Positions 1 through 64,000 of a DNA stretch of 64,000 nucleotides are shown here, piece after piece. Positions within the stretch are counted from its first letter, which is position 1. Each line of letters opens with the position of its first letter. The position numbers were made by a program, and so were the translations under genes. This DNA comes from Nitrospira sp. (GTDB lineage: Bacteria; Nitrospirota; Nitrospiria; Nitrospirales; Nitrospiraceae): assembly GCA_030653545.1 (NCBI GenBank), contig JAURZE010000026.1, positions 62,001 through 126,000 on the forward strand, given 5' to 3'. The notes under the pieces were generated by a model. It had not been told where the DNA came from and made no database searches. It worked only from the letters and a program-made list of their open reading frames with translations.

Positions 1-117
1 CACGCTTTCATAGGGTGGCGCAAGTTTGAGCTGTGCGTAGAACGTTTCCAGATGAGACCGGAACTCCTCGCGCAGGCGCTGCAGGGGATCCTGTGATGGA
101 ACAGCTGGTTCAGGCAT
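1..117 (-). CDS. Partial hypothetical protein, N-terminus only
   Basis: A reading frame on the minus strand starts with ATG (complement of 115-117) and stays open for 39 codons to the left edge. It begins MPEPAVPSQDPLQRL and continues as a charged, probably helical stretch. It is divergent from the lipoprotein gene at 209, which leaves about 90 bp for two promoters. No domain can be recognised in so short a piece. The frame could be fortuitous, but it fits the spacing and codon use of the neighbours. Confidence 0.5.
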   Translation of the reverse strand, partial: MPEPAVPSQDPLQRLREEFRSHLETFYAQLKLAPPYESV

Positions 118-208
118 AGTCGTAGTCCGGATGATACGGTATGATGGTTTCGAGTCACAAGTCCTGCGGGAAGTATTCGTGCATTGGCTATCACAGGAGG
201 TAGGTAAG

Positions 209-691
209 ATGATCAAGATGCGTTGGATGGTGTTGTCGATGGTCGGGATGTTGGCGTTGGGCGGCTGTTCTTCCCATCATCATCACGGGATGATGGAGTC
301 GGGCAAGAGCGATGCCTATTGGCAGAAGGGCCAGCAGGACATGGCGGGCTTGATCGACCGGACGGTGAAGGATCCGGCCAAGGCCACGCAGGTGAAAGCC
401 ATTGTCGGCGAGATTGTCACCGAGCTGAAGGCGGGCCGTGAGCAGGAGCGCGCCGCTCATCGCCAGCTCTATGCGCTCAGCGCCAATTATGCGGCGACGC
501 CCGAAGAGTTTACCAAGGTGATGGATGAGGCGAACAATCAGCGCATGAAGACGTCCACGAAGATTCTTGGCCTGCGGTTCAAAATGAAGGATCTGATGAC
601 GGCCGAGGAGTGGAAAGCGCTGTCCGACCAGATGCTGTCCTACAGCAGCAAGTATCAGCATGGGAGCGCCGGAGCGAAGACAGGGTATTAA
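209..691 (+). CDS. CpxP/Spy-like periplasmic lipoprotein
   Basis: The protein is 160 aa. The start at 209 is chosen because a strong AGGAGG lies at 195-200; an upstream in-frame ATG at 131 lacks one. Residues 1-20 form a lipoprotein signal ending in the lipobox LGGC, so Cys20 would be lipidated. A four-histidine run and a GMM follow directly, suggesting metal contact. The rest is helical and rich in Lys, Glu and Ala, with a region near the C-terminus (LMTAEEWKALSDQM) that resembles the helical heavy-metal-resistance or envelope-stress family around CpxP and Spy. A role as an envelope metal-stress or chaperone-like protein is inference from this resemblance. Confidence 0.7.
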   Translation: MIKMRWMVLSMVGMLALGGCSSHHHHGMMESGKSDAYWQKGQQDMAGLIDRTVKDPAKATQVKAIVGEIVTELKAGREQERAAHRQLYALSANYAATPEEFTKVMDEANNQRMKTSTKILGLRFKMKDLMTAEEWKALSDQMLSYSSKYQHGSAGAKTGY

Positions 692-760
692 GACGGGCTG
701 TGAAGCGTCTCTCGTGAAGCGTTGTTCGCACGCGAGAGGCGAACGACGAGATACGAGGAA

Positions 761-1789
761 CTAGTTTCGGACGGCAGCGGCTTTCAATGGCATGGGCGTC
801 CAGCGCGTGCCGCCGTCGGTGGAGTGATAGAGGCCGCTGCCGTTGGTGCCGACAAAGAGGTCTTGCGGATTCTTGGGGCTCATGGCCAGGGAACGGATGT
901 TCAAGGACGTGAGCCCCGCATTCATCGCCTGCCAGGTTTTGCCGCTATCCAGACTTTTCCAGACGCCGCCTGGTCCCCCGATATAAAGCTGTGTCGGTTG
1001 TGCCGGATCGATGAGCAGGCTGCTGACAAAGGGGTCTTTCATCCCTTCCCCGATCCGCTCCCATGATCGGCCCCCGTTGGCCGTGCGGAACAAGCCCTTG
1101 GTCGTTCCGGCATACACAATGTCCGGGGTGACTGGGTCAATGGCGATTGCATTCACACCCAGCGCCATGGCTCCCATCAGTTCCGTCTCGGGGATGAGTC
1201 CGGTATTGATCTTCTTCCACGAGGCCGCCGCGTCTTCCGATCGATACACGCCGCCGGTGGTGCCTGCGTAGAGGATGCGGGGATTCGTGGGGTGGATCGC
1301 GATCGACACCACGATGTGCACCTCTTTCATCCCCGCCATCCGCTCTTCCCACTCGCGCCCGCCGTCTTTCGTGGAGAAGGCGCCGACCGTCGTGGCAATG
1401 TAGATCTGCTCGTTGTTGGTGGAGTCGAACACGAATTGATTGATGAACGAGACGTGTTCCTTAAGCCCGACGTTGTGGGGGAGCCAATGTTGCCCGCCGT
1501 CCGGACTCTTGTAGACGGCGTCGGCCATGGTGCCGGCGTAGATCGTGGCCGGGAACTGCGGATCAATAGCGAGCGTCGTCACGCGGCGCGCGCTGAAACT
1601 CGGAAAGCGCTCCCAGGATGCCCCGGCATCGCGGGACTTGTAGACCGCATCGTTCGTGGCGACGTAGAGAATTTGAGTATTAGTTGGGTGTAGCGCAATC
1701 GAGACAATCGACTCGCTCTCTTTCTCGCAGCCAAGGCAGAAGAGGAGAAGAGCGAACGACGCCAATCTGAAGAGAGTGCGAATCAACAT
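761..1789 (-). CDS. Asp-box (BNR/sortilin-like) repeat lipoprotein
   Basis: The protein is about 342 aa. At least six blade-like repeats carry the Asp-box pattern, for example SRDAGASWE, SPDGGQHW, TKDGGREWE, SEDAAASW, TANGGRSWE and SLDSGKTW, each preceded by an IYAGT-like strand. This is the beta-propeller architecture of sialidase/sortilin/YCF48-like proteins. Starting at 1789, the N-terminus is a hydrophobic signal ending LLFCLGC, a lipobox, so the propeller is probably periplasmic and membrane-anchored. An alternative ATG is at 1810. The reading frame stays open further upstream, but that stretch lies in the palindromic repeat and is not considered coding. Such propellers usually bind proteins or assist assembly; the substrate here is unknown. 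Confidence 0.75.
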   Translation of the reverse strand: MLIRTLFRLASFALLLFCLGCEKESESIVSIALHPTNTQILYVATNDAVYKSRDAGASWERFPSFSARRVTTLAIDPQFPATIYAGTMADAVYKSPDGGQHWLPHNVGLKEHVSFINQFVFDSTNNEQIYIATTVGAFSTKDGGREWEERMAGMKEVHIVVSIAIHPTNPRILYAGTTGGVYRSEDAAASWKKINTGLIPETELMGAMALGVNAIAIDPVTPDIVYAGTTKGLFRTANGGRSWERIGEGMKDPFVSSLLIDPAQPTQLYIGGPGGVWKSLDSGKTWQAMNAGLTSLNIRSLAMSPKNPQDLFVGTNGSGLYHSTDGGTRWTPMPLKAAAVRN

Positions 1790-1844
1790 AACAGGGGTGG
1801 ACCTAATCATAGGCGTTGTTGTTGAGTCAAGAAGAAGGGGAGGG

Positions 1845-1938
1845 GCGAGGTGGCCGGCCAGTCTCTGTGCTCGCGGAACGCGCGCCCTCGGAAGGACCTC
1901 GTTCGACGCGCGCAGTGGAAACTCGCCGGCCACCTCGC
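1845..1938. repeat. Palindromic element type A, copy 1
   Basis: About 94 bp bounded by gcgaggtggccggcc and its near-complement gccggccacctcgc, with a loop containing tgctcgcggaacgcgcg. It is homologous to 2151-2245 and 3888-3982. Open frames run through it on both strands, as expected for a GC-rich palindrome, and are not genes. Confidence 0.85.
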
Positions 1939-1988
1939 TGAAAGTAGAGGGGAGGGGATAGCGCAGCGTAGGAAGGGGAAGGGAGGGA

Positions 1989-2106
1989 GGCGTGGCCCGG
2001 GCAATCTCCCTTGCTCGCGCCCCGCGCACACGGGATCAATCCGTATTTCTACATCAAGGGAGGTGCTCGGTGCATGCGCGCAGTGGGAGATCGCCCAAGC
2101 CACGCC
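1989..2106. repeat. Palindromic element type B, copy 1
   Basis: Left arm ggcgtggcccgggcaatctc (1989 on) pairs with the right arm ending gcccaagccacgcc at 2106. The loop shares ttgctcgcgcc with the other copies. The tail gcctctaaatgatgacgaag leads directly into type A copy 2, as it also does in the second array at 3841. Apart from elements A1, B1, A2 and B2, I see nothing in the interval 1790-2446. Confidence 0.85.
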
Positions 2107-2150
2107 TCTAAATGATGACGAAGGGAGTAATGCGAGGGGGAAGGAGGGAG

Positions 2151-2245
2151 GCGAGGCGGCCGGCCAGTCTCTGTGCTCGCGGAACGCGCGCCCTCAGAAG
2201 GGCCTCGTTCGACGCGCGCAGTTGAGACTCCACCAGCCGCCTCGC
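2151..2245. repeat. Palindromic element type A, copy 2
   Basis: Arms gcgaggcggccggcc and gccgcctcgc flank a loop that is nearly identical to copies 1 and 3. It follows type B copy 1 with the same spacer as in the 3587-3982 array. Confidence 0.85.
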
Positions 2246-2290
2246 TGAAAAGTGGAGGAAGGAGATTGCGTGGGTAGAAAGGGCGAGGGA

Positions 2291-2340
2291 GGCGTGGCCC
2301 GGGCGATCTCCCGTGCTCGCGCCTTGCGCACACGGGAAGG
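2291..2340. repeat. Palindromic element type B, half copy
   Basis: The left arm ggcgtggcccgggcgatctc and the loop start gtgctcgcgcc are present, but no matching right arm follows. It looks like a truncated copy, placed just upstream of higBA. Confidence 0.7.
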
Positions 2341-2428
2341 GGTGGCGTTCCCCTCATTCCGACTGCGCAAGGTGCGTTTGAGGGGGATGGTCATCGTAGT
2401 AACGTGCTTCTCCAGCGGCTTGTCAGGC

Positions 2429-2445
2429 GTAACGTAATAGGTTAC
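2429..2445 (+). promoter_or_regulatory. Candidate higBA operator (GTAAC-N7-GTTAC)
   Basis: An inverted repeat GTAAC/GTTAC separated by seven bases ends immediately before the first possible higB start codon. HigA-type antitoxins usually bind such palindromes over their own promoter. Assignment is by position and symmetry only. Confidence 0.35.
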
Positions 2446-2455
2446 AGTGTCCCGT

Positions 2456-2734
2456 GTGATCCGCAGCTTCAAGCATAAGGGCCTAGGCCGCTTCTTCGAG
2501 AGCGGGAGTAAATCAGGTATCCAGGCTCAACATGCAGAGCGGGTGCGCCTGATTTTGGCCCAATTGAATGCGGCCACCTCGCCACGGGATATGGCGCTGC
2601 CGGGGTTAGACCTTCATCCGCTCAAGGGAGACCGCAAAGGCACCTGGGCTGTGTCGGTAAGCGGGAACTGGCGGATCACGTTTCGGTTTGTCGGTAAGGA
2701 CGCAGAGGTTGTCGATTACGAGGATTATCACTGA
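2456..2734 (+). CDS. higB: HigB-type toxin of a type II toxin-antitoxin system
   Basis: The 92-aa protein begins MIRSFKHKGLGRFFESG and ends DAEVVDYEDYH, the typical ends of RelE/ParE-fold HigB mRNA interferases, with the internal hallmark LHPLKGDRKGTW followed by NWRITFRF. HigB cleaves mRNA at the ribosome. GTG at 2456 gives the usual family N-terminus; GTG at 2447 would add three residues. The antitoxin gene follows after 12 bp in the usual toxin-first higBA order. The gene lies between two arrays of palindromic elements, which suggests mobility. Confidence 0.9.
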   Translation: MIRSFKHKGLGRFFESGSKSGIQAQHAERVRLILAQLNAATSPRDMALPGLDLHPLKGDRKGTWAVSVSGNWRITFRFVGKDAEVVDYEDYH

Positions 2735-2746
2735 CGAGGTCACGCT

Positions 2747-3031
2747 ATGCGCATGCACAATCCCCCTCACCCAGGGACCATCATCAAGCATCTGTGTTTA
2801 GACCCGCTCAGCTTGAGTGTCACTCAGGCTGCTCAGGCCTTGGGGGTTAGCCGGAAAACCCTCTCTGCCATTTTGAACGGCCGGGCGGGGATTAGTCCTG
2901 AGATGGCGGTTCGCCTGTCGATGGCATTCGGCACTTCGTCTGAGAGCTGGCTCAATCAGCAAACCCAGTATGACCTGTGGCACGCCGAGCAGCGCCGCAA
3001 AGAACTTCGTGTCGCCAAGCTTGCGGTATAG
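2747..3031 (+). CDS. higA: HigA-type antitoxin, XRE-family HTH
   Basis: The 94-aa protein begins [20 protein letters not shown], the characteristic start of HigA antidotes. An XRE helix-turn-helix follows ([20 protein letters not shown]) and then the conserved [20 protein letters not shown]. HigA neutralises HigB and represses the operon by binding the palindrome ahead of it. It is co-transcribed with the upstream toxin gene, with a 12-bp gap. Length and motifs are complete, so this pair looks functional. Confidence 0.92.
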
Positions 3032-3094
3032 AAGTAGGGTAATTTAAGGGGCAGCCCCCTTGCTCTTGTCACCGTGAGATTGCGAGGTGGGATC

Positions 3095-3442
3095 ATGAAA
3101 ACGGTCATACTTGAAGTGCGCTCTCCTGAGGAAGGCATGGCTGAGTTCGCGCAGGCCTGGAAGTCGGGCAAGGCGCATCGGTCGGCGCGCATTGGCTTTG
3201 CGACTCCTGAACTGCTGTGGAAGGTACTGTCTGCCAAACGATGGGACCTTCTGAAGGCGCTGTGCGGCGCCGGGCCGGTTTCCATCCGCGAAGCGGCACG
3301 CCGCGTTCAACGGGATGTGAAGGCCGTTCACAGCGACGTCACGGCTCTGTTGTCCGCCGGCTTGTTGAATCGTACGAAAACCGGCGGCATCGAATTCCCC
3401 TACGAGGCCGTAAAGGTCGAGTTCCTACTCCAGGCCGCATAA
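3095..3442 (+). CDS. HTH protein of the HVO_A0114/TumA-like antitoxin type
   Basis: The protein is 115 aa, starting at ATG 3095 behind gaggtgg. A short N-terminal segment precedes a winged helix-turn-helix (VLSAKRWDLLKALCGAGP, then IREAARRVQRDVKAVHSDV and LLSAGLLNRTKTGGIEFPY). This is the layout of HVO_A0114-family DNA-binding proteins, which commonly sit beside a DUF6516 (TumE-like) toxin. No such toxin lies on either side here: upstream is higA and downstream is the repeat array. It may be an orphan antitoxin or a regulator captured by the higBA locus. Family assignment is by pattern, so the name is moderately sure and the role is inference. Confidence 0.7.
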   Translation: MKTVILEVRSPEEGMAEFAQAWKSGKAHRSARIGFATPELLWKVLSAKRWDLLKALCGAGPVSIREAARRVQRDVKAVHSDVTALLSAGLLNRTKTGGIEFPYEAVKVEFLLQAA

Positions 3443-3586
3443 CCTACCGGGCGAGCATGTAGCGACCCTTCACTCGCGGCAATGAGCCATGGCAGTGCTA
3501 AGAGCTGGCGTCGGCTCTATAGCGTTATCACTGTCCGCGCCGCATCTTCATTACTAGACAGCGTCATAACCAGAAATCTGAGTTAA

Positions 3587-3843
3587 GGCGTGGCCCGGGC
3601 GATCTCCCTTGCTCGCGCCACGCGCACGTGAGGAGGGGAGGAACGCCACCCCTGTCGCTCCTGTGCTCCCGGAGTGCGCACGCGGGATCAATCAGATGGT
3701 GAAATCAAGGGCGGTGCTCCCTCCATGGGCGCAGTAGGAACGACAAGGTGCCATTCCTTTGGGAGCGGGCAAATAATCTCGGCGCATCCCAGGGTGGGCG
3801 GGTGAAAAGGTTGCGCGCAGTGGGAGATTGCCCAGGCCACGCC
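3587..3843. repeat. Palindromic element type B, copy 3, with a nested element
   Basis: Outer arms ggcgtggcccgggcgatctc and gggagattgcccaggccac match type B copy 1. Inside lies a second palindrome with arms 3640-3662 and 3736-3757 (ggaacgccacccctgtcgct against aggaacgacaaggtgccatt), around a loop again carrying tgctcccggagtgcgcac. One related element therefore seems to have inserted into another. The stretch 3443-3586 holds nothing I recognise. Confidence 0.8.
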
Positions 3844-3887
3844 TCTAAATGATAGCAAAGGGAGTAATGCGAGGGGGAAGGAGGGCG

Positions 3888-3982
3888 GCGAGGCGGCCGG
3901 CAAGTGTCTGTGCTCGCGGAACGCGCGCCCTCAGAAGGACCTCGTTCGACGCGCGCAGATGAGACTCCGCCAGCCGCATTGC
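3888..3982. repeat. Palindromic element type A, copy 3
   Basis: Near-identical to 2151-2245, and joined to type B copy 3 by the same spacer (gcctctaaatgatagcaaag and onward). The right arm is slightly degenerate (gccgcattgc). From 3983 to 4174 the sequence is AT-richer and no gene is seen. Confidence 0.8.
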
Positions 3983-4174
3983 TTAAAGGGGAAACAAAGA
4001 GGAATAGGGCCTAACGCATTGAATGATCGTCGACTAAGGCGTATTGTTCGCGACTGGCGATGGTGTGTTTCACGGGCAGGAAATGGCCGATTCGGTCCTT
4101 GTGCGGATCAGCCTAAACATTGTTGGACGGCAACTTGCACAAGCAGAAAAGTATCACGAGGAGGAGAACCAAAG

Positions 4175-4798
4175 ATGGCTGATTTCATTTACACAACCGT
4201 CCCGGGGAAAATAAAACAGCTACTCCAGAAAATCAGAGAAGTCGGCGTGCCCCAAAAAGCTACCGTACAATGGCTTAAAGCCGTTGGCTTTAAATCTAGT
4301 AACGATGCATCGTTGCTTGGCGTCCTGAAGTTTATCGGCTTTATTGACTCAAGCAGCGTCCCCAGTTCGAAGTGGGCTCAATACAGAGGCGCAAACCACA
4401 AGGTTGTACTTGGAGAGGCACTTCGCGAGGGTTACGCGGACCTATTCGCTGTCTATCCAGACGCAAACCAACGAAGCCAAAGTGATATCGATCATGTTTT
4501 CAGCACAAGCTCATCGGGTGGAAAGCAGGTCATCGCAAAGACAGTGAGCACCTTCAAAGCACTTGCGGAACAGGCAGAATTTTCGCCAGTAAATGAACAG
4601 ACCGACCTTCGCATGCCCTCTGGTCCTCTCCATACGCCGGCGGTTCAACCCCCAGGTGGGGCCGGCCGCAGTTCGTTTGGGCCTGCATTACATATCGATG
4701 TTCAGATTCATATATCGCCAGAGGCTTCGGCGGACCAAATAGATCAAATCTTCGCAAGCATGTCTAAGCATCTTTATGGTTCAAAGAAGCCTGAATAA
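4175..4798 (+). CDS. DUF5343 domain protein, first gene of a cassette
   Basis: The protein is 207 aa. ATG 4175 follows gaggaggag at 4159-4167. Residues 1-130 match the DUF5343 family: TVPGKIKQLLQKIREVGVP, AVGFKSSNDASLLGVLKFIG, then LREGYADLFAVYPDANQRS and STFKALAEQAEFS. The C-terminal 70 residues are a linker plus a strand-rich tail, HIDVQIHISPEASADQIDQI, which in other proteins often marks an oligomerisation or partner contact. The stop codon overlaps the next start (TAATG), so the two products are probably made together. GC content is clearly lower than in the chromosome around it. The function of DUF5343 is unknown; its frequent presence in accessory DNA suggests a defence or addiction role, but that is inference. 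Confidence 0.8.
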   Translation: MADFIYTTVPGKIKQLLQKIREVGVPQKATVQWLKAVGFKSSNDASLLGVLKFIGFIDSSSVPSSKWAQYRGANHKVVLGEALREGYADLFAVYPDANQRSQSDIDHVFSTSSSGGKQVIAKTVSTFKALAEQAEFSPVNEQTDLRMPSGPLHTPAVQPPGGAGRSSFGPALHIDVQIHISPEASADQIDQIFASMSKHLYGSKKPE

Positions 4799-5310
4799 TG
4801 GCAGGCGCACGTAATATATTCTCGGTTGCGAAAGCGATCCAAGCGGATGTCGCAAAAGAGCTGGGGCCGCCAGAAGAAGGGCTGCGCTCCTCCACGCAAT
4901 GCGTGATCCCGCTGTCTGTTGTACGTGGGACACGCGGATACATCGAACGCGTAGCCAACCAAATCAATGGGGCTTACGAAAATGGTTGGTATGACGCATG
5001 CGCAGTTATGATTCGCCGCGTTCTAGAAACGCTGATTATCGAAGCCTACGAACATTACAACCTTGCAGCGAGCATAAAAAACGCGGCGGGCGACTTTTTC
5101 TATTTAAGGGATCTCATCGACAAATGCCTTCAAGAAACTGCTTGGAACCTGAGTCGGAATTGTAGACAGGCAATGCCGAAACTTAAGGACATTGGCGACA
5201 AGTCGGCACATAGTCGAAGATACAACGCTCATAGGGGCGATATCGATCCACTGTTGTTGGATATTAGATTGGTCGTGCAGGAGTTTGTTTACCTTGCAGG
5301 GCTCAAGTAA
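4798..5310 (+). CDS. DUF4145-like helical protein, second gene of the cassette
   Basis: The 170-aa protein starts one base inside the stop codon of the DUF5343 gene. It is mostly helical, with a central WYDACAVMIRRVLETLIIEA motif followed by LIDKC and a C-terminal IGDKSAHSRRYNAHRGDID. This is the pattern of DUF4145/HEPN-like proteins, in which an Arg/His motif on paired helices can act as an RNase site. No exact family is claimed. The gene ends three bases before the attC site, the usual position of the last gene in an integron cassette. Together with the upstream gene it forms a two-gene cassette of unknown function. Confidence 0.7.
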   Translation: MAGARNIFSVAKAIQADVAKELGPPEEGLRSSTQCVIPLSVVRGTRGYIERVANQINGAYENGWYDACAVMIRRVLETLIIEAYEHYNLAASIKNAAGDFFYLRDLIDKCLQETAWNLSRNCRQAMPKLKDIGDKSAHSRRYNAHRGDIDPLLLDIRLVVQEFVYLAGLK

Positions 5311-5313
5311 GCC

Positions 5314-5380
5314 GCCCAACAAGGCGCTCCAGCCGACGTCGGCGCTAACGCGCCGCCGCGTCTGAGCTTGGTCGTTAGGC
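5314..5380 (+). other. Integron attC recombination site
   Basis: R'' box GCCCAAC (5314-5320) and R' box GTTAGGC (5374-5380) are complementary apart from one base. The inner boxes CCAGCCGACG and CGTCTGAGCTTGG pair with extra-helical bases. The centre CGGCGCTAACGCGCCG forms a hairpin. Size (67 bp), box order and spacing match single-strand attC substrates of integron integrases, with cleavage expected at G/TTAGGC. It lies just after the stop codon of the preceding gene and 19 bp before the next start. No integrase gene is present in the window. Confidence 0.88.
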
Positions 5381-5399
5381 GTGACTGGTAGTGCGGCTT

Positions 5400-5789
5400 A
5401 TGCTTCACCCCAATCAATTTAAGGTCAACGATGCTTGGATTGCCTTTCGGCTCAATGATGCGGCTATTGTCACGGAACGAGACGGCGACTTTGATTGCAT
5501 AGCCTTGATGGACGCGGCGAGTTGCTGCATTCTCGGTATGGAAATGTATTCCGCCCGTGCCAAGGGTCCGTCCGCGCAAGAGTCGCGCCGCTTGCTGCAG
5601 AAGGCGCACGGTCGCGAAGGCAAATTTCCGCAAAGACTGTTCGTTGCAGAAGGACAAGTTGCAGATGCGCTGTGTCAGGAAGCAGCTCGCCTCACAATCG
5701 AGGTTGTCACTGTTCCGGAGGATGAACTGCTCGTGTTTATCGGCGAAGCACGTGACGGGTTCAAAGAACGTTTTGGGAGAACACAGTGA
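5400..5789 (+). CDS. Hypothetical cassette protein
   Basis: The 129-aa protein starts with ATG at 5400, only 19 bp after the attC cleavage side, as cassette genes usually do. A GTG at 5391 would add three residues. The N-terminal half is strand-rich (AWIAFRLNDAAIVTERDGDF, then CIALMDAASCCILGMEMY). The second half contains an alpha/beta unit (RLFVAEGQVADALCQEAARL, then VVTVPEDELLVFIGEARD). I do not recognise the family. A decayed attC-like start (gtctagccatgcgctggagc) follows the stop at 5791. Its being a cassette gene is well supported; its function is unknown. Confidence 0.72.
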   Translation: MLHPNQFKVNDAWIAFRLNDAAIVTERDGDFDCIALMDAASCCILGMEMYSARAKGPSAQESRRLLQKAHGREGKFPQRLFVAEGQVADALCQEAARLTIEVVTVPEDELLVFIGEARDGFKERFGRTQ

Positions 5790-5879
5790 CGTCTAGCCAT
5801 GCGCTGGAGCGGCGGGGGATCGGGTACAGTGCGGTTGTGAAGAAGTGTGAGGTGATCGGAAGCTCACCGAAAATCATAA

Positions 5880-5978
5880 TGTCTCCATTTCTGGCCCCGA
5901 GTGAACGATCAGTTCCGCCTCTGTTTTCGTTGGACGGACACCGGGGCGGAAGATGTTGAGATTGTAGACTATCATTGA
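5880..5978 (+). pseudogene. C-terminal remnant of a HigB toxin
   Basis: In frame with the TGA at 5976-5978, the last 24 codons read NDQFRLCFRWTDTG then AEDVEIVDYH, the conserved end of HigB. Upstream of about 5901 the frame no longer matches and no start or N-terminal half exists. A HigA gene follows after six bases, so this was once a complete higBA operon. Loss of the toxin seems to coincide with the junction to the cassette-like DNA at about 5791-5900. Confidence 0.8.
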
Positions 5979-5984
5979 GCGAGG

Positions 5985-6305
5985 ATGACGATGCGCAAAC
6001 TGAAGCCGGTCACGCCTGGCGAGCTCTTGTTGGAAGAATTCCTCAAGCCCATGGAGCTGAGCCGGTACCGGCTGGCGAAGGAAATCGGTGTTCCGGCACA
6101 GCGCATTGGCGATATTGTGGCCGGCAGCCGCTCAATTACGGCCGACACCGACTTGCGCCTGTGCCGATTCTTCGGCCTTTCGAACGGGTATTGGTTGCGA
6201 GCTCAGGCGGCCTATGACATGGAAGTCGCAGAACGAGCGTTAGGTTCGAAGCTCTCAAAAATCAAGCCATGGTCTGGATCAAAAGGGTTGAAGGTTGCAT
6301 CCTGA
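5985..6305 (+). CDS. higA: HigA-type antitoxin left without its toxin
   Basis: The 106-aa protein begins MTMRKLKPVTPGELLLEEFL and carries an XRE helix-turn-helix (LAKEIGVPAQRIGDIVAGSR), followed by ITADTDLRLCRFFGLSNGYW. These are standard HigA landmarks. An alternative ATG lies at 5991. The partner toxin is reduced to its last codons just upstream, so the antitoxin is solitary. It may persist as a regulator or as an anti-addiction protein that neutralises related HigB toxins; the sequence cannot decide this. It differs clearly from the HigA at 2747. Confidence 0.88.
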   Translation: MTMRKLKPVTPGELLLEEFLKPMELSRYRLAKEIGVPAQRIGDIVAGSRSITADTDLRLCRFFGLSNGYWLRAQAAYDMEVAERALGSKLSKIKPWSGSKGLKVAS

Positions 6306-6335
6306 TTTCAGCCGTAGCAGTTACCCTCTCGCTCC

Positions 6336-7469
6336 CTACAGCTTCTGTTTGATCCGTTCTGCATACCCCGTCAGTTCGACATAGCCTTGGCCTTTGATTG
6401 CTTGGTCATGCTCGGTTCCCTCCACCGCGACTGCTCCTTCCCAATACGTCACTTGCGTGCTGCGTGTCGTGCGCAATTCCTGATCGGCCAGGAGCGGGGT
6501 CAGGTTCAACGACAGCCCGAGTGAGGGAATAGAAACCTGCCAGCGGTGGGGATAGGTGGCCTTGCTGGTTGGACTGGTCCAGGTATCAAGCGGGGTCAGT
6601 TGGATATCGGAGGCTGAGAGATGCTGCGTGCGACCATCTGCCAAGACGAGCGTCCCGCTGGAGGCTGCGTCCGAAGTTCCGTCGGTATGACGGAGGCGAT
6701 AGACCATGAGTTCCCGATTGTCGGCGAGTTGGATGCTGAACCAATCCCACCCGGCGAGATCCGCGCCCAAGTCCGCCGAGCCGAACTCGTGGTCCATCCA
6801 ACTGGTGCCGGTGACGCGGAAAGTCTCGTTGCCGATGCTCAGAGTCCCGGACGTCGTGAGATTGGTAAAAGAATAGTAGTGTGACGCTTGCCCCGCTGCC
6901 GCTCCCTTTTTGCTGATGCCTCGCTCGCCATGGATAACCAGCGGTTTAGCGGGATCGAGCGTCAGCGCGAGCGCCACTCCATCGGCCTTGGCCTCGAGCT
7001 TCTGCTGGTCGCTGGTTCCACCGGGTGACTCTGCGCGCCAGTGATCGAGCCAGACGTGCAGATGGGTGGCATCGGCTCCGGCCTTGCCTAACCCGGCGCG
7101 GCTGATACGGTCGCGAAAGTGAAAGCGTTGGCCCGTGACGTCCGTGACGGCTAGATGGGCCAGATAGAGTTGATCCACCGACCAGCGGGAGGGGCGCGTC
7201 TCGACTTGATCGGGCGCGATGCCGCGACGAAAGAAGGTGAGCTCAAATCCGAATCGCCGGCCCTCTGCAGTCTCCAGGTGACCGGTGTAGTACCACCATT
7301 CGGTGCGGAAGGCATCGTGTGCGCCGTGATCGCGCGGGAACTCGTACCGATAGCCTTCTTGCGCCAGGCGAAAGGAGATGTCGGCAGGATCGGCCGCGGG
7401 TGCCACCGATCCGCCGGTGGCTAAGACCCATGCCAGTCCAATCACGAGACGAGCAGCTAGCGATGTCAT
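6336..7469 (-). CDS. Lipocalin-like CrtC/AttH-family protein
   Basis: About 377 aa, with a signal peptide starting MTSLAARLVIGLAWVL (ATG 7469; another ATG at 7502 adds 11 residues). The core shows the AttH/CrtC landmarks: RTEWWYYTGHL, FGFELTFFRRG, YLAHLAVTD near the N-terminus, WMDHEFGS and GWDWFSIQL in the middle, and YWEGAVAVEG near the end. This is the double beta-barrel family that includes carotenoid 1,2-hydratase. In non-phototrophs such proteins are secreted or periplasmic and their ligand is unknown. It is often found beside ABC exporters; here an ABC-2 pair lies 1 kb away but is divergently oriented. Substrate is not assigned. Confidence 0.8.
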   Translation of the reverse strand: MTSLAARLVIGLAWVLATGGSVAPAADPADISFRLAQEGYRYEFPRDHGAHDAFRTEWWYYTGHLETAEGRRFGFELTFFRRGIAPDQVETRPSRWSVDQLYLAHLAVTDVTGQRFHFRDRISRAGLGKAGADATHLHVWLDHWRAESPGGTSDQQKLEAKADGVALALTLDPAKPLVIHGERGISKKGAAAGQASHYYSFTNLTTSGTLSIGNETFRVTGTSWMDHEFGSADLGADLAGWDWFSIQLADNRELMVYRLRHTDGTSDAASSGTLVLADGRTQHLSASDIQLTPLDTWTSPTSKATYPHRWQVSIPSLGLSLNLTPLLADQELRTTRSTQVTYWEGAVAVEGTEHDQAIKGQGYVELTGYAERIKQKL

Positions 7470-7534
7470 TGCACACCAGGCCAGGATGATTATTTCGCCC
7501 ACCGGCTTATAGCACGCGTGGATTCATGTGCACA

Positions 7535-7559
7535 AATCGCCTGTATTGGTGAGGCGATT
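7535..7559. promoter_or_regulatory. Inverted repeat AATCGCCT-N9-AGGCGATT
   Basis: A perfect 8-bp inverted repeat lies between the divergent genes at 7469 and 7633. It could bind a dimeric regulator serving either gene, or be a small hairpin. No regulator gene adjoins it. Confidence 0.35.
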
Positions 7560-7597
7560 GGCAATGTGTTGCGGGGCAGTCGCGCAGGCGCTCGGCG

Positions 7598-7627
7598 TTG
7601 ACAATTTTCACAACTCTCGGCTATCGT
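7598..7627 (+). promoter_or_regulatory. Candidate leaderless promoter of the Lon-domain gene
   Basis: TTGACA at 7598 and TATCGT at 7622 are spaced by 18 bp. The -10 box ends five bases before the ATG at 7633, so the transcript would start at or next to the start codon. No ribosome binding site is present. Confidence 0.45.
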
Positions 7628-7632
7628 GAGCC

Positions 7633-8322
7633 ATGCAAATTGATCGCGAGCGCGACCAACCCACGAGCGATCCCTACGACAACGCCGTCCCGTTCATCAT
7701 CCCGGAACGTGTCCCAGTGTTTGCGTTGCCCAACGTGGTCTTTTTCCCGAAGACCTATCTGCCGCTCCATATTTTCGAGCCGCGCTATCGGCAGATGGTG
7801 GCAGACGCCGCGGCGGGCGGACAGTGCGTGGCCATGGCGCTGCTGAAGGAGGGCTGGGAGGAGGATTACTACGGTCATCCCGCGATCTATCCGATCGGCT
7901 GTGTGGGGCGTCTCCTCAGTGTGGAGTCATTGCCGGACGGTCGGTCGAATATCCTGCTCCAGGGGTTGGAGCGGTACGAAATTCAAGAAGAGTTTTTCGA
8001 GAAGCCCTATCGGGAGGCCAGGGTGGTCCTGAAGAAGGCGGCCGTCGAGCCGTCGCTGGCTCCGGAAGTGCGCCAGGCCCTGATGAAGGTGTTGGAGAAA
8101 TATCTGCGCGCGCGCGAAGATGCGGCGACGTGGGAAGGATTGTTCCGCGACGATGTGAAAGACGAAGTCCTCGTCAATACGCTCTCGACGTATTTGGACT
8201 GCACACCATTGGAAAAACAATTTCTCATAGAAGCCGAAGGTCTCCACCAGCGGGCGCGTCGTCTGAGCGACCTGATCCAGTTCATGGTGCATGATCAACA
8301 AGGCGCGAAGGGTTGGGGGTAA
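7633..8322 (+). CDS. Lon substrate-binding (LON-SBD) domain protein
   Basis: The 229-aa protein carries the LON N-terminal domain without ATPase or protease parts. Landmarks are VPVFALPNVVFFPKTYLPLH, IFEPRYRQMV and the strand-rich GCVGRLLSVESLPDGRSNIL, then a helical C-terminal half. Stand-alone LON-SBD proteins are common in bacteria and may recognise unfolded or tagged proteins. The stop codon overlaps the ATP-binding-protein start (TAATG), so it probably belongs to the ABC-2 operon. Its link to transport is unexplained. Confidence 0.88.
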   Translation: MQIDRERDQPTSDPYDNAVPFIIPERVPVFALPNVVFFPKTYLPLHIFEPRYRQMVADAAAGGQCVAMALLKEGWEEDYYGHPAIYPIGCVGRLLSVESLPDGRSNILLQGLERYEIQEEFFEKPYREARVVLKKAAVEPSLAPEVRQALMKVLEKYLRAREDAATWEGLFRDDVKDEVLVNTLSTYLDCTPLEKQFLIEAEGLHQRARRLSDLIQFMVHDQQGAKGWG

Positions 8323-9293
8323 TGGACCGGACAATTGCGATTGATGTGAATCGGCTCTGCAAGACCTACGACGGCCATAAAGCGGTCGACGATCTTTCTT
8401 TCCAGGTGTATGCGGGCGAAATCTTCGGCCTGCTGGGGCCCAACGGCGCCGGCAAAAGTACGACGCTGCGCACGCTCATTACGCTGCTGCATCCCACCTC
8501 CGGCACTGCGACGGTGCTCGGGCACGATACGGTGCGTGAGGCGGATCTGGTGCGGACGCTGTTCGGCTACGTGCCGCAAGAGCGGGCCATCGATCGATTC
8601 CTCACCGGGCGCGAGCATCTCGAATTGCTCGGGGCGCTCTACCATCTGACGAAAGAAGAAGCCACGAAGCGGATCGCCGAACTCCTCAAACTGGTCGAAC
8701 TCGAAGAGCACGCGGACCGGCCGGCCAAGACCTATTCGGGCGGCATGAAGCGGAAGCTCGATATCGCCTGCGGCCTGTTGCCGAATCCGAAGATTCTCTT
8801 TTTGGACGAGCCGACGTTGGGGTTGGATGTGCAGAGCCGGCTGCGGATCTGGGACTATATCCGGATGCTCAAGGCCCGCGGCATGACCGTGGTCATGACG
8901 ACCAATTATCTTGATGAGGCCGATCAATTGTGCGATCGCCTGGCGATCATCGATTGCGGCAAGGTCAAGACGATCGGTTCGCCGGCCGAGCTGAAAGTGG
9001 CGCTCGGCGGCGACATCGTGTCGCTCACGATCAAGGAAACCGCGCGGCTTGGCGCCTTGGCTTCCGCTCTCAAGGGGCAGCCCGCCATTCGCACGGTGAA
9101 TACGACAGCCACCGGCCTCGACATTCGCGTGGAATCCGCTGAAAAAGCCCTTCCGGCCATCTTAGAGGCGGCGAACAAACTGGAATGCCGCCTCGATTTT
9201 ATTGACTATCACCGTCCCCGGTTGGACGATGTCTTTATCGCCCATACGGGCCGTTCTTTACGAGACGCGGCGCCTGCGGAAGAACCAGCGTAG
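8322..9293 (+). CDS. ABC-2 type transporter, ATP-binding protein
   Basis: The 323-aa protein has Walker A GPNGAGKSTT, signature YSGGMKRKL, Walker B ILFLDEPTLGLD and an H-loop region where MTTNYLDEADQL replaces the usual His-containing switch; this Asn-Tyr-Leu form is common in DrrA-like ATPases. Residues 230-310 form the typical DrrA/NatA C-terminal extension. It energises the permease encoded 88 bp downstream, probably exporting a lipid, drug or polysaccharide precursor. ATG 8322 overlaps the upstream stop. A shorter alternative TTG at 8313 is unlikely to be used. Confidence 0.93.
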   Translation: MDRTIAIDVNRLCKTYDGHKAVDDLSFQVYAGEIFGLLGPNGAGKSTTLRTLITLLHPTSGTATVLGHDTVREADLVRTLFGYVPQERAIDRFLTGREHLELLGALYHLTKEEATKRIAELLKLVELEEHADRPAKTYSGGMKRKLDIACGLLPNPKILFLDEPTLGLDVQSRLRIWDYIRMLKARGMTVVMTTNYLDEADQLCDRLAIIDCGKVKTIGSPAELKVALGGDIVSLTIKETARLGALASALKGQPAIRTVNTTATGLDIRVESAEKALPAILEAANKLECRLDFIDYHRPRLDDVFIAHTGRSLRDAAPAEEPA

Positions 9294-9381
9294 CAGGGAT
9301 GCCGTTTGTAATAATGGATTGTCAGTTCATTGGAACTGAAGACGCGTTGAATAGTATTTTGAGTACTTACTAGGGAGATAC

Positions 9382-10161
9382 ATGGCGCACTATTGGCAAG
9401 AAATCGGGGCTCTGACGATGCGATGGGTTCGCCGTCTGAGCCGGGAAAAATTCAGCATGCTCTTCACGCTGGTGCAGCCGATGCTGTTCTGGCTGATCTT
9501 CTTCGGCAATCTGTTTCAGCGCGCGGCGGATGTGCAGGTGACCCAGGCGCCCAATTACATCAGCTTCCTCGCGGCCGGTGTGGTCGTGATGACGGTGCTG
9601 AATAACGGGTTGGCCGGCGGCGTCGATCTGCTGTTCGACAAGGAAAACGGATTTCTCGAACGGTTGATGTCCGCGCCGATTCACCGGAGCTCGGTCATTC
9701 TGAGCCGGTTTATCTTCGTGATGACGATCACGTCTCTGCAAGTCTTGGTGATCCTCGGTATCGCGTTTCTCTTCGGCGTGCATCCGGCCACGGGATTGCT
9801 CGGCGTGGGCATGATCCTCTTGATCGGCATGTTGTTCGGTGTGGGGCTGACAGCCATCTCGATGGCGATGGCCTTTTCGGTGAAGAGTCACGGCGACTTT
9901 TTCTCGGTCCTCGGATTCCTCTCGCTCCCGATGATTTTCCTCAGCTCGGCGCTGGTGCCGCTGACGGCCATGCCGACCTGGATGAGTGTTCTGGCGCAAT
10001 TCAACCCCATGACCTGGGCGATCGACGCCGTGCGGCCTCTGATTCTCACCAATTGGAGCGATGCCCTGCCGCATGTGGGCATGGCGATCGTCGTCATGGT
10101 CATTTTTGATGCGCTGTGCTTGTATGGCGGAGCCAAAGCGTTCCGCCGGGCGATGGGCTAG
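9382..10161 (+). CDS. ABC-2 type transporter, permease
   Basis: The 259-aa protein has six predicted membrane segments, starting after MRWVRRLSREKFSMLFTLVQ. It shows the ABC-2 signature region with AAGVVVMTVLNNG and RLMSAPIHRSSVILSR, and SLPMIFLSSALVPLTAMP near the end. It pairs with the ATP-binding protein upstream to form an exporter; the substrate cannot be read from the sequence. The 88-bp gap is longer than elsewhere in the operon, and gggag at 9372-9376 precedes the ATG. The next gene starts directly after the stop. Confidence 0.92.
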   Translation: MAHYWQEIGALTMRWVRRLSREKFSMLFTLVQPMLFWLIFFGNLFQRAADVQVTQAPNYISFLAAGVVVMTVLNNGLAGGVDLLFDKENGFLERLMSAPIHRSSVILSRFIFVMTITSLQVLVILGIAFLFGVHPATGLLGVGMILLIGMLFGVGLTAISMAMAFSVKSHGDFFSVLGFLSLPMIFLSSALVPLTAMPTWMSVLAQFNPMTWAIDAVRPLILTNWSDALPHVGMAIVVMVIFDALCLYGGAKAFRRAMG

Positions 10162-10188
10162 TTGGCTGCGACCCGCGTGAGTACCCCC

Positions 10189-11049
10189 ATGGTGATTCCA
10201 GAGAGTCAAATACGCGCCCTCATCCGGCTGTTGTCCGATGAGGATGCACGCATTGTCGAGACCATCAGCGATAAGCTGATCGATATCGGTCCGTCGGCGG
10301 TACCGCTGCTTCAGGAAGCCGAGATCGAGCAGCCGGAGATGGCGGATCGCATCGCGACGATTCTGGAAGAGATTCGTTGGGGTAAGCTCGAGGACGAAAT
10401 GCGGGCCATGGCCGCGGGCCCTGACGCGACCATGAGTCTGGAACAGGGGGCGTTTCTCATTGCCCGGTACACGTACCCCCTGCTCGATACGGCGGAGTAC
10501 GGGCGGCTGCTCGATACGATGGCGCAGGAAGTCCGGGAACGGATCGGCCCGCGCGCATCCGGTGAAGAAACGGTCAATGCGTTGAACCGCTACGTGTTCA
10601 CCGAGCAGGGCTTCAAGGGCAACACCAAGAACTATTACGAAGTCGAGAACAGCTATCTGAATCGCGTGATCGATCGGCGGGTAGGGATTCCCATCAGCTT
10701 GTCGGTGGTCTATCTCCTCATCGGGCAGCGCCTGGGTCTGCCGCTGCATGGCATCGGGATGCCGGGCCATTTTTTGGTGAAGTACGAGTCGGACCGCTAC
10801 AAGATTTTCATCGATTGCTTCAACGGCGGAGCGCTGTTGACGGAAAAGAATTGCGCCCGGTTCTTAACGGAAGCCGGGTATGGATTCGATGACAAGTATC
10901 TGCAGCACAGCCAGGTTCGCGGCATCCTCTCCCGCATGGTGAAGAATCTTCTGGCGATCTATTCCAAGATGGATGAGCCGGTGAAGACGGCGCGGTTTAC
11001 CACGCTGATCGAAATTCTCGGCGGGGAGCCCCGCGAAGAGGGCTTGTAG
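10189..11049 (+). CDS. SirB1-family (transglutaminase-like/TPR) protein
   Basis: About 286 aa. The N-terminal third is helical and HEAT-like (LIRLLSDEDARIVETISDKL). The central region shows the SirB1/Transglut_core2 landmarks: LNRYVFTEQGFKGNTKNYYE, NSYLNRVIDRRVGIPISLSV, and LPLHGIGMPGHFLVKY with the conserved His. The family resembles transglutaminase folds but its reaction is not established. The start is uncertain: TTG 10162 directly after the permease stop, GTG 10177 and ATG 10189 are all possible. It is probably the last gene of the ABC operon; the next gene is convergent. Confidence 0.87.
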   Translation: MVIPESQIRALIRLLSDEDARIVETISDKLIDIGPSAVPLLQEAEIEQPEMADRIATILEEIRWGKLEDEMRAMAAGPDATMSLEQGAFLIARYTYPLLDTAEYGRLLDTMAQEVRERIGPRASGEETVNALNRYVFTEQGFKGNTKNYYEVENSYLNRVIDRRVGIPISLSVVYLLIGQRLGLPLHGIGMPGHFLVKYESDRYKIFIDCFNGGALLTEKNCARFLTEAGYGFDDKYLQHSQVRGILSRMVKNLLAIYSKMDEPVKTARFTTLIEILGGEPREEGL

Positions 11050-11083
11050 TCCGGCTGGTTTCTTTTTCCGCAGCCTGCTCCCC

Positions 11084-11839
11084 TCAGAGTCGAATCGTCA
11101 GCAGATCTTTCCCCTTCATCACGGTCCCGCGAAAATTCTCCGCTGCCTGAGCTTTCACGTCGGCGCGATCTGCGGGCGGATAGAAATGCGATAGCACCAG
11201 TCGATCCACGCCGGCCTCTTCCGCCACCTGGCCGCATTCCCCCGCATGCATGTGCACCGGCCCCGGCTTCGTCGCCGGGAACGAACAGTCCAGCACGGCC
11301 ACGTCGGCTTCACGGCACAGGCGTACCAAGCTGTCGCAGTATTGCGCATCGCCTGAGTAGACCAGCGTCTTGTTCTTGTGCTCGATCCGATATCCCACGC
11401 TATTCAGATCCGGGACATGCACGACCCGACGGGGAGTAATGAGCGTCTCACCGATCCAAAAGGCTCGGTCCGTCACTTCTTTCAGATGTACTCGGAACGG
11501 CGGATCGGAAAAGCTGGGGAAGGTGGCCATGATGCTGCGGAACAGCGTTTTCGCCCCGCGCGGGCCGATCAGGGTGAGGTCGGGGCGCCACCCGCCGCCA
11601 TGCTTGGTATAGATCACCGCGTCAAAGTAGAAGGTGATGAAATCAGAAAAGTGGTCGGCGTGAAAATGAGAGAAGAGGATATGCGTGATGCGATGGCGAT
11701 CGATGCCGGTTTTCAGGAGATTGGACAGTGTCCTGGGGCCGAAGTCCAACAGCATGGTCTGGTCGGTACGGACGAGATAGCCGGCGGCGGCCCTGGTCGG
11801 GTGAACATTCGTGCCAGAGCCGAGAATGGTCAGCCGCAT
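11084..11839 (-). CDS. MBL-fold metallohydrolase, RNase Z-like
   Basis: The 251-aa protein begins MRLTILGSGTNVHPTRAAAG and has the metal motif SHFHADHFSD, then VYSGDAQYCD, an acidic ligand region DCSFP and a late HxH-type histidine near LVLSHFYPPADRAD. This is the beta-lactamase fold close to ribonuclease Z and related phosphodiesterases. The long exosite arm typical of true tRNase Z is not evident, so a tRNA-processing role is uncertain. It lies two bases from the MarR gene, so the two are probably co-transcribed, the regulator first. Confidence 0.88.
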   Translation of the reverse strand: MRLTILGSGTNVHPTRAAAGYLVRTDQTMLLDFGPRTLSNLLKTGIDRHRITHILFSHFHADHFSDFITFYFDAVIYTKHGGGWRPDLTLIGPRGAKTLFRSIMATFPSFSDPPFRVHLKEVTDRAFWIGETLITPRRVVHVPDLNSVGYRIEHKNKTLVYSGDAQYCDSLVRLCREADVAVLDCSFPATKPGPVHMHAGECGQVAEEAGVDRLVLSHFYPPADRADVKAQAAENFRGTVMKGKDLLTIRL

Positions 11840-11841
11840 GT

Positions 11842-12297
11842 CTAGGAAGTTCCTCGCTTGAAGCTGTCACGAAGGCGGAGGAGCAGCCGCCGCGCGTCGT
11901 CGACCTCTTTCGGGCTCAATGCCCGTTCGAAAAACGGTTTCAGAAACGCGATATGGGCTGCGTAAGTTTTGCGGAAGACGCCGTCGCCCTTCTCGGTGAG
12001 TTGAATCCTGATTTGACGGCGATCGCTGTCGACGGACTCACGGCGAATCAATCCCTTGGCCGCCAGCCGGTCGAGCACGCCGGTGAGTGTCCCCTTGGTC
12101 ACAAGCGTTCTGGCCGATAACTCAGAGCAGGTCATGCCATCCGTATCTCCCAACGTCGCAATGACGTCGAACTGGGACGGCGTCAGCTTCAACGATCGGA
12201 TATGGCGGTTATCGGCGAGCCAAAACGCCTGGTAGGCTTCTACCAACGGTCTGACCAGCTTGAGATGGGGGTCGTCTTTCAGATCGGGAAGTTCCAT
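11842..12297 (-). CDS. MarR-family transcriptional regulator
   Basis: The 151-aa protein starts MELPDLKDD at 12297; an ATG at 12324 would add nine residues. The winged helix is clear: LTPSQFDVIATLGDTDG, CSELSARTLVTKGTLTGVLD, RLAAKGLIRRESVDSDRRQI and RIQLTEKGDGVF. MarR dimers usually repress nearby genes and respond to small phenolic or oxidising ligands. The downstream MBL-fold gene is a likely target, as is the divergent HEAT membrane gene, whose promoter overlaps the upstream region. The minus-strand frame stays open further upstream only because it is antisense to that gene. Confidence 0.92.
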   Translation of the reverse strand: MELPDLKDDPHLKLVRPLVEAYQAFWLADNRHIRSLKLTPSQFDVIATLGDTDGMTCSELSARTLVTKGTLTGVLDRLAAKGLIRRESVDSDRRQIRIQLTEKGDGVFRKTYAAHIAFLKPFFERALSPKEVDDARRLLLRLRDSFKRGTS

Positions 12298-12383
12298 GGC
12301 CGGAGCATATTCTGCCGCGGTCATGGGGTCAAGAGACGACGGGTTGATGTGAGTGTTTGCGTGCATGGCAGGGGGATCTTTCA

Positions 12384-12413
12384 TTGACGGCGCGAGGGAT
12401 GCGCCCGTATGAT
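12384..12413 (+). promoter_or_regulatory. Candidate leaderless promoter of the HEAT-repeat gene
   Basis: TTGACG at 12384 and TATGAT at 12408 are spaced by 18 bp. The -10 box ends eight bases before the ATG at 12422, and no ribosome binding site is seen. MarR from the divergent gene could bind here. Confidence 0.5.
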
Positions 12414-12421
12414 CCGCTCCC

Positions 12422-13060
12422 ATGTTGCGACGCGCTGACCAGGGCCAGGCCAATCTGAGCGCCATTGTCATCCTCCTAGGGGTCGTCATTACCTCGGTGT
12501 GGGTGTGGAAACGGCTGTCACTGGAATCGCAGGAATACGTGATCGACCAGGCGATTCCGCTGGCCGCTGCGGTGCTCGGCATCGGCGTGCTGGTGATGGT
12601 GGTTATTAAGAAGATCCGTCGGCGGGTGCAGCAAACCCGCAAACGGGATCGCTTGCTTGCGGCCTTTCTGCGGGAAACCGTTCGCGACAAGAAACTTGAG
12701 CTGTCATTCGCCCTGGCGGAAGTGAACGGGTATCGGGTGAACGGGCTTGAATCGGTGGCCCCGGCGCTCAAAGAGCTCTGGGTGAGCACGTTGCGCCGCG
12801 CGGTCGGGGAGAAGCAACATCGCATTCGCGGGATGGCCGCCAGTCACTTGGGGGTGCTGCAGGACCGTTCGATCGTTCCGTTGTTACTCGCCGCGCTCGA
12901 AGACGATCATGCCTATGTCCGGTCCTGCGCGGCCTTGGGATTGGGCCGCCTGCGCGCCTCCGAGGCCCGGGGAAAACTTGAAGAAGTGATGAAGGAAGAT
13001 TGGGATCAGACCACGCGCAGTCGCGCCAAAGAAGCGCTGGAACGACTCACGCCGCCATAA
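12422..13060 (+). CDS. Membrane-anchored HEAT-repeat protein
   Basis: The 212-aa protein has two hydrophobic segments (about residues 12-28 and 45-62), followed by a basic stretch KKIRRRVQQTRKRDRLLAAF. The C-terminal half holds HEAT/PBS-lyase-like helical pairs, with GMAASHLGVLQDRSIVPLLL and SCAALGLGRLRASEARGKLE as consecutive repeats. The domain is probably cytoplasmic and used for protein contacts. No enzymatic motif is seen. It is convergent with the phosphoesterase gene, with a 14-bp overlap of the two 3' ends. Confidence 0.8.
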   Translation: MLRRADQGQANLSAIVILLGVVITSVWVWKRLSLESQEYVIDQAIPLAAAVLGIGVLVMVVIKKIRRRVQQTRKRDRLLAAFLRETVRDKKLELSFALAEVNGYRVNGLESVAPALKELWVSTLRRAVGEKQHRIRGMAASHLGVLQDRSIVPLLLAALEDDHAYVRSCAALGLGRLRASEARGKLEEVMKEDWDQTTRSRAKEALERLTPP

Positions 13061-13907
13061 TGGCCGGAGCGGCTGATTCGACGGTCCACTGGATCAGGGC
13101 GATCTCCGGCCGGCAGTTCCACCGCAGCGGGAGAAACGACCAGCCGAGTCCTCGATTGACATACAGCCGCTGGCCGCCCTTCTCGTGGTGCCCGGCAATC
13201 CGGCCATTGCAGCCTGGCGGCAGCCAGATGGTCGGAATTCCTGGAATTCTCCACTGCCCTCCGTGGCTGTGTCCGCACAAAATCAGGTTGGCGTGATGCT
13301 GCGGTTCCATTTGATCGAGGATATTCGGGGCGTGCGCGAGCAGCAGCGTAAACCGATGCTGTGCTTGGGCAGGTAGGCATCGGAGATCGGCCCGGTGCAG
13401 CGACGGATCATCCACCCCGACAAGGGCCAGTTCGCCGCCGTTCGTGTGAATCGTCGCCGACTCGTTGATGAGCAGCGTGATCCGATGCCGCTCCGCCCAG
13501 TGGCGGAACTGTTCGACGGGAACGCCGCTGTAGTGGTCATGATTGCCCAGCGTGATATAAACCGGGGCAATGGTGCGCAGTTGCGCGAGAAATCGAAACA
13601 GGTGAGGCAGGCCCTCCGGGACATTCAACAGGTCGCCGGTAATGAAAATCCAGTCCGGCTCCAATCCTTTGACTTCGTCGGCGATCAGATCGTGGCGGGG
13701 CTGGTGGCGGTCGAGATGGAGATCGCTCAGATGGACGGCCCGGTGGCCGGCCAGCACCCGATGAGGAAAGGTCAGACGGGTGACGGCATGTTCCGACAAG
13801 CCGATTTCGCACTGTGGAAACAGGCTGAAGAGGCGATAGAAGGGTTCGCTCAGGCAGGTGCCGACAAACGCCCGGGCACGATCGGGCCACGAATGGCTCA
13901 CCCTCAT
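13047..13907 (-). CDS. Metallophosphoesterase, calcineurin-like
   Basis: The 286-aa protein has the full set of metal motifs: HLSDLHLDRH, FITGDLLN, LGNHDHYSGV, a histidine in LLAHAPN, and CGHSHGGQW. This matches the YaeI/LpxH-like group of phosphoesterases. The N-terminus (residues 1-40) is amphipathic rather than a clear signal peptide. The start overlaps the end of the upstream EF-hand gene by four bases (ATGA), so they form an operon. A role in lipid A or another phosphodiester metabolism is possible, but the substrate is not determined. Confidence 0.9.
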   Translation of the reverse strand: MRVSHSWPDRARAFVGTCLSEPFYRLFSLFPQCEIGLSEHAVTRLTFPHRVLAGHRAVHLSDLHLDRHQPRHDLIADEVKGLEPDWIFITGDLLNVPEGLPHLFRFLAQLRTIAPVYITLGNHDHYSGVPVEQFRHWAERHRITLLINESATIHTNGGELALVGVDDPSLHRADLRCLPAQAQHRFTLLLAHAPNILDQMEPQHHANLILCGHSHGGQWRIPGIPTIWLPPGCNGRIAGHHEKGGQRLYVNRGLGWSFLPLRWNCRPEIALIQWTVESAAPAIMAA

Positions 13908-14581
13908 TTGGTGACTCGGTCAAGTTCGGCCCGGTCGGCCGGTGAGACTCGATAGCCTTTTTCGTACAGCTGGGCCATGCCGGTCATCAGGTGTTCCAGA
14001 TCTCGCATGCGATACCAGTCATCGAAGCGCCCGGCGAGCGAGGCCGCCTGTGCGCCGGGAGAGCGGCTGGAATCGAACGTGAGGGCCAAGGCCGGGAAAA
14101 TATCCTGGAGCTCCTCCAGGCTGTAACGGCCATCGTCGTTGCGATCGCCCACGAGGGCGTACTCATAGAACGTCAGGCTGACGGATAGCGATGTTTGCGT
14201 GCGGTGAAAGTCCTGGCGGACCGAGTCTAGCCCGCGCGGATAGGCTCGCAGACATTCCTCCTTACTCGGAGGCTGGAGAACCAGATCCAAGCGAATGGGC
14301 TGGGCGAGCGGGGGCGCCGAGGGCTGTTTGTCTTGATGATAGAACCAGTTGGTGCAGCCGCTGGCTTGCGCGAAGGCCGTTTTGTCCAGCTCGATTTGCC
14401 GTTGAATATGTTGCGTGAATTGGCGGAAGACGTCGGATGGTTTCCCCGGCCGATCAGATTCGGCTGAGACGGAAAGGGGAAGCAAGCCTGCCAAGCATGT
14501 ACAGGCGACTGCGATGAGCAGCGGCATCGCCGGGATGTTTCCGGTATGATCGGGCGGGCTTGGCTGGACGCGCTTCAACAT
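13904..14581 (-). CDS. Secreted protein with one EF-hand-like motif
   Basis: The 225-aa protein has an N-terminal hydrophobic signal (LLIAVACTCLAGLLPLSVSA) with cleavage expected after SA. The chosen ATG (14581) is five bases downstream of a TATATT -10-like box; ATG 14527 would also give a good signal peptide. Near residue 160, GDRNDDGRYSLEELQDIF matches an EF-hand calcium loop (D-x-N-D-D-G-x-Y-S-x-x-E). No other domain is recognised. It is co-transcribed with the phosphoesterase. Periplasmic location is inferred from the signal. Confidence 0.72.
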   Translation of the reverse strand: MLKRVQPSPPDHTGNIPAMPLLIAVACTCLAGLLPLSVSAESDRPGKPSDVFRQFTQHIQRQIELDKTAFAQASGCTNWFYHQDKQPSAPPLAQPIRLDLVLQPPSKEECLRAYPRGLDSVRQDFHRTQTSLSVSLTFYEYALVGDRNDDGRYSLEELQDIFPALALTFDSSRSPGAQAASLAGRFDDWYRMRDLEHLMTGMAQLYEKGYRVSPADRAELDRVTK

Positions 14582-14662
14582 AATTCAATATACCATGGGC
14601 CTTGGTCTTCCCCGAAGCAAGTGTCGAGATTTATCCATGACGCAACCATCGGATGGTGAAGA

Positions 14663-15706
14663 GTGAATATACAAGCCGAGCCGTTTCTTACCGCCTCAAT
14701 CCCCGGCATCGGCGGGGTGATGCGGGCGACCCACGAGGATTTTCAAGTCGAAGAGCGTCCGTTGTATCTCCCGTGCGGAGACGGCGAGCATCTGTATCTG
14801 AGCGTGACCAAGCGCGGATTGTCGACGCCGGATCTGGTGAAGAACTTTTCGTCGGTGTTGGGTGTGAAAGCGCAGGCGATCGGGGTCGCCGGATTGAAAG
14901 ATGCGCGCGCGGTGACGACCCAGATGGTCTCGGTCCAGGGTGTCGATCAAGACCGGATCTCCCGGCTGGCGATCGACGAGCAGGTGCTAAAGGTGGAGGT
15001 GCTGGGACGGCACCGCAATCGTTTGCGGACCGGCCATCATGCGGGGAACCGGTTTCGCCTGGTGGTTCGTGATGTGGCCTCGCATGCGGCAGAGTCGGTG
15101 CCGGCCATCCTCGCCGAGCTGGGACGCCGCGGCGTCCCGAATTACTTCGGTCCGCAGCGCCAGGGAAAACGCGGGGACAACCATGAAGTCGGCGCCGCCT
15201 TGCTGCAAGATGCCCGTCGACGCGAGAAGATGAGTCGGGCCAAACGGATGTGGTATTTGAACACGTACCAGTCCTATCTCTTCAATCTTATTCTGGCCAG
15301 GCGTATCGATCGGATCGATCAGGTGGCCGTCGGCGATTGGGCGATGAAGTCGCAGAACGGCGCCTGTTTTTTAGTCGAGGATGCGGAGAAAGAACAGATT
15401 CGCGCCGACTGTTTCGAGATCAGTCCGACAGGCATCTTGTTCGGCTCACGCGTGTCCTGGGCCGAAGGAGAGCCGGGCGTGATCGAACAAGCGGTCGTGG
15501 CTGAGGCGGGCACGACGCAGGAGGCGTTGGTTGCGGCAGCCAAAGACTGTGGTTTTCGCGGTGAACGACGGGCCCTGCGTGTTCCGCTGGCTGAATTGGA
15601 GTGGGCGCTCGACGGGACGGCACTCACCCTCACGTTTGCGCTGCCCCCTGGCGCCTACGCGACGAGTGTTTTGCGAGAGGTCATGAAACCGTCCGCCGGC
15701 CTTTGA
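14663..15706 (+). CDS. truD: tRNA pseudouridine(13) synthase TruD
   Basis: The 347-aa protein converts U13 of certain tRNAs to pseudouridine. It shows THEDFQVEERPLYLPCGDGE at the N-terminus, the catalytic motif GLKDARAVT with the nucleophile Asp80, GNRFRLVVRDV, RGVPNYFGPQRQGKRGDNHE, and the TruD insertion domain. The C-terminus PPGAYATSVLREVMKP is the family ending. Start is GTG 14663 with gatggtgaag upstream. Length matches the family. Confidence 0.95.
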   Translation: MNIQAEPFLTASIPGIGGVMRATHEDFQVEERPLYLPCGDGEHLYLSVTKRGLSTPDLVKNFSSVLGVKAQAIGVAGLKDARAVTTQMVSVQGVDQDRISRLAIDEQVLKVEVLGRHRNRLRTGHHAGNRFRLVVRDVASHAAESVPAILAELGRRGVPNYFGPQRQGKRGDNHEVGAALLQDARRREKMSRAKRMWYLNTYQSYLFNLILARRIDRIDQVAVGDWAMKSQNGACFLVEDAEKEQIRADCFEISPTGILFGSRVSWAEGEPGVIEQAVVAEAGTTQEALVAAAKDCGFRGERRALRVPLAELEWALDGTALTLTFALPPGAYATSVLREVMKPSAGL

Positions 15707-15803
15707 GCGACCCTGGTCGATCCTTCCTCGAACCCTCCCGGCTCTCCTGCCGATTCCGGTCTGGGGGGTGGTAGAATTAGGACATAGCAGCGGGGAGCGT
15801 TGG

Positions 15804-17048
15804 ATGACGACGGTTCAAGAAACGATCGTCCTGCGTGGCCACATTATCGATTCACTGATCCTGGCGAAGGTTCTGGATCTGATTCTGATGATGGGAGGTT
15901 CGTTTGACCTCGATCAGGTCGAGATCGGCCGCACCCGGGAGGATCAGTCGCAGGCGCAGATTATCGTACGGGCGCCGACGCTCGCCACGCTGAACCATAT
16001 CCTGCACGCGATTCAACCGCACGGCGCCGTGGTCGAGCGCGACTCCGACTGCATTCTGCAGCCGGCCCCAGCCGACGGCGTATTCCCCGACGAGTTTTAT
16101 TCCACCACCCATTTGCCGACCGAAGTGCGCCTGAACGGCACATGGCTCGAGGTCCAAAGGGTCGAGATGGACCTGGGCATTGCCGTAGATCAGCAACAGA
16201 TGACTGCCAGAACAGTTCCGATGGCCGATGTCCGTAAGGGAGATCGGATCGTTACCGGGCAGGCCGGCGTGCGCGTCATTCCGATGCAGCGGCCTCGCGA
16301 GCGCGATGTCTTTGCCTTCATGGAGTCCACGGTCTCCCCCGAACGTCCGCATAGCCACGTTATTGCCGATGTAGCCCGGCGGATGCAGCTGATTCGCGAC
16401 GAGCGGCGAGCGGGAAGCGGGCAGGCCAAGGTCCTGCTGGCCGGAGGGCCTGCGATCATTCATGCCGGCGGGCGGGATGCGCTGACGTGGTTGATCGAGG
16501 AAGGATTCATCCACGTGTTGTTCTGCGGCAATGCCTTGGCGGCGCACGATATGGAAGCCGATCTCTACGGAACCTCGTTAGGTTACGCGTTGACTGTCGG
16601 GCATGCGGTTCCGCACGGGCATGCGCATCATCTGCGAACCATCAACCGGATTCGAGCGATCGGCAGCATTCGGGGCGCCGTCGAATCCGGCGTGATCAAG
16701 CGCGGGATCATGGCGGCCTGCATCAGGGCCGGGGTTCACCTGGTGATGGCCGGCACGATCAGAGACGATGGCCCATTGCCCGGGGTCATCACCGATTCGA
16801 TGCAAGCGCAAGCGGCCATGCGGGAGGCGATTCCGGGAGTCGGGCTGGCGCTCCTGGTCGCCTCCACGCTGCATGCGGTGGCTACCGGTAATCTGCTGCC
16901 CGCCGCCGCGCCGACCGTCTGTGTCGACATCAATGCGTCGGTTCCCACGAAGCTCGCCGATCGAGGCAGTTTTCAAGCCGTCGGCCTGGTGATGGATGCG
17001 GCCTCTTTTCTCAACGAACTGGCCAGGCAGCTGGGGAGGTCCCTGTGA
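15804..17048 (+). CDS. Ornithine cyclodeaminase, TIGR00300/LOR-SDH type
   Basis: The 414-aa protein starts at ATG 15804, behind cggggagcg. The N-terminal 100 residues form the LOR/SDH-type domain (LRGHIIDSLILAKVLDLILM), and the C-terminal region carries a nucleotide-binding region (VLLAGGPAIIHAGGRDAL, CGNALAAHDMEADLYGTSLG). These match the TIGR00300 family, which in archaea and in the cyanobacterial AgrE/ArgZ fusion converts ornithine to proline. The stop codon overlaps the next gene by four bases. That next gene encodes the other half of the cyanobacterial fusion, so the pair probably catalyses arginine to ornithine to proline. Enzymatic activity is inferred from the family. Confidence 0.85.
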   Translation: MTTVQETIVLRGHIIDSLILAKVLDLILMMGGSFDLDQVEIGRTREDQSQAQIIVRAPTLATLNHILHAIQPHGAVVERDSDCILQPAPADGVFPDEFYSTTHLPTEVRLNGTWLEVQRVEMDLGIAVDQQQMTARTVPMADVRKGDRIVTGQAGVRVIPMQRPRERDVFAFMESTVSPERPHSHVIADVARRMQLIRDERRAGSGQAKVLLAGGPAIIHAGGRDALTWLIEEGFIHVLFCGNALAAHDMEADLYGTSLGYALTVGHAVPHGHAHHLRTINRIRAIGSIRGAVESGVIKRGIMAACIRAGVHLVMAGTIRDDGPLPGVITDSMQAQAAMREAIPGVGLALLVASTLHAVATGNLLPAAAPTVCVDINASVPTKLADRGSFQAVGLVMDAASFLNELARQLGRSL

Positions 17049-17845
17049 GCCGGCTGTTAGTCTGTCCTCCGGACTATTTCGACATCGAGTATGAGATCAA
17101 TCCCTGGATGCGGCGTTCAAACACGGTCGATCATGTCAGTGCCGTCACGCAGTGGCACGGTCTCATGCATGTTCTCGAGTGGGAAGTTGGCGCCGTGCTG
17201 GAGCGGATGCGTCCGGTGCCGGGGTTGCCGGACTTGGTGTTTACCGCCAATGCCGGTGTGGTCGTCGGCCGACGGGCGGTCGTCAGCCGGTTTCGCTATC
17301 CCGAGCGCCAACGGGAGGAAGCCTATTTCGAGGATTGGTTTCGCAGTGCCGGCTATGACGTGGTGACGTTGGAGCCCGAGTTCTTTTTCGAAGGTGCCGG
17401 GGACCTGCTGGGATTTTCCGATTGCTGGTTCGGAGGCTATCGCCAGCGATCGGACATACGGGTGTTCCCGCTGCTCAGCGACGTCTTTACGCGTGAGATC
17501 ATTCCCCTGGAACTCGTCGACGGACGGTTTTACCATCTCGATACGTGCTTCTGCCCTCTGTCAGGCGGCGAGCTGCTCTACTTTCCGGCGGCGTTCGATA
17601 CGGATGGACAGGAGGTCATCATAGAGCGGGTGCCCGAAGGGGCTCGTTTCGTTGTCCCTGAAAGCGAAGCGTTGAGATTTGCGTGCAATGCGGTGTGTGC
17701 GGGGAAACATGTGGTGTTGCCTGCAGGATGTTCCGAGACGGAACGGCAGCTCCAGTCCCGTGGATATCGAACGCACTCTCTGCCGCTGGACGAATTTATG
17801 AAGTCCGGCGGGTCGGCGAAGTGTTTGACGCTCGCGCTCGACTGA
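17045..17845 (+). CDS. Arginine dihydrolase/amidinotransferase-fold enzyme, ArgZ-like
   Basis: The 266-aa protein of the guanidino-group-modifying fold starts at GTG 17045, overlapping the upstream stop. Landmarks are DLVFTANAGVVVGRRAVVSR, EGAGDLLGFSDCWFGGY, the active-site HLDTCFCPLSGGELLYFPAA and the catalytic cysteine near the C-terminus in SGGSAKCLTLALD (Cys260). This matches the ArgZ/AgrE N-terminal domain, which releases ornithine, ammonia and CO2 from arginine; dimethylargininase and arginine deiminase are relatives. Its fusion partner in cyanobacteria is encoded by the upstream overlapping gene, here in inverted order. Confidence 0.85.
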   Translation: MSRLLVCPPDYFDIEYEINPWMRRSNTVDHVSAVTQWHGLMHVLEWEVGAVLERMRPVPGLPDLVFTANAGVVVGRRAVVSRFRYPERQREEAYFEDWFRSAGYDVVTLEPEFFFEGAGDLLGFSDCWFGGYRQRSDIRVFPLLSDVFTREIIPLELVDGRFYHLDTCFCPLSGGELLYFPAAFDTDGQEVIIERVPEGARFVVPESEALRFACNAVCAGKHVVLPAGCSETERQLQSRGYRTHSLPLDEFMKSGGSAKCLTLALD

Positions 17846-17861
17846 CTGCACCGCCGATATG

Positions 17862-18230
17862 TTATCGCTTTCTGAAAAAGAAGGCGGCATAGAGGCCTGC
17901 AATCGTCACGGTGGTCAGCTCGATGGTGAGCAACATGCGGCTGACGATCGCCTCGGAGGTCGGCGGGGAGAGGACACTGTGAAAGCCGAGGAATTCCGGA
18001 GGCTGACTCGGCGGGGTTTCCCAGGGAGGGAGCAACACGGCGACGATCAATGTGCCGACCATGCCATAGAGCACATTCAGATTCAATTGCTCCGGGGTTG
18101 TCGGCGGAGGGGTCGGGGCCTGGGACTGGACCGGCGAGGATGATGCGGTCGCCGCGAGTCGTTGTCCGCACTGGGTGCAGAAGCGATTGATCTCCGGCAG
18201 CGACTGGTGACAACTTGGACAAGTCTGCAT
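17862..18230 (-). CDS. Zinc-ribbon membrane protein
   Basis: About 122 aa. The N-terminus MQTCPSCHQSLPEINRFCTQ then CGQRL is a double-CxxC zinc ribbon. A Pro/Thr/Ser-rich linker leads to two hydrophobic segments (LYGMVGTLIVAVLLPPW and TIELTTVTIAGLYAAFFF), ending in a basic FRKR. An ATG at 18239 adds three residues. The ribbon probably faces the cytoplasm. No function is known; such small ribbon-TM proteins often serve as membrane adaptors. The gene is downstream of and convergent with the arginine genes. Confidence 0.75.
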   Translation of the reverse strand: MQTCPSCHQSLPEINRFCTQCGQRLAATASSSPVQSQAPTPPPTTPEQLNLNVLYGMVGTLIVAVLLPPWETPPSQPPEFLGFHSVLSPPTSEAIVSRMLLTIELTTVTIAGLYAAFFFRKR

Positions 18231-18332
18231 ACCCTGCATACTACGGCGAATCGGAGTTCTGCGTAAACCCGCGGGGCAAAGTATTTACGGGAGTAGGAAA
18301 TAGTATCGGATGTGTGTGCCGAAGGTATGTGC

Positions 18333-18357
18333 CGCGCTGCCGGTTCATGGCAGCGCG
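18333..18357 (-). terminator. Hairpin after the beta-barrel gene
   Basis: A perfect 9-bp stem CGCGCTGCC/GGCAGCGCG with a 7-base loop lies nine bases past the stop of the minus-strand gene at 18366. No U-tract follows, so it may act as a pause or RNA-stability element rather than a classical terminator. Confidence 0.45.
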
Positions 18358-18365
18358 ACGATGGC

Positions 18366-19097
18366 CTAGAAGTGGTAGTTGAGACCGAACGCGATAAAGT
18401 GCGGATTATAGTCAGCTTTGAATCCGAATCCGCCGGTACTGTTTCCGTCAAAGTTGAAACTAGCTCGACTATGTTTCCACTCGCCGAACGCGCTGAGATG
18501 CCGAGTAATGTAATATTCGAGGCCGGCTTTTGTGTTGAACCCGATGCTCGTTGAACTCTGAGAACCTTCGAATCCCGTTGCCGTTGTTTTGACGTTGGCC
18601 ATAAAGACGCCCATCCCGATTCCTAGATAGGGTTGCAATCTGGTCTTATGGTAGCGAAACATGAGATTGATGGGAACAAACGCGCGAACTCGAAAATAGT
18701 CTCCGGAAAGCGTGCCTTCCACGGTCCCTCCCGCGACTGGGCCAAAATCTTTCAGGGTGGCGCCGTTGGGGATTGTGATTCGGGTGTTCTGCTGTTTGAT
18801 ATGCGGAGTCGTCTGAAAAAACTCCGACTCGATACCAAACCAGCGAGCCCGCGGGAAATAGTAACCCACTTTCACCCCGATGAGGGCCGAACTCGCGAGT
18901 TCCCGGTCGGACATGGTTCCTGGCGGCGAGAAGTCCGTCAGCTCGACACCCTTGAGTGTGTTGCCTGCGAGTGTGGTTCCGATCTGTCCCCCGATGTAGG
19001 CTTCGGGATACGCGTAGGGCGTGGCGATAAGAAAGGACAAGAGGCCTGCCAAGAGGGCTCCTCCAAAGGTGTGTTTCGTATGCATTTGTTGCGTCAT
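18366..19097 (-). CDS. Outer-membrane beta-barrel protein
   Basis: The 243-aa protein has a signal peptide (GGALLAGLLSFLIATPYAY) and then alternating amphipathic strands: EAYIGGQIGTTLAG, LIGVKVGYYFPRARWFGIES, LQPYLGIGMGVFMANV, LEYYITRHLSAFGEWKHSRA. It ends FIAFGLNYHF, with the C-terminal Phe required for BAM-dependent barrel insertion. Size and layout fit the 8-stranded OmpA/OmpX-like barrels. The ATG at 19097 is preceded by GGAGGAAG. The gene stands alone; ligand and role are unknown. Confidence 0.88.
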   Translation of the reverse strand: MTQQMHTKHTFGGALLAGLLSFLIATPYAYPEAYIGGQIGTTLAGNTLKGVELTDFSPPGTMSDRELASSALIGVKVGYYFPRARWFGIESEFFQTTPHIKQQNTRITIPNGATLKDFGPVAGGTVEGTLSGDYFRVRAFVPINLMFRYHKTRLQPYLGIGMGVFMANVKTTATGFEGSQSSTSIGFNTKAGLEYYITRHLSAFGEWKHSRASFNFDGNSTGGFGFKADYNPHFIAFGLNYHF

Positions 19098-19270
19098 GGG
19101 CTTCCTCCGGCTACGTCTGCTCGTGTTCTATCCTATGTCTCTAGGGCCTTCCCGCGAAGGGTTTTCTCGAATTCGTCCACAGAGGGAGCAAGGCATGTGC
19201 CATCGTTCCTCGGGGGTCTAACGCTTCGGTTGCCCCTGGCTTGACAGATCTGAGAGCGCCGTTCCGTTCG

Positions 19271-19299
19271 TTGACTCCTAGCCAGGGGCTTCCTATAAT
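19271..19299 (+). promoter_or_regulatory. Sigma-70-type promoter of gpsA-larB
   Basis: TTGACT at 19271 and a perfect TATAAT at 19294 are separated by 17 bp. Transcription should start near 19306 and give a leader of about 55 bases before the gpsA ATG. Confidence 0.75.
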
Positions 19300-19360
19300 C
19301 CGCGCCGCTTGGTTGAGCGGTCTGTCGCGGCTTCCATTTTCACCATTGGATTGATCCGGA

Positions 19361-20380
19361 ATGCAGGAGATCAGATCACTCGGAGTCATTGGAGCCGGTG
19401 CTTGGGGGACCGCTCTGGCCAAACACCTGGCCGAGAAGGGGCTGGAGGTTCGCCTCTGGGCCTATGAACGCGATGTGGTCGATTCCATCAACGCGACACA
19501 GGAGAATCGAGTCTTTCTCCCGGGTGTTGCGCTCCCCCGGACGCTGACCGCGACTACGTCTCTGGCCGAGGCGATCGAGCAGCGTGACGGTGTTCTGTTT
19601 GTGGTCCCGTCCCATGTGACGAGACAGGTCCTGCGCAATCTGGCTTCCTGCCTGTCGCGTCCGATTCCGCTCATCAGTGCGACCAAAGGAGTGGAGGAAG
19701 ACAGCTCAAAGCTGATGACCCAGGTCATGGACGAGGTGCTCCCGGAATCCATGGAGCAATATCTAATGGCACTATCCGGGCCGAGCTTCGCCAGCGAACT
19801 CAGCGCCGGGAAGCCGACGGCGGTTTGTCTGGCCGGGCGAGACGCCCAGCTGGTAGCGCGGTTTCAAACTGCCTTGATGACACCGGCTTTGCGGGTCTAC
19901 GCCGATACCGATCTCATCGGATTGCAACTCGGCGGGGCGTTGAAGAATGTCATGGCGCTGGCCGCCGGAGTGGTCGACGGGTTGGACCTGGGGCACAATG
20001 CGCGCGCGGCTCTGATTACCCGCGGGCTCGCGGAGATCGTGCGATTGGGCGTGGCGATGGGGGCCGATCCGCGGACACTATATGGGCTCTCCGGTGTGGG
20101 CGATCTGGTATTGACCTGCACCGGTTCGCTCAGCCGGAACCATATGGTTGGGGTGCGATTGGGCCAGGGCGAATCCCTCGATGCTATTTTGGGTGGGATG
20201 CAGGCCGTGGCGGAAGGGGTCCGCACGGCTCGGGCGGCGCTGGGTTTGGCGCGGCGGCATCAGGTCGACATGCCGATTACGCAGGAGATCAATGCCGTGC
20301 TGTTCGAAGGAAAGTCCTGCCGGAAGGCGGTGAGTGATCTGATGGAGCGGGATGCGAAGCCGGAGAAAGGGCGGATATGA
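19361..20380 (+). CDS. gpsA: Glycerol-3-phosphate dehydrogenase (NAD(P)+)
   Basis: The 339-aa enzyme makes sn-glycerol 3-phosphate from dihydroxyacetone phosphate for phospholipid synthesis. The N-terminal Rossmann motif is GVIGAGAWGTALAKHLAEKG. Further landmarks are LISATKGVEEDSS, LSGPSFASELSAGKPT, QLGGALKNVMALAAGVVDG and LGHNARAALITRGLAEIVRL, which include the catalytic lysine region. YGLSGVGDLVLTCTGSLSRN is the substrate-site signature. Length is normal. A good -35/-10 pair lies upstream, and larB overlaps its end by four bases. Confidence 0.97.
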   Translation: MQEIRSLGVIGAGAWGTALAKHLAEKGLEVRLWAYERDVVDSINATQENRVFLPGVALPRTLTATTSLAEAIEQRDGVLFVVPSHVTRQVLRNLASCLSRPIPLISATKGVEEDSSKLMTQVMDEVLPESMEQYLMALSGPSFASELSAGKPTAVCLAGRDAQLVARFQTALMTPALRVYADTDLIGLQLGGALKNVMALAAGVVDGLDLGHNARAALITRGLAEIVRLGVAMGADPRTLYGLSGVGDLVLTCTGSLSRNHMVGVRLGQGESLDAILGGMQAVAEGVRTARAALGLARRHQVDMPITQEINAVLFEGKSCRKAVSDLMERDAKPEKGRI

Positions 20381-21150
20381 GTCCGGAGGGGATTGAGCAA
20401 CTGTTAACGGATGTACGAACCGGTCGGGTGACCGTTGCACGCGCGGTCCAGCGGTTGCGCAGCCTGCCGTTCGAAAACCTCGGCTTTGCCTCGCTGGATC
20501 ATCATCGGTCGCTCCGTCAGGGCTTTCCTGAAGTGCTGTTGTGCGAAGGCAAGACGGCGAAGCAGTCGGTCGCCATTGCCCGCGCGCTGATCAAGAAGGG
20601 CGGGCCGTTTCTGGCAACCCGGGCCGAGCCGTCCGTCGCCAAAGCCATCATGAAACTTGATCGCCGTGCCCGCTATCATGCCGATGCGCGCATCGTGGCG
20701 ATCAACAGCAAGCCTGCGCGGCGTGCAGGGCATATTCTTGTTCTGACCGCCGGGACCGCGGACGTGCCGGTGGCCGAGGAGGCGCGAGTGACGGCAGAGG
20801 TGATGGGCAGTCACGTCGAAACGCTGTACGACGTGGGCGTCGCGGGACTGCATCGGTTGTTAGGCCGGAAGGATCGGCTCTTTGAAGCGCGCGTGGCAAT
20901 CGTGGTGGCCGGGATGGATGGCGTGTTGCCAAGCGTGGTTGGAGGGTTGGTCGACTGTCCTGTCGTGGCGGTGCCGACGAGCCGGGGATACGGCGCAAGC
21001 TTCGGTGGCCTGGCCGCGTTGCTCACGATGCTGAATTCCTGCGCGGCCGGTGTCGGAGTAATGAATATCGATAACGGATTCGGGGCGGGGTGCCTCGCCC
21101 ATCGTATCAATCTGATGGGCAACTCCCCTCGTCTGCCGGCAGCTACTTGA
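20377..21150 (+). CDS. larB: Nickel pincer cofactor biosynthesis protein LarB
   Basis: The 257-aa protein carboxylates and hydrolyses nicotinic acid adenine dinucleotide, the first step of nickel-pincer nucleotide synthesis. The C-terminal half is PurE-like: TAGTADVPVAEEARVTAEVM, VAGMDGVLPSVVGGLVDCP, VAVPTSRGYGASFGGLAAL and GVMNIDNGFGAG. The N-terminal segment FENLGFASLDHHRSLRQGFP is the LarB-specific extension. ATG 20377 overlaps the gpsA stop. LarC is encoded 850 bp downstream in the same direction, but LarE and a LarA-type enzyme are not in the window. Confidence 0.93.
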   Translation: MSPEGIEQLLTDVRTGRVTVARAVQRLRSLPFENLGFASLDHHRSLRQGFPEVLLCEGKTAKQSVAIARALIKKGGPFLATRAEPSVAKAIMKLDRRARYHADARIVAINSKPARRAGHILVLTAGTADVPVAEEARVTAEVMGSHVETLYDVGVAGLHRLLGRKDRLFEARVAIVVAGMDGVLPSVVGGLVDCPVVAVPTSRGYGASFGGLAALLTMLNSCAAGVGVMNIDNGFGAGCLAHRINLMGNSPRLPAAT

Positions 21151-21742
21151 CGGTCAGTTCCCCGCGTTTAGGCCAGGCCACCATCATGGTGCGCAGCCCT
21201 TTCTCACTGTTCGCCAGCAACTTAATGCGGACTTCGTACGCATAGGCTCCCGGGCCAGCCAGTTGCTTCCGATGATCTTTCCCGTCCCAGGACAGGCGAA
21301 TCGGAAGCGTCGTTCGTGCTTCGCCGGGCTTGGTTGATTGCGGCTGAAGTGCCTGGCGATGCGTCAGAAAGCGCAACGATGTTTTCGAGGGGGAACTGAT
21401 CAGGGAGGAAACTTCAAGGACGGTCGCGCCGTTCAGCTCTTTCGGGAGCTGGACGTTCACGGAGAATTCCAAGAGCCCGTTGCCTGCCTCATAGGGCGTC
21501 GGCGCGATGTGCAAGTCCAGAATTTTGAGTTCCGGTTCCGGGCGCGGGACACGCGGGGGCTTTGTCTTGGCAAAGCCGTCGAGGGGAGCCAGCATGACGA
21601 GGCCGACGATGCAGCTCAGCATCAGGCCCGTCGTCGCGAAGCGCCCTTCGCGTCCTGGTGCCCGGCGGTCTCGCAAGGCTGGTTGTGCGCTGTCGGAAGT
21701 GTGTGAGTGGAAGGCGGCGGACTCAGAACAGTTGTTTATCAT
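21143..21742 (-). CDS. Membrane-anchored hypothetical protein with an Ig-like domain
   Basis: The 199-aa protein has about 40 polar residues followed by a membrane segment (LMLSCIVGLVMLAPLDGFA), a Pro-rich linker (KPPRVPRPEPELKI) and a strand-rich domain. LSWDGKDHRKQLAGPGAYAY then EVRIKLLA resembles the FlgD-type Ig fold, in which a W-x-G-x-D/N turn precedes Y-x-Y-x-V strands. The 3' end overlaps larB by eight bases in the convergent orientation. Start is uncertain: ATG 21742 or ATG 21622, which would leave a plain signal peptide. Function unknown. Confidence 0.65.
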   Translation of the reverse strand: MINNCSESAAFHSHTSDSAQPALRDRRAPGREGRFATTGLMLSCIVGLVMLAPLDGFAKTKPPRVPRPEPELKILDLHIAPTPYEAGNGLLEFSVNVQLPKELNGATVLEVSSLISSPSKTSLRFLTHRQALQPQSTKPGEARTTLPIRLSWDGKDHRKQLAGPGAYAYEVRIKLLANSEKGLRTMMVAWPKRGELTVK

Positions 21743-21995
21743 ATACGGGGGATAACATAGGCTCTGGGGGCTGTCAATGAAAGACCGCCAGGGTGCTCGA
21801 AAAGACCGCCCGCGTTGTTCCCCGCCTTTGCAGAAACGCTTCGCACGGGCAGGTCGCGTCGCGCGGAAGCCCGAGATACCGGAGCGTACGACTCATCTCT
21901 TCGCTTGCTGCGGCAACCCGAATGTAGCGATTGCCGTTGTGCGGCGCCTTGGGTAAGATGTGCGGCTTGTGACGATGTGTCGATAAGGAGCGGGA

Positions 21996-23207
21996 GTGGG
22001 ACGACGATTGCATTTCGATTGTTTCTCGGGCGTGAGCGGCGACATGGTGCTCGGCGCCCTGGTCGATGTCGGGCTCTCGCTGGCCACGCTGCGCACCGAA
22101 CTCAAACGACTCAAGTTGACCGGATATCGTCTTGAACAGCGGCAAGTGCATCGTGGCGCATTGCATGCGACCAAGATCACGGTTGCGATCCAACGCGGAT
22201 TCGATCGCCCGCTCACGCTTTCCCGCATTCAAAAGATTCTGGCCGCCAGCACGTTGCCGGCGGTCGTGAAAGAGCAGAGCCGGACGGTGTTCGACCATCT
22301 TGCGGCAGCCGAAGGGCTGGCCCATCGAGTCGCCACGCGCGATGTCCATTTTCATGAAGTCGGCGTCATCGATTCGTTTATCGATGTTGTCGGGGGAGTG
22401 TTGGGCTGTCATCTGCTCGGGGTCACGACGGTCACGGCTTCGGCGGTGAATGTCGGTGCCGGGACGATTCGAACGGCTCACGGGTTGCTCCCGGTTCCCG
22501 GACCGGCAGTCGCCGCGCTTGCGAAGGGCATTCCCATCTATTCTGAAGGGCCGCGCTGTGAGTTGGCGACCCCGACCGGGATGGCGCTGCTGCGTACGTT
22601 GGCGGCTTCGTTCGGGTCGATGCCTGTGCTCGAGTCCGCGCAAGTCGGGTATGGTGCCGGAGACGCTGATCCTGAGGGGTGGCCTAATGCGCTCCGGGTC
22701 TTTCTGGCCGATGAGACCGGGTCAAGCGGGCGGCCGACCGATCGAGTGGTGCAGATCGAAACGAATCTCGACGATCTCAATCCCCAAGCCTACGAACATG
22801 TGATGGCGCAGTTGTTTGCCGTCGGAGCGCTCGATGTGGCCTTGATCCCCGTCATTATGAAACGCAGCCGGCCCGGCGTCATCCTGAGTTGTCTCGCGCC
22901 GCGCGAACATACCGATGCGGTGATGGAAGTGGTGTTGCAGGAAACCACCGCGCTGGGTGTCCGGATTCAGGAGCTCGACCGGCAGGTGCTCCCGCGGCGG
23001 TTCATGACGGTGAAAGTGACGGGTGGATCGGTGCGGATGAAAATCGGTGAGGTCGGAGCCGGGTGGGAAAAAGCGGCACCGGAATATGTCGATTGTCAGA
23101 AGATTGCGGTTCGGATCGGACGCCCGTTGAAAGATGTCATGGATGAAGCGCGCGTCGCGTACTCTCGGGTGGCGCCGCGGAAGGGAAAGAAGGGGGCACG
23201 TTCGTGA
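21996..23207 (+). CDS. larC: Nickel pincer cofactor biosynthesis protein LarC
   Basis: The 403-aa protein inserts nickel into the pincer nucleotide (CTP-dependent nickel insertase in the family). GTG 21996 follows ataaggag. The signature LHFDCFSGVSGDMVLGALVD opens the protein. VHFHEVGVIDSFIDVVG, VNVGAGTIRTAHGLLPVPGP, and VQIETNLDDLNPQAYEHVMA with the metal-binding C-terminal domain follow. In some bacteria larC is split by a programmed frameshift; here it is one continuous frame. It overlaps the antiporter gene by four bases. Confidence 0.94.
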   Translation: MGRRLHFDCFSGVSGDMVLGALVDVGLSLATLRTELKRLKLTGYRLEQRQVHRGALHATKITVAIQRGFDRPLTLSRIQKILAASTLPAVVKEQSRTVFDHLAAAEGLAHRVATRDVHFHEVGVIDSFIDVVGGVLGCHLLGVTTVTASAVNVGAGTIRTAHGLLPVPGPAVAALAKGIPIYSEGPRCELATPTGMALLRTLAASFGSMPVLESAQVGYGAGDADPEGWPNALRVFLADETGSSGRPTDRVVQIETNLDDLNPQAYEHVMAQLFAVGALDVALIPVIMKRSRPGVILSCLAPREHTDAVMEVVLQETTALGVRIQELDRQVLPRRFMTVKVTGGSVRMKIGEVGAGWEKAAPEYVDCQKIAVRIGRPLKDVMDEARVAYSRVAPRKGKKGARS

Positions 23208-24208
23208 CCCTGCTCTTCTACGTGGCGCTGTTTCTTGTGTCGGTGGCCGTCACGTTGGGTGGCTGCGGCTTATTCACCAATGCCATCGAGTGGTTGGGGA
23301 AGCGGCTCGGAATCTCCGAAGGCGCGGTGGGCAGTATCTTCGCGGCGATCGGAACCACGCTGCCGGAAACATCGATTCCTGTCATCGCGATCTTTTTCGG
23401 GAAGAGCCAGCAGGAAGCGGAAGTCGGTTTGGGCGCGATTCTCGGGGCTCCCTTCATGCTCAGCACGCTGGTGTTGCCGATTCTCGCCCTGCTGCTGATC
23501 CTGTTCGCCCGCGCCGGCAAGCGGTCGGCGCAGTTCCATTTGAACTACGGCGAGGTCAGGACGGATCTGACGTTCTTCACGATCGGGTACGCCGTCGCGC
23601 TGGGCTGTGTGTTTATTCCATCCCATGCGGTTCATGTCGCCGCCGCCGTCGGGCTCATGAGTCTCTATGTCTACTACATGAAGATTAAATTCAGTGCCGA
23701 AGACGAAGAGGGCGGCGATGGTTCGCTGGAGCCGTTGTTGTTTGCCAAGCAGGCCACGACACCATCCTATATGATGATCGGGCTGCAGGCCGTCGCAGGT
23801 CTCGGCGGGTTGATTGCGGGAGCCCATCTATTCGTGACCGCCGCGGAAACTGTGGCTGCGACTTTTTCCATCTCCCCGCTGATCCTGGCGTTGTTGATCG
23901 CGCCTTTGGCGACGGAATTACCGGAAATGTCGAACAGCTTCCTCTGGCTCTATCGGAAGAAAGATCGTCTGGCAATCGGGAATGTGACCGGGGCCATGGT
24001 GTTCCAAGGAACCTTTCCCGTTTCAGTGGGGTTGATCGGAACCGAATGGGCCCTGGCGCCTTCGGCGATGCTCACGATGGTGTTGGCCGTGGTCGCAGCA
24101 GGCCTCTGCCTGCTTCAAATTCTCGTCGGCGGCCGATGGCAACCCTTGTTGCTGGGCGCCGGCGCCATCCTGTATGTGGGGTATACGGTGTATCTCTATG
24201 CCTTCTAA
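23204..24208 (+). CDS. Sodium/calcium exchanger family membrane protein
   Basis: The 334-aa protein has about ten membrane segments. It carries the two alpha-repeats of the CaCA superfamily: first FAAIGTTLPETSIPVIAIFF and second LIAPLATELPEMSNSFLWLY, each with the acidic P-E motif that binds the cation. GTG 23204 overlaps the larC stop by four bases. Ion specificity (Ca2+, or another divalent ion) cannot be told. Coupling to larC suggests, but does not show, a role in metal supply or export. Confidence 0.9.
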   Translation: MTLLFYVALFLVSVAVTLGGCGLFTNAIEWLGKRLGISEGAVGSIFAAIGTTLPETSIPVIAIFFGKSQQEAEVGLGAILGAPFMLSTLVLPILALLLILFARAGKRSAQFHLNYGEVRTDLTFFTIGYAVALGCVFIPSHAVHVAAAVGLMSLYVYYMKIKFSAEDEEGGDGSLEPLLFAKQATTPSYMMIGLQAVAGLGGLIAGAHLFVTAAETVAATFSISPLILALLIAPLATELPEMSNSFLWLYRKKDRLAIGNVTGAMVFQGTFPVSVGLIGTEWALAPSAMLTMVLAVVAAGLCLLQILVGGRWQPLLLGAGAILYVGYTVYLYAF

Positions 24209-25241
24209 ACGTTCAGTCAGCACGCGACCGTCATTGCCCCTCCTCGGGATCACGATGGGCGATCCCGCCGGGATCGGACCGGAGGTGATCGCCAAAGCGC
24301 TGGCGGGCCGGGAGGTGCAGCGCCTCTGTTTGCCGCTGGTCATCGGGTCTGTGACGGTCATGGAGCGGACGGTCAAGAAGTTACGGCTCAAGCTGAATGT
24401 GGTGCCGGTCCATGGCCACGATCCTGTTCCGCTAAAGGGGAATACGGTGGCGGTGCTGGATCCGATGGAGAGGCCGCTGAAAAAATTTACCGCGGGCGTG
24501 GCGGCGGCGGAAACCGGCGCGGCGTCTGTCGAGTTCATCAAGAAAGCCGTGCATCTGGCGGCAATCGGCTGCATCGACGGCATCGTCACGGCGCCGATCA
24601 ATAAAGAAGCCATCAATATGGCGGGCTGTCACTACCCTGGCCATACCGAATTGCTGGCCGATCTGACCCACGCCAAAGAGTCCGGCATGATGATCGTCGG
24701 CGGTCCGCTCCGCATCATGTTCGTCACCACGCATGTGGCGATCAGGGATTTGTCCAAGCTCCTGACTCAGGCGAAGATCGAGAAGGCGATTCGCCTCGCC
24801 CATCAGGCGCTCACTACTCTCTATGGCATCAAGAAGCCCAGAATCGGAGTCGCCGCCTTGAATCCCCATGCCGGTGAACATGGGCTCTTCGGCAATGAGG
24901 AAGCCCGGGTGATCCTCCCGGCCGCCCGTGCCGCGCAGGCGCAGGGAATTCTGGCCAGCGACCCGCAGCCGGCCGATACGCTCTTCGGCAAAGCGGTCAA
25001 GGGGCAGTATGACGGCATCGTGGCGATGTATCATGATCAGGGCTTGATCCCGTTGAAGCTCGTGGCGTTCGGGACCTGCGTGAATCTGACGGTCGGACTC
25101 CCGATCATCCGCACCTCCGTCGATCACGGCACGGCGTTCGATATCGTCGGGAAAGGCGTGGCCGATCCCGGCAGTCTATTGGAAGCGATCACGCTGGCCG
25201 CCAGGATTGCCCAGAGTCGCGCGATGGCGCGCGTGAAATAG
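24198..25241 (+). CDS. pdxA: 4-hydroxythreonine-4-phosphate dehydrogenase
   Basis: The 347-aa enzyme works in pyridoxal 5'-phosphate synthesis. It shows LGITMGDPAGIGPEVIAKAL, the metal-binding histidines in CHYPGHTELLADLT and NPHAGEHGLFGNEE, and MYHDQGLIPLKLVAFG then VNLTVGLPIIRTSVDHGTAF. ATG 24198 lies within the last codons of the antiporter gene, so the genes are translationally linked. Length is typical. No other PLP synthesis gene is in the window. Confidence 0.95.
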   Translation: MPSKRSVSTRPSLPLLGITMGDPAGIGPEVIAKALAGREVQRLCLPLVIGSVTVMERTVKKLRLKLNVVPVHGHDPVPLKGNTVAVLDPMERPLKKFTAGVAAAETGAASVEFIKKAVHLAAIGCIDGIVTAPINKEAINMAGCHYPGHTELLADLTHAKESGMMIVGGPLRIMFVTTHVAIRDLSKLLTQAKIEKAIRLAHQALTTLYGIKKPRIGVAALNPHAGEHGLFGNEEARVILPAARAAQAQGILASDPQPADTLFGKAVKGQYDGIVAMYHDQGLIPLKLVAFGTCVNLTVGLPIIRTSVDHGTAFDIVGKGVADPGSLLEAITLAARIAQSRAMARVK

Positions 25242-25257
25242 GAAGGACACCACCGAT

Positions 25258-25584
25258 ATGTCGCAGGAAGTATCTAAGGGACTCGCAGTGATCCAACAGC
25301 AGATCAAAGAACTGGATGCGCTGGCCAAGCAAACGCTTGAAGATTTGAACACGGTGGCGGGTGACGAGCGCGTGGCCAAATGGAAAACCCGTACGGTCAC
25401 GCTCATTACCGAGGCGGTGGGGGCGGCGGAGGGGCAGAAGTTTGCCGCGATTCACCCGGGCCCGTCGTTTACCAATGATCTGGTCGAAGAGTTCAACGAC
25501 TTGATCGACGGCTATCGTACGCCGTTGGCGGCGCTGGCCAAGCGGTTGGCGGCAATCCCACCACGCCCTGCTCCCGGTGCGTGA
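25258..25584 (+). CDS. Small conserved-looking hypothetical protein
   Basis: The 108-aa soluble protein has aggaagga upstream of ATG 25258. It is mostly helical: IQQQIKELDALAKQTLEDLN, then WKTRTVTLITEAVGAAEG, a loop PGPSFTNDLVEEFND and a Pro-rich end. No known motif is recognised. It sits in the operon between pdxA (16 bp away) and ksgA (3 bp away), which argues for a real gene. The role is unknown. Confidence 0.75.
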   Translation: MSQEVSKGLAVIQQQIKELDALAKQTLEDLNTVAGDERVAKWKTRTVTLITEAVGAAEGQKFAAIHPGPSFTNDLVEEFNDLIDGYRTPLAALAKRLAAIPPRPAPGA

Positions 25585-25587
25585 GGC

Positions 25588-26403
25588 GTGGGACGTCCGG
25601 ATTCTCCTGCCGATCCTCCCGCCGCGATCAAACGGCTCGGTCAGAACTTTCTCATCGATCCCAACATCGTCCGCAAAATCGTGGCGCTGGCGGACATTGC
25701 CCCGAACGACCGGGTCCTCGAAATCGGCCCTGGCCGCGGTGTCCTGACCGAGATACTGTGCAAAGCCGCCGGCCATGTCACGGCTGTTGAAATCGACCCC
25801 CGGCTTCATGCCTATCTTGCCGAACGGCAGGCGGAGTTTCCCAATCTGACGCTCGTGCTTGAAGACGCATTAGTCTATCCCGTGGAGCATCTGCCGGTCG
25901 GGACCATCGTGGTCGCCAATTTGCCGTACTATATCTCGACGCCGTTGTTGTTCAGATTGTTGGACCAACGCGATCGATTCTCCAGGCTGGTGCTCATGCT
26001 TCAGAATGAAGTGGCCGACCGACTGGTCGCCAAGCCCGGCAGCTCCGACTATGGCGTCTTGTCGGTCATGGCGCAGTACGCCGCCGAGATCACGAAAGCC
26101 TTCCGTGTCTCCGCCCAATGTTTCCGGCCCAGGCCGGAAGTCGGCTCCGCCGTGGTGTTGTTGCGGACGAGAGCGCGGCGGGAACTCAGCCCGCAAGAAG
26201 AGCCGAAGTTTGCAGCGTTCGTGAAGGCTGCCTTCGCCCACCGGCGGAAGACGCTGGTGAATTCACTCAAGGACGAAGGGTATGACCAGATGCGTATCGC
26301 TGGAGGGCTTGAGCGGCTCTCGCTTTCTCTGTCCATTAGGGCGGAAGGCTTGTCGCTCGAGCAGCTGATCCAGCTCACACGTTTCATGGTTTCCCCGGGA
26401 TAA
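25588..26403 (+). CDS. rsmA: 16S rRNA dimethyladenosine transferase
   Basis: The 271-aa methylase (KsgA) dimethylates two adjacent adenines in the 3' hairpin of 16S rRNA. It shows KRLGQNFLIDPNIVRKIV, the SAM-binding motif VLEIGPGRGVLTEILC, VTAVEIDPRL and the catalytic NLPYYISTPLL. SVMAQYAAEITKAFRV and FRPRPEVGSAVVLL follow. GTG 25588 lies three bases after the preceding stop. Size and motifs are complete. Confidence 0.96.
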   Translation: MGRPDSPADPPAAIKRLGQNFLIDPNIVRKIVALADIAPNDRVLEIGPGRGVLTEILCKAAGHVTAVEIDPRLHAYLAERQAEFPNLTLVLEDALVYPVEHLPVGTIVVANLPYYISTPLLFRLLDQRDRFSRLVLMLQNEVADRLVAKPGSSDYGVLSVMAQYAAEITKAFRVSAQCFRPRPEVGSAVVLLRTRARRELSPQEEPKFAAFVKAAFAHRRKTLVNSLKDEGYDQMRIAGGLERLSLSLSIRAEGLSLEQLIQLTRFMVSPG

Positions 26404-26454
26404 ATACGGGGTGTCCGGATCGCGTCCTGTTCGGCCTTGTTCCGCTGCCGTTGT

Positions 26455-26483
26455 TTGAAACGATGTGGCCCCTGTGTTAGCAT
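26455..26483 (+). promoter_or_regulatory. Candidate leaderless promoter of ftsK
   Basis: TTGAAA at 26455 and TAGCAT at 26478 are spaced by 17 bp. The -10 box ends seven bases before ATG 26491 and no ribosome binding site is present, so the transcript would begin at the start codon. Confidence 0.5.
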
Positions 26484-26490
26484 CCGCGAC

Positions 26491-28914
26491 ATGGGTGCTA
26501 CTACGTCGGCGAAGCGGGGAGAAGCCCGCCGCGCCCCCGCTCCTCCTTCCCATATTCAGCGTGAAGTCATCGGCGTGATCTTGATCGCGCTGAGCTTGCT
26601 CACGCTGTTGAGCTTGCTGTCATTTGTGCCGGGTGAAGCCGAGACGGTGGCGTCCGGCGCGTCGGCTACGGCTCCTCCACGCAATTTGATCGGTTCCTTC
26701 GGGGCGGTCCTCGCGGGGGGATTCTTTTTCCTGATCGGCGGGGCCGCGTACCTGTTTCCTCCCTTGCTCGGCAAGCTCGGCCTGCGCTGTTTCTCTCAGA
26801 GTCCCGTCAGCGTCCGGTTGCGCACGGCCGTCAGTTCGCTCGGGGCGGTCTGTTTCCTGAGTGCCTTTCTGCATCTTGAAGCCACCGCCGTGCCCACGTT
26901 GAGCAGCGGTTTCGTCCATCGAGGGATGGCAGGCGGAGTCTTCGGCCAGGTCCTGGCAGATGGGCTCAAGTCCTGGTTTGCCAGCACCGGCGCCCACATT
27001 GTGATTCTGGCCAGCTTTTTAGTCTCGCTCTTGTTCACGACCCCGCTGTCCCTGACCGAGTTGGTTCAGGGCTTTCCCGCACGCTGGGATGCCTGGAGAG
27101 AAAAGCTTGCGGCGCTGATGCCGGAACCGGCGGTTGAACCGCCGGTGGAGTCCGGGAACCGCAGGCAGCGGAGCCGCGTCATGAAGGACAGTCCGGAGCC
27201 CGAACCGGAAGCCCTCGTAGAGGCCACGACCATTGCTGAAAGCGAATCGGCCCCGGTGACCGAGTGGCCGGTGATTCAGCCGCCGATCGCATCGTTTCCC
27301 CCTCCTGTGGAAGCGAATGAACCCGAGGTGGAAGCGGTTTCAACGCAGGTCGATGCCGGGGATTATGAACTTCCCGATCCGGATGAGTTGCTGAGTGATC
27401 CGACCGGTCCGATCACGCGCATGTCGGACGAGGAGCTGAAGGCGCAGTCAGATGTGCTCATGCGCGCCTTGGCGAGTTTTGGCATCATCGGCAAGGTGAC
27501 GGAAGTGCGGCCCGGGCCGGTCGTGACGATGTATGAGTTCGAGCCGTCGCCGGGAACCAAGGTCGCGAGGATTGTGAATCTGGCGGACGATCTGGCTCTG
27601 GGGCTGAAGGCGATCAGTCTGCGCATTGTCGCGCCGATTCCGGGGAAGTCGGTGGTCGGGATCGAAGTGCCGAACCTGGCTCGCGAAACGGTGTCGATGA
27701 AAGAAGTCGTGATGAGCGAGACCTTCACGAAGGCCCGCTCGAAGCTCACGCTGGCGCTGGGCAAAGATATCTTCGGCGCTCCGGCGATCGCGGATCTCAA
27801 AACGATGCCGCATCTGCTGGTGGCCGGCGCCACCGGGGCCGGCAAGAGCGTCGGGCTCAATACGATGTTGTTAAGCATTCTGTTTTCCGCAAGGCCGAGC
27901 GAGGTCAAGCTCCTCCTGATCGATCCGAAGATGTTGGAGTTTTCGTCGTATGACGGCATCCCCCACTTGCTGCGGCCCGTCATCACCGATGCGAAATCGG
28001 CGGCGCGCGGGTTGGGATGGGTGGTCGCCGAGATGGAACGGCGGTACAAGTTGCTGTCGGAAGCCGGCGTCCGGAATATCGACGCGTACAATCGCAAGGT
28101 AGCCGGGTTGCATGAGGTGTTTGCGGAAGAGACGGCGGCGGCGAATCAGCCCGAATTGCCGATACAGTTTCTGACGGAAGAGCAGCGCCTTTCTGCCGGT
28201 GAGTCGACGGATCCCGAGGTCGCCCCCGGTCCTCGCGATCGTCCGACGCCGCCTGAGCCGCTGCCCTATATTGTCGTGATGATCGATGAGTTGGCCGATT
28301 TGATGATGGTGGCGCCGAAGGATGTCGAGGATAAGATCGCCCGGTTGGCGCAGATGGCCCGGGCGTCCGGCATCCATCTCGTGCTGGCGACGCAGCGGCC
28401 GTCGGTAGATGTGTTGACGGGCTTGATCAAGGCGAACTTCCCTGCCCGGATCGCCTTCCAGGTTTCGTCGAAGACCGACTCGCGAACGATTCTGGACGCC
28501 AACGGCGCCGAAGCGTTGCTGGGTCGCGGTGACATGTTGTATCTGGCCTCGGGCACGGGACGGCTGGCCCGGCTGCACGGATCCTTCGTCTCCGATGACG
28601 ATGTGCGGCGGGTCGTGGACTTTGTGAAGAAGCAGGCGCTGCCAAAATACGATCCCGAGCTGCAATCATTGAAGCAGGAAGACGCGGCGGAAGAGGAAGC
28701 CAAAGACGAAGTCTACGAGCAGGCGAAAGATTTGGTGCTCTCGACCGGTCAGGCCTCCGCGTCATTGATTCAGCGGCGGTTGCGCGTCGGCTATCCCCGC
28801 GCTGCCAGGATGATTGAGCAAATGGAAGCGGATGGGATTGTCGGCGCGGCGGGCCGGGACGGGCGCCGGGAAGTGTTGGGCCGCCGTGGCCCGGTGGGAG
28901 CAACTGAAGCATGA
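26491..28914 (+). CDS. ftsK: DNA translocase FtsK/SpoIIIE
   Basis: The 807-aa protein pumps DNA at the division septum. Four hydrophobic segments occupy residues about 25-190 (VIGVILIALSLLTLLSLLSF and onward), followed by a short Pro/Glu-rich linker, far shorter than that of E. coli FtsK. The motor follows: MYEFEPSPGTKVARIVNLAD, Walker A VAGATGAGKSVGLNTM, Walker B YIVVMIDELADLMM and LATQRPSVDVLTGLIKANFP. The C-terminal gamma winged helix (residues about 735-800: ASASLIQRRLRVGYPRAARM) reads KOPS sites. The start is chosen at ATG 26491 next to the promoter; the frame extends 18 codons upstream. Confidence 0.95.
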   Translation: MGATTSAKRGEARRAPAPPSHIQREVIGVILIALSLLTLLSLLSFVPGEAETVASGASATAPPRNLIGSFGAVLAGGFFFLIGGAAYLFPPLLGKLGLRCFSQSPVSVRLRTAVSSLGAVCFLSAFLHLEATAVPTLSSGFVHRGMAGGVFGQVLADGLKSWFASTGAHIVILASFLVSLLFTTPLSLTELVQGFPARWDAWREKLAALMPEPAVEPPVESGNRRQRSRVMKDSPEPEPEALVEATTIAESESAPVTEWPVIQPPIASFPPPVEANEPEVEAVSTQVDAGDYELPDPDELLSDPTGPITRMSDEELKAQSDVLMRALASFGIIGKVTEVRPGPVVTMYEFEPSPGTKVARIVNLADDLALGLKAISLRIVAPIPGKSVVGIEVPNLARETVSMKEVVMSETFTKARSKLTLALGKDIFGAPAIADLKTMPHLLVAGATGAGKSVGLNTMLLSILFSARPSEVKLLLIDPKMLEFSSYDGIPHLLRPVITDAKSAARGLGWVVAEMERRYKLLSEAGVRNIDAYNRKVAGLHEVFAEETAAANQPELPIQFLTEEQRLSAGESTDPEVAPGPRDRPTPPEPLPYIVVMIDELADLMMVAPKDVEDKIARLAQMARASGIHLVLATQRPSVDVLTGLIKANFPARIAFQVSSKTDSRTILDANGAEALLGRGDMLYLASGTGRLARLHGSFVSDDDVRRVVDFVKKQALPKYDPELQSLKQEDAAEEEAKDEVYEQAKDLVLSTGQASASLIQRRLRVGYPRAARMIEQMEADGIVGAAGRDGRREVLGRRGPVGATEA

Positions 28915-29621
28915 GTGGATGGAAAGCCCTGGTGTTCATCGGGATTGCGGTGTGCGTGCCGGTCTGGTCTGCCTGGGCCGCCGATGCGGTGCCTGATGAG
29001 AAGGCGATGCAGGAAGTGCACGAGGTCGTGCGGCAGTTGCAGGCCCGTTATGAAAAGACGAAGGATCTCCAGGCGGACTTTACGCAAAAGACCAGAATTG
29101 AGGGGTTTGAGCGGCCGGTGTTGTCTTCGGGAAAAGTCTACATCAAGAAGCCTGGCCGACTGCGGTGGGACTACCTCGATCCGGCCAACGAACAGATTTA
29201 TGTGAACCACGACGACGTCAAAGTGTATGTGCCGGAGCATAAACAGGTGCTCATTGGCAAGCTGACGCACATGGCGGCCTCACAGGCGCCGTTGGAACTG
29301 TTGCAGGGCGCGGCGAAGCTGGAAGAGTCCTTTGAGATTTCTCCGGCGACCGGGAAAGAGCGCGGTGTGGGCGGGCTTCGCCTCCTGAGTCTGGTGCCGA
29401 AGGGGCGTGAGACAGATCCCTCGCGGCATGTGCAGCGGATCGTCGTGGAGGTCTTTCCGAAGACCTATTTTATTCGTACCGTGTGGCTCCATGAGATCAG
29501 CGGGAATGTGGCCACGTTCGAGTTTTCCTCGTTAAAACCGAATCTCGGACTGGGGGAAGAGGTCTTCGACTTCAAGGCGCCGGCCGATGTCGAGGTGGTC
29601 AAGGCGCCGGTGCTGAATTAG
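28911..29621 (+). CDS. lolA: Outer-membrane lipoprotein carrier protein LolA
   Basis: The 236-aa periplasmic chaperone shuttles lipoproteins from LolCDE to the outer membrane. A signal peptide (ALVFIGIAVCVPVWSAWA) is followed by the LolA fold: YEKTKDLQADFTQKTRIEGF, SSGKVYIKKPGRLRWDYLDP, VKVYVPEHKQVLIGKLTHMA and NVATFEFSSLKPN. ATG 28911 overlaps the ftsK stop (ATGA). Size is slightly above the usual 200 residues owing to the C-terminal tail. Confidence 0.92.
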   Translation: MSGWKALVFIGIAVCVPVWSAWAADAVPDEKAMQEVHEVVRQLQARYEKTKDLQADFTQKTRIEGFERPVLSSGKVYIKKPGRLRWDYLDPANEQIYVNHDDVKVYVPEHKQVLIGKLTHMAASQAPLELLQGAAKLEESFEISPATGKERGVGGLRLLSLVPKGRETDPSRHVQRIVVEVFPKTYFIRTVWLHEISGNVATFEFSSLKPNLGLGEEVFDFKAPADVEVVKAPVLN

Positions 29622-29684
29622 CCGGCTTCTGTCAGGCGGGTTGAGGTCGTCGCGAGAGCGAGACGGGTGGGAGAGGGCGAAGAC

Positions 29685-30446
29685 ATGCAATCGACCAGCG
29701 CACAGTCAGTGACGGAAGCCGTCGACCGGGCCGTTGCGGCGCTCGATTTCGACCGGTTGCACAAGACCTACTGGGAGCAGAACGAGTTTCTTGTCATCAA
29801 GCAATTTCTTCCGCGGGCGTTTGTCGAATCAGCGTTTGTGCCGCAGGTGGAAGGGCTCAAGCCGCGCATCAACCGCAACTATATCCCCGGCCACAAGAAG
29901 GGCGGCAGCGTCAGCTACTATACGGTGCAGGAGCAGGCGCCCTTGTTTCTCGACCTCTACCGGTCGACCGCCTATCGCAGCTTTCTCAACCGGTTGGTTC
30001 ATGCGAATCTGCTGTTATGCCCGGACGATGATCCGCATTCCTGTGCGCTCTACTACTACACGGAGCCGGGGGACCATATCGGCTTTCATTACGATACGTC
30101 CTACTACAAGGGCGCGCGCTATACGATCTTGATGGGAATGGTCGACCGTTCATCGCACTGCAAGCTGGTGTGTGATCTGTTTAAGGACGATCCGGCGAAG
30201 GAGACGCAGCATCTCGAACTCATTACCGAGCCCGGGGACATGGTCATTTTCAACGGCGACAAGCTCTGGCATGCGGTCACCCCTCTGGCGGAGGGGGAGG
30301 AGCGGGTGGCGCTGACGATGGAGTATGTCACGAATCCTGAAATGGGCCGGTTTCATCGTCTGTACTCAAACCTGAAAGACTCGTTCGCCTATTTCGGATT
30401 GAAGGCCGTGTTCAAACGGGCGTCCTCCGGTCAACGCACCTCCTAA
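29685..30446 (+). CDS. 2-oxoglutarate/Fe(II)-dependent dioxygenase-like protein
   Basis: The 253-aa protein has a double-stranded beta-helix with the iron triad H135-x-D137 in HIGFHYDTSYY, then H196 in DKLWHAVTP, and R207 in EERVALTMEY, placed as the 2-oxoglutarate ligand. The GDMVIFNGDK strand precedes the distal histidine, as in the 2OG-Fe(II) superfamily. ATG 29685 is chosen; GTG 29667 would add six residues. Substrate is unknown; hydroxylation of a protein, lipid or small molecule is possible. It lies 63 bp after lolA and may belong to the same transcript. Confidence 0.82.
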   Translation: MQSTSAQSVTEAVDRAVAALDFDRLHKTYWEQNEFLVIKQFLPRAFVESAFVPQVEGLKPRINRNYIPGHKKGGSVSYYTVQEQAPLFLDLYRSTAYRSFLNRLVHANLLLCPDDDPHSCALYYYTEPGDHIGFHYDTSYYKGARYTILMGMVDRSSHCKLVCDLFKDDPAKETQHLELITEPGDMVIFNGDKLWHAVTPLAEGEERVALTMEYVTNPEMGRFHRLYSNLKDSFAYFGLKAVFKRASSGQRTS

Positions 30447-30494
30447 TATCCCGCTCGACGAATCCGCCCCGTGGCAGTGGAACAGTAAAGCCGC

Positions 30495-30965
30495 TTAGCC
30501 GCTCACGTGTCCTTCTGCGTTGGGTATGACGGACTTCCCCCTCACTCTATTTTGTCCCGGCGATGCGGGCCATTGCTTCGGCGATATGGCTGCCTCTCCG
30601 TTCGGTTTTCTGGACACCGGTTGCCGTATCGTGAGCATTTGGGTTCGTCCAGCCCCTCGTGCTCCGCGAGGGCGCCCCGCTTTCAATTCCTGCTCGCGAG
30701 GAGGGAATGGGCCACGGTTTGCGAGTTCCATCGAGGTGAGCGTCGCACGAAGGGCATCTTCTACGAGCCAGGCTAGCGTGGTGTGGGGTGTCCAGTAGGC
30801 GGCATCCCGCAATTGATTGACCAGCTGCATTGGAAGTGTGATCGTCAGTCTGGTGGTCGGTCTATGATGTGCGGAAACCTTCTGAGGATCGGCCTGAGCT
30901 CGAGCTCGTTCAGGTCTCGGGGTATTCTCCATGATCGACTCTGCTGGGGGATTGGTTATCAACAT
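30495..30965 (-). CDS. Ribbon-helix-helix DNA-binding protein
   Basis: About 156 aa. The central part [20 protein letters not shown] then [20 protein letters not shown] matches RHH/CopG-like proteins, with a first strand and two helices, followed by [20 protein letters not shown], a typical basic tail of plasmid- or island-borne RHH regulators. ATG 30965 follows aaaggg; ATG 30932 ([10 protein letters not shown]) is an alternative. The 60-residue C-terminus is polar and likely disordered. No partner toxin or Par ATPase adjoins it. It may regulate itself through the long upstream region. Confidence 0.7.
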
Positions 30966-31037
30966 GGCAGCCCTTTCATGATGAAGGCGGTGCATAAGAA
31001 GTTTCCGTGAGTCTGTGTAACGCAATAGTGGCGATAG

Positions 31038-31337
31038 GCCGTGCCTCCTTTCGGAGGCACGGCGCTCATGGCCATGGACGAAGGCACCAGCGTGTTTCTG
31101 GATGGGCACAATCCAGAAACCGCATCACCCTGCAGAGGGGAACCCTCAGAGACAAGGTGCGTAACTGGCAGCGTCGCGCCATGCCATATCCGATCGAATG
31201 GAGTAATGAACGAAAAAGTCGTCATAGCCAAAGTGAACGATCCCTTGTTCGAAGGTACATATGGGAGAACAAGTACGGACTAGGAGTACAGCAATGGGCG
31301 TACCAGGCTGGTCACGTCACTCATTCGAGCGAATGAG
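31038..31337. other. Hairpin-rich noncoding region
   Basis: The 520 bp between the RHH gene (from 30965) and the CopD-like gene (to 31486) hold no convincing gene but four clean stem-loops. They are 31038-31063 (11-bp stem GCCGTGCCTCC, loop tttc), 31094-31120 (10-bp stem GTTTCTGGAT), 31244-31273 (7-bp stem CTTGTTC) and 31320-31337 (8-bp stem CTCATTCG). No U-tracts follow, so simple terminators are unlikely. A structured RNA or an RNA-level regulator is possible. From 31338 to 31485 I see nothing. Confidence 0.5.
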
Positions 31338-31485
31338 TTCTAAGATGTTGATTTCTTACGGTGGAGAATTGAGGCGGCGATGACGCTGAGCGAAGGAGAG
31401 AATCTGGATCAGATCGATGTATCTGAACCGGTACGAGGGCTATCTGCTTTGATACAGGGTGCGAGCGAGAGGGCGTAGGAAGTGT

Positions 31486-31995
31486 TTATAGGTGCAGATG
31501 TTTCATTGCGGCAGCACAGAGGACGATAAAAAATCCCATCCAGAGAGCCGCGCGCTGATAGGGAATGACTTCATAATCCTCATCCTCCTCTGCTTCATCA
31601 TCTGACTTGAAGATAACGGTGTAGAGAAACAGGGTGAGCAAGCAAAGGACTAATCCGAGCTTGATGAAGAAAATGGTCAAGTACTTGGCATTGTGCTGGA
31701 TCCCCAGCTGGGTCTGCGAGGTCATGACCTGATTGACGTAGTGCAAATTGATCCCGCCGGTAAACAGGAGAACCACCAAGAGGATCCCGGCTATTTTCCT
31801 ATAATGCTGGTAAAACACATCACTGATGGGCTTGATCTGTTCTTTGGCCACGGCTTTCTTCAGCCCCGGAGTAACGGCCATGACAAGAAACGCCAGTCCG
31901 CCGATCCAAATGATGGCCGACAGCAGATGGAACCAGTGATTGATGATCGGAATCAGGGTATTCAGATCGGTGACGATGCTTTGGAGGGCGTCCAT
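31486..31995 (-). CDS. CopD-like four-helix membrane protein
   Basis: The 169-aa protein has four membrane helices. The first contains HWFHLLSAIIWIGGLAFLVM, the His-x-x-x-x-x-x-W-x-G pattern typical of CopD/DUF2269-like and cytochrome-b-like proteins. Others are KIAGILLVVLLFTGGINLHY and FIKLGLVLCLLTLFLYTVIF. An acidic loop DDEAEEDEDYE separates helices 3 and 4. Histidines at membrane-facing positions could bind heme or copper. It is the third gene of the minus-strand Usp/radical SAM operon, 47 bp after the radical SAM gene, suggesting a shared role in tetrapyrrole or metal chemistry. Confidence 0.78.
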   Translation of the reverse strand: MDALQSIVTDLNTLIPIINHWFHLLSAIIWIGGLAFLVMAVTPGLKKAVAKEQIKPISDVFYQHYRKIAGILLVVLLFTGGINLHYVNQVMTSQTQLGIQHNAKYLTIFFIKLGLVLCLLTLFLYTVIFKSDDEAEEDEDYEVIPYQRAALWMGFFIVLCAAAMKHLHL

Positions 31996-32042
31996 AGAGC
32001 TTTCATGAGGGAACGCAGCGAAAGTTCGCCCGCGTTACGACC

Positions 32043-33446
32043 TCACTCCTTACCCTTCATGTCGAAATTGAAGACGGGGGCGTCGTTGCCGAATCGCTTT
32101 TTTCTGAGCTCTTCCATCAGCTCGATGGTGATGAGCGAGATGCTATTCTCGCGGGCATGCTTCTCGACGCCTTTTTTGACCATCGCGCGGAGAAAATAGG
32201 GGATACGGCTCAAGCGTAGCTCGGATGCCTCGTCCCAGGGGATGACGGATTCTTCCGGGACGTTGAAGGCCACCTTGATCTTCTCGCCGCCTTTGGGGGT
32301 GTAGAGGCACCACTCATCTTCATCCAGCCAGTCGCCATGATCCACGTACGGACGGGCGCGGCAGCCCCCGCAGATGTCGGTATATTCGCAGTCGCCGCAT
32401 TTCCCCTTGAGCTGCGGGTAGCGGAAGGAATTGAAGACGTCGGACTTTTCCCAGAGATCGACGAAGCTGTTCTCGCGGACATTGCCGGCAGAGAGCGGCA
32501 TATAGGGACAGGGCGTCAATTCACCGTTCGGCGTCACGCGCGCGTAGTTGGTGCCGGCGAGGCAGCCGCCGCCCATGTAACCGGTCGCTTTGGTGATGGG
32601 AGAGTTCGGATCTTTCTCGTAAGCCAGGCGCTTGAAGTGGGGGGCGCAACGGGCGCGGACCAGCATGCCCTTATAATTGTCCTGGCAATTGACCAGATAG
32701 CCTAACACTTCCTCGTACTGCGCCGGCGTGATGTCCGTGAGCTCTTCGCCGCGGCCCGTGCAGACCATGAAGAACACATTGAGGACTCGCGCCCCCAGTT
32801 GATGTGACCACTCGATGACCGCGGGCAGCTCCTGATAGTTCATCGGTTGCGCGCTGAAATGGACTTGGAATTGAAGGCCGTTGCGCTTGCTGGCTTCAAT
32901 GCCGGCCACCGCGGCCTCCCAGGCGCCCGGGACGCCACGGAAAGAATTGTGCTTGGCGGCATCGAGCGAATCGATGCTGATGCCGACGCCCATCACGCCG
33001 ATCTCGACGAGGGCTTTGGCCATCTGATCGTTGATGAGCATGCCGTTGGTCCCGAAGACCACCATGAAGCCGAGCTTCACCGCGTGGCGGGCGATATCGA
33101 GAATGTCGGGACGGACCAGCGGCTCTCCGCCGGTGATGACCAGCAGGCAGCCTTTATTCACTTCGGCAATTTGATCGATGAGCTTGTAGCACTCTTCAGT
33201 GGAGAGCTCGTCGTCGCCGCCGGCCGACTTGGTGGTGGCATCGAGGTAGCAGTGATCGCACTTGAGATTGCAGCGTTTCGTCAGATTGAGCGCAACGAGA
33301 TACGGCTTGAAGTCATCGACGGTCCGGCCGTCGTACACTCCTTCGCCCTTCGACGCAGGGGTCATGAACTGCGTGATCTGTTGTTGAAGCGACCCGAGCG
33401 CTCCCTGCAGCGAGGGAAGGCTCAGCATCGGGAGCGATTTACTCAT
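32043..33446 (-). CDS. Radical SAM/SPASM protein with C-terminal PCP_red domain
   Basis: The 467-aa protein has the radical SAM cluster motif NLTKRCNLKCDHCYLDA (Cys59, Cys63, Cys66), then the GGEPL motif LVITGGEPLVRPDILDIA. A SPASM-type auxiliary cluster region follows with CLAGTNYARVTPNGELTPCP and CGDCEYTDICGGCRARPY. This part resembles NirJ/AhbD-type heme-modifying enzymes. Residues about 415-460 (LSRIPYFLRAMVKKGVEKHA, then ISLITIELMEEL) form a PCP_red domain as in protochlorophyllide reductase subunits. The start overlaps the stop of the Usp gene by one base (TGATG). The likely substrate is a tetrapyrrole, by inference. Confidence 0.88.
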   Translation of the reverse strand: MSKSLPMLSLPSLQGALGSLQQQITQFMTPASKGEGVYDGRTVDDFKPYLVALNLTKRCNLKCDHCYLDATTKSAGGDDELSTEECYKLIDQIAEVNKGCLLVITGGEPLVRPDILDIARHAVKLGFMVVFGTNGMLINDQMAKALVEIGVMGVGISIDSLDAAKHNSFRGVPGAWEAAVAGIEASKRNGLQFQVHFSAQPMNYQELPAVIEWSHQLGARVLNVFFMVCTGRGEELTDITPAQYEEVLGYLVNCQDNYKGMLVRARCAPHFKRLAYEKDPNSPITKATGYMGGGCLAGTNYARVTPNGELTPCPYMPLSAGNVRENSFVDLWEKSDVFNSFRYPQLKGKCGDCEYTDICGGCRARPYVDHGDWLDEDEWCLYTPKGGEKIKVAFNVPEESVIPWDEASELRLSRIPYFLRAMVKKGVEKHARENSISLITIELMEELRKKRFGNDAPVFNFDMKGKE

Positions 33447-35539
33447 CAGTTGGCCCCGGACTTCGAACCGGTGAGATTGGCAATCATGTCCTTCAGATTG
33501 CCGGTCTTCATCGCATCGGCCATATAGCCCTTGGCCTGTTCGATCCCCTCATTGGCCACTTCAGCCGTAATAAGGGTCGCTCCGATCTTCTCCGCATGCT
33601 TTTCAATCAAGGCCTTGGTGCAATCGCGCATGAAACCTTCAGGGGCCCGCTCCAGCCTGGCCTGAGCGTCAGCGCTCCAGGTAAACGGAGAATTTTCCGC
33701 CGGCTTGGCAGCGCCGTTGCCGTTCGCATGCTCGCCGTTCGTCCCATTGGCCATGGCGGCCAGCTTTTCTTCGGCGACCGGCGCGGTGCCGGTGCCTTTG
33801 TTCGCGAAAATCGGCTGATAGTCTTCGTCCGCCGCTTCCTTGATCGTGGGGGCGGCGTATTCGAGTGTAATCGTCGTCATGCCGAGCTTTCTGGCGCTTT
33901 TTTCGATTCTGGCCTTGGCGCGGCGACGTTGGAATCCGGCGGGAACCGCGCGGATCGCTTCTTTCGCGTCCTTCGTCCATTGCATGGGGACATCGTCGTA
34001 AGCGAGATCGGTTTCCAGCTCGCCTTCGGCCTTGGCGGCCGCTTCGAAAATCTGTTTGTCGACCAGCTTGAACTTGTCGCCGTCGGCGGAGCAGACCGGG
34101 CATTTCACGGGCGCGTCGCCCTTCCCGATGTAGCCGCATCCGTCGCAGACGAAATAATTCTGGCTCATGCGGTCGAGGTAGGCCTGGGTCCCGACCGAGT
34201 TCTTCGGCTTTTCTTCCACGATGCCGGTCATCATGCCGCTCAGGGTGTTGCCCATGAGGTCTTTGGCGACCGAATCGTCCGCCTGCATCTTGTCCCGGTC
34301 GATGCCGGCGGCATCCAGACTGCCCCCGAGGGCGCGCATGGCATCCATGGCTCCTTTGGGAAGAATGTGTCCGATGGCGATATCGAGAACCGTGTTGCTG
34401 ATGATCGTGTGGCCTTTTTCAATGGCATAACGATGGACCGCGGTCTTGGCCACGCCGCGAGCGAAGATCGGAATCTTTTCCATCCGCCGCAAGGCCTCTT
34501 CCGTCCAAGCGATGGTGTACTCGGCTTGCGTATCGATCGGCGGCACGTACTTGCGATTGGACACCAGGACGTTACAGGCGGCGCTGCGCAACAGGTTTTC
34601 CGTGTTGCTGCCGATGTCCATGTCTTCATCGCTATGGACGCCGATGCGGCCGACGATGAGCAGCCAGGGGGTATCCTTGCGGACGTACTGAATGATTTTT
34701 TCAAAGGCTTTGCCGTCAAGAAGGGTCGTCTTGACGTCGGTGTTCTCGGCTTGGGCAATTTCACGGGAAACATCGAGGTGTGACTGATAGATTTTGGCCA
34801 GGCCGCTGTCGATAATTTCTTCGTGCAGCTTTTCCTGTTCCTTGAACCGGAAGACCTTGCCGGCTTCTTCGTTCAACACGCCGGAGATGCTGTGGAAGGC
34901 CGCGTAATGGAAGTACGGATCGAAGGCGGAGATGACTTCGACCGGCCGGTTGAAAGCCTTGCCGAGGGCCAGACCCGTCATCAACCCGCCGAACGAATAA
35001 GGGCTGCCGTCTACTGCCACGACGATCTTGCCGTTATTCATCGGTTCGGTGTTCTTGATGATGAACATGTCCGAGTTGCGGATGCGGCGGATCACGCGCT
35101 CGGTATTGCTGCCGATCACGCTGTCTTTCACTGCGCCGACGCCCAGCGCGCCCATGATGACCAGATCGTAGGCGTTCGTATTGATATCTTCGACGAGCAC
35201 TTTCCAATTGCGCCCTTCGAGGGATTTGCGTTCGATCGGGAGGTTGGACTCGTTGCACTTCTTGTCGACGTAGTCGAGGTAGGAGTCCGTGATGATCTGG
35301 AGTCCGCGCGTGATCAGCGAATCGTGGATCTGCCGCTGGCGGTCCAGTTCCTTTTCATCGTGATACTCCTCAGGCAATCCCGCTTCCATTTGCTTGAAGC
35401 GCTTGTCGTGCATCTTCGCGGCGTACACGTGGCTGCCGACGATCTTGGACCCGAAGGTCTTTGCGAACTCGACGCCCACGTCGACCGCTGTATTCGAATG
35501 GTCGGAATTATCGACCGGGATATAGATGGTCTTATACAT
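33446..35539 (-). CDS. Tandem universal stress protein fused to PCP_red and rubredoxin-like domains
   Basis: The 697-aa protein has, in order: Usp domain 1 (residues 1-163, nucleotide motif GALGVGAVKDSVIGSN), Usp domain 2 (170-330, GRIGVHSDEDMDIGSN) and PCP_red 1 (342-390, WTEEALRRMEKIPIFARGVA). Next come a rubredoxin-like ribbon (Cys465, 468, 480, 483: CDGCGYIG and CPVCSADG), PCP_red 2 (518-562, WTKDAKEAIRAVPAGFQRRR) and PCP_red 3 (618-662, WSADAQARLERAPEGFMRDC). ATG 35539 follows a strong ggaggagg. A Usp senses or binds ATP; the remaining domains suggest redox or tetrapyrrole handling. It is the first gene of the operon with the radical SAM PCP_red protein. Confidence 0.9.
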   Translation of the reverse strand: MYKTIYIPVDNSDHSNTAVDVGVEFAKTFGSKIVGSHVYAAKMHDKRFKQMEAGLPEEYHDEKELDRQRQIHDSLITRGLQIITDSYLDYVDKKCNESNLPIERKSLEGRNWKVLVEDINTNAYDLVIMGALGVGAVKDSVIGSNTERVIRRIRNSDMFIIKNTEPMNNGKIVVAVDGSPYSFGGLMTGLALGKAFNRPVEVISAFDPYFHYAAFHSISGVLNEEAGKVFRFKEQEKLHEEIIDSGLAKIYQSHLDVSREIAQAENTDVKTTLLDGKAFEKIIQYVRKDTPWLLIVGRIGVHSDEDMDIGSNTENLLRSAACNVLVSNRKYVPPIDTQAEYTIAWTEEALRRMEKIPIFARGVAKTAVHRYAIEKGHTIISNTVLDIAIGHILPKGAMDAMRALGGSLDAAGIDRDKMQADDSVAKDLMGNTLSGMMTGIVEEKPKNSVGTQAYLDRMSQNYFVCDGCGYIGKGDAPVKCPVCSADGDKFKLVDKQIFEAAAKAEGELETDLAYDDVPMQWTKDAKEAIRAVPAGFQRRRAKARIEKSARKLGMTTITLEYAAPTIKEAADEDYQPIFANKGTGTAPVAEEKLAAMANGTNGEHANGNGAAKPAENSPFTWSADAQARLERAPEGFMRDCTKALIEKHAEKIGATLITAEVANEGIEQAKGYMADAMKTGNLKDMIANLTGSKSGAN

Positions 35540-35708
35540 TGAGACGCCTCCTCCAAGGCCTCTTTTTGTCGGGGAGAACCGTCATAATTGTGAGAAAAAC
35601 CAAACGGTTGCCTGAGATCCCCGGCATAAAAGAGGTCGGATAATAGCATTGGGCCAATCTGGAATGCAAGGCGAAGATCCGGAGTCAAAGGCCTCGTGGG
35701 CAGCGAGT

Positions 35709-37352
35709 TTAGGAAACGGGTGTCGCTGAGGATTTGGAGGAAGATGTCACAGAAGTAGATGGGTTCTTGCGCGACTTGAGAATTTCTTCCAGAGACAGCA
35801 GGGCGTCCCGGCCGGAGTTCCCTTCGATCCCTTTGAGGAGGCTTTTGTCCGCGTATTGGCCGGATTGACCCGTCGCATCGGCGGACGCTGTTTGAGAGAG
35901 GGAGCCGGTCCATTTTCTGGGGTCGCGACTGCCTTCCTTCCGCTCCCAGGCCTTCAGACAGGCTTTGGCGATGAAGCTGTTAAGGGGGGCTGGGTTATAG
36001 AGCAGCTTCCGGATGCTGGTCGGGGTCAGCATCAAGGGATTATAGCCGGCTGACAGGTAGCCTTCTTCAAGCAAGCGCTGTTCAAGATCAGTATTTGGCT
36101 GAATTCCCAGGAAGAACATCAGCGGGAACACCCGTTCCTCCCCCAGAATCGAGGCCACGATCTTATAGGACTCCACGCTCTGCAACAGTGTCTCTTCGGT
36201 CTCTTTGGGGGAGTTGAGTGAATAGTTTAGGATAACCTTGCCCTTGAATCCGGCTTCGGCCAGGTAGCGGCATCCATCATAGAGGCGCTCGAGCTTAAAC
36301 CCCATATGGAGGTTGTTCAGCACCTCCTGAGAGCCGGAGGTAATGGCCACTTCCAAATCTCCCACGCCCGACCGCACCATTAGCTTCGCCAACTCAGGCG
36401 TAATGAGCGAGGTGCGGATATAGCCGGACCACTCGATCTCCAGTTTTTCGCTGACAATCCGCTCCAGGATCTCCGTGCATTGCGGATAGGCCTCTTTCCC
36501 GGTGATGAACTGCGCATCGGTAAACCAGAACCGCCGAGCACCCCACTGGTGGTAATGCTGAGTAATATCCTTCACTACCATGGACGGCGGCCGATACCGG
36601 ACCCGCTTTCCCTCAATATAGGGGTAGAGGCAGAAGGCGCAGTCGTAGGGACAGCCCCGTTTGGTCTGTACGCCGATCGATTCACCGATAAATTCACGAT
36701 GCTGGGGGAAAATCGACGTCAGGTAAGGCAGATCGACCGTCAGGGCATCGAGCAGCGCTGGTGAGCCCTGCTGGCCTTTCCGGACTTTCCCGCCTTCTTT
36801 GATGATATAGCGTTCGTCTTCGATCGAGCGGCCTTCGATCACTTTCAGGATCGCATCTTCCCCTTCGCCGAGCAGGCCGATCGTCCCCTCCGGCAATTTC
36901 TCGATGAGCTGGTCGGCAAAGGCTGTAAAGGCTCCGCCCCCGATCATGATCTGCGCCTTTGAAAACTCTTTCCGGATCAGCCAGGGATACGACAGAATTT
37001 TGTAGATGTGGCTGTAGTAGCGGTAGAGCTGTTTCACCCCTTCGAACGAGGCGACTATGCGCTTGAGCGGATTGCTGGCGAAATAGAAATTGAACGCATG
37101 CTCCAGCGACGAATCGCCCTCGTGCGGCGAGAAGATCTGAATATCCCGCCAGGAGAAGCAGACCAGGTCCGGCTTGAAGGCCGTCGCCGCATCGCGGAGG
37201 GCTTGGCTGCGCTTTGAGACGGGGAAAAGCGACAGGTCGAGGATCTGCTGGCGCACGTCCGGCTGGCGGCGGTGAATAAAGTCGGCCAGATAGGTGATCC
37301 CGATCGGATAGACCTTCTTGCATGGCAGGAAGACGTAAAGAACAGAATTCAT
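35709..37352 (-). CDS. B12-binding domain radical SAM protein
   Basis: The 547-aa protein has an N-terminal cobalamin-binding Rossmann part (IGITYLADFIHRRQPDVRQQ, then FKPDLVCFSWRDIQIFSP and IMIGGGAFTAFADQLIEKLP) and a radical SAM domain with the cluster motif TKRGCPYDCAFCLYPYIEG and WFTDAQFITG. The C-terminal 90 residues are Ser-rich and disordered. Such proteins are methyltransferases or ring-rearranging enzymes of lipids, hopanoids or pigments; the substrate is not determinable. It follows the ubiE-like gene by four bases, so a role in quinone or isoprenoid-lipid modification is a reasonable guess. Confidence 0.87.
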   Translation of the reverse strand: MNSVLYVFLPCKKVYPIGITYLADFIHRRQPDVRQQILDLSLFPVSKRSQALRDAATAFKPDLVCFSWRDIQIFSPHEGDSSLEHAFNFYFASNPLKRIVASFEGVKQLYRYYSHIYKILSYPWLIRKEFSKAQIMIGGGAFTAFADQLIEKLPEGTIGLLGEGEDAILKVIEGRSIEDERYIIKEGGKVRKGQQGSPALLDALTVDLPYLTSIFPQHREFIGESIGVQTKRGCPYDCAFCLYPYIEGKRVRYRPPSMVVKDITQHYHQWGARRFWFTDAQFITGKEAYPQCTEILERIVSEKLEIEWSGYIRTSLITPELAKLMVRSGVGDLEVAITSGSQEVLNNLHMGFKLERLYDGCRYLAEAGFKGKVILNYSLNSPKETEETLLQSVESYKIVASILGEERVFPLMFFLGIQPNTDLEQRLLEEGYLSAGYNPLMLTPTSIRKLLYNPAPLNSFIAKACLKAWERKEGSRDPRKWTGSLSQTASADATGQSGQYADKSLLKGIEGNSGRDALLSLEEILKSRKNPSTSVTSSSKSSATPVS

Positions 37353-37356
37353 GGGC

Positions 37357-38133
37357 TTATTTCACCGCCACATGGATCGCGACGATCCCGCCCGTGAGGT
37401 TCTTATAGGACACCTGGCGGAAGCCGGCTTCACGTAAAATCTGGCAGAGCCGCTCCTGATCGGGAAACGTGCGGATGGAGGCGGGCAGATACTCGTAGAC
37501 GCCGGTGGTGTCCCGCGCGACCTTCGTTCCGATCCAGGGCAGCAGTTTGAACGAATACCAATCATAGAGCGCGCGCAGCCAGCCGAAGACTGGCCGGGAG
37601 AACTCCAGGCAGACAAACGTGCCGCCCGGTTTCATCACCCGGCGAATTTCACCGACCGCTTGCGGGAGGTTGCCGACGTTACGCATGCAAAAGCCGGTCG
37701 TCACTGCATCGAATGTGTTGTCCGTGAATCCGAGATGCTCTGCATTGGCTTGCAGGCAGGAGATCTTGCCCGTGCGCCCTTTGAGATCCACCTTCTTGAG
37801 CCCCTCGGCGAGCATCGCGTGATTGAGATCGGAGGCGACCACGCGGCCGTTGGTTCCCATGCGGGGTTCGACCAACAGAGCCAGGTCGGCCGTGCCGGCT
37901 CCCACATCGAGCGCGGTTCCCTGTTCGACTTGCGGGACGACCGACGCCGTGATTTTCTTCCAGCGGTAATGGAGTCCGAAGCTCAGCAGCGTGTTGTTGA
38001 GATCGTAGACGCCCGCGATGGCCGTGAACATTCGCTGTACGGCCTGTTCGCGTGCCGGTCCTGACCAGGTCGACACCGCCTGCGCAGGGGCCTGGGTGCC
38101 GGATGGAGCAGAAGATTGTCGCGCTTGTACCAT
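37357..38133 (-). CDS. ubiE: UbiE/MenG-type quinone methyltransferase
   Basis: The 258-aa SAM-dependent C-methyltransferase of ubiquinone/menaquinone synthesis has [20 protein letters not shown] at the N-terminus, SAM motif [18 protein letters not shown], and [40 protein letters not shown], the latter two being UbiE signatures. ATG 38133 is chosen because the upstream extension of the frame is antisense to the uvrA promoter. In anaerobe-like or nitrite-oxidising bacteria the quinone is usually menaquinone, so menG may be the better name. It is transcribed with the B12-radical SAM gene. Confidence 0.92.
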
Positions 38134-38188
38134 GGCGCCGTGGTAACACCTGCTTTCAGACTTTGTCAAGGCAACAGGACGGCCATGG

Positions 38189-38194
38189 TATAAT
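38189..38194 (+). promoter_or_regulatory. Perfect -10 box, leaderless uvrA promoter
   Basis: TATAAT ends nine bases before the uvrA ATG at 38204, so the transcript would start at about 38201-38203 and carry no ribosome binding site. A weak -35 candidate TTGTCA lies at 38163. No LexA box of the E. coli type is visible. Confidence 0.55.
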
Positions 38195-38203
38195 CCCGCG
38201 CCT

Positions 38204-40711
38204 ATGAGCAATATGATCACCATAAAAGGCGCCCGCGAACATAACCTCAAAAATATCGACGTCACGATTCCGCGCGATAAGCTGGTGGTCATTACCGGCT
38301 TGAGCGGATCGGGCAAGTCGTCGCTCGCGTTCGACACCATTTACGCCGAAGGGCAGCGGCGTTATGTCGAATCCCTGTCGGCCTACGCCCGGCAGTTCCT
38401 GGAGCAGATGGGCAAGCCGGATGTCGATTCGATCGAGGGGCTGTCGCCCGCGATTTCCATCGAGCAAAAGAGTACCAGCCACAATCCTCGTTCCACTGTC
38501 GGGACCGTCACGGAGATCTACGACTATCTGCGATTGCTGTTCGCGCGGGTCGGGCGCCCCTACTGTTTTCAGTGCGGAGAAGAAATCGCCGCGCAGACCG
38601 TTCAGCAGATGGTTGATGCCATCGCAGGTCTGCCGGAAGGAAGCAAGTTTCAGATTTTGGCGCCGATTGTCCGGGGGCGAAAAGGGGAATATCGCAAAGA
38701 GCTGCTTGAGATGCGCAAGGCCGGGTATGTCCGGGCCCGCGTGAACGGCGAGATCGTCGATCTCGGAGAGGACATCGTCCTCGATAAACAGAAGAAGCAC
38801 ACGATTGAAATCATCGTCGATCGCCTGGTGATGAAGGCGGGGGATGCGCTGATGCGGCGCCTGGCCGACTCGGTCGAGACCTCGTTGAAACTCACCGGCG
38901 GACTGGTGGCGGTCCTGACCGATAACGGCAAGACGCGTCTCTATAGCGACAAGCTGGCCTGCATCAAGTGCGGCGTGAGCTACCCGGAAGTCGAACCGCG
39001 CATCTTCTCATTTAATAGCCCGCACGGAGCTTGCCCGGCCTGCGACGGCATCGGTTACGCCATGACCCCCGGCTGTCCGGAAGAAGAGGATTTTACGTTG
39101 CTGGATGCCTGCGAGGTCTGCCAGGGCGCCAGGCTCAAGCCGGAAAGCCTCGCGATCAAGCTGGAGAGGAAATCCATCGCCGAAGTCACGAGCCTGTCGA
39201 TCAGAGCCGCGGCGGAGTTTTTTGTCTCGCTGAAGTTTACCGATCGTGAACTCGTCATCGCGCATCGCATTTTGAAAGAGATTCGCGAACGGCTCGGTTT
39301 TCTGGTGAACGTCGGGTTGGACTACCTCACACTGAATCGGGCAGCGGCGACTTTGTCCGGCGGCGAGGGACAGCGGATCAGGCTGGCCACGCAAATTGGC
39401 TCAGGCCTCGTCGGCGTCCTCTATATTCTCGACGAACCGTCGATCGGGTTGCACCAGCGGGACAACCGCCGGCTCTTGCAGACTCTGCTGCGGTTGCGCG
39501 ATCTCGGCAATACGGTCGTGGTGGTGGAGCATGACGCCGAAACGATGATGGCCGCAGATCACCTGCTCGACATGGGGCCCGGCGCCGGCACGCAAGGCGG
39601 CCATGTCATCGCCCAGGGGACGCCGCAAGAGGTGATGGGCAATCCCGATTCCATCACCGGCCAGTATCTGCGCGGCATTCAGACCGTCTCGCTGCCGCAG
39701 CGCGACCGCAAGCCGAAGGGCTATCTCACAGTCGCGAACGCGCAGAAGCACAACCTCAAGAATGTGACGGCGAAGATTCCGTTAGGCATGTTGACCTGCG
39801 TGACCGGCGTCTCTGGTTCGGGGAAGAGTACGCTCGTCCTCGAGGTCCTGTTCCATTCGCTCTCGCAGATGCTTTATCAGAAGAAACCCAAGATTGACGG
39901 CTGTAAGGAGCTGCGCGGCGTGGATGCGCTGGATAAGGTCATCGACATCGATCAGTCCCCGATCGGCCGGACGCCGCGATCTAATCCGGCCACCTATACC
40001 GGCCTGTTCAGCTTCATCCGGGATCTCTATTCGAATCTGCCGGAGTCCCGTGTCCGCGGGTACAAGCCCGGGCGCTACAGTTTCAACGTCAAAGGCGGGC
40101 GCTGCGAAGCCTGCCAGGGCGACGGGCTGATCAAGATCGAGATGCATTTCCTGCCGGATGTCTATGTGACCTGCGAGGTCTGCAAGGGCCAGCGGTACAA
40201 TCGCGAAACGATGGAGATTTTGCATAAGGGCAAGAGCATCGCCGATGTGTTGAATATGACCGTCGACGACGCGGTGGAATTCTTCGAGCACATTCCCTTC
40301 ATCAAGCGGAAGCTCGAAACGTTGCACGATGTCGGGTTGCACTATGTGAAGCTCGGCCAGTCTGCCACAACACTTTCCGGCGGCGAAGCCCAGCGGGTCA
40401 AATTGTCGCGCGAACTCTCGAAGCGGCCCACCGGGCGGACCATGTACATCCTGGACGAGCCGACCACCGGGCTCCATTTCGCCGACGTGCAGCGGCTGAT
40501 CGATGTGCTGGATCGTTTGGTGGAAGCTGGCAATACCGTTTTGGTCATCGAGCACAATCTCGACGTCATCAAGAACGCCGACTGGATCATCGACCTCGGC
40601 CCCGAGGGCGGCGACCGCGGCGGCGAAATCGTGGTCGAAGGCCCGCCCAGGGAAGTGGCGAAGTCGAAGCGATCATACACAGGGCAGGTGCTGAAAGAAG
40701 CGGGGTTATAG
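38204..40711 (+). CDS. uvrA: Excinuclease ABC subunit UvrA, internally shortened
   Basis: The 835-aa damage sensor of nucleotide excision repair has two ABC ATPase units. Walker A sequences are [19 protein letters not shown] and [19 protein letters not shown]. Signatures are [14 protein letters not shown] and [16 protein letters not shown], with Walker [16 protein letters not shown] and [15 protein letters not shown]. Zinc modules [10 protein letters not shown]-like and [19 protein letters not shown] are present. After CPACDGIG the usual stretch of about 100 residues before [13 protein letters not shown] is almost absent: only about 20 residues remain. The normal length is near 940, so the loss accounts for the size difference. 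Frame and codon use are continuous, so this is not an evident sequencing error. Confidence 0.95.
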
Positions 40712-40713
40712 GG

Positions 40714-40743
40714 GACTGGCTCCGCCGTTCGGCGGTGCCTGTC
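40714..40743 (+). terminator. Hairpin downstream of uvrA
   Basis: A 14-bp stem with two T/T mismatches (gactggctccgccg and cggcggtgcctgtc) lies directly after the uvrA stop. No U-tract follows. It probably ends or protects the transcript. Confidence 0.5.
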
Positions 40744-40775
40744 CGCGTTAGGAAGCGAGAGGGGCACGGGGTAGA

Positions 40776-40953
40776 GAAGGGCAGATCTTTCGAGAGTCGC
40801 CATGATGGGATGGATAGAGGTTGCTTCTGGCTCCGTACTCACCGCGTGCGACTCTAAAGCGCGACCAATGGTCGCAAGCCGTCGCACTGCGGCGCTCTCA
40901 TGGCTGTCATCTACCCGCGCCCGCCATGCCGACTCTCAAAAGCTCTGCCCTTC
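40776..40953. repeat. 178-bp nested inverted repeat
   Basis: Outer arms 40776-40799 and 40930-40953 match at 22 of 24 positions when one is reversed (gaagggcagatctttcgaga against cgactctcaaaagctctgcc). Inside, GTGCGAC/GTCGCAC encloses the perfect hairpin GCGACC-AAT-GGTCGC. The outer similarity continues into flanking cggggtagag and ccaccccg. It could be a MITE-like element or a folded RNA. The rest of the 40744-41028 interval shows nothing else. Confidence 0.7.
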
Positions 40954-41028
40954 CACCCCGCTAAGGAAGGAAAGGGTGGGAGCGTCTAACGGCGCTAATG
41001 GCCTTCAGCCGCAGTGTCTTTCAGACCG

Positions 41029-41739
41029 ATGATACTGGTTTCCGATAGGGTGCTGAGCTTGACTGGAAACATAGACGTCATAAGAGATTACTTCCAAGGG
41101 TGGCAGGAGGATCTTGCTAGAGTTAAGTCGCTCCTGAGCGATCCCAAATACTATCTGGAGGCCATATTAGTTCTGAGTTGTTACATCGGGGGCTTGGGCT
41201 CACTACGCTATCCAGGCGAGCAAGATAACAGAGCCTACAAAACAGTTGTTCGTGAATATTCGGGGAAGAGAGACTTTTACGAACAAGTAGACCTCCTTTT
41301 CTTTCTGCAATGGCCACGCTCGGAATTTCAGAATCATGGGGACTACCTAAAGCTAAAGAATCACGCGGATGTCTCCCAAATAATAGTCTCGACCTATGGC
41401 GGAGAAGGCCAAATCAAGAACGGAACACGCTACATTTCACAGCACGACTTTGTAGCTTCAGTGGATCTGAAACCACCACAATCCTTTGATCGAGAGAACC
41501 TTCTTCAGCATCTCCCGCTCTTCTCGCTTTGTGAAATGCTTTATCGCTATTTGCGCTGTCGAGCGGTCCATAGGGTCCGGTTCCCCCTTGTTACTCGCGT
41601 TACACGGATGGATGGCAGCATACGATATGAAGATAATCATGCGATCACGGGATCTGTACTGCTTGAAACAACGGAAAACATTCTTGCGAACTTAAGCGAC
41701 CAGTGCATAGAGCAATCTCAATGGCCTTGGGAGCTGTGA
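41029..41739 (+). CDS. Unrecognised protein, AT-richer than its neighbours
   Basis: The 236-aa protein starts at ATG 41029. The N-terminal third reads VIRDYFQGWQEDLARVKSLL then YLEAILVLSCYIGGLGSLRY, followed by YKTVVREYSGKRDFYEQVDL. Mixed alpha/beta content is likely, with no membrane segment or known catalytic motif. Base composition is lower in GC and codon use differs from the chromosome on both sides, which suggests transfer. It follows the 178-bp inverted repeat by 75 bp. I do not recognise a family and assign no function. Confidence 0.7.
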   Translation: MILVSDRVLSLTGNIDVIRDYFQGWQEDLARVKSLLSDPKYYLEAILVLSCYIGGLGSLRYPGEQDNRAYKTVVREYSGKRDFYEQVDLLFFLQWPRSEFQNHGDYLKLKNHADVSQIIVSTYGGEGQIKNGTRYISQHDFVASVDLKPPQSFDRENLLQHLPLFSLCEMLYRYLRCRAVHRVRFPLVTRVTRMDGSIRYEDNHAITGSVLLETTENILANLSDQCIEQSQWPWEL

Positions 41740-41776
41740 GAACTGATAGCGGCCCGCGTTTCGACGAAAGGAGCCC

Positions 41777-42106
41777 ATGCACACCATTCTTCTACTCACC
41801 ATCTCCAACATCTTCATGACCTTCGCCTGGTATGGGCATTTGAAGTACAAGGATTCGCCGTTGTGGATAGTGGTGCTGGTGAGTTGGGGGATTGCGTTCT
41901 TTGAGTATTGTTTCCAGGTGCCGGCCAACCGCATCGGGCACTACGAATTCAATGCTGCACAGTTGAAAACGATTCAGGAAGTCATCACGCTCGTGGTGTT
42001 CTGCATCTTTTCGGTGCTGTATCTGAAAGAGCCGCTGAAGTGGAATTATCTGGCCGGGTTCGGCCTGATGATCGGGGCGGTCTTTTTGATCTTCAAGGAA
42101 TGGTAG
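41777..42106 (+). CDS. DUF486/DMT-superfamily membrane protein
   Basis: The 109-aa protein has four membrane helices (TILLLTISNIFMTFAWYGHL, WIVVLVSWGIAFFEYCFQVP, ITLVVFCIFSVLYLKEPLKW, YLAGFGLMIGAVFLIFKEW). The motif FQVPANRIGHYEFNAAQLKT is characteristic of DUF486. It is a small relative of the drug/metabolite transporter superfamily and may act as a dimer; the substrate is unknown. Its 3' end lies five bases from the convergent gene. Confidence 0.92.
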   Translation: MHTILLLTISNIFMTFAWYGHLKYKDSPLWIVVLVSWGIAFFEYCFQVPANRIGHYEFNAAQLKTIQEVITLVVFCIFSVLYLKEPLKWNYLAGFGLMIGAVFLIFKEW

Positions 42107-42111
42107 GCGGG

Positions 42112-43047
42112 TTAGTTCAAGAACCAGCGGTCGTAGAGATACAGCAGATCGAACGTCAGGCGGGCGCCGAAGGTCGGACCGTAGTCTTTCTGGTTGATCA
42201 AGTCATTCCAGGTTTCAAAGGTTACGGCGGCATACCGGACTGCGACGGAGATAAACCGCTCTTCAAGCGATGCTTTCTTCTGGTCCACGAACAGTCCCGA
42301 ATCGATGGTAGCCGCGATCTCGATTTCCCATGGACTGGTGCAGGGGCAGCTCCAGTCGGCATAGTTGCCGATCCCGACCGAGCCTTGGGCGATCCAGGAG
42401 GTGGCGGCCACTTCCCGAAAGGCCGCTCCCCCGAACGGCCGTCCCACGCGGCCCATCGCGGAAATTCGTAGATGGTCGGAAACCCACGGCACAGCGGCGA
42501 ACGGGGACAGCCGGCGGAACCCGGCCTGGGCGTAGGGCTCATAGTAGAGCGATCCGCCGGCGGCCCCCACTCCGGCAAAGAACACGTCGTCCGATCCCCA
42601 CAGGCTCATCCAGCGCGTGAGTGAACTGCTGACCATGAAATCATCGGTCTCCCGCTTGTTCCCCACGGGAACCGGATCGAAGCCGCGCAGTTTGTGAATC
42701 ACGTCATTCTGCAGGAAGCGGCTGAATCCATCCCGCGTCGGTCCTCCGCCGGCGGTGAAATTGGCGTTCCACCCTTTGAATGTTTCCAGCCGTTCCGTCC
42801 AGCTGAGGGAAAAGAAGTTGAATCCCATCGTTTCCCGGATGTCGTTGTAGCGGTTGCCGGCCCCGTCGAATTCCGTGAACCGGTCGACCACCGTGAGCCC
42901 GAGCGCCAGCGTACGGTCGTGGTCGGGATAGCCGATCGCCCCCCAATGGATGCTTTGGGCCGGGGGCTCGGCATGCCCGGCAGCAGGCAGCGAGATGAGC
43001 AGGGCCGCTGCAAGTAGAATCTGTTTCACGGATTCGGGAAATTTCAT
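42112..43047 (-). CDS. Outer-membrane or periplasmic beta-rich protein
   Basis: About 311 aa, with a signal peptide (KQILLAAALLISLPAAGHAE). The mature part is strand-rich with alternating aromatic residues: TLALGLTVVDRFTEFDGAGN, FNFFSLSWTERLETFKGWNA, SLYYEPYAQAGFRRLSPFAA and YGPTFGARLTFDLLYLYDRW. This is consistent with an outer-membrane barrel, though the final residues are FLN rather than a terminal Phe. Family not recognised; similarity to LpxR-like barrels was considered but the key residues are not clear. Start ATG 43047 is chosen for the signal; ATG 43056 is also possible. Confidence 0.7.
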   Translation of the reverse strand: MKFPESVKQILLAAALLISLPAAGHAEPPAQSIHWGAIGYPDHDRTLALGLTVVDRFTEFDGAGNRYNDIRETMGFNFFSLSWTERLETFKGWNANFTAGGGPTRDGFSRFLQNDVIHKLRGFDPVPVGNKRETDDFMVSSSLTRWMSLWGSDDVFFAGVGAAGGSLYYEPYAQAGFRRLSPFAAVPWVSDHLRISAMGRVGRPFGGAAFREVAATSWIAQGSVGIGNYADWSCPCTSPWEIEIAATIDSGLFVDQKKASLEERFISVAVRYAAVTFETWNDLINQKDYGPTFGARLTFDLLYLYDRWFLN

Positions 43048-43130
43048 AGGCGGCATCTTGCAAGGGATCGGGAGTTCGCGCAAGGGGAAATGAAATCAGG
43101 GCCTCCGCTTGCAGTGCGGCGTCACGATTA

Positions 43131-43337
43131 CTAACAGGCGGCGGAGAAACTCATGATGTCTTCTGTAGCCGTCACACATATCGAGGTGTGAGAGGGCGCT
43201 GAACATCCATGCAGGATACGCAAAAAGGCCGTCCGGCAAGGCCGCAGCGAGCGAAGGGGTGAGGCGTACGCTTCGGTACGTTGAGCCGCTGAACGAAGCG
43301 AGAACGCTGCTGGCGGACTTTTTCCGCATCCTGCTAG
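43131..43337. repeat. 207-bp inverted-repeat element, copy 1
   Basis: It begins ctaacaggcggcggagaaac and ends ttttccgcatcctgctag. It shares ggccgcagcgagcgaagg, a tacgttgagcc block and the end ggcggactttttccgcatcc with copy 2 at 61696-61904. Its right end (ctgctagaat) lies 30 bp ahead of the HerA-like start. No coding capacity is credible. Confidence 0.82.
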
Positions 43338-43369
43338 AATGGCGGCGCACATCCGTAGGGAGGATTCGC

Positions 43370-45853
43370 ATGGCGACGAAAAAGAAAGATTCAGGCAAGT
43401 CCGCTGCTGTAGCCAAACCGTCGAGCACTGCCGAAGACTTCGAAAAGCTCGGGGTGTTCTATCTGGGCCGTCCCTATGACATGGCGGCGAAGCAGGCGAA
43501 GCCGGGCTGGCTGCTCTACGACTCAAAAGATCTGGTCACTCATGCGGTCTGCGTCGGCATGACCGGCAGCGGGAAGACCGGCCTCTGTCTCTCTCTCCTC
43601 GAAGAAGCGGCCATCGACAACATTCCCGCCATTATCATCGACCCCAAGGGCGATCTCGGCAATTTGATGCTGACGTTTCCGAGTCTGAAGGGTGAAGACT
43701 TTCAACCCTGGATCAACGAAGACGACGCACGCAAGAAGGGATTGTCGCCGGCCGACTATGCCAAGGCGCAGGCCGAGCTGTGGACGAAGGGGCTGGCGGG
43801 CTGGCAGCAGGACGGCGCGCGCATTCAGCGGCTGCGGGATGCGGCCGATGTGGCTATCTACACGCCGGGCAGCAACGCGGGACTTCCGGTTTCCATTCTG
43901 AAGTCCTTCGCCGCGCCGGCCGCTGATGTGCGCGAGGATGCTGAACTGTTCCGCGAACGCATCAGCACCACCGTGACCAGTTTGCTGGGTTTGCTCGGTA
44001 TCGAAGCCGATCCGATTCAGAGTCGCGAGCACATTCTGCTCTCCACGATTCTGGATCGCACATGGAGGAACGAGGAAGATCTGGATCTCGCCGCGCTCAT
44101 TCATGCCATTCAAACTCCGCCGGTCACAAAGATCGGTGTGATGGACCTGGACTCTTTCTTCCCCTCGAAAGACCGCTTCGCGCTGGCCATGAAGTTGAAT
44201 AATCTGCTCGCCGCGCCCGGCTTCCAATCCTGGCTCGAAGGAGAGGCGCTCGATATTCAGTCGCTTCTCTATACGCCCGCGGGCAAGCCGCGTCTGGCGA
44301 TCTTCTCCATCGCGCATCTGAACGACGCCGAGCGCATGTTCTTCGTGACGCTCTTACTGAGTCAGATGGTCGGATGGATGCGGGGGCAATCGGGCACGAC
44401 CAGCTTGCGGGCGCTCCTCTATATGGATGAAATTTTCGGCTATTTCCCGCCGGTGGCGAATCCGCCGTCGAAGCTGCCGCTGATGACGCTGCTCAAGCAG
44501 GCCCGCGCGTTCGGACTGGGCGTGGTGCTGGCGACGCAAAATCCCGTCGATCTCGACTACAAAGGCCTCGCCAACACCGGCACCTGGTTCATCGGACGGT
44601 TGCAGACGGAGCGCGATAAGGCGCGGGTGCTCGAGGGATTGGAGGGTGCCTCCTCCAGCGCGGGGAAGAAGTTCGACAAGGGGCGGATGGAACAGACGCT
44701 GGCAGGGCTTGGAGCCAGAATCTTCTTGATGAACAATGTGCATGAAGACGAGCCGGTCGTATTCGAAACCCGCTGGTGTCTCTCGTACTTGCGCGGCCCT
44801 CTGACGAGAACGCAGATCAAACAGTTGATGGATCCGCAGCGAGCCGTTCATGCCGCGACGACCTCAACTCCGGCAGCTCAGTCGGTGAAGAGTGCCAAAG
44901 GTGGCGCTCGTCCGATTGTCCCGCCGGATGTGCCGCAGCAGTTTGTGCCGTTGCGTGGGGCCAAGCCGGAGGGGAGCGACCTTGTGTATGCCCCGATGCT
45001 GTTGGGATCGTCTCAGATCCGGTTCTCCGATACGAAGAGCGGCATCGACCAGATGCAGGACGTGACGGTGTTAGCGCCCATGAGCGACGGCGCCGTGGCG
45101 GTCGATTGGGATCATGCCGTTGCCGCGGATCTGGCCGTCGCCGATCTGGAGCAGTCGCCGGAGAGTGATGCCCAGTTCCTTCCGTTTCCGGCCGGCGCGA
45201 GCAAGGCCAAGAGCTATGCCGATTGGAACAAAGATTTCGGCGGCTGGCTGTTCAGGACCCAGAAGCTCGAGCTGTTCAAGAGCCCGACCACGAAAGACGT
45301 ATCCAAGCCGGGCGAGTCCGAACGGGATTTCCGTGTACGACTCCAACAGTCCGGCCGCGAGCTGCGGGATAAGGCGGCCGAGTCGTTACGCCAGAAGTAC
45401 GCACCGAAAATTGCGACGCTACAGGACCGCATCCGGCGAGCCGATCAGATGAAGGCCAAGCAGCAAGCGGAGTCCCGTTCCAGTCAGGTGCAGGCGGCCA
45501 TCAGTGTCGGCGCTTCGATCCTTGGCGCGTTCTTGGGTCGGAAGACGATCAGCGCCACGAATATCGGACGCGCGACGACGGCGATCAAGAGCGCCGGCCG
45601 TGTAATGAAAGAGTCGCAGGATGTCGGTCACGCCGAAGAAAACGTGGCGGTGTTGCAGCAGCAGCTGGCGGATCTCGAAGCGCAGTTCAAAACCGAGAGC
45701 GATGCATGGGCGGCCGCGACCGATCCGTTGAACGAAAAGCTCGAGACCATTTCCATCAAGCCCACTAAATCCAACATCGCGGTGAAGCTCGTAGCCCTGG
45801 CTTGGACCCCGCAATGGCGAGACGCGAAGGGGATGACAACGCCGGCCTGGTAA
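43370..45853 (+). CDS. HerA-like (DUF853-type) ATPase
   Basis: The 827-aa protein starts at ATG 43370 after tagggagga. P-loop is VGMTGSGKTGLCLSLLEEAA, then IIIDPKGDLGNLMLTFPS, Walker B ALLYMDEIFGYFPPVANPPS and QARAFGLGVVLATQNPVDLD (sensor region). These are typical of the HerA/FtsK branch of bacterial DUF853 ATPases. Residues after about 640 form a long coiled coil with a glycine-zipper segment (ISVGASILGAFLGRK) that could touch membrane or self-associate. No NurA nuclease is adjacent. It may act in DNA translocation or another hexameric pump role; the function is unknown. It is preceded by element copy 1. Confidence 0.88.
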   Translation: MATKKKDSGKSAAVAKPSSTAEDFEKLGVFYLGRPYDMAAKQAKPGWLLYDSKDLVTHAVCVGMTGSGKTGLCLSLLEEAAIDNIPAIIIDPKGDLGNLMLTFPSLKGEDFQPWINEDDARKKGLSPADYAKAQAELWTKGLAGWQQDGARIQRLRDAADVAIYTPGSNAGLPVSILKSFAAPAADVREDAELFRERISTTVTSLLGLLGIEADPIQSREHILLSTILDRTWRNEEDLDLAALIHAIQTPPVTKIGVMDLDSFFPSKDRFALAMKLNNLLAAPGFQSWLEGEALDIQSLLYTPAGKPRLAIFSIAHLNDAERMFFVTLLLSQMVGWMRGQSGTTSLRALLYMDEIFGYFPPVANPPSKLPLMTLLKQARAFGLGVVLATQNPVDLDYKGLANTGTWFIGRLQTERDKARVLEGLEGASSSAGKKFDKGRMEQTLAGLGARIFLMNNVHEDEPVVFETRWCLSYLRGPLTRTQIKQLMDPQRAVHAATTSTPAAQSVKSAKGGARPIVPPDVPQQFVPLRGAKPEGSDLVYAPMLLGSSQIRFSDTKSGIDQMQDVTVLAPMSDGAVAVDWDHAVAADLAVADLEQSPESDAQFLPFPAGASKAKSYADWNKDFGGWLFRTQKLELFKSPTTKDVSKPGESERDFRVRLQQSGRELRDKAAESLRQKYAPKIATLQDRIRRADQMKAKQQAESRSSQVQAAISVGASILGAFLGRKTISATNIGRATTAIKSAGRVMKESQDVGHAEENVAVLQQQLADLEAQFKTESDAWAAATDPLNEKLETISIKPTKSNIAVKLVALAWTPQWRDAKGMTTPAW

Positions 45854-45869
45854 TAGCTGCGGGCTTGCG

Positions 45870-48545
45870 CTAGGGCAAGACCGAGGGTTTTGGTAGAGAC
45901 GGGTTGTCCTGTGCGTGAATGCTGTCGAAGATCTCCGGCAGAGTGGTGGCCTGAGTGGTGACAGAGGCGAAGACTTCCGTTGCCACATGCTCTCCCAATC
46001 GGCGGTACGATTCGAATTGTGACTCATCGAAAAACTGATCCGATGTCGGTTCGTGCGGGAACTGCTCGTGATGGGCCGCGTACTCCAGCACGTCGACCGG
46101 TTCATCGCCGCTGAGCGAAGGCTTGAGATAGATCAGGACGCCGTCAGGGGCGCAAGGATCGACACGACTATAGCGGATGGCCCCTACTGCATAGTGGACC
46201 CCGGAGCGATGCTGGGCTGACGGTCGTAGCGGCTCGACGTTGATATCAATATCGATTCCCTGATCGATCCGGATCTTCCGGATCGCATTTCCCAAGTCCT
46301 GAAATTCCATCTTCTCATCGCAGCCGGCGTCACTCACAAGAATGTAGTGGCATCGCCGCAGCACCATCTCATAGAGCCCGAGGTTCTCGAAGTGTCCGCC
46401 GTCGGAGAGGTAGACATACCGCTTCTGTTCATTGGTGAAGCCGAATGCTTCCGCCAGCATCGGCCCGACGGCGAACTCCGGGCAGGACCGCTTGTAGGTG
46501 TCTTGCCCGGCGCGGCCGGGATTGCCGAGCCACCATCCGAGCCGGACATTGAACAGCGTCAGGAGAAAGGTGATGGCCGGCGAGGAGTGATAGCCCATGT
46601 TCGGACTGGCAGCTGCGCCGGAAATGGCGAGCGCGGTGCCGAGGGTGATGGGTTGATTGACGGCCGGGTTCTTCCCGTATTCGGATGATCGCCGATAGCC
46701 GAGCTGGCTCACGAAGCTGCCACAATGCAGCTGTGACACGGTAAAGGACTGGGCCTTGCGTTGTTGCCAGGCGAGATTGTTCCCATGGACCAGATTCAGG
46801 GCGATGTTGACCACGTGGAAGGGTTTCTGCACCGCGCTCGCTTGGGGAGCGAGATCGGCCATGGCAAGGTTATCTCCCGAATCGAACCCCGTGAAGGGAT
46901 TGGATGTGCGCGTGTTCCACCGCGACGCACCAAGATAGGCTCGAATCAAGCGATTGCGATACATCGAGTGCAGCGAAAACTTATTGATATTGATGACGAC
47001 GGACAACAGTACACTGAAGAGCGCCATGCCGATGATGAATTCGCCGACCTGAAACCACGGTGCCTCCGTGACGATGGCCTGCGTGATGCGCGCTAACTGA
47101 ATGAGGATGAGCCCGATGGTCAGCGGCGCCAGCAGGAGCAGATAGACATGATTTCCGAGTCGCTCCCACCAGGCTGATTCAGACCCTGAGGGCTTCGCAT
47201 TGGTCTTGGCGCTGAATCCCAGTATCACGGTTAAGACGCCGGTGATCCCGCCGGCCGATGCGACCCAGGAAGACAGTTTTCCCCACAAGGCTGGACCGAA
47301 GATGGTGATGCTTCCCAGGCCGGCCCAGCAGACGGACGCGATCAGCACCCACGACCCTGCGCGGCCCCACCATTCCCTGTCGCCGTCTCCGGTCGAGCGG
47401 CTGGCGATGCCGATGAAGAGGGTCGCGGCAAGAAGGAAGAGGGAGAGGAATGCCGGGACTGCTGCGCAGGTGTACCAGAGCAGATCGGGATCGAGCCCTT
47501 TGATTCGATCGAGTTTCATGAGGGCGACCCAGAGGAGTCCTCCTCCGAGCAGGCCGCTTAGGACAATTGTCAGTGACTCGAAGAAACGCCACCAGTCGAG
47601 CCATGGCCGGCGGAGGATCATGGCCGCGACGAGCCACGCGGTCAGGTGCATGGCGCCAGATCCCAAGGCCAGAGTGAACAAGCTGGAAAAGCCCAATAAG
47701 GAGAGGTGATCGAGTGAGTAGTCCGGCTGCCGGTAAAACCATTCCCAGGCGATGGTGAGACAGCTGACCGCTACCATGAGCGGCAAGAGACAGGCGAAGA
47801 GGAATGTCCGTTGGGCCTCGACCTGTTTCCAGAAGGGGGCTTGTCGCAGTTTCCACAGGCTCGGCCGGCAGAGGTGTAGATACGTCAGGTTGATCAGCAA
47901 ACCGGCGGATCCCAGAATCATCAACGCCGTCATGGCTGCCGGGGAAGCCGGCATGTGCAGCGTGGCTCGGTAGAGCAGGGGGAGGGCCAGCAGTGCCAGT
48001 AAGAATGGGACGAGCACCAGCCAATTCAGGAGGAGATTGCGTAAATAGGTGCCGATCAGCGTCCAGGAATCAGCCGACATCAGACCCAGTCGAGGACTGA
48101 GGTAATTGCTGTAGGTACGGAGCCAACTCACCGGCTCGGGCTCATAGGCTGACGTACCGGGCGGTGCGGCCTGCCCCAGTTGGTCGCAGACACCCTGGAG
48201 GCCGCCCGGATCGCGACGAATCCAGGCACTCAGCCAGCTGCCGATGTAGCCGCCACCCGATACGGTGGAGAGGTAATCGAAATGCCGGAGCAGATTGTGC
48301 CGTGCCAACCCCTGCAACACTCCAAGCCCGAAGGTGGCGCTGCGAATGCCCCCGCCGGAGAGACAGAGTGCGGAACGTGTGGGATTCAACTGATGGATCG
48401 ATGCGAAGACATGCTTCAAGTGCTCGTCCGGCGACAGATGGTCGGGGAACGAGAGATGGACGTCGTGCAGTTCCGCCGCTTCCTCTGCAAGGACTTGCGC
48501 CAGCGGGATCGGGCCGTCGGTCTGGTCAGAATCCATCATGATCAT
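45870..48545 (-). CDS. Large membrane-embedded patatin-like phospholipase
   Basis: The 891-aa protein carries patatin motifs split by a membrane part. The oxyanion loop LCLSGGGIRSATFGLGVLQG and nucleophile region FDYLSTVSGGGYIGSW occur in the first 110 residues. About ten membrane helices cover residues 170-520 (LVPFLLALLALPLLYRATLH and others). The catalytic Asp motif YLSDGGHFENLGLYEMVLRR lies at about 700. The insertion of a membrane domain between Ser and Asp motifs is the pattern of large patatin proteins in several phyla. The likely product is a lysophospholipid or free fatty acid. It lies next to a second patatin lipoprotein gene. Starts at 48545 or 48536 are both possible. Confidence 0.87.
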   Translation of the reverse strand: MIMMDSDQTDGPIPLAQVLAEEAAELHDVHLSFPDHLSPDEHLKHVFASIHQLNPTRSALCLSGGGIRSATFGLGVLQGLARHNLLRHFDYLSTVSGGGYIGSWLSAWIRRDPGGLQGVCDQLGQAAPPGTSAYEPEPVSWLRTYSNYLSPRLGLMSADSWTLIGTYLRNLLLNWLVLVPFLLALLALPLLYRATLHMPASPAAMTALMILGSAGLLINLTYLHLCRPSLWKLRQAPFWKQVEAQRTFLFACLLPLMVAVSCLTIAWEWFYRQPDYSLDHLSLLGFSSLFTLALGSGAMHLTAWLVAAMILRRPWLDWWRFFESLTIVLSGLLGGGLLWVALMKLDRIKGLDPDLLWYTCAAVPAFLSLFLLAATLFIGIASRSTGDGDREWWGRAGSWVLIASVCWAGLGSITIFGPALWGKLSSWVASAGGITGVLTVILGFSAKTNAKPSGSESAWWERLGNHVYLLLLAPLTIGLILIQLARITQAIVTEAPWFQVGEFIIGMALFSVLLSVVININKFSLHSMYRNRLIRAYLGASRWNTRTSNPFTGFDSGDNLAMADLAPQASAVQKPFHVVNIALNLVHGNNLAWQQRKAQSFTVSQLHCGSFVSQLGYRRSSEYGKNPAVNQPITLGTALAISGAAASPNMGYHSSPAITFLLTLFNVRLGWWLGNPGRAGQDTYKRSCPEFAVGPMLAEAFGFTNEQKRYVYLSDGGHFENLGLYEMVLRRCHYILVSDAGCDEKMEFQDLGNAIRKIRIDQGIDIDINVEPLRPSAQHRSGVHYAVGAIRYSRVDPCAPDGVLIYLKPSLSGDEPVDVLEYAAHHEQFPHEPTSDQFFDESQFESYRRLGEHVATEVFASVTTQATTLPEIFDSIHAQDNPSLPKPSVLP

Positions 48546-48581
48546 GCACGTGTCCGGTTGCTCTCTCGGTCAGTCCGGCAG

Positions 48582-50018
48582 TCAATGCGCCGGGGCCGCT
48601 TGTAAGAATGTCACAATCCGGCCCTGCTGTTTCTCCACGACTTTCTTCGCCGCGGCGAACAGCAGCGGCGCGTGGCAGTCCTCGTCGATCTTAAACAAGG
48701 TTGGAATCTGCCGGATCACCCGCTTCACGTCCTCCGGGGTGAGCCCCGAAGGGCATCCGGCGGGGATCGGATCGTCTTGAGCCCACTCGGCGTCGGTATG
48801 CCGGAGGATGATGAGTTTGAGCTGATTGTAGTCGGGGAGCAGGACGCCTTCGGTTCGGAGGCTGTGCCAGAGCATTGCCTGATAGGCGTTGGCCCGTTCT
48901 TCCATGATGCCGACAATCCGGGAAGGATCCTCGATAAAAACCTCAAACCCTTTCTCGCTTCTACCGAGGTCGGCCGCCCCCTCATCGAAGGGATAGGAGG
49001 TGTCGATGACGAGGATCAGCCCGCGTCGTGTTTGCGGGTGAGCCGGATTCAACTTGTTCAGGAAAAGGGTGGTCAGTGATTCCGTGCCGAGATTATCGAA
49101 GAGCCCGCCGTCGCCGACGTGGGTATAGGATGAGGATCCCGCTGTCTGATAGGTCACCGGTCCGACCACCGGTGGAAATGAGGCGGAGGTGGCCACGGCG
49201 AGCGACACCGGCAGCGTGCGGTGATCACCGCCGAGGTCTTCCACGGTTAACGGGAGGAACTGGTTCTTGGCCCGATCCACGCTGCGGTCGAAGCTGGCCT
49301 TGCCTTCCGGGGTGAATTGGAGGCCCTTGGCGATCAGCTTGGCGCGCAACTCTGCGGTGAAATCGTAGGCAAAGTTCGCCGGGGCCAGCGTGGTCAGCAC
49401 GAGCCGACGGCCTGAGTTGTACATCGTGCCGTTCAGCATGATCTGCGGCGCATCTCCATGTCTGGTTCGCTCATACAATCCGGCAAAGGTGATCTCGTCG
49501 AAAAAGTTGGCATCCCAGACATCGGCGAACGAATGCGCGAACTTGGTGGGGTTGGCCACCCGGAAGTTCAGCACCTGACGCCCCAGTGCCCGGATCTGAA
49601 AGTTCTTCTGCATGTCATCTTTGAAGCGGGCGAAAAACTGCTGATACGCGGGAGACAGTTGTTGGCCGGCAAACATAGGCTCCGTCTTTGCCGGTTTCTT
49701 GACGGCGTAGTAGGCCGTCGCCAGACTCCCGCCCGAGACGCTGGACATATGGGTGACCGCTTCCAGGACGCTGCGTTCCTGTCCGGCCTCCATGAAGCGG
49801 ACATTCGCGAGGGCTTCCAGCGTGCCGGCAGCGAAGGTTGCGGCGCGGCTCCCGCCGCCTGATACGGCGAGGCCGACCACTGTGTCTCGATCGGGCAACG
49901 GGGCAAAGACCGGCTGGTGCTGGTCGGTATGAGCGGGGAGCTGGTGGATCTTGGCAAAACACCCGCTGAGAGCGAGAAGGTATCCCAGGCTCAGGCTGAG
50001 TGAGAGTGTGCGTGTCAT
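48582..50018 (-). CDS. Patatin-like phospholipase lipoprotein
   Basis: The 478-aa protein begins with signal SLSLSLGYLLALSGCF; Cys20 fits a lipobox, so it is an anchored periplasmic or outer-membrane enzyme. Motifs are the oxyanion loop GLAVSGGGSRAATFAAGTLE, the nucleophile THMSSVSGGSLATAYY and the catalytic Asp in THVGDGGLFDNLGTESLTTL. All three patatin elements are complete. It is followed on the same strand by the large membrane patatin, with a 36-bp gap, so both may act on the same lipids. Which phospholipid is the substrate is unknown. Confidence 0.9.
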   Translation of the reverse strand: MTRTLSLSLSLGYLLALSGCFAKIHQLPAHTDQHQPVFAPLPDRDTVVGLAVSGGGSRAATFAAGTLEALANVRFMEAGQERSVLEAVTHMSSVSGGSLATAYYAVKKPAKTEPMFAGQQLSPAYQQFFARFKDDMQKNFQIRALGRQVLNFRVANPTKFAHSFADVWDANFFDEITFAGLYERTRHGDAPQIMLNGTMYNSGRRLVLTTLAPANFAYDFTAELRAKLIAKGLQFTPEGKASFDRSVDRAKNQFLPLTVEDLGGDHRTLPVSLAVATSASFPPVVGPVTYQTAGSSSYTHVGDGGLFDNLGTESLTTLFLNKLNPAHPQTRRGLILVIDTSYPFDEGAADLGRSEKGFEVFIEDPSRIVGIMEERANAYQAMLWHSLRTEGVLLPDYNQLKLIILRHTDAEWAQDDPIPAGCPSGLTPEDVKRVIRQIPTLFKIDEDCHAPLLFAAAKKVVEKQQGRIVTFLQAAPAH

Positions 50019-50059
50019 TGCGTCCTCGTCAGTTCGTCATATGCGCTGATGTTGAGCGA

Positions 50060-51121
50060 TTAGGGATGCTGTGTGACTTGAAAATAGCAGAAGCCTTCGT
50101 GCTCGACGAGTTTCTTTGCAAAAACTCCCGCGGCTGTTTCGAGCGTGGCGGCGACGGTTTCGTTGTTCGTGCCGAACAAGCCCCCGCCGCGCACGGCTTT
50201 TCCTGTCAGAGAGGTGACGACAGCTTCAGTTCTGAGGGCCTGGCGCGTCACGGTGGCCAGAGCTTCAAACGAAATGGGCGGGTGAGACGGATCGAAAGCC
50301 GGATAGGGGGCGGCCGTCGTCGGCAGACGGAGGGCCGTTGCCTGTTGCACGGCGGGAACACGGAAGGCGGCGTCGAAGAAGGCTTCCAGAAACAGGCGGG
50401 TGAGGTCGGCGCTGACCCGTTGTGAGTTGATGGGCGTCGTTGTCGGTTCAACGGCATGGGTCGCGTCAATCTGCGCGGTGGCGGAGAGGCCGGGAAACCG
50501 AACGGTGTTCCCCCCGCGGTCCACAAACCCTCGCGAGGTGACTTGGACGATCCCGCGCACCGTTCCTGCGGCGGCGTCGGGGGTAATGGCATAGCGCACG
50601 TCGCCGAAGTAGGCCTGGTTGTAGGCGAGGAGGAGTTGAGCAAAGAGCGAGGGGTCTCGCGCCAACGTATCCTCATCGAAATCGAGATGGGTCTGCCAGT
50701 GGCGGATTGCGTCGGTGAGCAGGCGGAGTTTGTCCAGATCCAATTTGCGACGAGAAGGGTCAGCGAAATCGCCTGCCATATCGGAAAGGACACGTAAGGA
50801 TGCCGCGTTGCTTCCGGTTCGATCGAGAATCCGTTCAACCAACGCTTGCACGGGTGCCCGGAGTCTGCCGCCGATCGTGATAGGCGAACTGACCGATCCT
50901 GTTGCAGGGGGCTCTGTCGCAATACTGAGCGGCAGGCTGGTTCCGTCATGCGCTTGTCGGATGCAGGCCCGGAATTGTTCAGCCTTCACAGAATCGCCCG
51001 CGAGCTTTTCTTCAAACGAGGATCGATGCACATCGAGACTCCCTCGCAGATCAATGAGCGACGACGTGCAGGCGGTCAGAAGCGGAAGGGTCAGGAGTGT
51101 GATGAAACCAATGCGACGCAT
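50060..51121 (-). CDS. Hypothetical lipoprotein upstream of the patatin genes
   Basis: The 353-aa protein starts at ATG 51121 preceded by ttggag; the lipobox is LLTACTSS. The frame opens four codons earlier at 51133. The mature chain has a helical start (SFEEKLAGDSVKAEQFRACI), a region LDKLRLLTDAIRHWQTHLDF and a strand-rich centre (YAITPDAAAGTVRGIVQVTS). No known domain is recognised. It is the first gene of the patatin operon (41 bp ahead of the patatin lipoprotein) and may be a membrane partner or substrate presenter. Confidence 0.72.
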   Translation of the reverse strand: MRRIGFITLLTLPLLTACTSSLIDLRGSLDVHRSSFEEKLAGDSVKAEQFRACIRQAHDGTSLPLSIATEPPATGSVSSPITIGGRLRAPVQALVERILDRTGSNAASLRVLSDMAGDFADPSRRKLDLDKLRLLTDAIRHWQTHLDFDEDTLARDPSLFAQLLLAYNQAYFGDVRYAITPDAAAGTVRGIVQVTSRGFVDRGGNTVRFPGLSATAQIDATHAVEPTTTPINSQRVSADLTRLFLEAFFDAAFRVPAVQQATALRLPTTAAPYPAFDPSHPPISFEALATVTRQALRTEAVVTSLTGKAVRGGGLFGTNNETVAATLETAAGVFAKKLVEHEGFCYFQVTQHP

Positions 51122-51320
51122 GATGGTCTCCAATCGTGGAGTCTAAGAATGGGGGCACGGTCGCAGATGAGACGAAGAGGTCCGCAAGAGCCATTCCGTG
51201 ATGTGTCCCGGTGCAAAGACCGGAGAGTCAGGTTTTCACCGGTACGGTTCCGTGCAGATCGACCGGGCGCTCAACAATGGGTCGGGAGTAATACAGCCTT
51301 GTATGGGTTTCGATCCCGGA

Positions 51321-51887
51321 TCAGTGCTTTTTATCTCTCTGCATGATCTTGTCGCTCCACGCAAGGAGGATCGCGGAGCCGAGGAAGGTGAGGTGGATGA
51401 AGATCTTCCATTTGATATGTTCAATATCTTCATTCGCGATGTTCACGAACGATTTTAAGAGATGGATGCTGGAGATCCCGATCAGTGAGGATGCGAGTTT
51501 GATCTTGATGGTACCGGGGTCGATGTGGGTCAGCCAGTCCGGGCGATCCGGATGCTCTTCCAGATCCAACTTGCTGACGAATGTTGCGTAGCCGCCGATG
51601 ATCACCATGGTGAGCAGATTCGCGACCATCGTGACATCGATCAATCCGAGGACCCCCAGCATAAAGATGGTCTCTTCCTGCTGATTGATGTGCCGGACCA
51701 TCTCCCAGAGCTCGATCAAAAACTTATAGGCGTAGAGCAGCTCCGCGACGATGAGCCCTCCATACAGCGGCGCTTGAATCCAGCGGCTGGCAAAGACGAC
51801 GAGTTCAAAGACATGTTCGATCTGGGCAACCGGGGTCCGGTGCGATCGTGTCGGCGTATGGGACGGGGACGAATGCTCGCTGGACAT
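51321..51887 (-). CDS. YqhA-family (UPF0114) membrane protein
   Basis: The 188-aa protein starts at ATG 51887 after gaggaggcctg. It shows the four-helix UPF0114 pattern: SRWIQAPLYGGLIVAELLYA, LGVLGLIDVTMVANLLTMVI, then DWLTHIDPGTIKIKLASSLI and GSAILLAWSDKIMQ. The family is widespread, without known function. It is transcribed on its own strand toward the patatin genes, but a 187-bp gap separates them. Confidence 0.93.
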   Translation of the reverse strand: MSSEHSSPSHTPTRSHRTPVAQIEHVFELVVFASRWIQAPLYGGLIVAELLYAYKFLIELWEMVRHINQQEETIFMLGVLGLIDVTMVANLLTMVIIGGYATFVSKLDLEEHPDRPDWLTHIDPGTIKIKLASSLIGISSIHLLKSFVNIANEDIEHIKWKIFIHLTFLGSAILLAWSDKIMQRDKKH

Positions 51888-52009
51888 CAGGCCTCCTCAA
51901 CCAGTCATAGGCCCGCTCAGGGCCACGTGTGCCGCGTATCCTAAAGTGCGTTGTACAACCTGTCAATTCAGCTGTGAGAAGTTGAGCGACTTCGCCGGAG
52001 TGTCGCCGG

Positions 52010-52672
52010 CTACGCAGCGTTGGCGGTGATCGACGGGACGGTCGGTGAGGAGGGCGGCGCCGCGCTTGAATGTGCCGCTGACTGCGCCTTGAGCAACGTG
52101 GCCGCTCGTTTTCCGGCCAGACGAATTTGCTCGGCGCCCGTTCGTGCGGGATGGTCCGGCGTGAGTTGCGCGAGCAGAAGATCGGCAAACCCGTTGATGG
52201 AGGTCAGGAGATTGTTCAGATCATGGATCAACCGTGGCGGAGCGGCGGCGATGTCGGGGCGCGGTTCATCCGATTTAAGAAGCCCGGCGCGTCCATTCAC
52301 ACGGGCCACGGCCCGTTCAATGGTGCGCGCGTGATCGGCGTCGGTCGACGGGAGCAGGCAGAGCACCTCGTGAACGCCTTGCCGAAGCATGAGAAGCTGA
52401 ACGGATTCGTCCATCTTCATGACCAGCCCTATGATCGCAGTGGTGGGTGAGGCAGTATGGATCGTGCGCAATTCGGTCCGTGCCGTTGCTTCGTCGACAA
52501 GGATCAGATCGACTCGGTGCGACTGGAGATAATCCAGCGCATCGGGAACGGTGGTCACGGATGCCACGTTCAGAGGTTCAGCAAAGTGTGTGTGCATCCA
52601 TGCGTCGAGGGTCCCGGCAAGGGGCAATCCCGCCCCGATGAACACAAAGGAGGTTGGTGGGTGGAGCATCAT
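52010..52672 (-). CDS. Receiver-like domain plus DHp-type helix, no ATPase domain
   Basis: The 220-aa protein has an alpha/beta receiver-like first half with the conserved LILVDEA strand, but the acidic pair that normally opens a receiver is missing (FVFIGAGLPLAG). Residues about 150-180 are LIHDLNNLLTSINGFADLLL, the phospho-acceptor helix of histidine kinases (H-D-L-N-N-L-L). A basic helix follows. There is no ATP-binding domain. It starts seven bases after the hybrid kinase stop and is probably co-translated. It might serve as a histidine phosphotransfer module for that kinase, or as a regulator of its dimer; both are inference. Confidence 0.78.
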   Translation of the reverse strand: MMLHPPTSFVFIGAGLPLAGTLDAWMHTHFAEPLNVASVTTVPDALDYLQSHRVDLILVDEATARTELRTIHTASPTTAIIGLVMKMDESVQLLMLRQGVHEVLCLLPSTDADHARTIERAVARVNGRAGLLKSDEPRPDIAAAPPRLIHDLNNLLTSINGFADLLLAQLTPDHPARTGAEQIRLAGKRAATLLKAQSAAHSSAAPPSSPTVPSITANAA

Positions 52673-52678
52673 CGCTGT

Positions 52679-55600
52679 CTACGCCGCCGCTCGGTTGTCG
52701 GATGGGGGCAGCCACTGAGTCAGTACTCGGTGGAGATCCTGACTCTTGACCGGTTTACTCACAAAATCATCCATGCCCGAGGCCAGGCAGTGTTCGCGGT
52801 CGCCGGCCATCGCATTGGCGGTCATGGCGATGATGGGAAGGCGGGTGCCCGGCTGCTCATGTGTGCGGATCATTTTCGTCGTTTCAAATCCGTCCAGTTC
52901 AGGCATCTGACAATCCATGAACACCAGATTGTAGTGATGGCGGGTCAGTGCTGCGAGCGCCTCGTTCCCGTTGCTCGCCACATCGACGCGATAGCCGAGT
53001 TTCTCCAGCATTTTCACGGCCACTTTTTGATTCACAGGATTGTCGTCGACGACCAGGAGGCGTCTATGGGCGTGAACTTCCGCCACCTGGTGACGGGTGA
53101 TGAGTGCCGGAGTGGCCGAGGTGGTCTGCTCGTCGGCCTGGGGAACGGGCGACTGTCCCATGACCAGACGTAAGCAATCATAGAGGTGCATTTTACGCAC
53201 GGGTTTCGTGAGGTAGCCTGAAAATCCTGTTGAATGAGCAACCTTCGCATCGCCTCGGCGACCCAGCGAAGTCAGGAGGACGAGTCGGGTATGGTCGAGG
53301 CGGGTATCTGCCCTGATCGCCTGGCCGAGCTGAAGCCCGTTCATGCCTGGCATCTGCATGTCGAGAATGGCGAGATCGAAGGGTTTCCCCTCGGCAGAGG
53401 CACGGCGGATGAGGTCCAAGGCCGAGGGCCCACTCTCGGCGCTCTCGTAGTGCATCTTCCAATCGCAGGCATGGTATTGAAGCAGGCTCCGATTGGTGGC
53501 GTTGTCGTCTACGAGACAGATGCGCAGGCCGCTTAGGCTGTCGATGGGCGTTGGCATCGGGGTTGATGTGGCGGCGGGAGTCTGCTTGCAAAGTCGGAGG
53601 GTGAACCAGACACAGGTGCCGGTTCCAGGAGAGGACTGTAGGCCGATCTGGCCCCCCATGAGTTCCGTCAGCCGCTTGCAGATGGCGAGGCCGAGGCCGG
53701 TTCCGCCATATTTGCGAGCGGTCGAGCTATCGGCCTGCGTGAAGGATTGAAAGAGTTTCGCCTTGGCTTCCTCGGTCAGGCCCACGCCGGTGTCGACGAT
53801 TTCAAAACGCAGGAGGATGGACGCGCCGTCCTCTTCTGTCTTCGTCACCTGCACCAAGATCTCCCCGCGCTCCGTGAACTTAATGGCGTTGCCGATCAGG
53901 TTCGTCAGGATCTGGCGGATGCGTCCCGGGTCTCCGACCATGGCATTGGGGGCTTGTGCATCGATCAACCCCACCAGTTCAAGCTGTTTGCTCTGCGCCG
54001 TGGGGGCGAGCAGGTCCAGGATGTCCTCAATGGTCGTACGCACGTCAAACGGGATAGATTCGATCGTGAGTTTGCCGGCTTCAATTTTCGAATAGTCCAG
54101 GATGTCGTTGATGATTCTCATCAACGACTCGCCGGAATGCTTCAGGGTCTGCACAAATTCTTGTTGTTCAGGCGTGAGAGTAGTATCGAGCAGGAGTCCG
54201 GTCATGCCCAGGAGGCCGTTCATCGGGGTGCGGATTTCGTGGCTCATGGTGGCGAGGAACTCGGATTTCGCCCGAATGCCGGCTTCGGCGGCATCTTTGG
54301 CATCGATCAGATCCCGTTCCATCTGTTTCCGGCGGGTGATATCGCGGCAGGTACAGAGGATGGTCCGGCGGCCGGTGCCCGGATCTTCCAAGAGGGTCAG
54401 CGAGAGATCAATGTGGAAGGCATTTCCGGACTTCTGTTTCCCGACCACCTCGCCTTGCCATTGCCCTGTCGAATGCAGGATCGGGAGGTACATCTGTTCG
54501 ATCATCGCCGCCCATTCAACGGGGTGCAGCTTTGTCCAGCTTTTGCCGAGCAGATCGTCAACGGTGTAGCCGAATATTGAGGCGTGGGCCTGGTTCATGT
54601 AGATGTATTGGCCGGTGTCGTCGAGCAGGGCCATGCCGTCTTGGGCATGTTCGATGGCCTGCTGCAGCCGGAAGCGAGCGGCGTCGTTCTGCTTACGTTC
54701 CGTGATATCGGTGATCGAGGCGAGGACCTGGCGTCCTTGCGGAGTATTGACCGGAGTCAGCCCGATCTCAACGGGAAACTCTCCTCCATCCTTGCGGCAC
54801 CCGTGGAGTTCTCGGCCCTCGGCCATCGGTCGGGACGCACCTGAGGCCATGAACGACATCCGTTGACCATGATGGGCCGTGCGGAAGCGCTCCGGAAGAA
54901 GGATCTCCACCGGTTGTCCGATCAGTTCGTCGCGGCGATAGCCGAAGGTCTGTTCGATCCGGGGGTTCGCCAGAGTGATCCTTCCGTCGTCCGCCACCAT
55001 CAGCATTCCGACGTAACTCGACTCGAATACCTGTTTGAATTGTACTTCGGCGGCTCTCCGGTCGGTGATGTCTTCGGAAATGCCTAAGAGATACTGCGGC
55101 GTGCCGTAGGCATCGTACAGCGGGAGTTTCTTGGTCTGCAGGATGCGGATGCCCCGGTGCTTGGTCTTGATCTCTTCCTCGGGAATTTCCAGCATGGAGC
55201 CACCGGCCAGGACGGCGCGGTCTTTGCCGGTAAAGAAGTCGGCCTCCTCTGGGGGAAAGAAATCATAGTCCGATTTTCCCAGCAATTCCTCGCGCGAAAA
55301 GCCGGTAAGGCGCTCGCCCGCCTTATTGAATTCCACGAAGCGCAGAGTCTTGGCATCCTTCACAAACACCATATTGGGGAGGTGGTCGAACACCGCATGC
55401 AGCAACGCTTGAGAGTGCTGCAGCTGCAGCTGATCTTCCCGTCGTTCTGTGATGTCCTGAACCGTGCCCACGGAGCGCAATGGACGCCCCTCGCCGTCAT
55501 AGGTCGTTTCACCACGTTCCTGCACATACTTGATCCGTCCATCCGGCATCAGTAGCCGATGGACGATCGCATAGGAGGTGCGGTTCTCCACCGACCGCTG

Positions 55601-57085
55601 GTAGGTCTCATTCACCAGTGCCCGGTCGTCGGGATGGACGGCGTTCAAAAATGCTTCGTAGGAGGCGCTGAACTGCGCCTGGTCGATCTCGAAGATCCGG
55701 AAGATTTCATCCGACCACAGCAGCCGGTCATTCACCAGATCCAGCTCCCAGTTGCCGAGATGCGCCATGGCCTGGGCGTCCCGCAGCCGGGCTTCGCTCT
55801 CGCGCAGCGCCGCGTCCGTGTGCTTCCTTTCGGTGATGTCTTCCGTGGTGCCGACATGGCCGACCACTTGATCGGTCTCGCTCCTCAGCGGGCGTGAGCG
55901 GGCATGCACCCAGCGGATCGACCCGTCGGGCCGTTGCATCCTGAACTCAAGCGAAAATTCTCCCCCAGTCTTCGCGGTCCGACTCCAGGCCGCAGACACT
56001 GTGGGGCGATCCTCTGCAAAAACGGCTCGACTCCACCCTTCGCCCAAGCTTTCTGCGAGGGATAGCCCGGAGATCGTCCGCCAAGCATCATTGGTATAGA
56101 GATAGCTTCCATTCGCATCGGTTTCAAAGATGCCGACTGGGGAGGTGGCCGACAGGGTTTCAAATCGCAAACTCTGCTCCTGCAGTTCCCGTCCATGCCT
56201 GACTTCGTCCGCCAAAGTTGCTGCGAGCCTGTCGGATTGGATTGCAACCGCATGCTCTTGTACGGCCAGAATCGATTCAAGGGTCGCGACACGGTCCTGC
56301 AAGGAGGCGAGCTGGTTCGTTGCCAATGCCTGATCGACCGACGAGGTGTTTACGGTCGGGGGAAGGATCAGCCGATTGTGCTCGAATGGCGCCAGGGTCA
56401 GTTTGGTTGAGAGGGCGAACGCTTTACAGAGGTCGGCGGTATCTTTCGTGACGGGAACGTTCGCAAAGAGAATCACTGTGAACATTTCGCCGGTCGCGAG
56501 CAACCCTCCGAAGCCGAACACGGATTGAATGCCAAACGGCACGACGAATTCGGTCTGGCCCGGCACGTAGGGACTACCGAGCGCCTGTGGGACATGGAAG
56601 GCGTTGAAGGTGGTGGCGTATTGATCCGTCAGGAGGGAGGAGCCGGCTTGTTCGAGAAACGGCAGATCAATGCGAAATTGGGCGAAGAGCTGAGAGAACA
56701 TCGGCAGTTTGGCCAGGGCATCCGGTCCGCTCAGCGGGATGACGCGGAAGCGGCTGGATTGAGCCGGGTGGTTCCAGCCTTCAACGGCTCCCGTGCTGGC
56801 AAGCAGAGTCAAGCACTTCATGCCGAGATTGGCAGGTTTGCCTCCAAGGCGGGCATCGGCCAGCGCTTGCAGTTCGGGGCTGAGCCGGTCGTAGGGGTGA
56901 GTCTTGAACAGCCGTACGAGGACGCAGGCCGGATCTTCGTCCGGTCCGGTCGTCAGAGTGGTGTAGAGGTATCGTGTAATTCGGTCTGCCGCGATTTCAA
57001 TGGAAGACGCATCGGCCCCAAGCTGTCGCAAGGCCGCACTGCAAGCGGTCATGTCTTGGAGCCGGAATGTGGAGACGTCGAACAT
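52679..57085 (-). CDS. Hybrid sensor histidine kinase with five PAS domains and two receivers
   Basis: The 1468-aa protein starts with an N-terminal GAF-like alpha/beta domain (residues 1-240). After a coiled-coil linker, five PAS/PAC units follow at about 300-420, 430-550, 560-680, 685-805 and 810-930. The HisKA phospho-acceptor is FLATMSHEIRTPMNGLLGM, the HATPase has NAIKFTERGEILVQV and STARKYGGTGLGLAICKRLT. Receiver 1 is RICLVDDNATNRSLLQYHAC with LAILDMQMPGMNG, and receiver 2 is RLLVVDDNPVNQKVAVKMLE with LVFMDCQMPELDG. No transmembrane segment is seen, so it is a cytosolic sensor. It lacks an Hpt domain; the small downstream gene may supply one. Confidence 0.92.
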   Translation of the reverse strand: MFDVSTFRLQDMTACSAALRQLGADASSIEIAADRITRYLYTTLTTGPDEDPACVLVRLFKTHPYDRLSPELQALADARLGGKPANLGMKCLTLLASTGAVEGWNHPAQSSRFRVIPLSGPDALAKLPMFSQLFAQFRIDLPFLEQAGSSLLTDQYATTFNAFHVPQALGSPYVPGQTEFVVPFGIQSVFGFGGLLATGEMFTVILFANVPVTKDTADLCKAFALSTKLTLAPFEHNRLILPPTVNTSSVDQALATNQLASLQDRVATLESILAVQEHAVAIQSDRLAATLADEVRHGRELQEQSLRFETLSATSPVGIFETDANGSYLYTNDAWRTISGLSLAESLGEGWSRAVFAEDRPTVSAAWSRTAKTGGEFSLEFRMQRPDGSIRWVHARSRPLRSETDQVVGHVGTTEDITERKHTDAALRESEARLRDAQAMAHLGNWELDLVNDRLLWSDEIFRIFEIDQAQFSASYEAFLNAVHPDDRALVNETYQRSVENRTSYAIVHRLLMPDGRIKYVQERGETTYDGEGRPLRSVGTVQDITERREDQLQLQHSQALLHAVFDHLPNMVFVKDAKTLRFVEFNKAGERLTGFSREELLGKSDYDFFPPEEADFFTGKDRAVLAGGSMLEIPEEEIKTKHRGIRILQTKKLPLYDAYGTPQYLLGISEDITDRRAAEVQFKQVFESSYVGMLMVADDGRITLANPRIEQTFGYRRDELIGQPVEILLPERFRTAHHGQRMSFMASGASRPMAEGRELHGCRKDGGEFPVEIGLTPVNTPQGRQVLASITDITERKQNDAARFRLQQAIEHAQDGMALLDDTGQYIYMNQAHASIFGYTVDDLLGKSWTKLHPVEWAAMIEQMYLPILHSTGQWQGEVVGKQKSGNAFHIDLSLTLLEDPGTGRRTILCTCRDITRRKQMERDLIDAKDAAEAGIRAKSEFLATMSHEIRTPMNGLLGMTGLLLDTTLTPEQQEFVQTLKHSGESLMRIINDILDYSKIEAGKLTIESIPFDVRTTIEDILDLLAPTAQSKQLELVGLIDAQAPNAMVGDPGRIRQILTNLIGNAIKFTERGEILVQVTKTEEDGASILLRFEIVDTGVGLTEEAKAKLFQSFTQADSSTARKYGGTGLGLAICKRLTELMGGQIGLQSSPGTGTCVWFTLRLCKQTPAATSTPMPTPIDSLSGLRICLVDDNATNRSLLQYHACDWKMHYESAESGPSALDLIRRASAEGKPFDLAILDMQMPGMNGLQLGQAIRADTRLDHTRLVLLTSLGRRGDAKVAHSTGFSGYLTKPVRKMHLYDCLRLVMGQSPVPQADEQTTSATPALITRHQVAEVHAHRRLLVVDDNPVNQKVAVKMLEKLGYRVDVASNGNEALAALTRHHYNLVFMDCQMPELDGFETTKMIRTHEQPGTRLPIIAMTANAMAGDREHCLASGMDDFVSKPVKSQDLHRVLTQWLPPSDNRAAA

Positions 57086-57292
57086 GGCGTCCTCGGGGCG
57101 CAGATAGACGGAGGGCTGCGGAGATCCACATCTTTTTCGGATCGAAGCCGGACAAACTTGATGCGGTAACCGTCGCGCAGGCTGGTGAGGATTGCAGGGA
57201 AGAGAGGGCTGGATGTCTTGTCAGGTCGTGACCACCCTGTATCGGTGTTTGCCGAAGAATCTTTAGGCGGGCGCGTGCTGGGAAGGCTGGTC

Positions 57293-57985
57293 TTACGGGG
57301 ATTGGGAGGGCAGCGGCGGTATAGAGCCCTTGAAACTCCCGGCGTACATGGCGGCCACTTGAGATCGCCGTCCGATCTGGAGTTTGGAGTAGATGTTCGC
57401 CAGATAATTTTTTACGGTCTTCTCGCTCAGATCCAGGCGTTGCGCGATTTCCTTGTTGGTCAGGCCTCCGGCGACATGGGGCAGGATGCGCTGCTCTTGG
57501 GGGGAGAGGAGTGATCGTTTGGCGGGGAGCTGGCCGGCCGGCAGGTGCTTCATCCACGAGAGCGTATGGGTGGCGAGGCGCGGGTCGATCAAGGGTTGTC
57601 CGGCGGCGACGGTCTTGATGGCGCGGATTAGCGCGGCGGAGGCAATGTCTTTCAGCACATAGCCCTGGGCGCCGGAGAGAATCGCTTCAAGGACGGTGTG
57701 TTCATCCGCGAAGCTGGTCAGAAAGAGAATACGGATCTTGGGGTGTGCCGAGAGAATCTCGCGTGCGGCATCGATCCCGCTGCCGTCCGGCAGGCGGATG
57801 TCGAGCAACACGACGTCCGCCTTTGTGCGACGGCATTGCGCGATGGCATCGGCTTTACTTTGGGCTTGGCCGACCACTTTCATGCCCGGCGTCAGATCGA
57901 GCACGGCGCCGAGCCCGATGCGCACCACCTCGTGGTCGTCGACGATCAGCAACCGGATGGGCGAAGATTTTGTTTTAGCAGGCAT
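57293..57985 (-). CDS. NarL/LuxR-type response regulator
   Basis: The 230-aa protein has a receiver (RLLIVDDHEVVRIGLGAVLD, phospho-acceptor VVLLDIRLPDGSGIDAARE, then ILFLTSFADEHTVLEAIL and YVLKDIASAALIRAI) and a C-terminal LuxR helix-turn-helix (LSPQEQRILPHVAGGLTNKE, IAQRLDLSEKTVKNYLANIY). ATG 57985 lies within the kinase gene end, an 11-bp overlap that signals translational coupling. The partner kinase is the PAS/GAF sensor upstream. Targets are not deducible. It is clearly related to the regulator at 61901. Confidence 0.93.
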   Translation of the reverse strand: MPAKTKSSPIRLLIVDDHEVVRIGLGAVLDLTPGMKVVGQAQSKADAIAQCRRTKADVVLLDIRLPDGSGIDAAREILSAHPKIRILFLTSFADEHTVLEAILSGAQGYVLKDIASAALIRAIKTVAAGQPLIDPRLATHTLSWMKHLPAGQLPAKRSLLSPQEQRILPHVAGGLTNKEIAQRLDLSEKTVKNYLANIYSKLQIGRRSQVAAMYAGSFKGSIPPLPSQSP

Positions 57986-60900
57986 GGAGCTCTCCTCTTG
58001 GGACGTCGATCGTGACTGAGGTGCCGCGGTCGGGCGTGCTGTCAAGCGTGAACTGCGCGCCGATGGTTCTGGCCCGTGCGGCCATATTGGCCAGTCCGTG
58101 GCCGCGGCGGCGTTTGCGGCCGGGGTCAAAGCCTGTGCCGTCATCGGCGACGCGCAACCGGATGGAGCGATCAGTCTTCGTGAGGCTGATAGAACGGTGT
58201 GTCGCGCCGGCATGGCGGACACTGTTGCTCAAGGCTTCTCGCGCGATACTCAGCAACTGCTCGCCGATCGTCGGGGTGATGGCCGTGAGCGCAGCGGGGT
58301 CGATAATCAGCTCGGGCGCGGTGCGAGTTTCCGATGAGCAGGAAGCGGCGAGCTGGTTCAGGGCCACCGTGAAATCCAGCGTCGGCGCCGTGCGGCGGGT
58401 CAGGTCGGTGATGAACTGCCGGACTTCCAAGACGAGATGGTTCAACTGCCGGATGGCCTGGGTGACATGCTCCTTGGATTTGCGCGGGGCTTTCCCCACC
58501 AGCAATTTTCCCGCTTCGAGCTGCATGCCGACGGCGTAGAGGGATTGGAGAATATTGTCGTGCAGATCCTGGCTGATCCGTTCCCGATCTGCCGAGGCCC
58601 GTTTGCGGTCGGTGATATCCTCCACGACCGCGAGCAAGAGCGGCGCATCCTGCCCGTGAACTGTGAGATGACTCGCGCGGATGGACACCCAGATGATTTC
58701 GCCGGTTTTCCGGATATACCGCTTCTCGTACGTATAACCCGTTCGTTGCCCTGTGAAAAACTCGTCGGTTAACACCAGATTCTCATGCAGGTCGTCGGGA
58801 TGGGTGTAGAGCGCGTAGGTATGGTTGATTACTTCCTGTTCAGAATAGCCCGTGAGCGCGCAAAAGGCTTTGTTGGCGCTCAGGATATGCTTGTCGGCAT
58901 CGGCCACGACCAGCCCCACCGGCGCATCGGCGACGAAGCGCTGCCACCGCTCCTCGCTCTCCCGCAACGCGGCTTCGGCTTCTTTCTTCTCCGTGACATC
59001 AGTCCCGACGGTAAGAATGCACCTGGTGCCGTTGAGCTCGATCAATTCACTTGCGACCAGGCAGTACCGCAAGCGCCGGTCTTTGGTTTGGAACGCGAAT
59101 TCCACGCCCCGGAGAGTTCCCGTTTCCAGGAGTTGCGCGACAAATCTCGTCCGGTCTTCCGGCTTCGGCCACAGTTCAATGGCGATGGTGGTGTGTCCGA
59201 CCGCTTCATGGCGTTGGAACCCGAAGAGTTGCAACGCGGTGTCGTTGACTTCGATGCAGCGGCCGGTGGCCAATTCGGTGATGAGCACAGGATGGGGACT
59301 TGACCGGAAGGCAATCTCGAAACGTTCTTCGCTGATCCGGAGGGCCTGCTCGGATCTGTATCGATCCAATTCGCCGCTCACCCATCGGGCCATTAAGAGG
59401 AGAAAATCTTTTTCGGCGGAGGTGAAAGGAGTCGCGTGTGGCGGCTGTCCGAGAAAGCAAATCGTCCCGAAGACGTTATGCTCTTCGATGAGTCTAGTCC
59501 CAAGGTATGATTCCATCCCAAGCATCTCATAGCCGGGGTGTGTCCGCCAGCTTGACTGCGCGGCATGTTCGATGGCCACGGGTTGAGCCTCTGTGAGCGT
59601 GGCACTGCAGTACGTATCGCATAATGGCATGTGTGTGCCGGGAGCGAAGCGTCGGTCGGGATCCGAGGCGTGGGTAATGATAAGTTGATCTCCCTCGGCC
59701 TTTGTCATCAATCCAATGGGAAGCTGAAACCTGCGGCATCCCAATTCCAGGACTGAATGGATCCGCTGATCGAGCGTGAGGCCCGGAGCCGAGGTGGCCT
59801 CCTGAAGAGCCCGGATCGCTTGTTCGCTGTCGCGGAGGGCTAGCTCGGCCTGCTTGCGGTCGGTGATGTCCCGCATGAAACAATGGTGTCCGATCATCTC
59901 CCCGTTCGCGTTATCGATTCGGACCATCATGACCTGTTTGAAAAAGATGCTGCCGTTTTTTCTGACACCGCGGGCTTCAAATTCCCCCTTGCCGGCGGCA
60001 CGGAGCTGATCGAAGGCCTGTGCGACCAGCGGGAGGTCGTCGGGATGAACGGTCGGTGTCCAGGATTGGCCGATCAATTCGTCCGGACCGTAGCCCAGCG
60101 CTGAGGCGTAGAAGCTATTCACGGTCAGATAGTGTCCGTCGGTCGTGAGTCGGGCAATGCCCGGCATGGCATTCGAAAGCGCCAGGTTGAGCTCCCTCGC
60201 CGATTCTTCGGCCAGCTTTTGTCTCGTGGTCTCACGAATGATCGCCGCGACGGTGGGCGAGTGGCTTGCGCCGGCCGGAATCCGGCTGAGTACGGCGGAA
60301 AAGTGCCGAAGCTGGTCCTTTAGCTGGAGCGAGTACTCGACCGACTCGGGCGTCCCCGTTTCAAGGACGCGGTGAATGATCGTGCGGTAGTAGTGTCCCG
60401 TCTCAGGGCCATGTATCTCGTCGAGCGTATTGCCGACAATCTCCTGCTTGGGGAGCAGCAGAAGGTCGTCGTTGTGCGTCCACACATTCAGATAGACGCC
60501 GCGCTCGTCCAGTTCGAACGCCAGATCGTCGAGCGCATTGAGGAACGACCGGAGGCGCTCCTCGCTATGGGTGCGGGCGGCCTGGGCCTGTCGCTGTTCC
60601 GTGATGTCTTCACAGACAATGAGAATGATCGGGCTCCCGTCCGGTCCGGTGATGGCCCGTGCCCGTTCTTTGACCCAGAGGAATTGTCCGTCCTTCCTGA
60701 CTTTTTGGATTTCCCAGTCGAAAGTTCGCCCCGGGCTCTGTGAGCACAGGCGGAGTTGTTCCTGCACGGTAGGATGATCCGCGGCTTGGAATACGGCGAA
60801 TACCGATTGTCCGACCAATTCGCTTTCGCAATACCCCAACTCTTCTGCCCCGAACCGGTTGACGGAGAGGACCGTGCCGTCAGGCGTCAGGGTGAAGTAC

Positions 60901-61571
60901 ATCGTGGGGTTGTGTTCGTAGAGGGCGTGATACCGTTGTTCGCTGGCTTTCAGCGCGGCCTCAGTCTGTTGCCGCCGCTCGATCTCTTCCTGAAGGTCAC
61001 GCACGGCGCGTTCTAGGCCGGCGGTGCGTTCCCTGACACGATGCTCCAGGGTCGCTTGTAGATCAATCAGGGCCAGCTCGGTTTCTTTCCGTCGGGTGAT
61101 ATCTTCGGTCGTGCCCGCCATGCCTGCGACGCGGCCGTCTGGGTCCAGCACGGCGCGGCCTCGACAGGAGACCCATCGGATGATTCCGTCCGGCGTGACG
61201 ATTCGATGGTCGAGGTGGTAGGGCTGACGGGTTTCGATCGCGGTCTCGATTGCCGCCTGTAACTGCGGCCGATCTGATTCATGCACGAGGCTCAAGAATC
61301 CTTCGTACGTGCCGGAAAAATCGCCCGGTGATAGTCCGAAAATCGTATCAGATTGCGGGGACCACGCGATCTCTCCGGTGGCAAGACGCCATTCCCACGT
61401 GCCGATTTCTGCCGCCTCAACGGCACGATGGGCAGGGGAGGCAGTCGATAGCGTGCCCGGTTTCTGCATGATGTTGCCGCTGGGTTGCGTCGCGGTCTCG
61501 GATGGTGAGGGAGGGGAGGGACGGTGCATGACGCTTCGTGCCTTGGTTCGCTGGTCAGCCGGGGAGGTCAC
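57975..61571 (-). CDS. Multi-PAS/GAF sensor kinase of the NarL (HisKA_3) type
   Basis: The 1198-aa protein has PAS/PAC units at about 48-165, 215-335, 345-460 (divergent) and 470-595, a GAF domain at about 620-770 (VLELGCRRFQLPIGLMTKAE, CDTYCSATLTEAQPVAIE), and PAS units at about 775-895 and 900-1020. The kinase core is HisKA_3: RISQDLHDNILQSLYAVGMQ, with N box AREALSNSVRHAGATHRSIS and G box DDGTGFDPGRKRRRGHGLAN. No membrane segments occur, so sensing is cytosolic. Alternative starts are at residues 15 and 35. The response regulator gene overlaps its end. Confidence 0.92.
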   Translation of the reverse strand: MTSPADQRTKARSVMHRPSPPSPSETATQPSGNIMQKPGTLSTASPAHRAVEAAEIGTWEWRLATGEIAWSPQSDTIFGLSPGDFSGTYEGFLSLVHESDRPQLQAAIETAIETRQPYHLDHRIVTPDGIIRWVSCRGRAVLDPDGRVAGMAGTTEDITRRKETELALIDLQATLEHRVRERTAGLERAVRDLQEEIERRQQTEAALKASEQRYHALYEHNPTMYFTLTPDGTVLSVNRFGAEELGYCESELVGQSVFAVFQAADHPTVQEQLRLCSQSPGRTFDWEIQKVRKDGQFLWVKERARAITGPDGSPIILIVCEDITEQRQAQAARTHSEERLRSFLNALDDLAFELDERGVYLNVWTHNDDLLLLPKQEIVGNTLDEIHGPETGHYYRTIIHRVLETGTPESVEYSLQLKDQLRHFSAVLSRIPAGASHSPTVAAIIRETTRQKLAEESARELNLALSNAMPGIARLTTDGHYLTVNSFYASALGYGPDELIGQSWTPTVHPDDLPLVAQAFDQLRAAGKGEFEARGVRKNGSIFFKQVMMVRIDNANGEMIGHHCFMRDITDRKQAELALRDSEQAIRALQEATSAPGLTLDQRIHSVLELGCRRFQLPIGLMTKAEGDQLIITHASDPDRRFAPGTHMPLCDTYCSATLTEAQPVAIEHAAQSSWRTHPGYEMLGMESYLGTRLIEEHNVFGTICFLGQPPHATPFTSAEKDFLLLMARWVSGELDRYRSEQALRISEERFEIAFRSSPHPVLITELATGRCIEVNDTALQLFGFQRHEAVGHTTIAIELWPKPEDRTRFVAQLLETGTLRGVEFAFQTKDRRLRYCLVASELIELNGTRCILTVGTDVTEKKEAEAALRESEERWQRFVADAPVGLVVADADKHILSANKAFCALTGYSEQEVINHTYALYTHPDDLHENLVLTDEFFTGQRTGYTYEKRYIRKTGEIIWVSIRASHLTVHGQDAPLLLAVVEDITDRKRASADRERISQDLHDNILQSLYAVGMQLEAGKLLVGKAPRKSKEHVTQAIRQLNHLVLEVRQFITDLTRRTAPTLDFTVALNQLAASCSSETRTAPELIIDPAALTAITPTIGEQLLSIAREALSNSVRHAGATHRSISLTKTDRSIRLRVADDGTGFDPGRKRRRGHGLANMAARARTIGAQFTLDSTPDRGTSVTIDVPRGELHAC

Positions 61572-61695
61572 CGGTCCGCCCCGCCTGGTGATTTATTCAA
61601 TCCCTGCAAAGGCCCTGACGGAGTGCCTAGCATAGAGCCTGGGACCCCTGAATTTCTAGAGGGCGCGGGAGTCAAAGCAGTGGAATGCTGAAGAT

Positions 61696-61904
61696 CTAGC
61701 AGGCTGCGGAAAACCTCGATGGTTGCACAAAACACCGCGACCAACTCACTCGCCGTGTCGGCGCCGGAATAGCCCACAGGATGCGCGAACAGGCCGTCCA
61801 GCAAGGCCGCAGCGAGCGAAGGGGCGAATCGTGCTCTGCGCTGTACGTTGAGCCTCTGAACGATGCGAGAACGCCGTTGGCGGACTTTTCCCGCATCCTG
61901 CTAG
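61696..61904. repeat. 209-bp inverted-repeat element, copy 2
   Basis: Ends ctagcaggctgcggaaaa and ttttcccgcatcctgctag are inverted copies. It matches copy 1 (43131-43337) along its length, best in ggccgcagcgagcgaagg and the right end. The final CTA supplies the stop codon of the response regulator gene at 61901, so the element probably inserted at the 3' end of that gene. The remainder of the 61572-61695 gap shows nothing I can name. Confidence 0.82.
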
Positions 61905-62581
61905 AAGCGGGGGTCTCGCAAGGCCGTCTGAGTCGTTCGGATATACCAGCTCACGGCTTCGGTGCGCCGGCGTACTTGGAGCTTGTCGAAGATATTGGCG
62001 AGGTAATTTTTGATGGTCTTGTCGCTTAAGCGAAGGTCCACCGCAATTTCTTTGTTGGTCTTGCCTTCCGCGAGCAGGGGCAGAATGGCGCGCTCTTGAG
62101 GGGAGAGGCGTGTGAGGCGATCCTGGGAATGGCCGGCGGCGGCGTGGGATCGGTCGCGGATCCAATGCAAGGTCTGCTGGGCCACGCGCGGATCCAGGTA
62201 GCCCTGGCCGCTGGCGACGGTGCGAATGGCCTGAACCAGATCCGTGGTTCGAACATCCTTGAGCGCGTAGCCGTGGGCTCCGCCTTGAACCGCCTCGACC
62301 ACCATGGCATCCTCCGAAAAACTGGTCAGCATTAGGACACGGGTGGCCGGCGTGGTCGCGAGCAGCCGGCGGCAGGCCGCGATCCCGGACCCGTCGGGAA
62401 GCTTCATGTCGAGCAATACGACGCTGGGTCGGAGACGTGCGGTTTCTGCGACGGCATCCGCGACCGACGCGGCTTCACCGACGACGCGGAAATCCGGCTC
62501 GAGGTTCAGGAGCGTTCGGAGGCCCTGCCGGACGACTTCGTGGTCATCGACGATGAGCAGCGTAATACGTGCAGGTTTCAT
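61901..62581 (-). CDS. NarL/LuxR-type response regulator, second copy
   Basis: The 226-aa protein has the same layout as the regulator at 57293: receiver LLIVDDHEVVRQGLRTLLNL with VVLLDMKLPDGSGIAACRRL, and LuxR domain LSPQERAILPLLAEGKTNKE, IAVDLRLSDKTIKNYLANIF. Its last codons and stop come from the end of element copy 2, so the original C-terminus may have been altered (RTTQTALRDPRF is not conserved in the related protein). It overlaps the kinase gene upstream by four bases and is its partner. Confidence 0.92.
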   Translation of the reverse strand: MKPARITLLIVDDHEVVRQGLRTLLNLEPDFRVVGEAASVADAVAETARLRPSVVLLDMKLPDGSGIAACRRLLATTPATRVLMLTSFSEDAMVVEAVQGGAHGYALKDVRTTDLVQAIRTVASGQGYLDPRVAQQTLHWIRDRSHAAAGHSQDRLTRLSPQERAILPLLAEGKTNKEIAVDLRLSDKTIKNYLANIFDKLQVRRRTEAVSWYIRTTQTALRDPRF

Positions 62582-63387
62582 ACAGGCGCTAAAATCGGTT
62601 CCAGTAAAAATTCAGCGGTAATGCGCGTGCCCTGACCAAGCTTCGAGCGGAGCAGCAAGCTGCCGCCGAGTTTCTTGGCCCGCGCTTCCATATTCATCAA
62701 GCCATATCCCTTGGGGTGCATGCCGGTTTCGACAAGTCCCTTTCCGTCGTCGCAGATACTGATGCGCACTCGGTTGCCGTGCGTTCTGATCGTCACCTCG
62801 GCGTGCGTCGCCTGCGCATGGCGAACGCAATTGCTCAAGGCCTCTCGCACAATGTTCAGAATCTCCCGCTCTTCCTCCCTGGTGAGGATGTCGAGGGCCG
62901 AAGATTGCAGACTGAGCGTGATTGTGATGCTGCCGAGTTGCTCGTAACTGCCGGCCAGCTGTCTGAGCTCCTCGGACAGGTCCATGTCCTGCACTGATCC
63001 ATCCGCAAGCCCCTTGATGATGCCGCGCACCTCGTGAATCAAGCGATTGAGCTGATCCACGGCAAGGCCGTATGAGCGGTCGCCTCTTGGTCGGGGCGCT
63101 GTATTGGTGCGGTGGGAGGCCTCTAGGTTGAGGCCGATGGCATACAGCGATTGCAAGACCGAGTCGTGAAGATCTCGGCTGATGCGGTTCCGGTCCTCTA
63201 GGAGACTGCTCAACCGCGCCTCTGTTGCGCGCAGCGACATAATCAGGTCGCTGGATGAGCGCGGGGTCTGGCGCATGATCGAATTCGTGCGAGAGCCAGA
63301 CACTGGGGATGGATGTTCTATGTCCCGTTTCTTTTGATCCGAACCATGAATGAGACGCAGCCCGTTGGAGTCCTTCTCCATCATCAA
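62578..63387 (-). CDS. Sensor-less NarL-type histidine kinase
   Basis: The 269-aa protein consists of an N-terminal helical stretch (residues about 45-70, SSDLIMSLRATEARLSSLLE) and the HisKA_3 core NRISRDLHDSVLQSLYAIGL. The N box is IVREALSNCVRHAQATHAEV, and the G box is DDGKGLVETGMHPKGYGLMN. There are no PAS, GAF or membrane domains, so its input must come from another protein or from intrinsic dimer control. Overlap with the regulator gene is ATGA. The related kinase at 57975 shares the core and could share sensor inputs. Confidence 0.9.
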   Translation of the reverse strand: MMMEKDSNGLRLIHGSDQKKRDIEHPSPVSGSRTNSIMRQTPRSSSDLIMSLRATEARLSSLLEDRNRISRDLHDSVLQSLYAIGLNLEASHRTNTAPRPRGDRSYGLAVDQLNRLIHEVRGIIKGLADGSVQDMDLSEELRQLAGSYEQLGSITITLSLQSSALDILTREEEREILNIVREALSNCVRHAQATHAEVTIRTHGNRVRISICDDGKGLVETGMHPKGYGLMNMEARAKKLGGSLLLRSKLGQGTRITAEFLLEPILAPV

Positions 63388-63485
63388 ATTCCTCGCAAGA
63401 GATGAGTGCCTTGGAGGCTCCTCTACGCTGCAGGAGCGGTGAACGCTTACCAGGCATCATAGAAGGGTAGGGTGGGGGTGCGTCA

Positions 63486-63503
63486 CCTGGCGCATGCGCC
63501 AGG
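63486..63503. promoter_or_regulatory. 18-bp perfect palindrome upstream of the kinase/regulator operon
   Basis: CCTGGCGCATGCGCCAGG is perfectly symmetric and lies about 100 bp upstream of the kinase start at 63387. LuxR/NarL-type dimers bind sites of this length and symmetry, so it is a candidate operator for one of the three LuxR proteins. No consensus is known for them. Confidence 0.4.
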
Positions 63504-63631
63504 GTGTGCGGAAGGCTGGCCGGCAAGGTCTAAGCGGTAGGGGCGAAAGCCGTTTCAAAATGCTTGCGATGACTAGTCGCTCAAACGCCCGACTTGCCGG
63601 ACACCTGCCTTCACCCACGTATGCAGCCGCG

Positions 63632-63913
63632 TCAGGAGGCGATCAGCCCTGCCCCTAATGCCCGTGCTACTGCCTGTGTGCGGGACGTCACGTCGAGCTT
63701 CTCGAAGATCCCGCCTACGTGAAAGCGAACGGTTCGCTCACTGAGACCCAAGATCTGTGCGATCTCCCAATTGGTTTTTCCTTCCTTCATCCACAGTAGG
63801 ACGGTGAGTTCCCTGGGAGACAGGTGGCAGGTGTTGCCGGGACCGTGAGGATGGTTCGGTTCAACGTCGAGTCTGGTTTGAATTTTCGTAAGGCAGGAAA
63901 AGAGGTAGCGCAC
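63632..63913 (-). CDS. Single-domain LuxR-type transcriptional regulator
   Basis: The 93-aa protein has only the GerE/LuxR helix-turn-helix: LSPRELTVLLWMKEGKTNWE, IAQILGLSERTVRFHVGGIF, EKLDVTSRTQAVARALGAGL. There is no receiver or ligand domain; residues 1-25 are a short tail. The start is GTG 63913 (no ribosome binding site; a -10-like TATTCT lies about ten bases upstream). It may be an autonomous regulator, or the tail of a truncated autoinducer-type protein. It resembles LuxR domains that act together with a sensor kinase. Confidence 0.82.
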   Translation of the reverse strand: MRYLFSCLTKIQTRLDVEPNHPHGPGNTCHLSPRELTVLLWMKEGKTNWEIAQILGLSERTVRFHVGGIFEKLDVTSRTQAVARALGAGLIAS

Positions 63914-63917
63914 AACA

Positions 63918-63937
63918 CGGGGAGAATAATTTCCCCG
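63918..63937. promoter_or_regulatory. Candidate autoregulatory operator CGGGGA-N8-TCCCCG
   Basis: A perfect 6-bp inverted repeat encloses the -10-like box TATTCT (complement of 63924-63929) just upstream of the LuxR-type gene. A protein bound there would block its own promoter. Assigned by symmetry and place only. Confidence 0.35.
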
Positions 63938-64000
63938 CAGTGACGTCGTTCCACCCGCACGGTTTTCGTTCGGAGTCTTGCGCGGTGTAAGCTTGGTGCC

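Follow-up and report, generated by a model that had tools for sequence, protein, structure and literature searches.

The window analyzed here, i.e., the whole stretch of 64,000 nucleotides, contains between two conserved flanks, a BNR-like gene (761–2029) and CrtC (6339–7502), a short row of genes and sites, of which 4175–5810 had been annotated initially as integron cassette DNA. The features of this locus are as follows.

4004–4128, + strand: attI region, which ends in the core site GTTGGAC (4122–4128); R3 profile and pairwise identity
4019–4047, + strand: possible cassette promoter, TTGAAT-17 nt-TATTGT; read directly
4175–4798, + strand: DUF5343 gene (cassette 1, gene 1); Pfam E 1.1e-32, PADLOC PDC-M34A E 2.6e-38
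4798–5310, + strand: DUF4145-like gene (cassette 1, gene 2); Pfam E 8.8e-6, 26.1 bits, cut-off 23.1
5314–5380, + strand: complete attC of cassette 1; R1 and R2 covariance models, fold
5391–5789, + strand: DUF6930 gene (cassette 2); Pfam E 2.3e-6, 28.3 bits, cut-off 27
5791–5814, + strand: truncated left arm (R″/L″) of the attC of cassette 2; left-arm profile
5851–5978, + strand: remains of the 3′ end of a higB-like toxin gene, decayed and spread over two frames; tblastn
5985–6305, + strand: higA-like antitoxin gene; Pfam HTH_3

The Rfam search at the gathering threshold gave zero matches within the window and, therefore, the covariance models for attC were built de novo. A regular-expression attC finder, which recovered few of the sites listed later by R1, seeded the first model only. 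The R1 model consisted of 15 attCs (6 from Nitrospirota intI loci, 5 from class 1 plasmids, and 4 from Gemmatirosa) and the R2 model of 61 R1 matches from 21 intI loci and plasmid stretches, including two second-strand readings; the window was excluded from both. R1 scored the 67-nt site at 5314–5380 with 42.8 bits (E 6e-8 in the 64-kb window with the filters off, E 3.7e-6 genome-wide), and the second-best match in the window, the reverse strand of the site itself (9.9 bits) aside, reached 9.6 bits. R2 gave 46.4 bits (E 3.2e-8 in the 64-kb window). The core boxes R″ GCCCAAC (5314–5320) and R′ GTTAGGC (5374–5380) were read directly from the sequence. When folded as DNA, the bottom strand of the site formed a single long hairpin containing unpaired bases (−21.9 kcal/mol, z −3.29), and none of the 200 shuffled sequences folded as well. 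The site thus has the R″/R′ core, the L boxes, and the bottom-strand hairpin of an attC; several of the pairs that the model aligns are non-standard. These results, obtained with models trained without the window, confirmed the attC proposed by the initial annotation; in our own models, which are not those of IntegronFinder, its score did not fall below the chance level. The predicted cross-over is located between 5374 and 5375 (G|TT). The distance of 19 nt proposed initially between attC and the next gene is correct if this gene starts at ATG 5400 (+) and becomes 10 nt if it starts at GTG 5391.

The left side of cassette 1 was examined with the sequence profile R3, composed of six intI-linked attIs from other genomes. 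The neighboring intI is full-length for three of them, interrupted by an internal stop for one, and partial for two. In the search of the window's own genome, R3 matched 4007–4126 with E 1.1e-20, and the pairwise comparison of this attI with the six intI-linked sites showed 81–100 identical bases of the 120–125 aligned (66–80%). The cross-over is predicted between 4122 and 4123. Among 40 attI copies, the information was mostly above 1.4 bits over the 25 bases that precede the cross-over and did not exceed 0.51 bits from 5 bases past GTT onward. Sites of this type lie between intI and the first cassette in L048, L053, and L061, three of the 20 intI loci whose 3′ flanks were printed; most of the other flanks have other sequence. 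The module also adjoins the full-length intI genes of L098 and L107. It contains internal inverted repeats, TTATGCSGATC, noticed by eye. The candidate promoter at 4019–4047 may drive the first cassette; TTGAA is kept in five and TATTGT in three of the six intI-linked attIs. The consensus promoter scan of 3900–6330 listed none, its limit being 9 matches of 12 and the candidate having 8 by our own count.

In cassette 1, the DUF5343 start at 4175 is the choice of the initial annotation, and the open frame extends back to 3959. The stop codon of the DUF4145-like gene is located 3 nt ahead of R″. By its PADLOC match, PDC-M34A, the DUF5343 product would be a candidate antiphage protein; the DUF4145 and DUF6930 proteins had no match in PADLOC. 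In the 3 kb examined around DUF4145 relatives outside the window's own genome, one of the three (L158) had an attC-like match, 540 nt further on, and none of the three had an attI match. Two of the nine DUF5343 relatives (L162 and L165) had an attI nearby, and an attC match was found near none of the nine.

The nucleotide homology of the DUF6930 gene to two other genomes (G272 and G036) spans 5373–5795, that is, from the attC cross-over to R″. In two genomes, this gene was found in other surroundings in the same kind of array: in G055 (L078), an attI (E 1.8e-14), a cassette, and an attC (E 0.005) precede it, and in G139 (L076), an attI of 37 nt only (E 1.1e-4), a cassette, and an attC (E 8.7e-9). 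Among the other close relatives, L074 has a 5′ attC match of E 0.68 only, and L075 and L077 have no attC match directly before the gene; no attC match was found 3′ of the gene in any of the five (L074–L078). According to the initial annotation, homologues occurring with no attC in the same place would speak against cassette DNA. Such homologues do exist, namely the DUF6930 genes of L075 and L077 as well as two of the three DUF4145 and all nine DUF5343 relatives, and the DUF6930 genes of L076 and L078 have the site.

The left-arm profile ranked position 5791, 1 nt past the DUF6930 stop codon, third of the 127,952 window positions, the first being the attC at 5314–5380. As neither R1 nor R2 gave a covariance match over the 5791 site, the right half of this second attC is missing. 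The decayed attC start noted there initially is a genuine-looking left arm, and it breaks off before the higB remnant. The remnant was recognized by tblastn at 5901–5975 (56% over 25 aa, E 5e-8, with in-frame stops), and a weak further piece was seen at 5851–5895 (E 0.5–0.7). The higA-like gene behind it may be what is left of a third cassette; at another locus (L088), a HigB/HigA-like pair, identified by eye, lies between two attC matches. Upstream of the attI, the window contains HigB-like toxin and HTH (HigA-like) genes at 2447–3031, both open. Partial direct and inverted copies of a GC-rich repeat family (1834–2337 and 3564–4001) surround this pair, and the same family is present at the same locus in G325 and G108.

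The initial annotation reported no integrase gene, and no intact intI was found in the genome. The search of the whole genome with an IntI profile gave no match above the curated cut-off, and tblastn over positions 1–12000 of the window found no intI. Of the parts of a complete integron, the attI was found by homology (R3) and the attC by R1 and R2, without an intI. The best profile match in the genome, on contig C16, was a C-terminal relic that covers 67 positions; there, this intI fragment, an attI, and the second strong attC of the genome are located within ~1.1 kb. Weaker profile matches (at most 88 bits) on contigs C15, C14, C33, C25, and C9 are of a kind also seen in 14 of 14 control genomes; the C15 protein looks XerC/D-like by eye. 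Since only an intI fragment was found, the sites of this genome are probably inert now unless an IntI enters from outside.

Besides the attI of the window, R3 detected further attI-like copies in the same genome, nine in all, the weakest with E 3.5e-6. R2 gave weaker attC-like matches at two of these loci, L193 (E 6e-4) and L195 (E 0.003). The attI-like sites of L195 (contig C26 of this genome, ~163.9–164.9 kb), L109, and L043 follow the end of an ORF reading ...KDYLQKRGLI, which by eye is likely a riboflavin synthase; in the window's own genome, this end is duplicated, with a HigBA-like pair between both ends. Tandem attI–gene–attI units with sites 0.85–0.93 kb apart were seen in L084/L195, L095, and L112. 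An attC-like match between the tandem attIs was listed in L112 and not in L095 or L195.

The chromosomal place of the window locus was then compared between relatives. The BNR-like and CrtC genes, measured between their aligned ends, are separated by 168 nt in G165 and by 4.6 kb in the window. In G325, the same place is occupied by the same attI (R3 E 3.3e-27), an unrelated first gene, and an attC match (E 4e-5). In G193, which belongs to another genus, the locus has the same order, with the attI, a ydhR-like gene, and an attC match of 42.7 bits. The position of the attI is therefore common to three genomes, and their first genes are all different. No intI trace was found at E 1e-25 in G325 (87% complete) or in G193 (99% complete). 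In G108, neither an attI nor an attC match was found at the BNR–CrtC locus.

In the survey of the family, the attI core, with up to 3 mismatches allowed, was found at 367 sites distributed over 114 of 175 genomes, with a maximum of nine in one genome, and the reversed control pattern in none of the 175. An intI at E 1e-25 or better was present in 40 genomes, and above the curated cut-off in 18. The attC matches at E 0.001 were found in at least 87 of the 175, the strict filters losing weak sites. At E 1e-25, 88 attI-bearing genomes, which hold 279 of the 367 sites, gave no trace of intI; many of the 88 are drafts, which makes single absences weak, and the complete chromosome of N. defluvii (G055, FP929003.1), with three attI-like sites, is among them. 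The exact attI core was also found in a contig of Chlorobium phaeovibrioides BrKhr17 and in MAGs named Chlorobiaceae, Hydrogenedentota, Armatimonadetes, Sumerlaeota, and Proteobacteria (L204, L206, L212, L242, L247, and L248, including BrKhr17). This attI type may cross phyla, misbinning of the MAGs being the alternative.

The orientation of the attC-like matches toward the attI was determined in three sets of loci, which overlap in part, as some stretches come from the same genomes. Set 1 comprised 30 loci, one per genome, 6 of them with some IntI homology, and nearly equal amounts of sequence upstream and downstream of the attI (43.5 kb each). With attC-like matches accepted up to E 1, all 17 had the strand of the attI and lay downstream of one; a single match was, in addition, upstream of a second attI. 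In set 2, which includes the window, all 23 matches were on the attI strand and 21 of them downstream (five further matches in loci without an attI were not counted); 16 of its 34 attI sites had no co-oriented attC-like match within 2.5 kb. Set 3 consisted of 55 stretches with the exact attI core, of which 13 showed IntI homology at E 1e-5. Its matches at E <0.01, counted without L256 (G193) and with one second-strand reading dropped, were on the attI strand in 52 of 52 cases and downstream in 44.

The sequences on both sides of 59 attI sites were also compared. Eleven pairs had at least 378 nt of co-linear upstream sequence in common, a cut that was set after the list was seen; some of these pairs have a common member, so that they represent about nine places, and the intI-linked L098/L107 pair was excluded. 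Nothing detectable was in common in the 1 kb downstream in 10 of the 11, the remaining pair, L099/L106, having 370 nt. Of eight more pairs under 378 nt, one, the two tandem sites of L195, was alike downstream.

We conclude that the stretch is very probably the core left over from a chromosomal integron, with no integrase of its own. This core would consist of the attI with the possible promoter, cassette 1 (4123–5374), its attC, cassette 2, and the left arm of the attC of cassette 2. A deletion would have cut the latter attC and probably also taken the start of a higBA cassette. As the homology ends at G|TT on either side, junctions made by IntI at 4123 and 5374 would be the most economical account of the sequence; the enzyme may have acted in trans from a different locus, or it may have come from an intI that was later lost. 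The attI of the window belongs to an attI family scattered over Nitrospiraceae chromosomes, and most members of this family are in genomes that yielded no intI. That searches revealed no intI at the shared locus of three genomes whose cassettes differ points to an enzyme located elsewhere or lost. Our best guess, which is not a proof, is therefore that the attI is an orphan and that such an integrase exchanged its cassettes. It is possible that different cassettes came to stand at one attI by differential loss from a longer ancestral array.

A plainer history, in which a complete integron at this place lost its intI by deletion and nothing acted in trans, is possible, although we consider it rather doubtful. 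It agrees with contig C16, on which a piece of intI stands next to attI-like sites and an attC, and with the IntI homology (tblastn E 0.01) in 6 of the 30 set 1 loci, which ranges from full length to fragments of 18–29 residues. In the other 24 loci, however, IntI homology was not found in the upstream sequence covered (at most 1.5 kb, shorter in some), and G325 and G193, both intI-less at E 1e-25, have the same attI position with different first genes. If a single ancestral loss of intI is assumed, these differing first genes would require later exchange by an enzyme located elsewhere. The attI-like module could also be another kind of mobile element, such as a mobile promoter or a small element with inverted repeats, standing beside intI loci by chance. 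Its internal inverted repeats, several copies per genome, and varied 5′ ends, as well as its absence from most of the 20 printed intI 3′ flanks, would fit, but we regard this as improbable: the module occupies the place between intI and the first cassette, or adjoins intI, at the five loci named above, its conservation ends just past the core site, and the attC-like matches keep its strand in all three sets. Moreover, one N. defluvii copy had zero blastn matches among plasmid and phage records at E 1e-3.

Less probable still is the insertion of a single cassette by IntI into an attG-like site outside any integron. Such insertion is reported (cited in PMC12444791, in the portion considered here), and it would leave one attC far from intI, so that the placing of a cassette away from the integrase gene is a feature in common. 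The left junction here, however, is in an attI homologue of ~120 nt and not in non-integron sequence, and the same attI stands at the same place in other species, by which this reading is largely refuted. The view of the attC as a chance palindrome, based on the ease with which GC-rich DNA makes hairpins, has practically nothing left in its favor and is already refuted by E values of 3e-8 to 6e-8, the fold z of −3.29, and the location of the site between two genes and at the end of a cassette-sized homology block.

The surviving-core reading can be compared with systems already described, as far as the available parts of the respective papers go. The initial annotation regarded the locus as a CALIN. 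The cassette DNA, the complete and the broken attC, and the missing intI stand, but the array is headed by an attI. By the default of IntegronFinder 2.0, a CALIN has at least two attC sites (PMC9024848); the locus resembles it in having cassettes and an attC without an intI nearby and differs in having one complete attC plus a left arm, with an attI at the array head. The statement that such elements are rarely noted in this kind of bacterium holds for the publications found, where two CALINs, both of Ca. Nitrospira inopinata, are reported in the relevant part of PMC9024848, but not for the genomes in our survey. Nitrospirota are listed among the phyla with attCs like the archaeal ones (PMC9668308, the part considered), and the part of PMC8649781 considered has no bearing on attI. 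In Xanthomonas, arrays stay in place after intI loss, as here, and CALINs are found at conserved positions outside the intI locus (PMC12444791, same portion). These distant CALINs are described there by attC only, whereas several attIs per genome are present here and one of them has been retained at the same place in different genera, with different cassettes. The Delta-attI-type gene cassettes (PMC12901181, the portion considered) likewise have attI sequence outside the single classical position; however, they carry resistance genes and belong to mobile integrons, and here chromosomal attI modules head separate arrays. Among the matches listed in the open-access literature, in the parts seen of them, we found no description of scattered or integrase-less attI sites.

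The cargo of the attI sites was scanned with PADLOC for 28 of the 33 first ORFs after an attI, likeliest first, the omitted five being doubtful or short. Strong matches (E <1e-10) were obtained for 5 of the 28, namely PDC-M34A (the window), PycTIR, GajA, AbiGi, and PDC-S31, and one more match was weak. Relatives of the Pycsar TIR effector, AbiGi, and Gabija GajA are the first genes after attI in loci including L175 and L184. Pfam at E 0.001 assigned no family to 11 of the 20 first ORFs scanned.

In the usual picture, an integron has one attI beside one intI, and the genome studied here has nine attI-like sites. We tentatively propose, at somewhat less than an even chance, that Nitrospiraceae possess a distributed integron, in which scattered attI-promoter sockets with exchangeable cassettes would be served in trans by one integrase present at times; some of the sockets would stand at fixed places across species or genera, and some cassettes would carry defense genes. 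Arrays with a single attC would by default be missed by finders that require an intI or two attCs. The claim can be checked by anyone on the complete N. defluvii chromosome (G055) with its three sites. If the sites were served in trans, gene capture would be spread over many sites of the chromosome, of which some are fixed, and the relatives of Gabija GajA, Pycsar TIR, and AbiGi among the 28 first genes scanned would tie integrons to phage defense.
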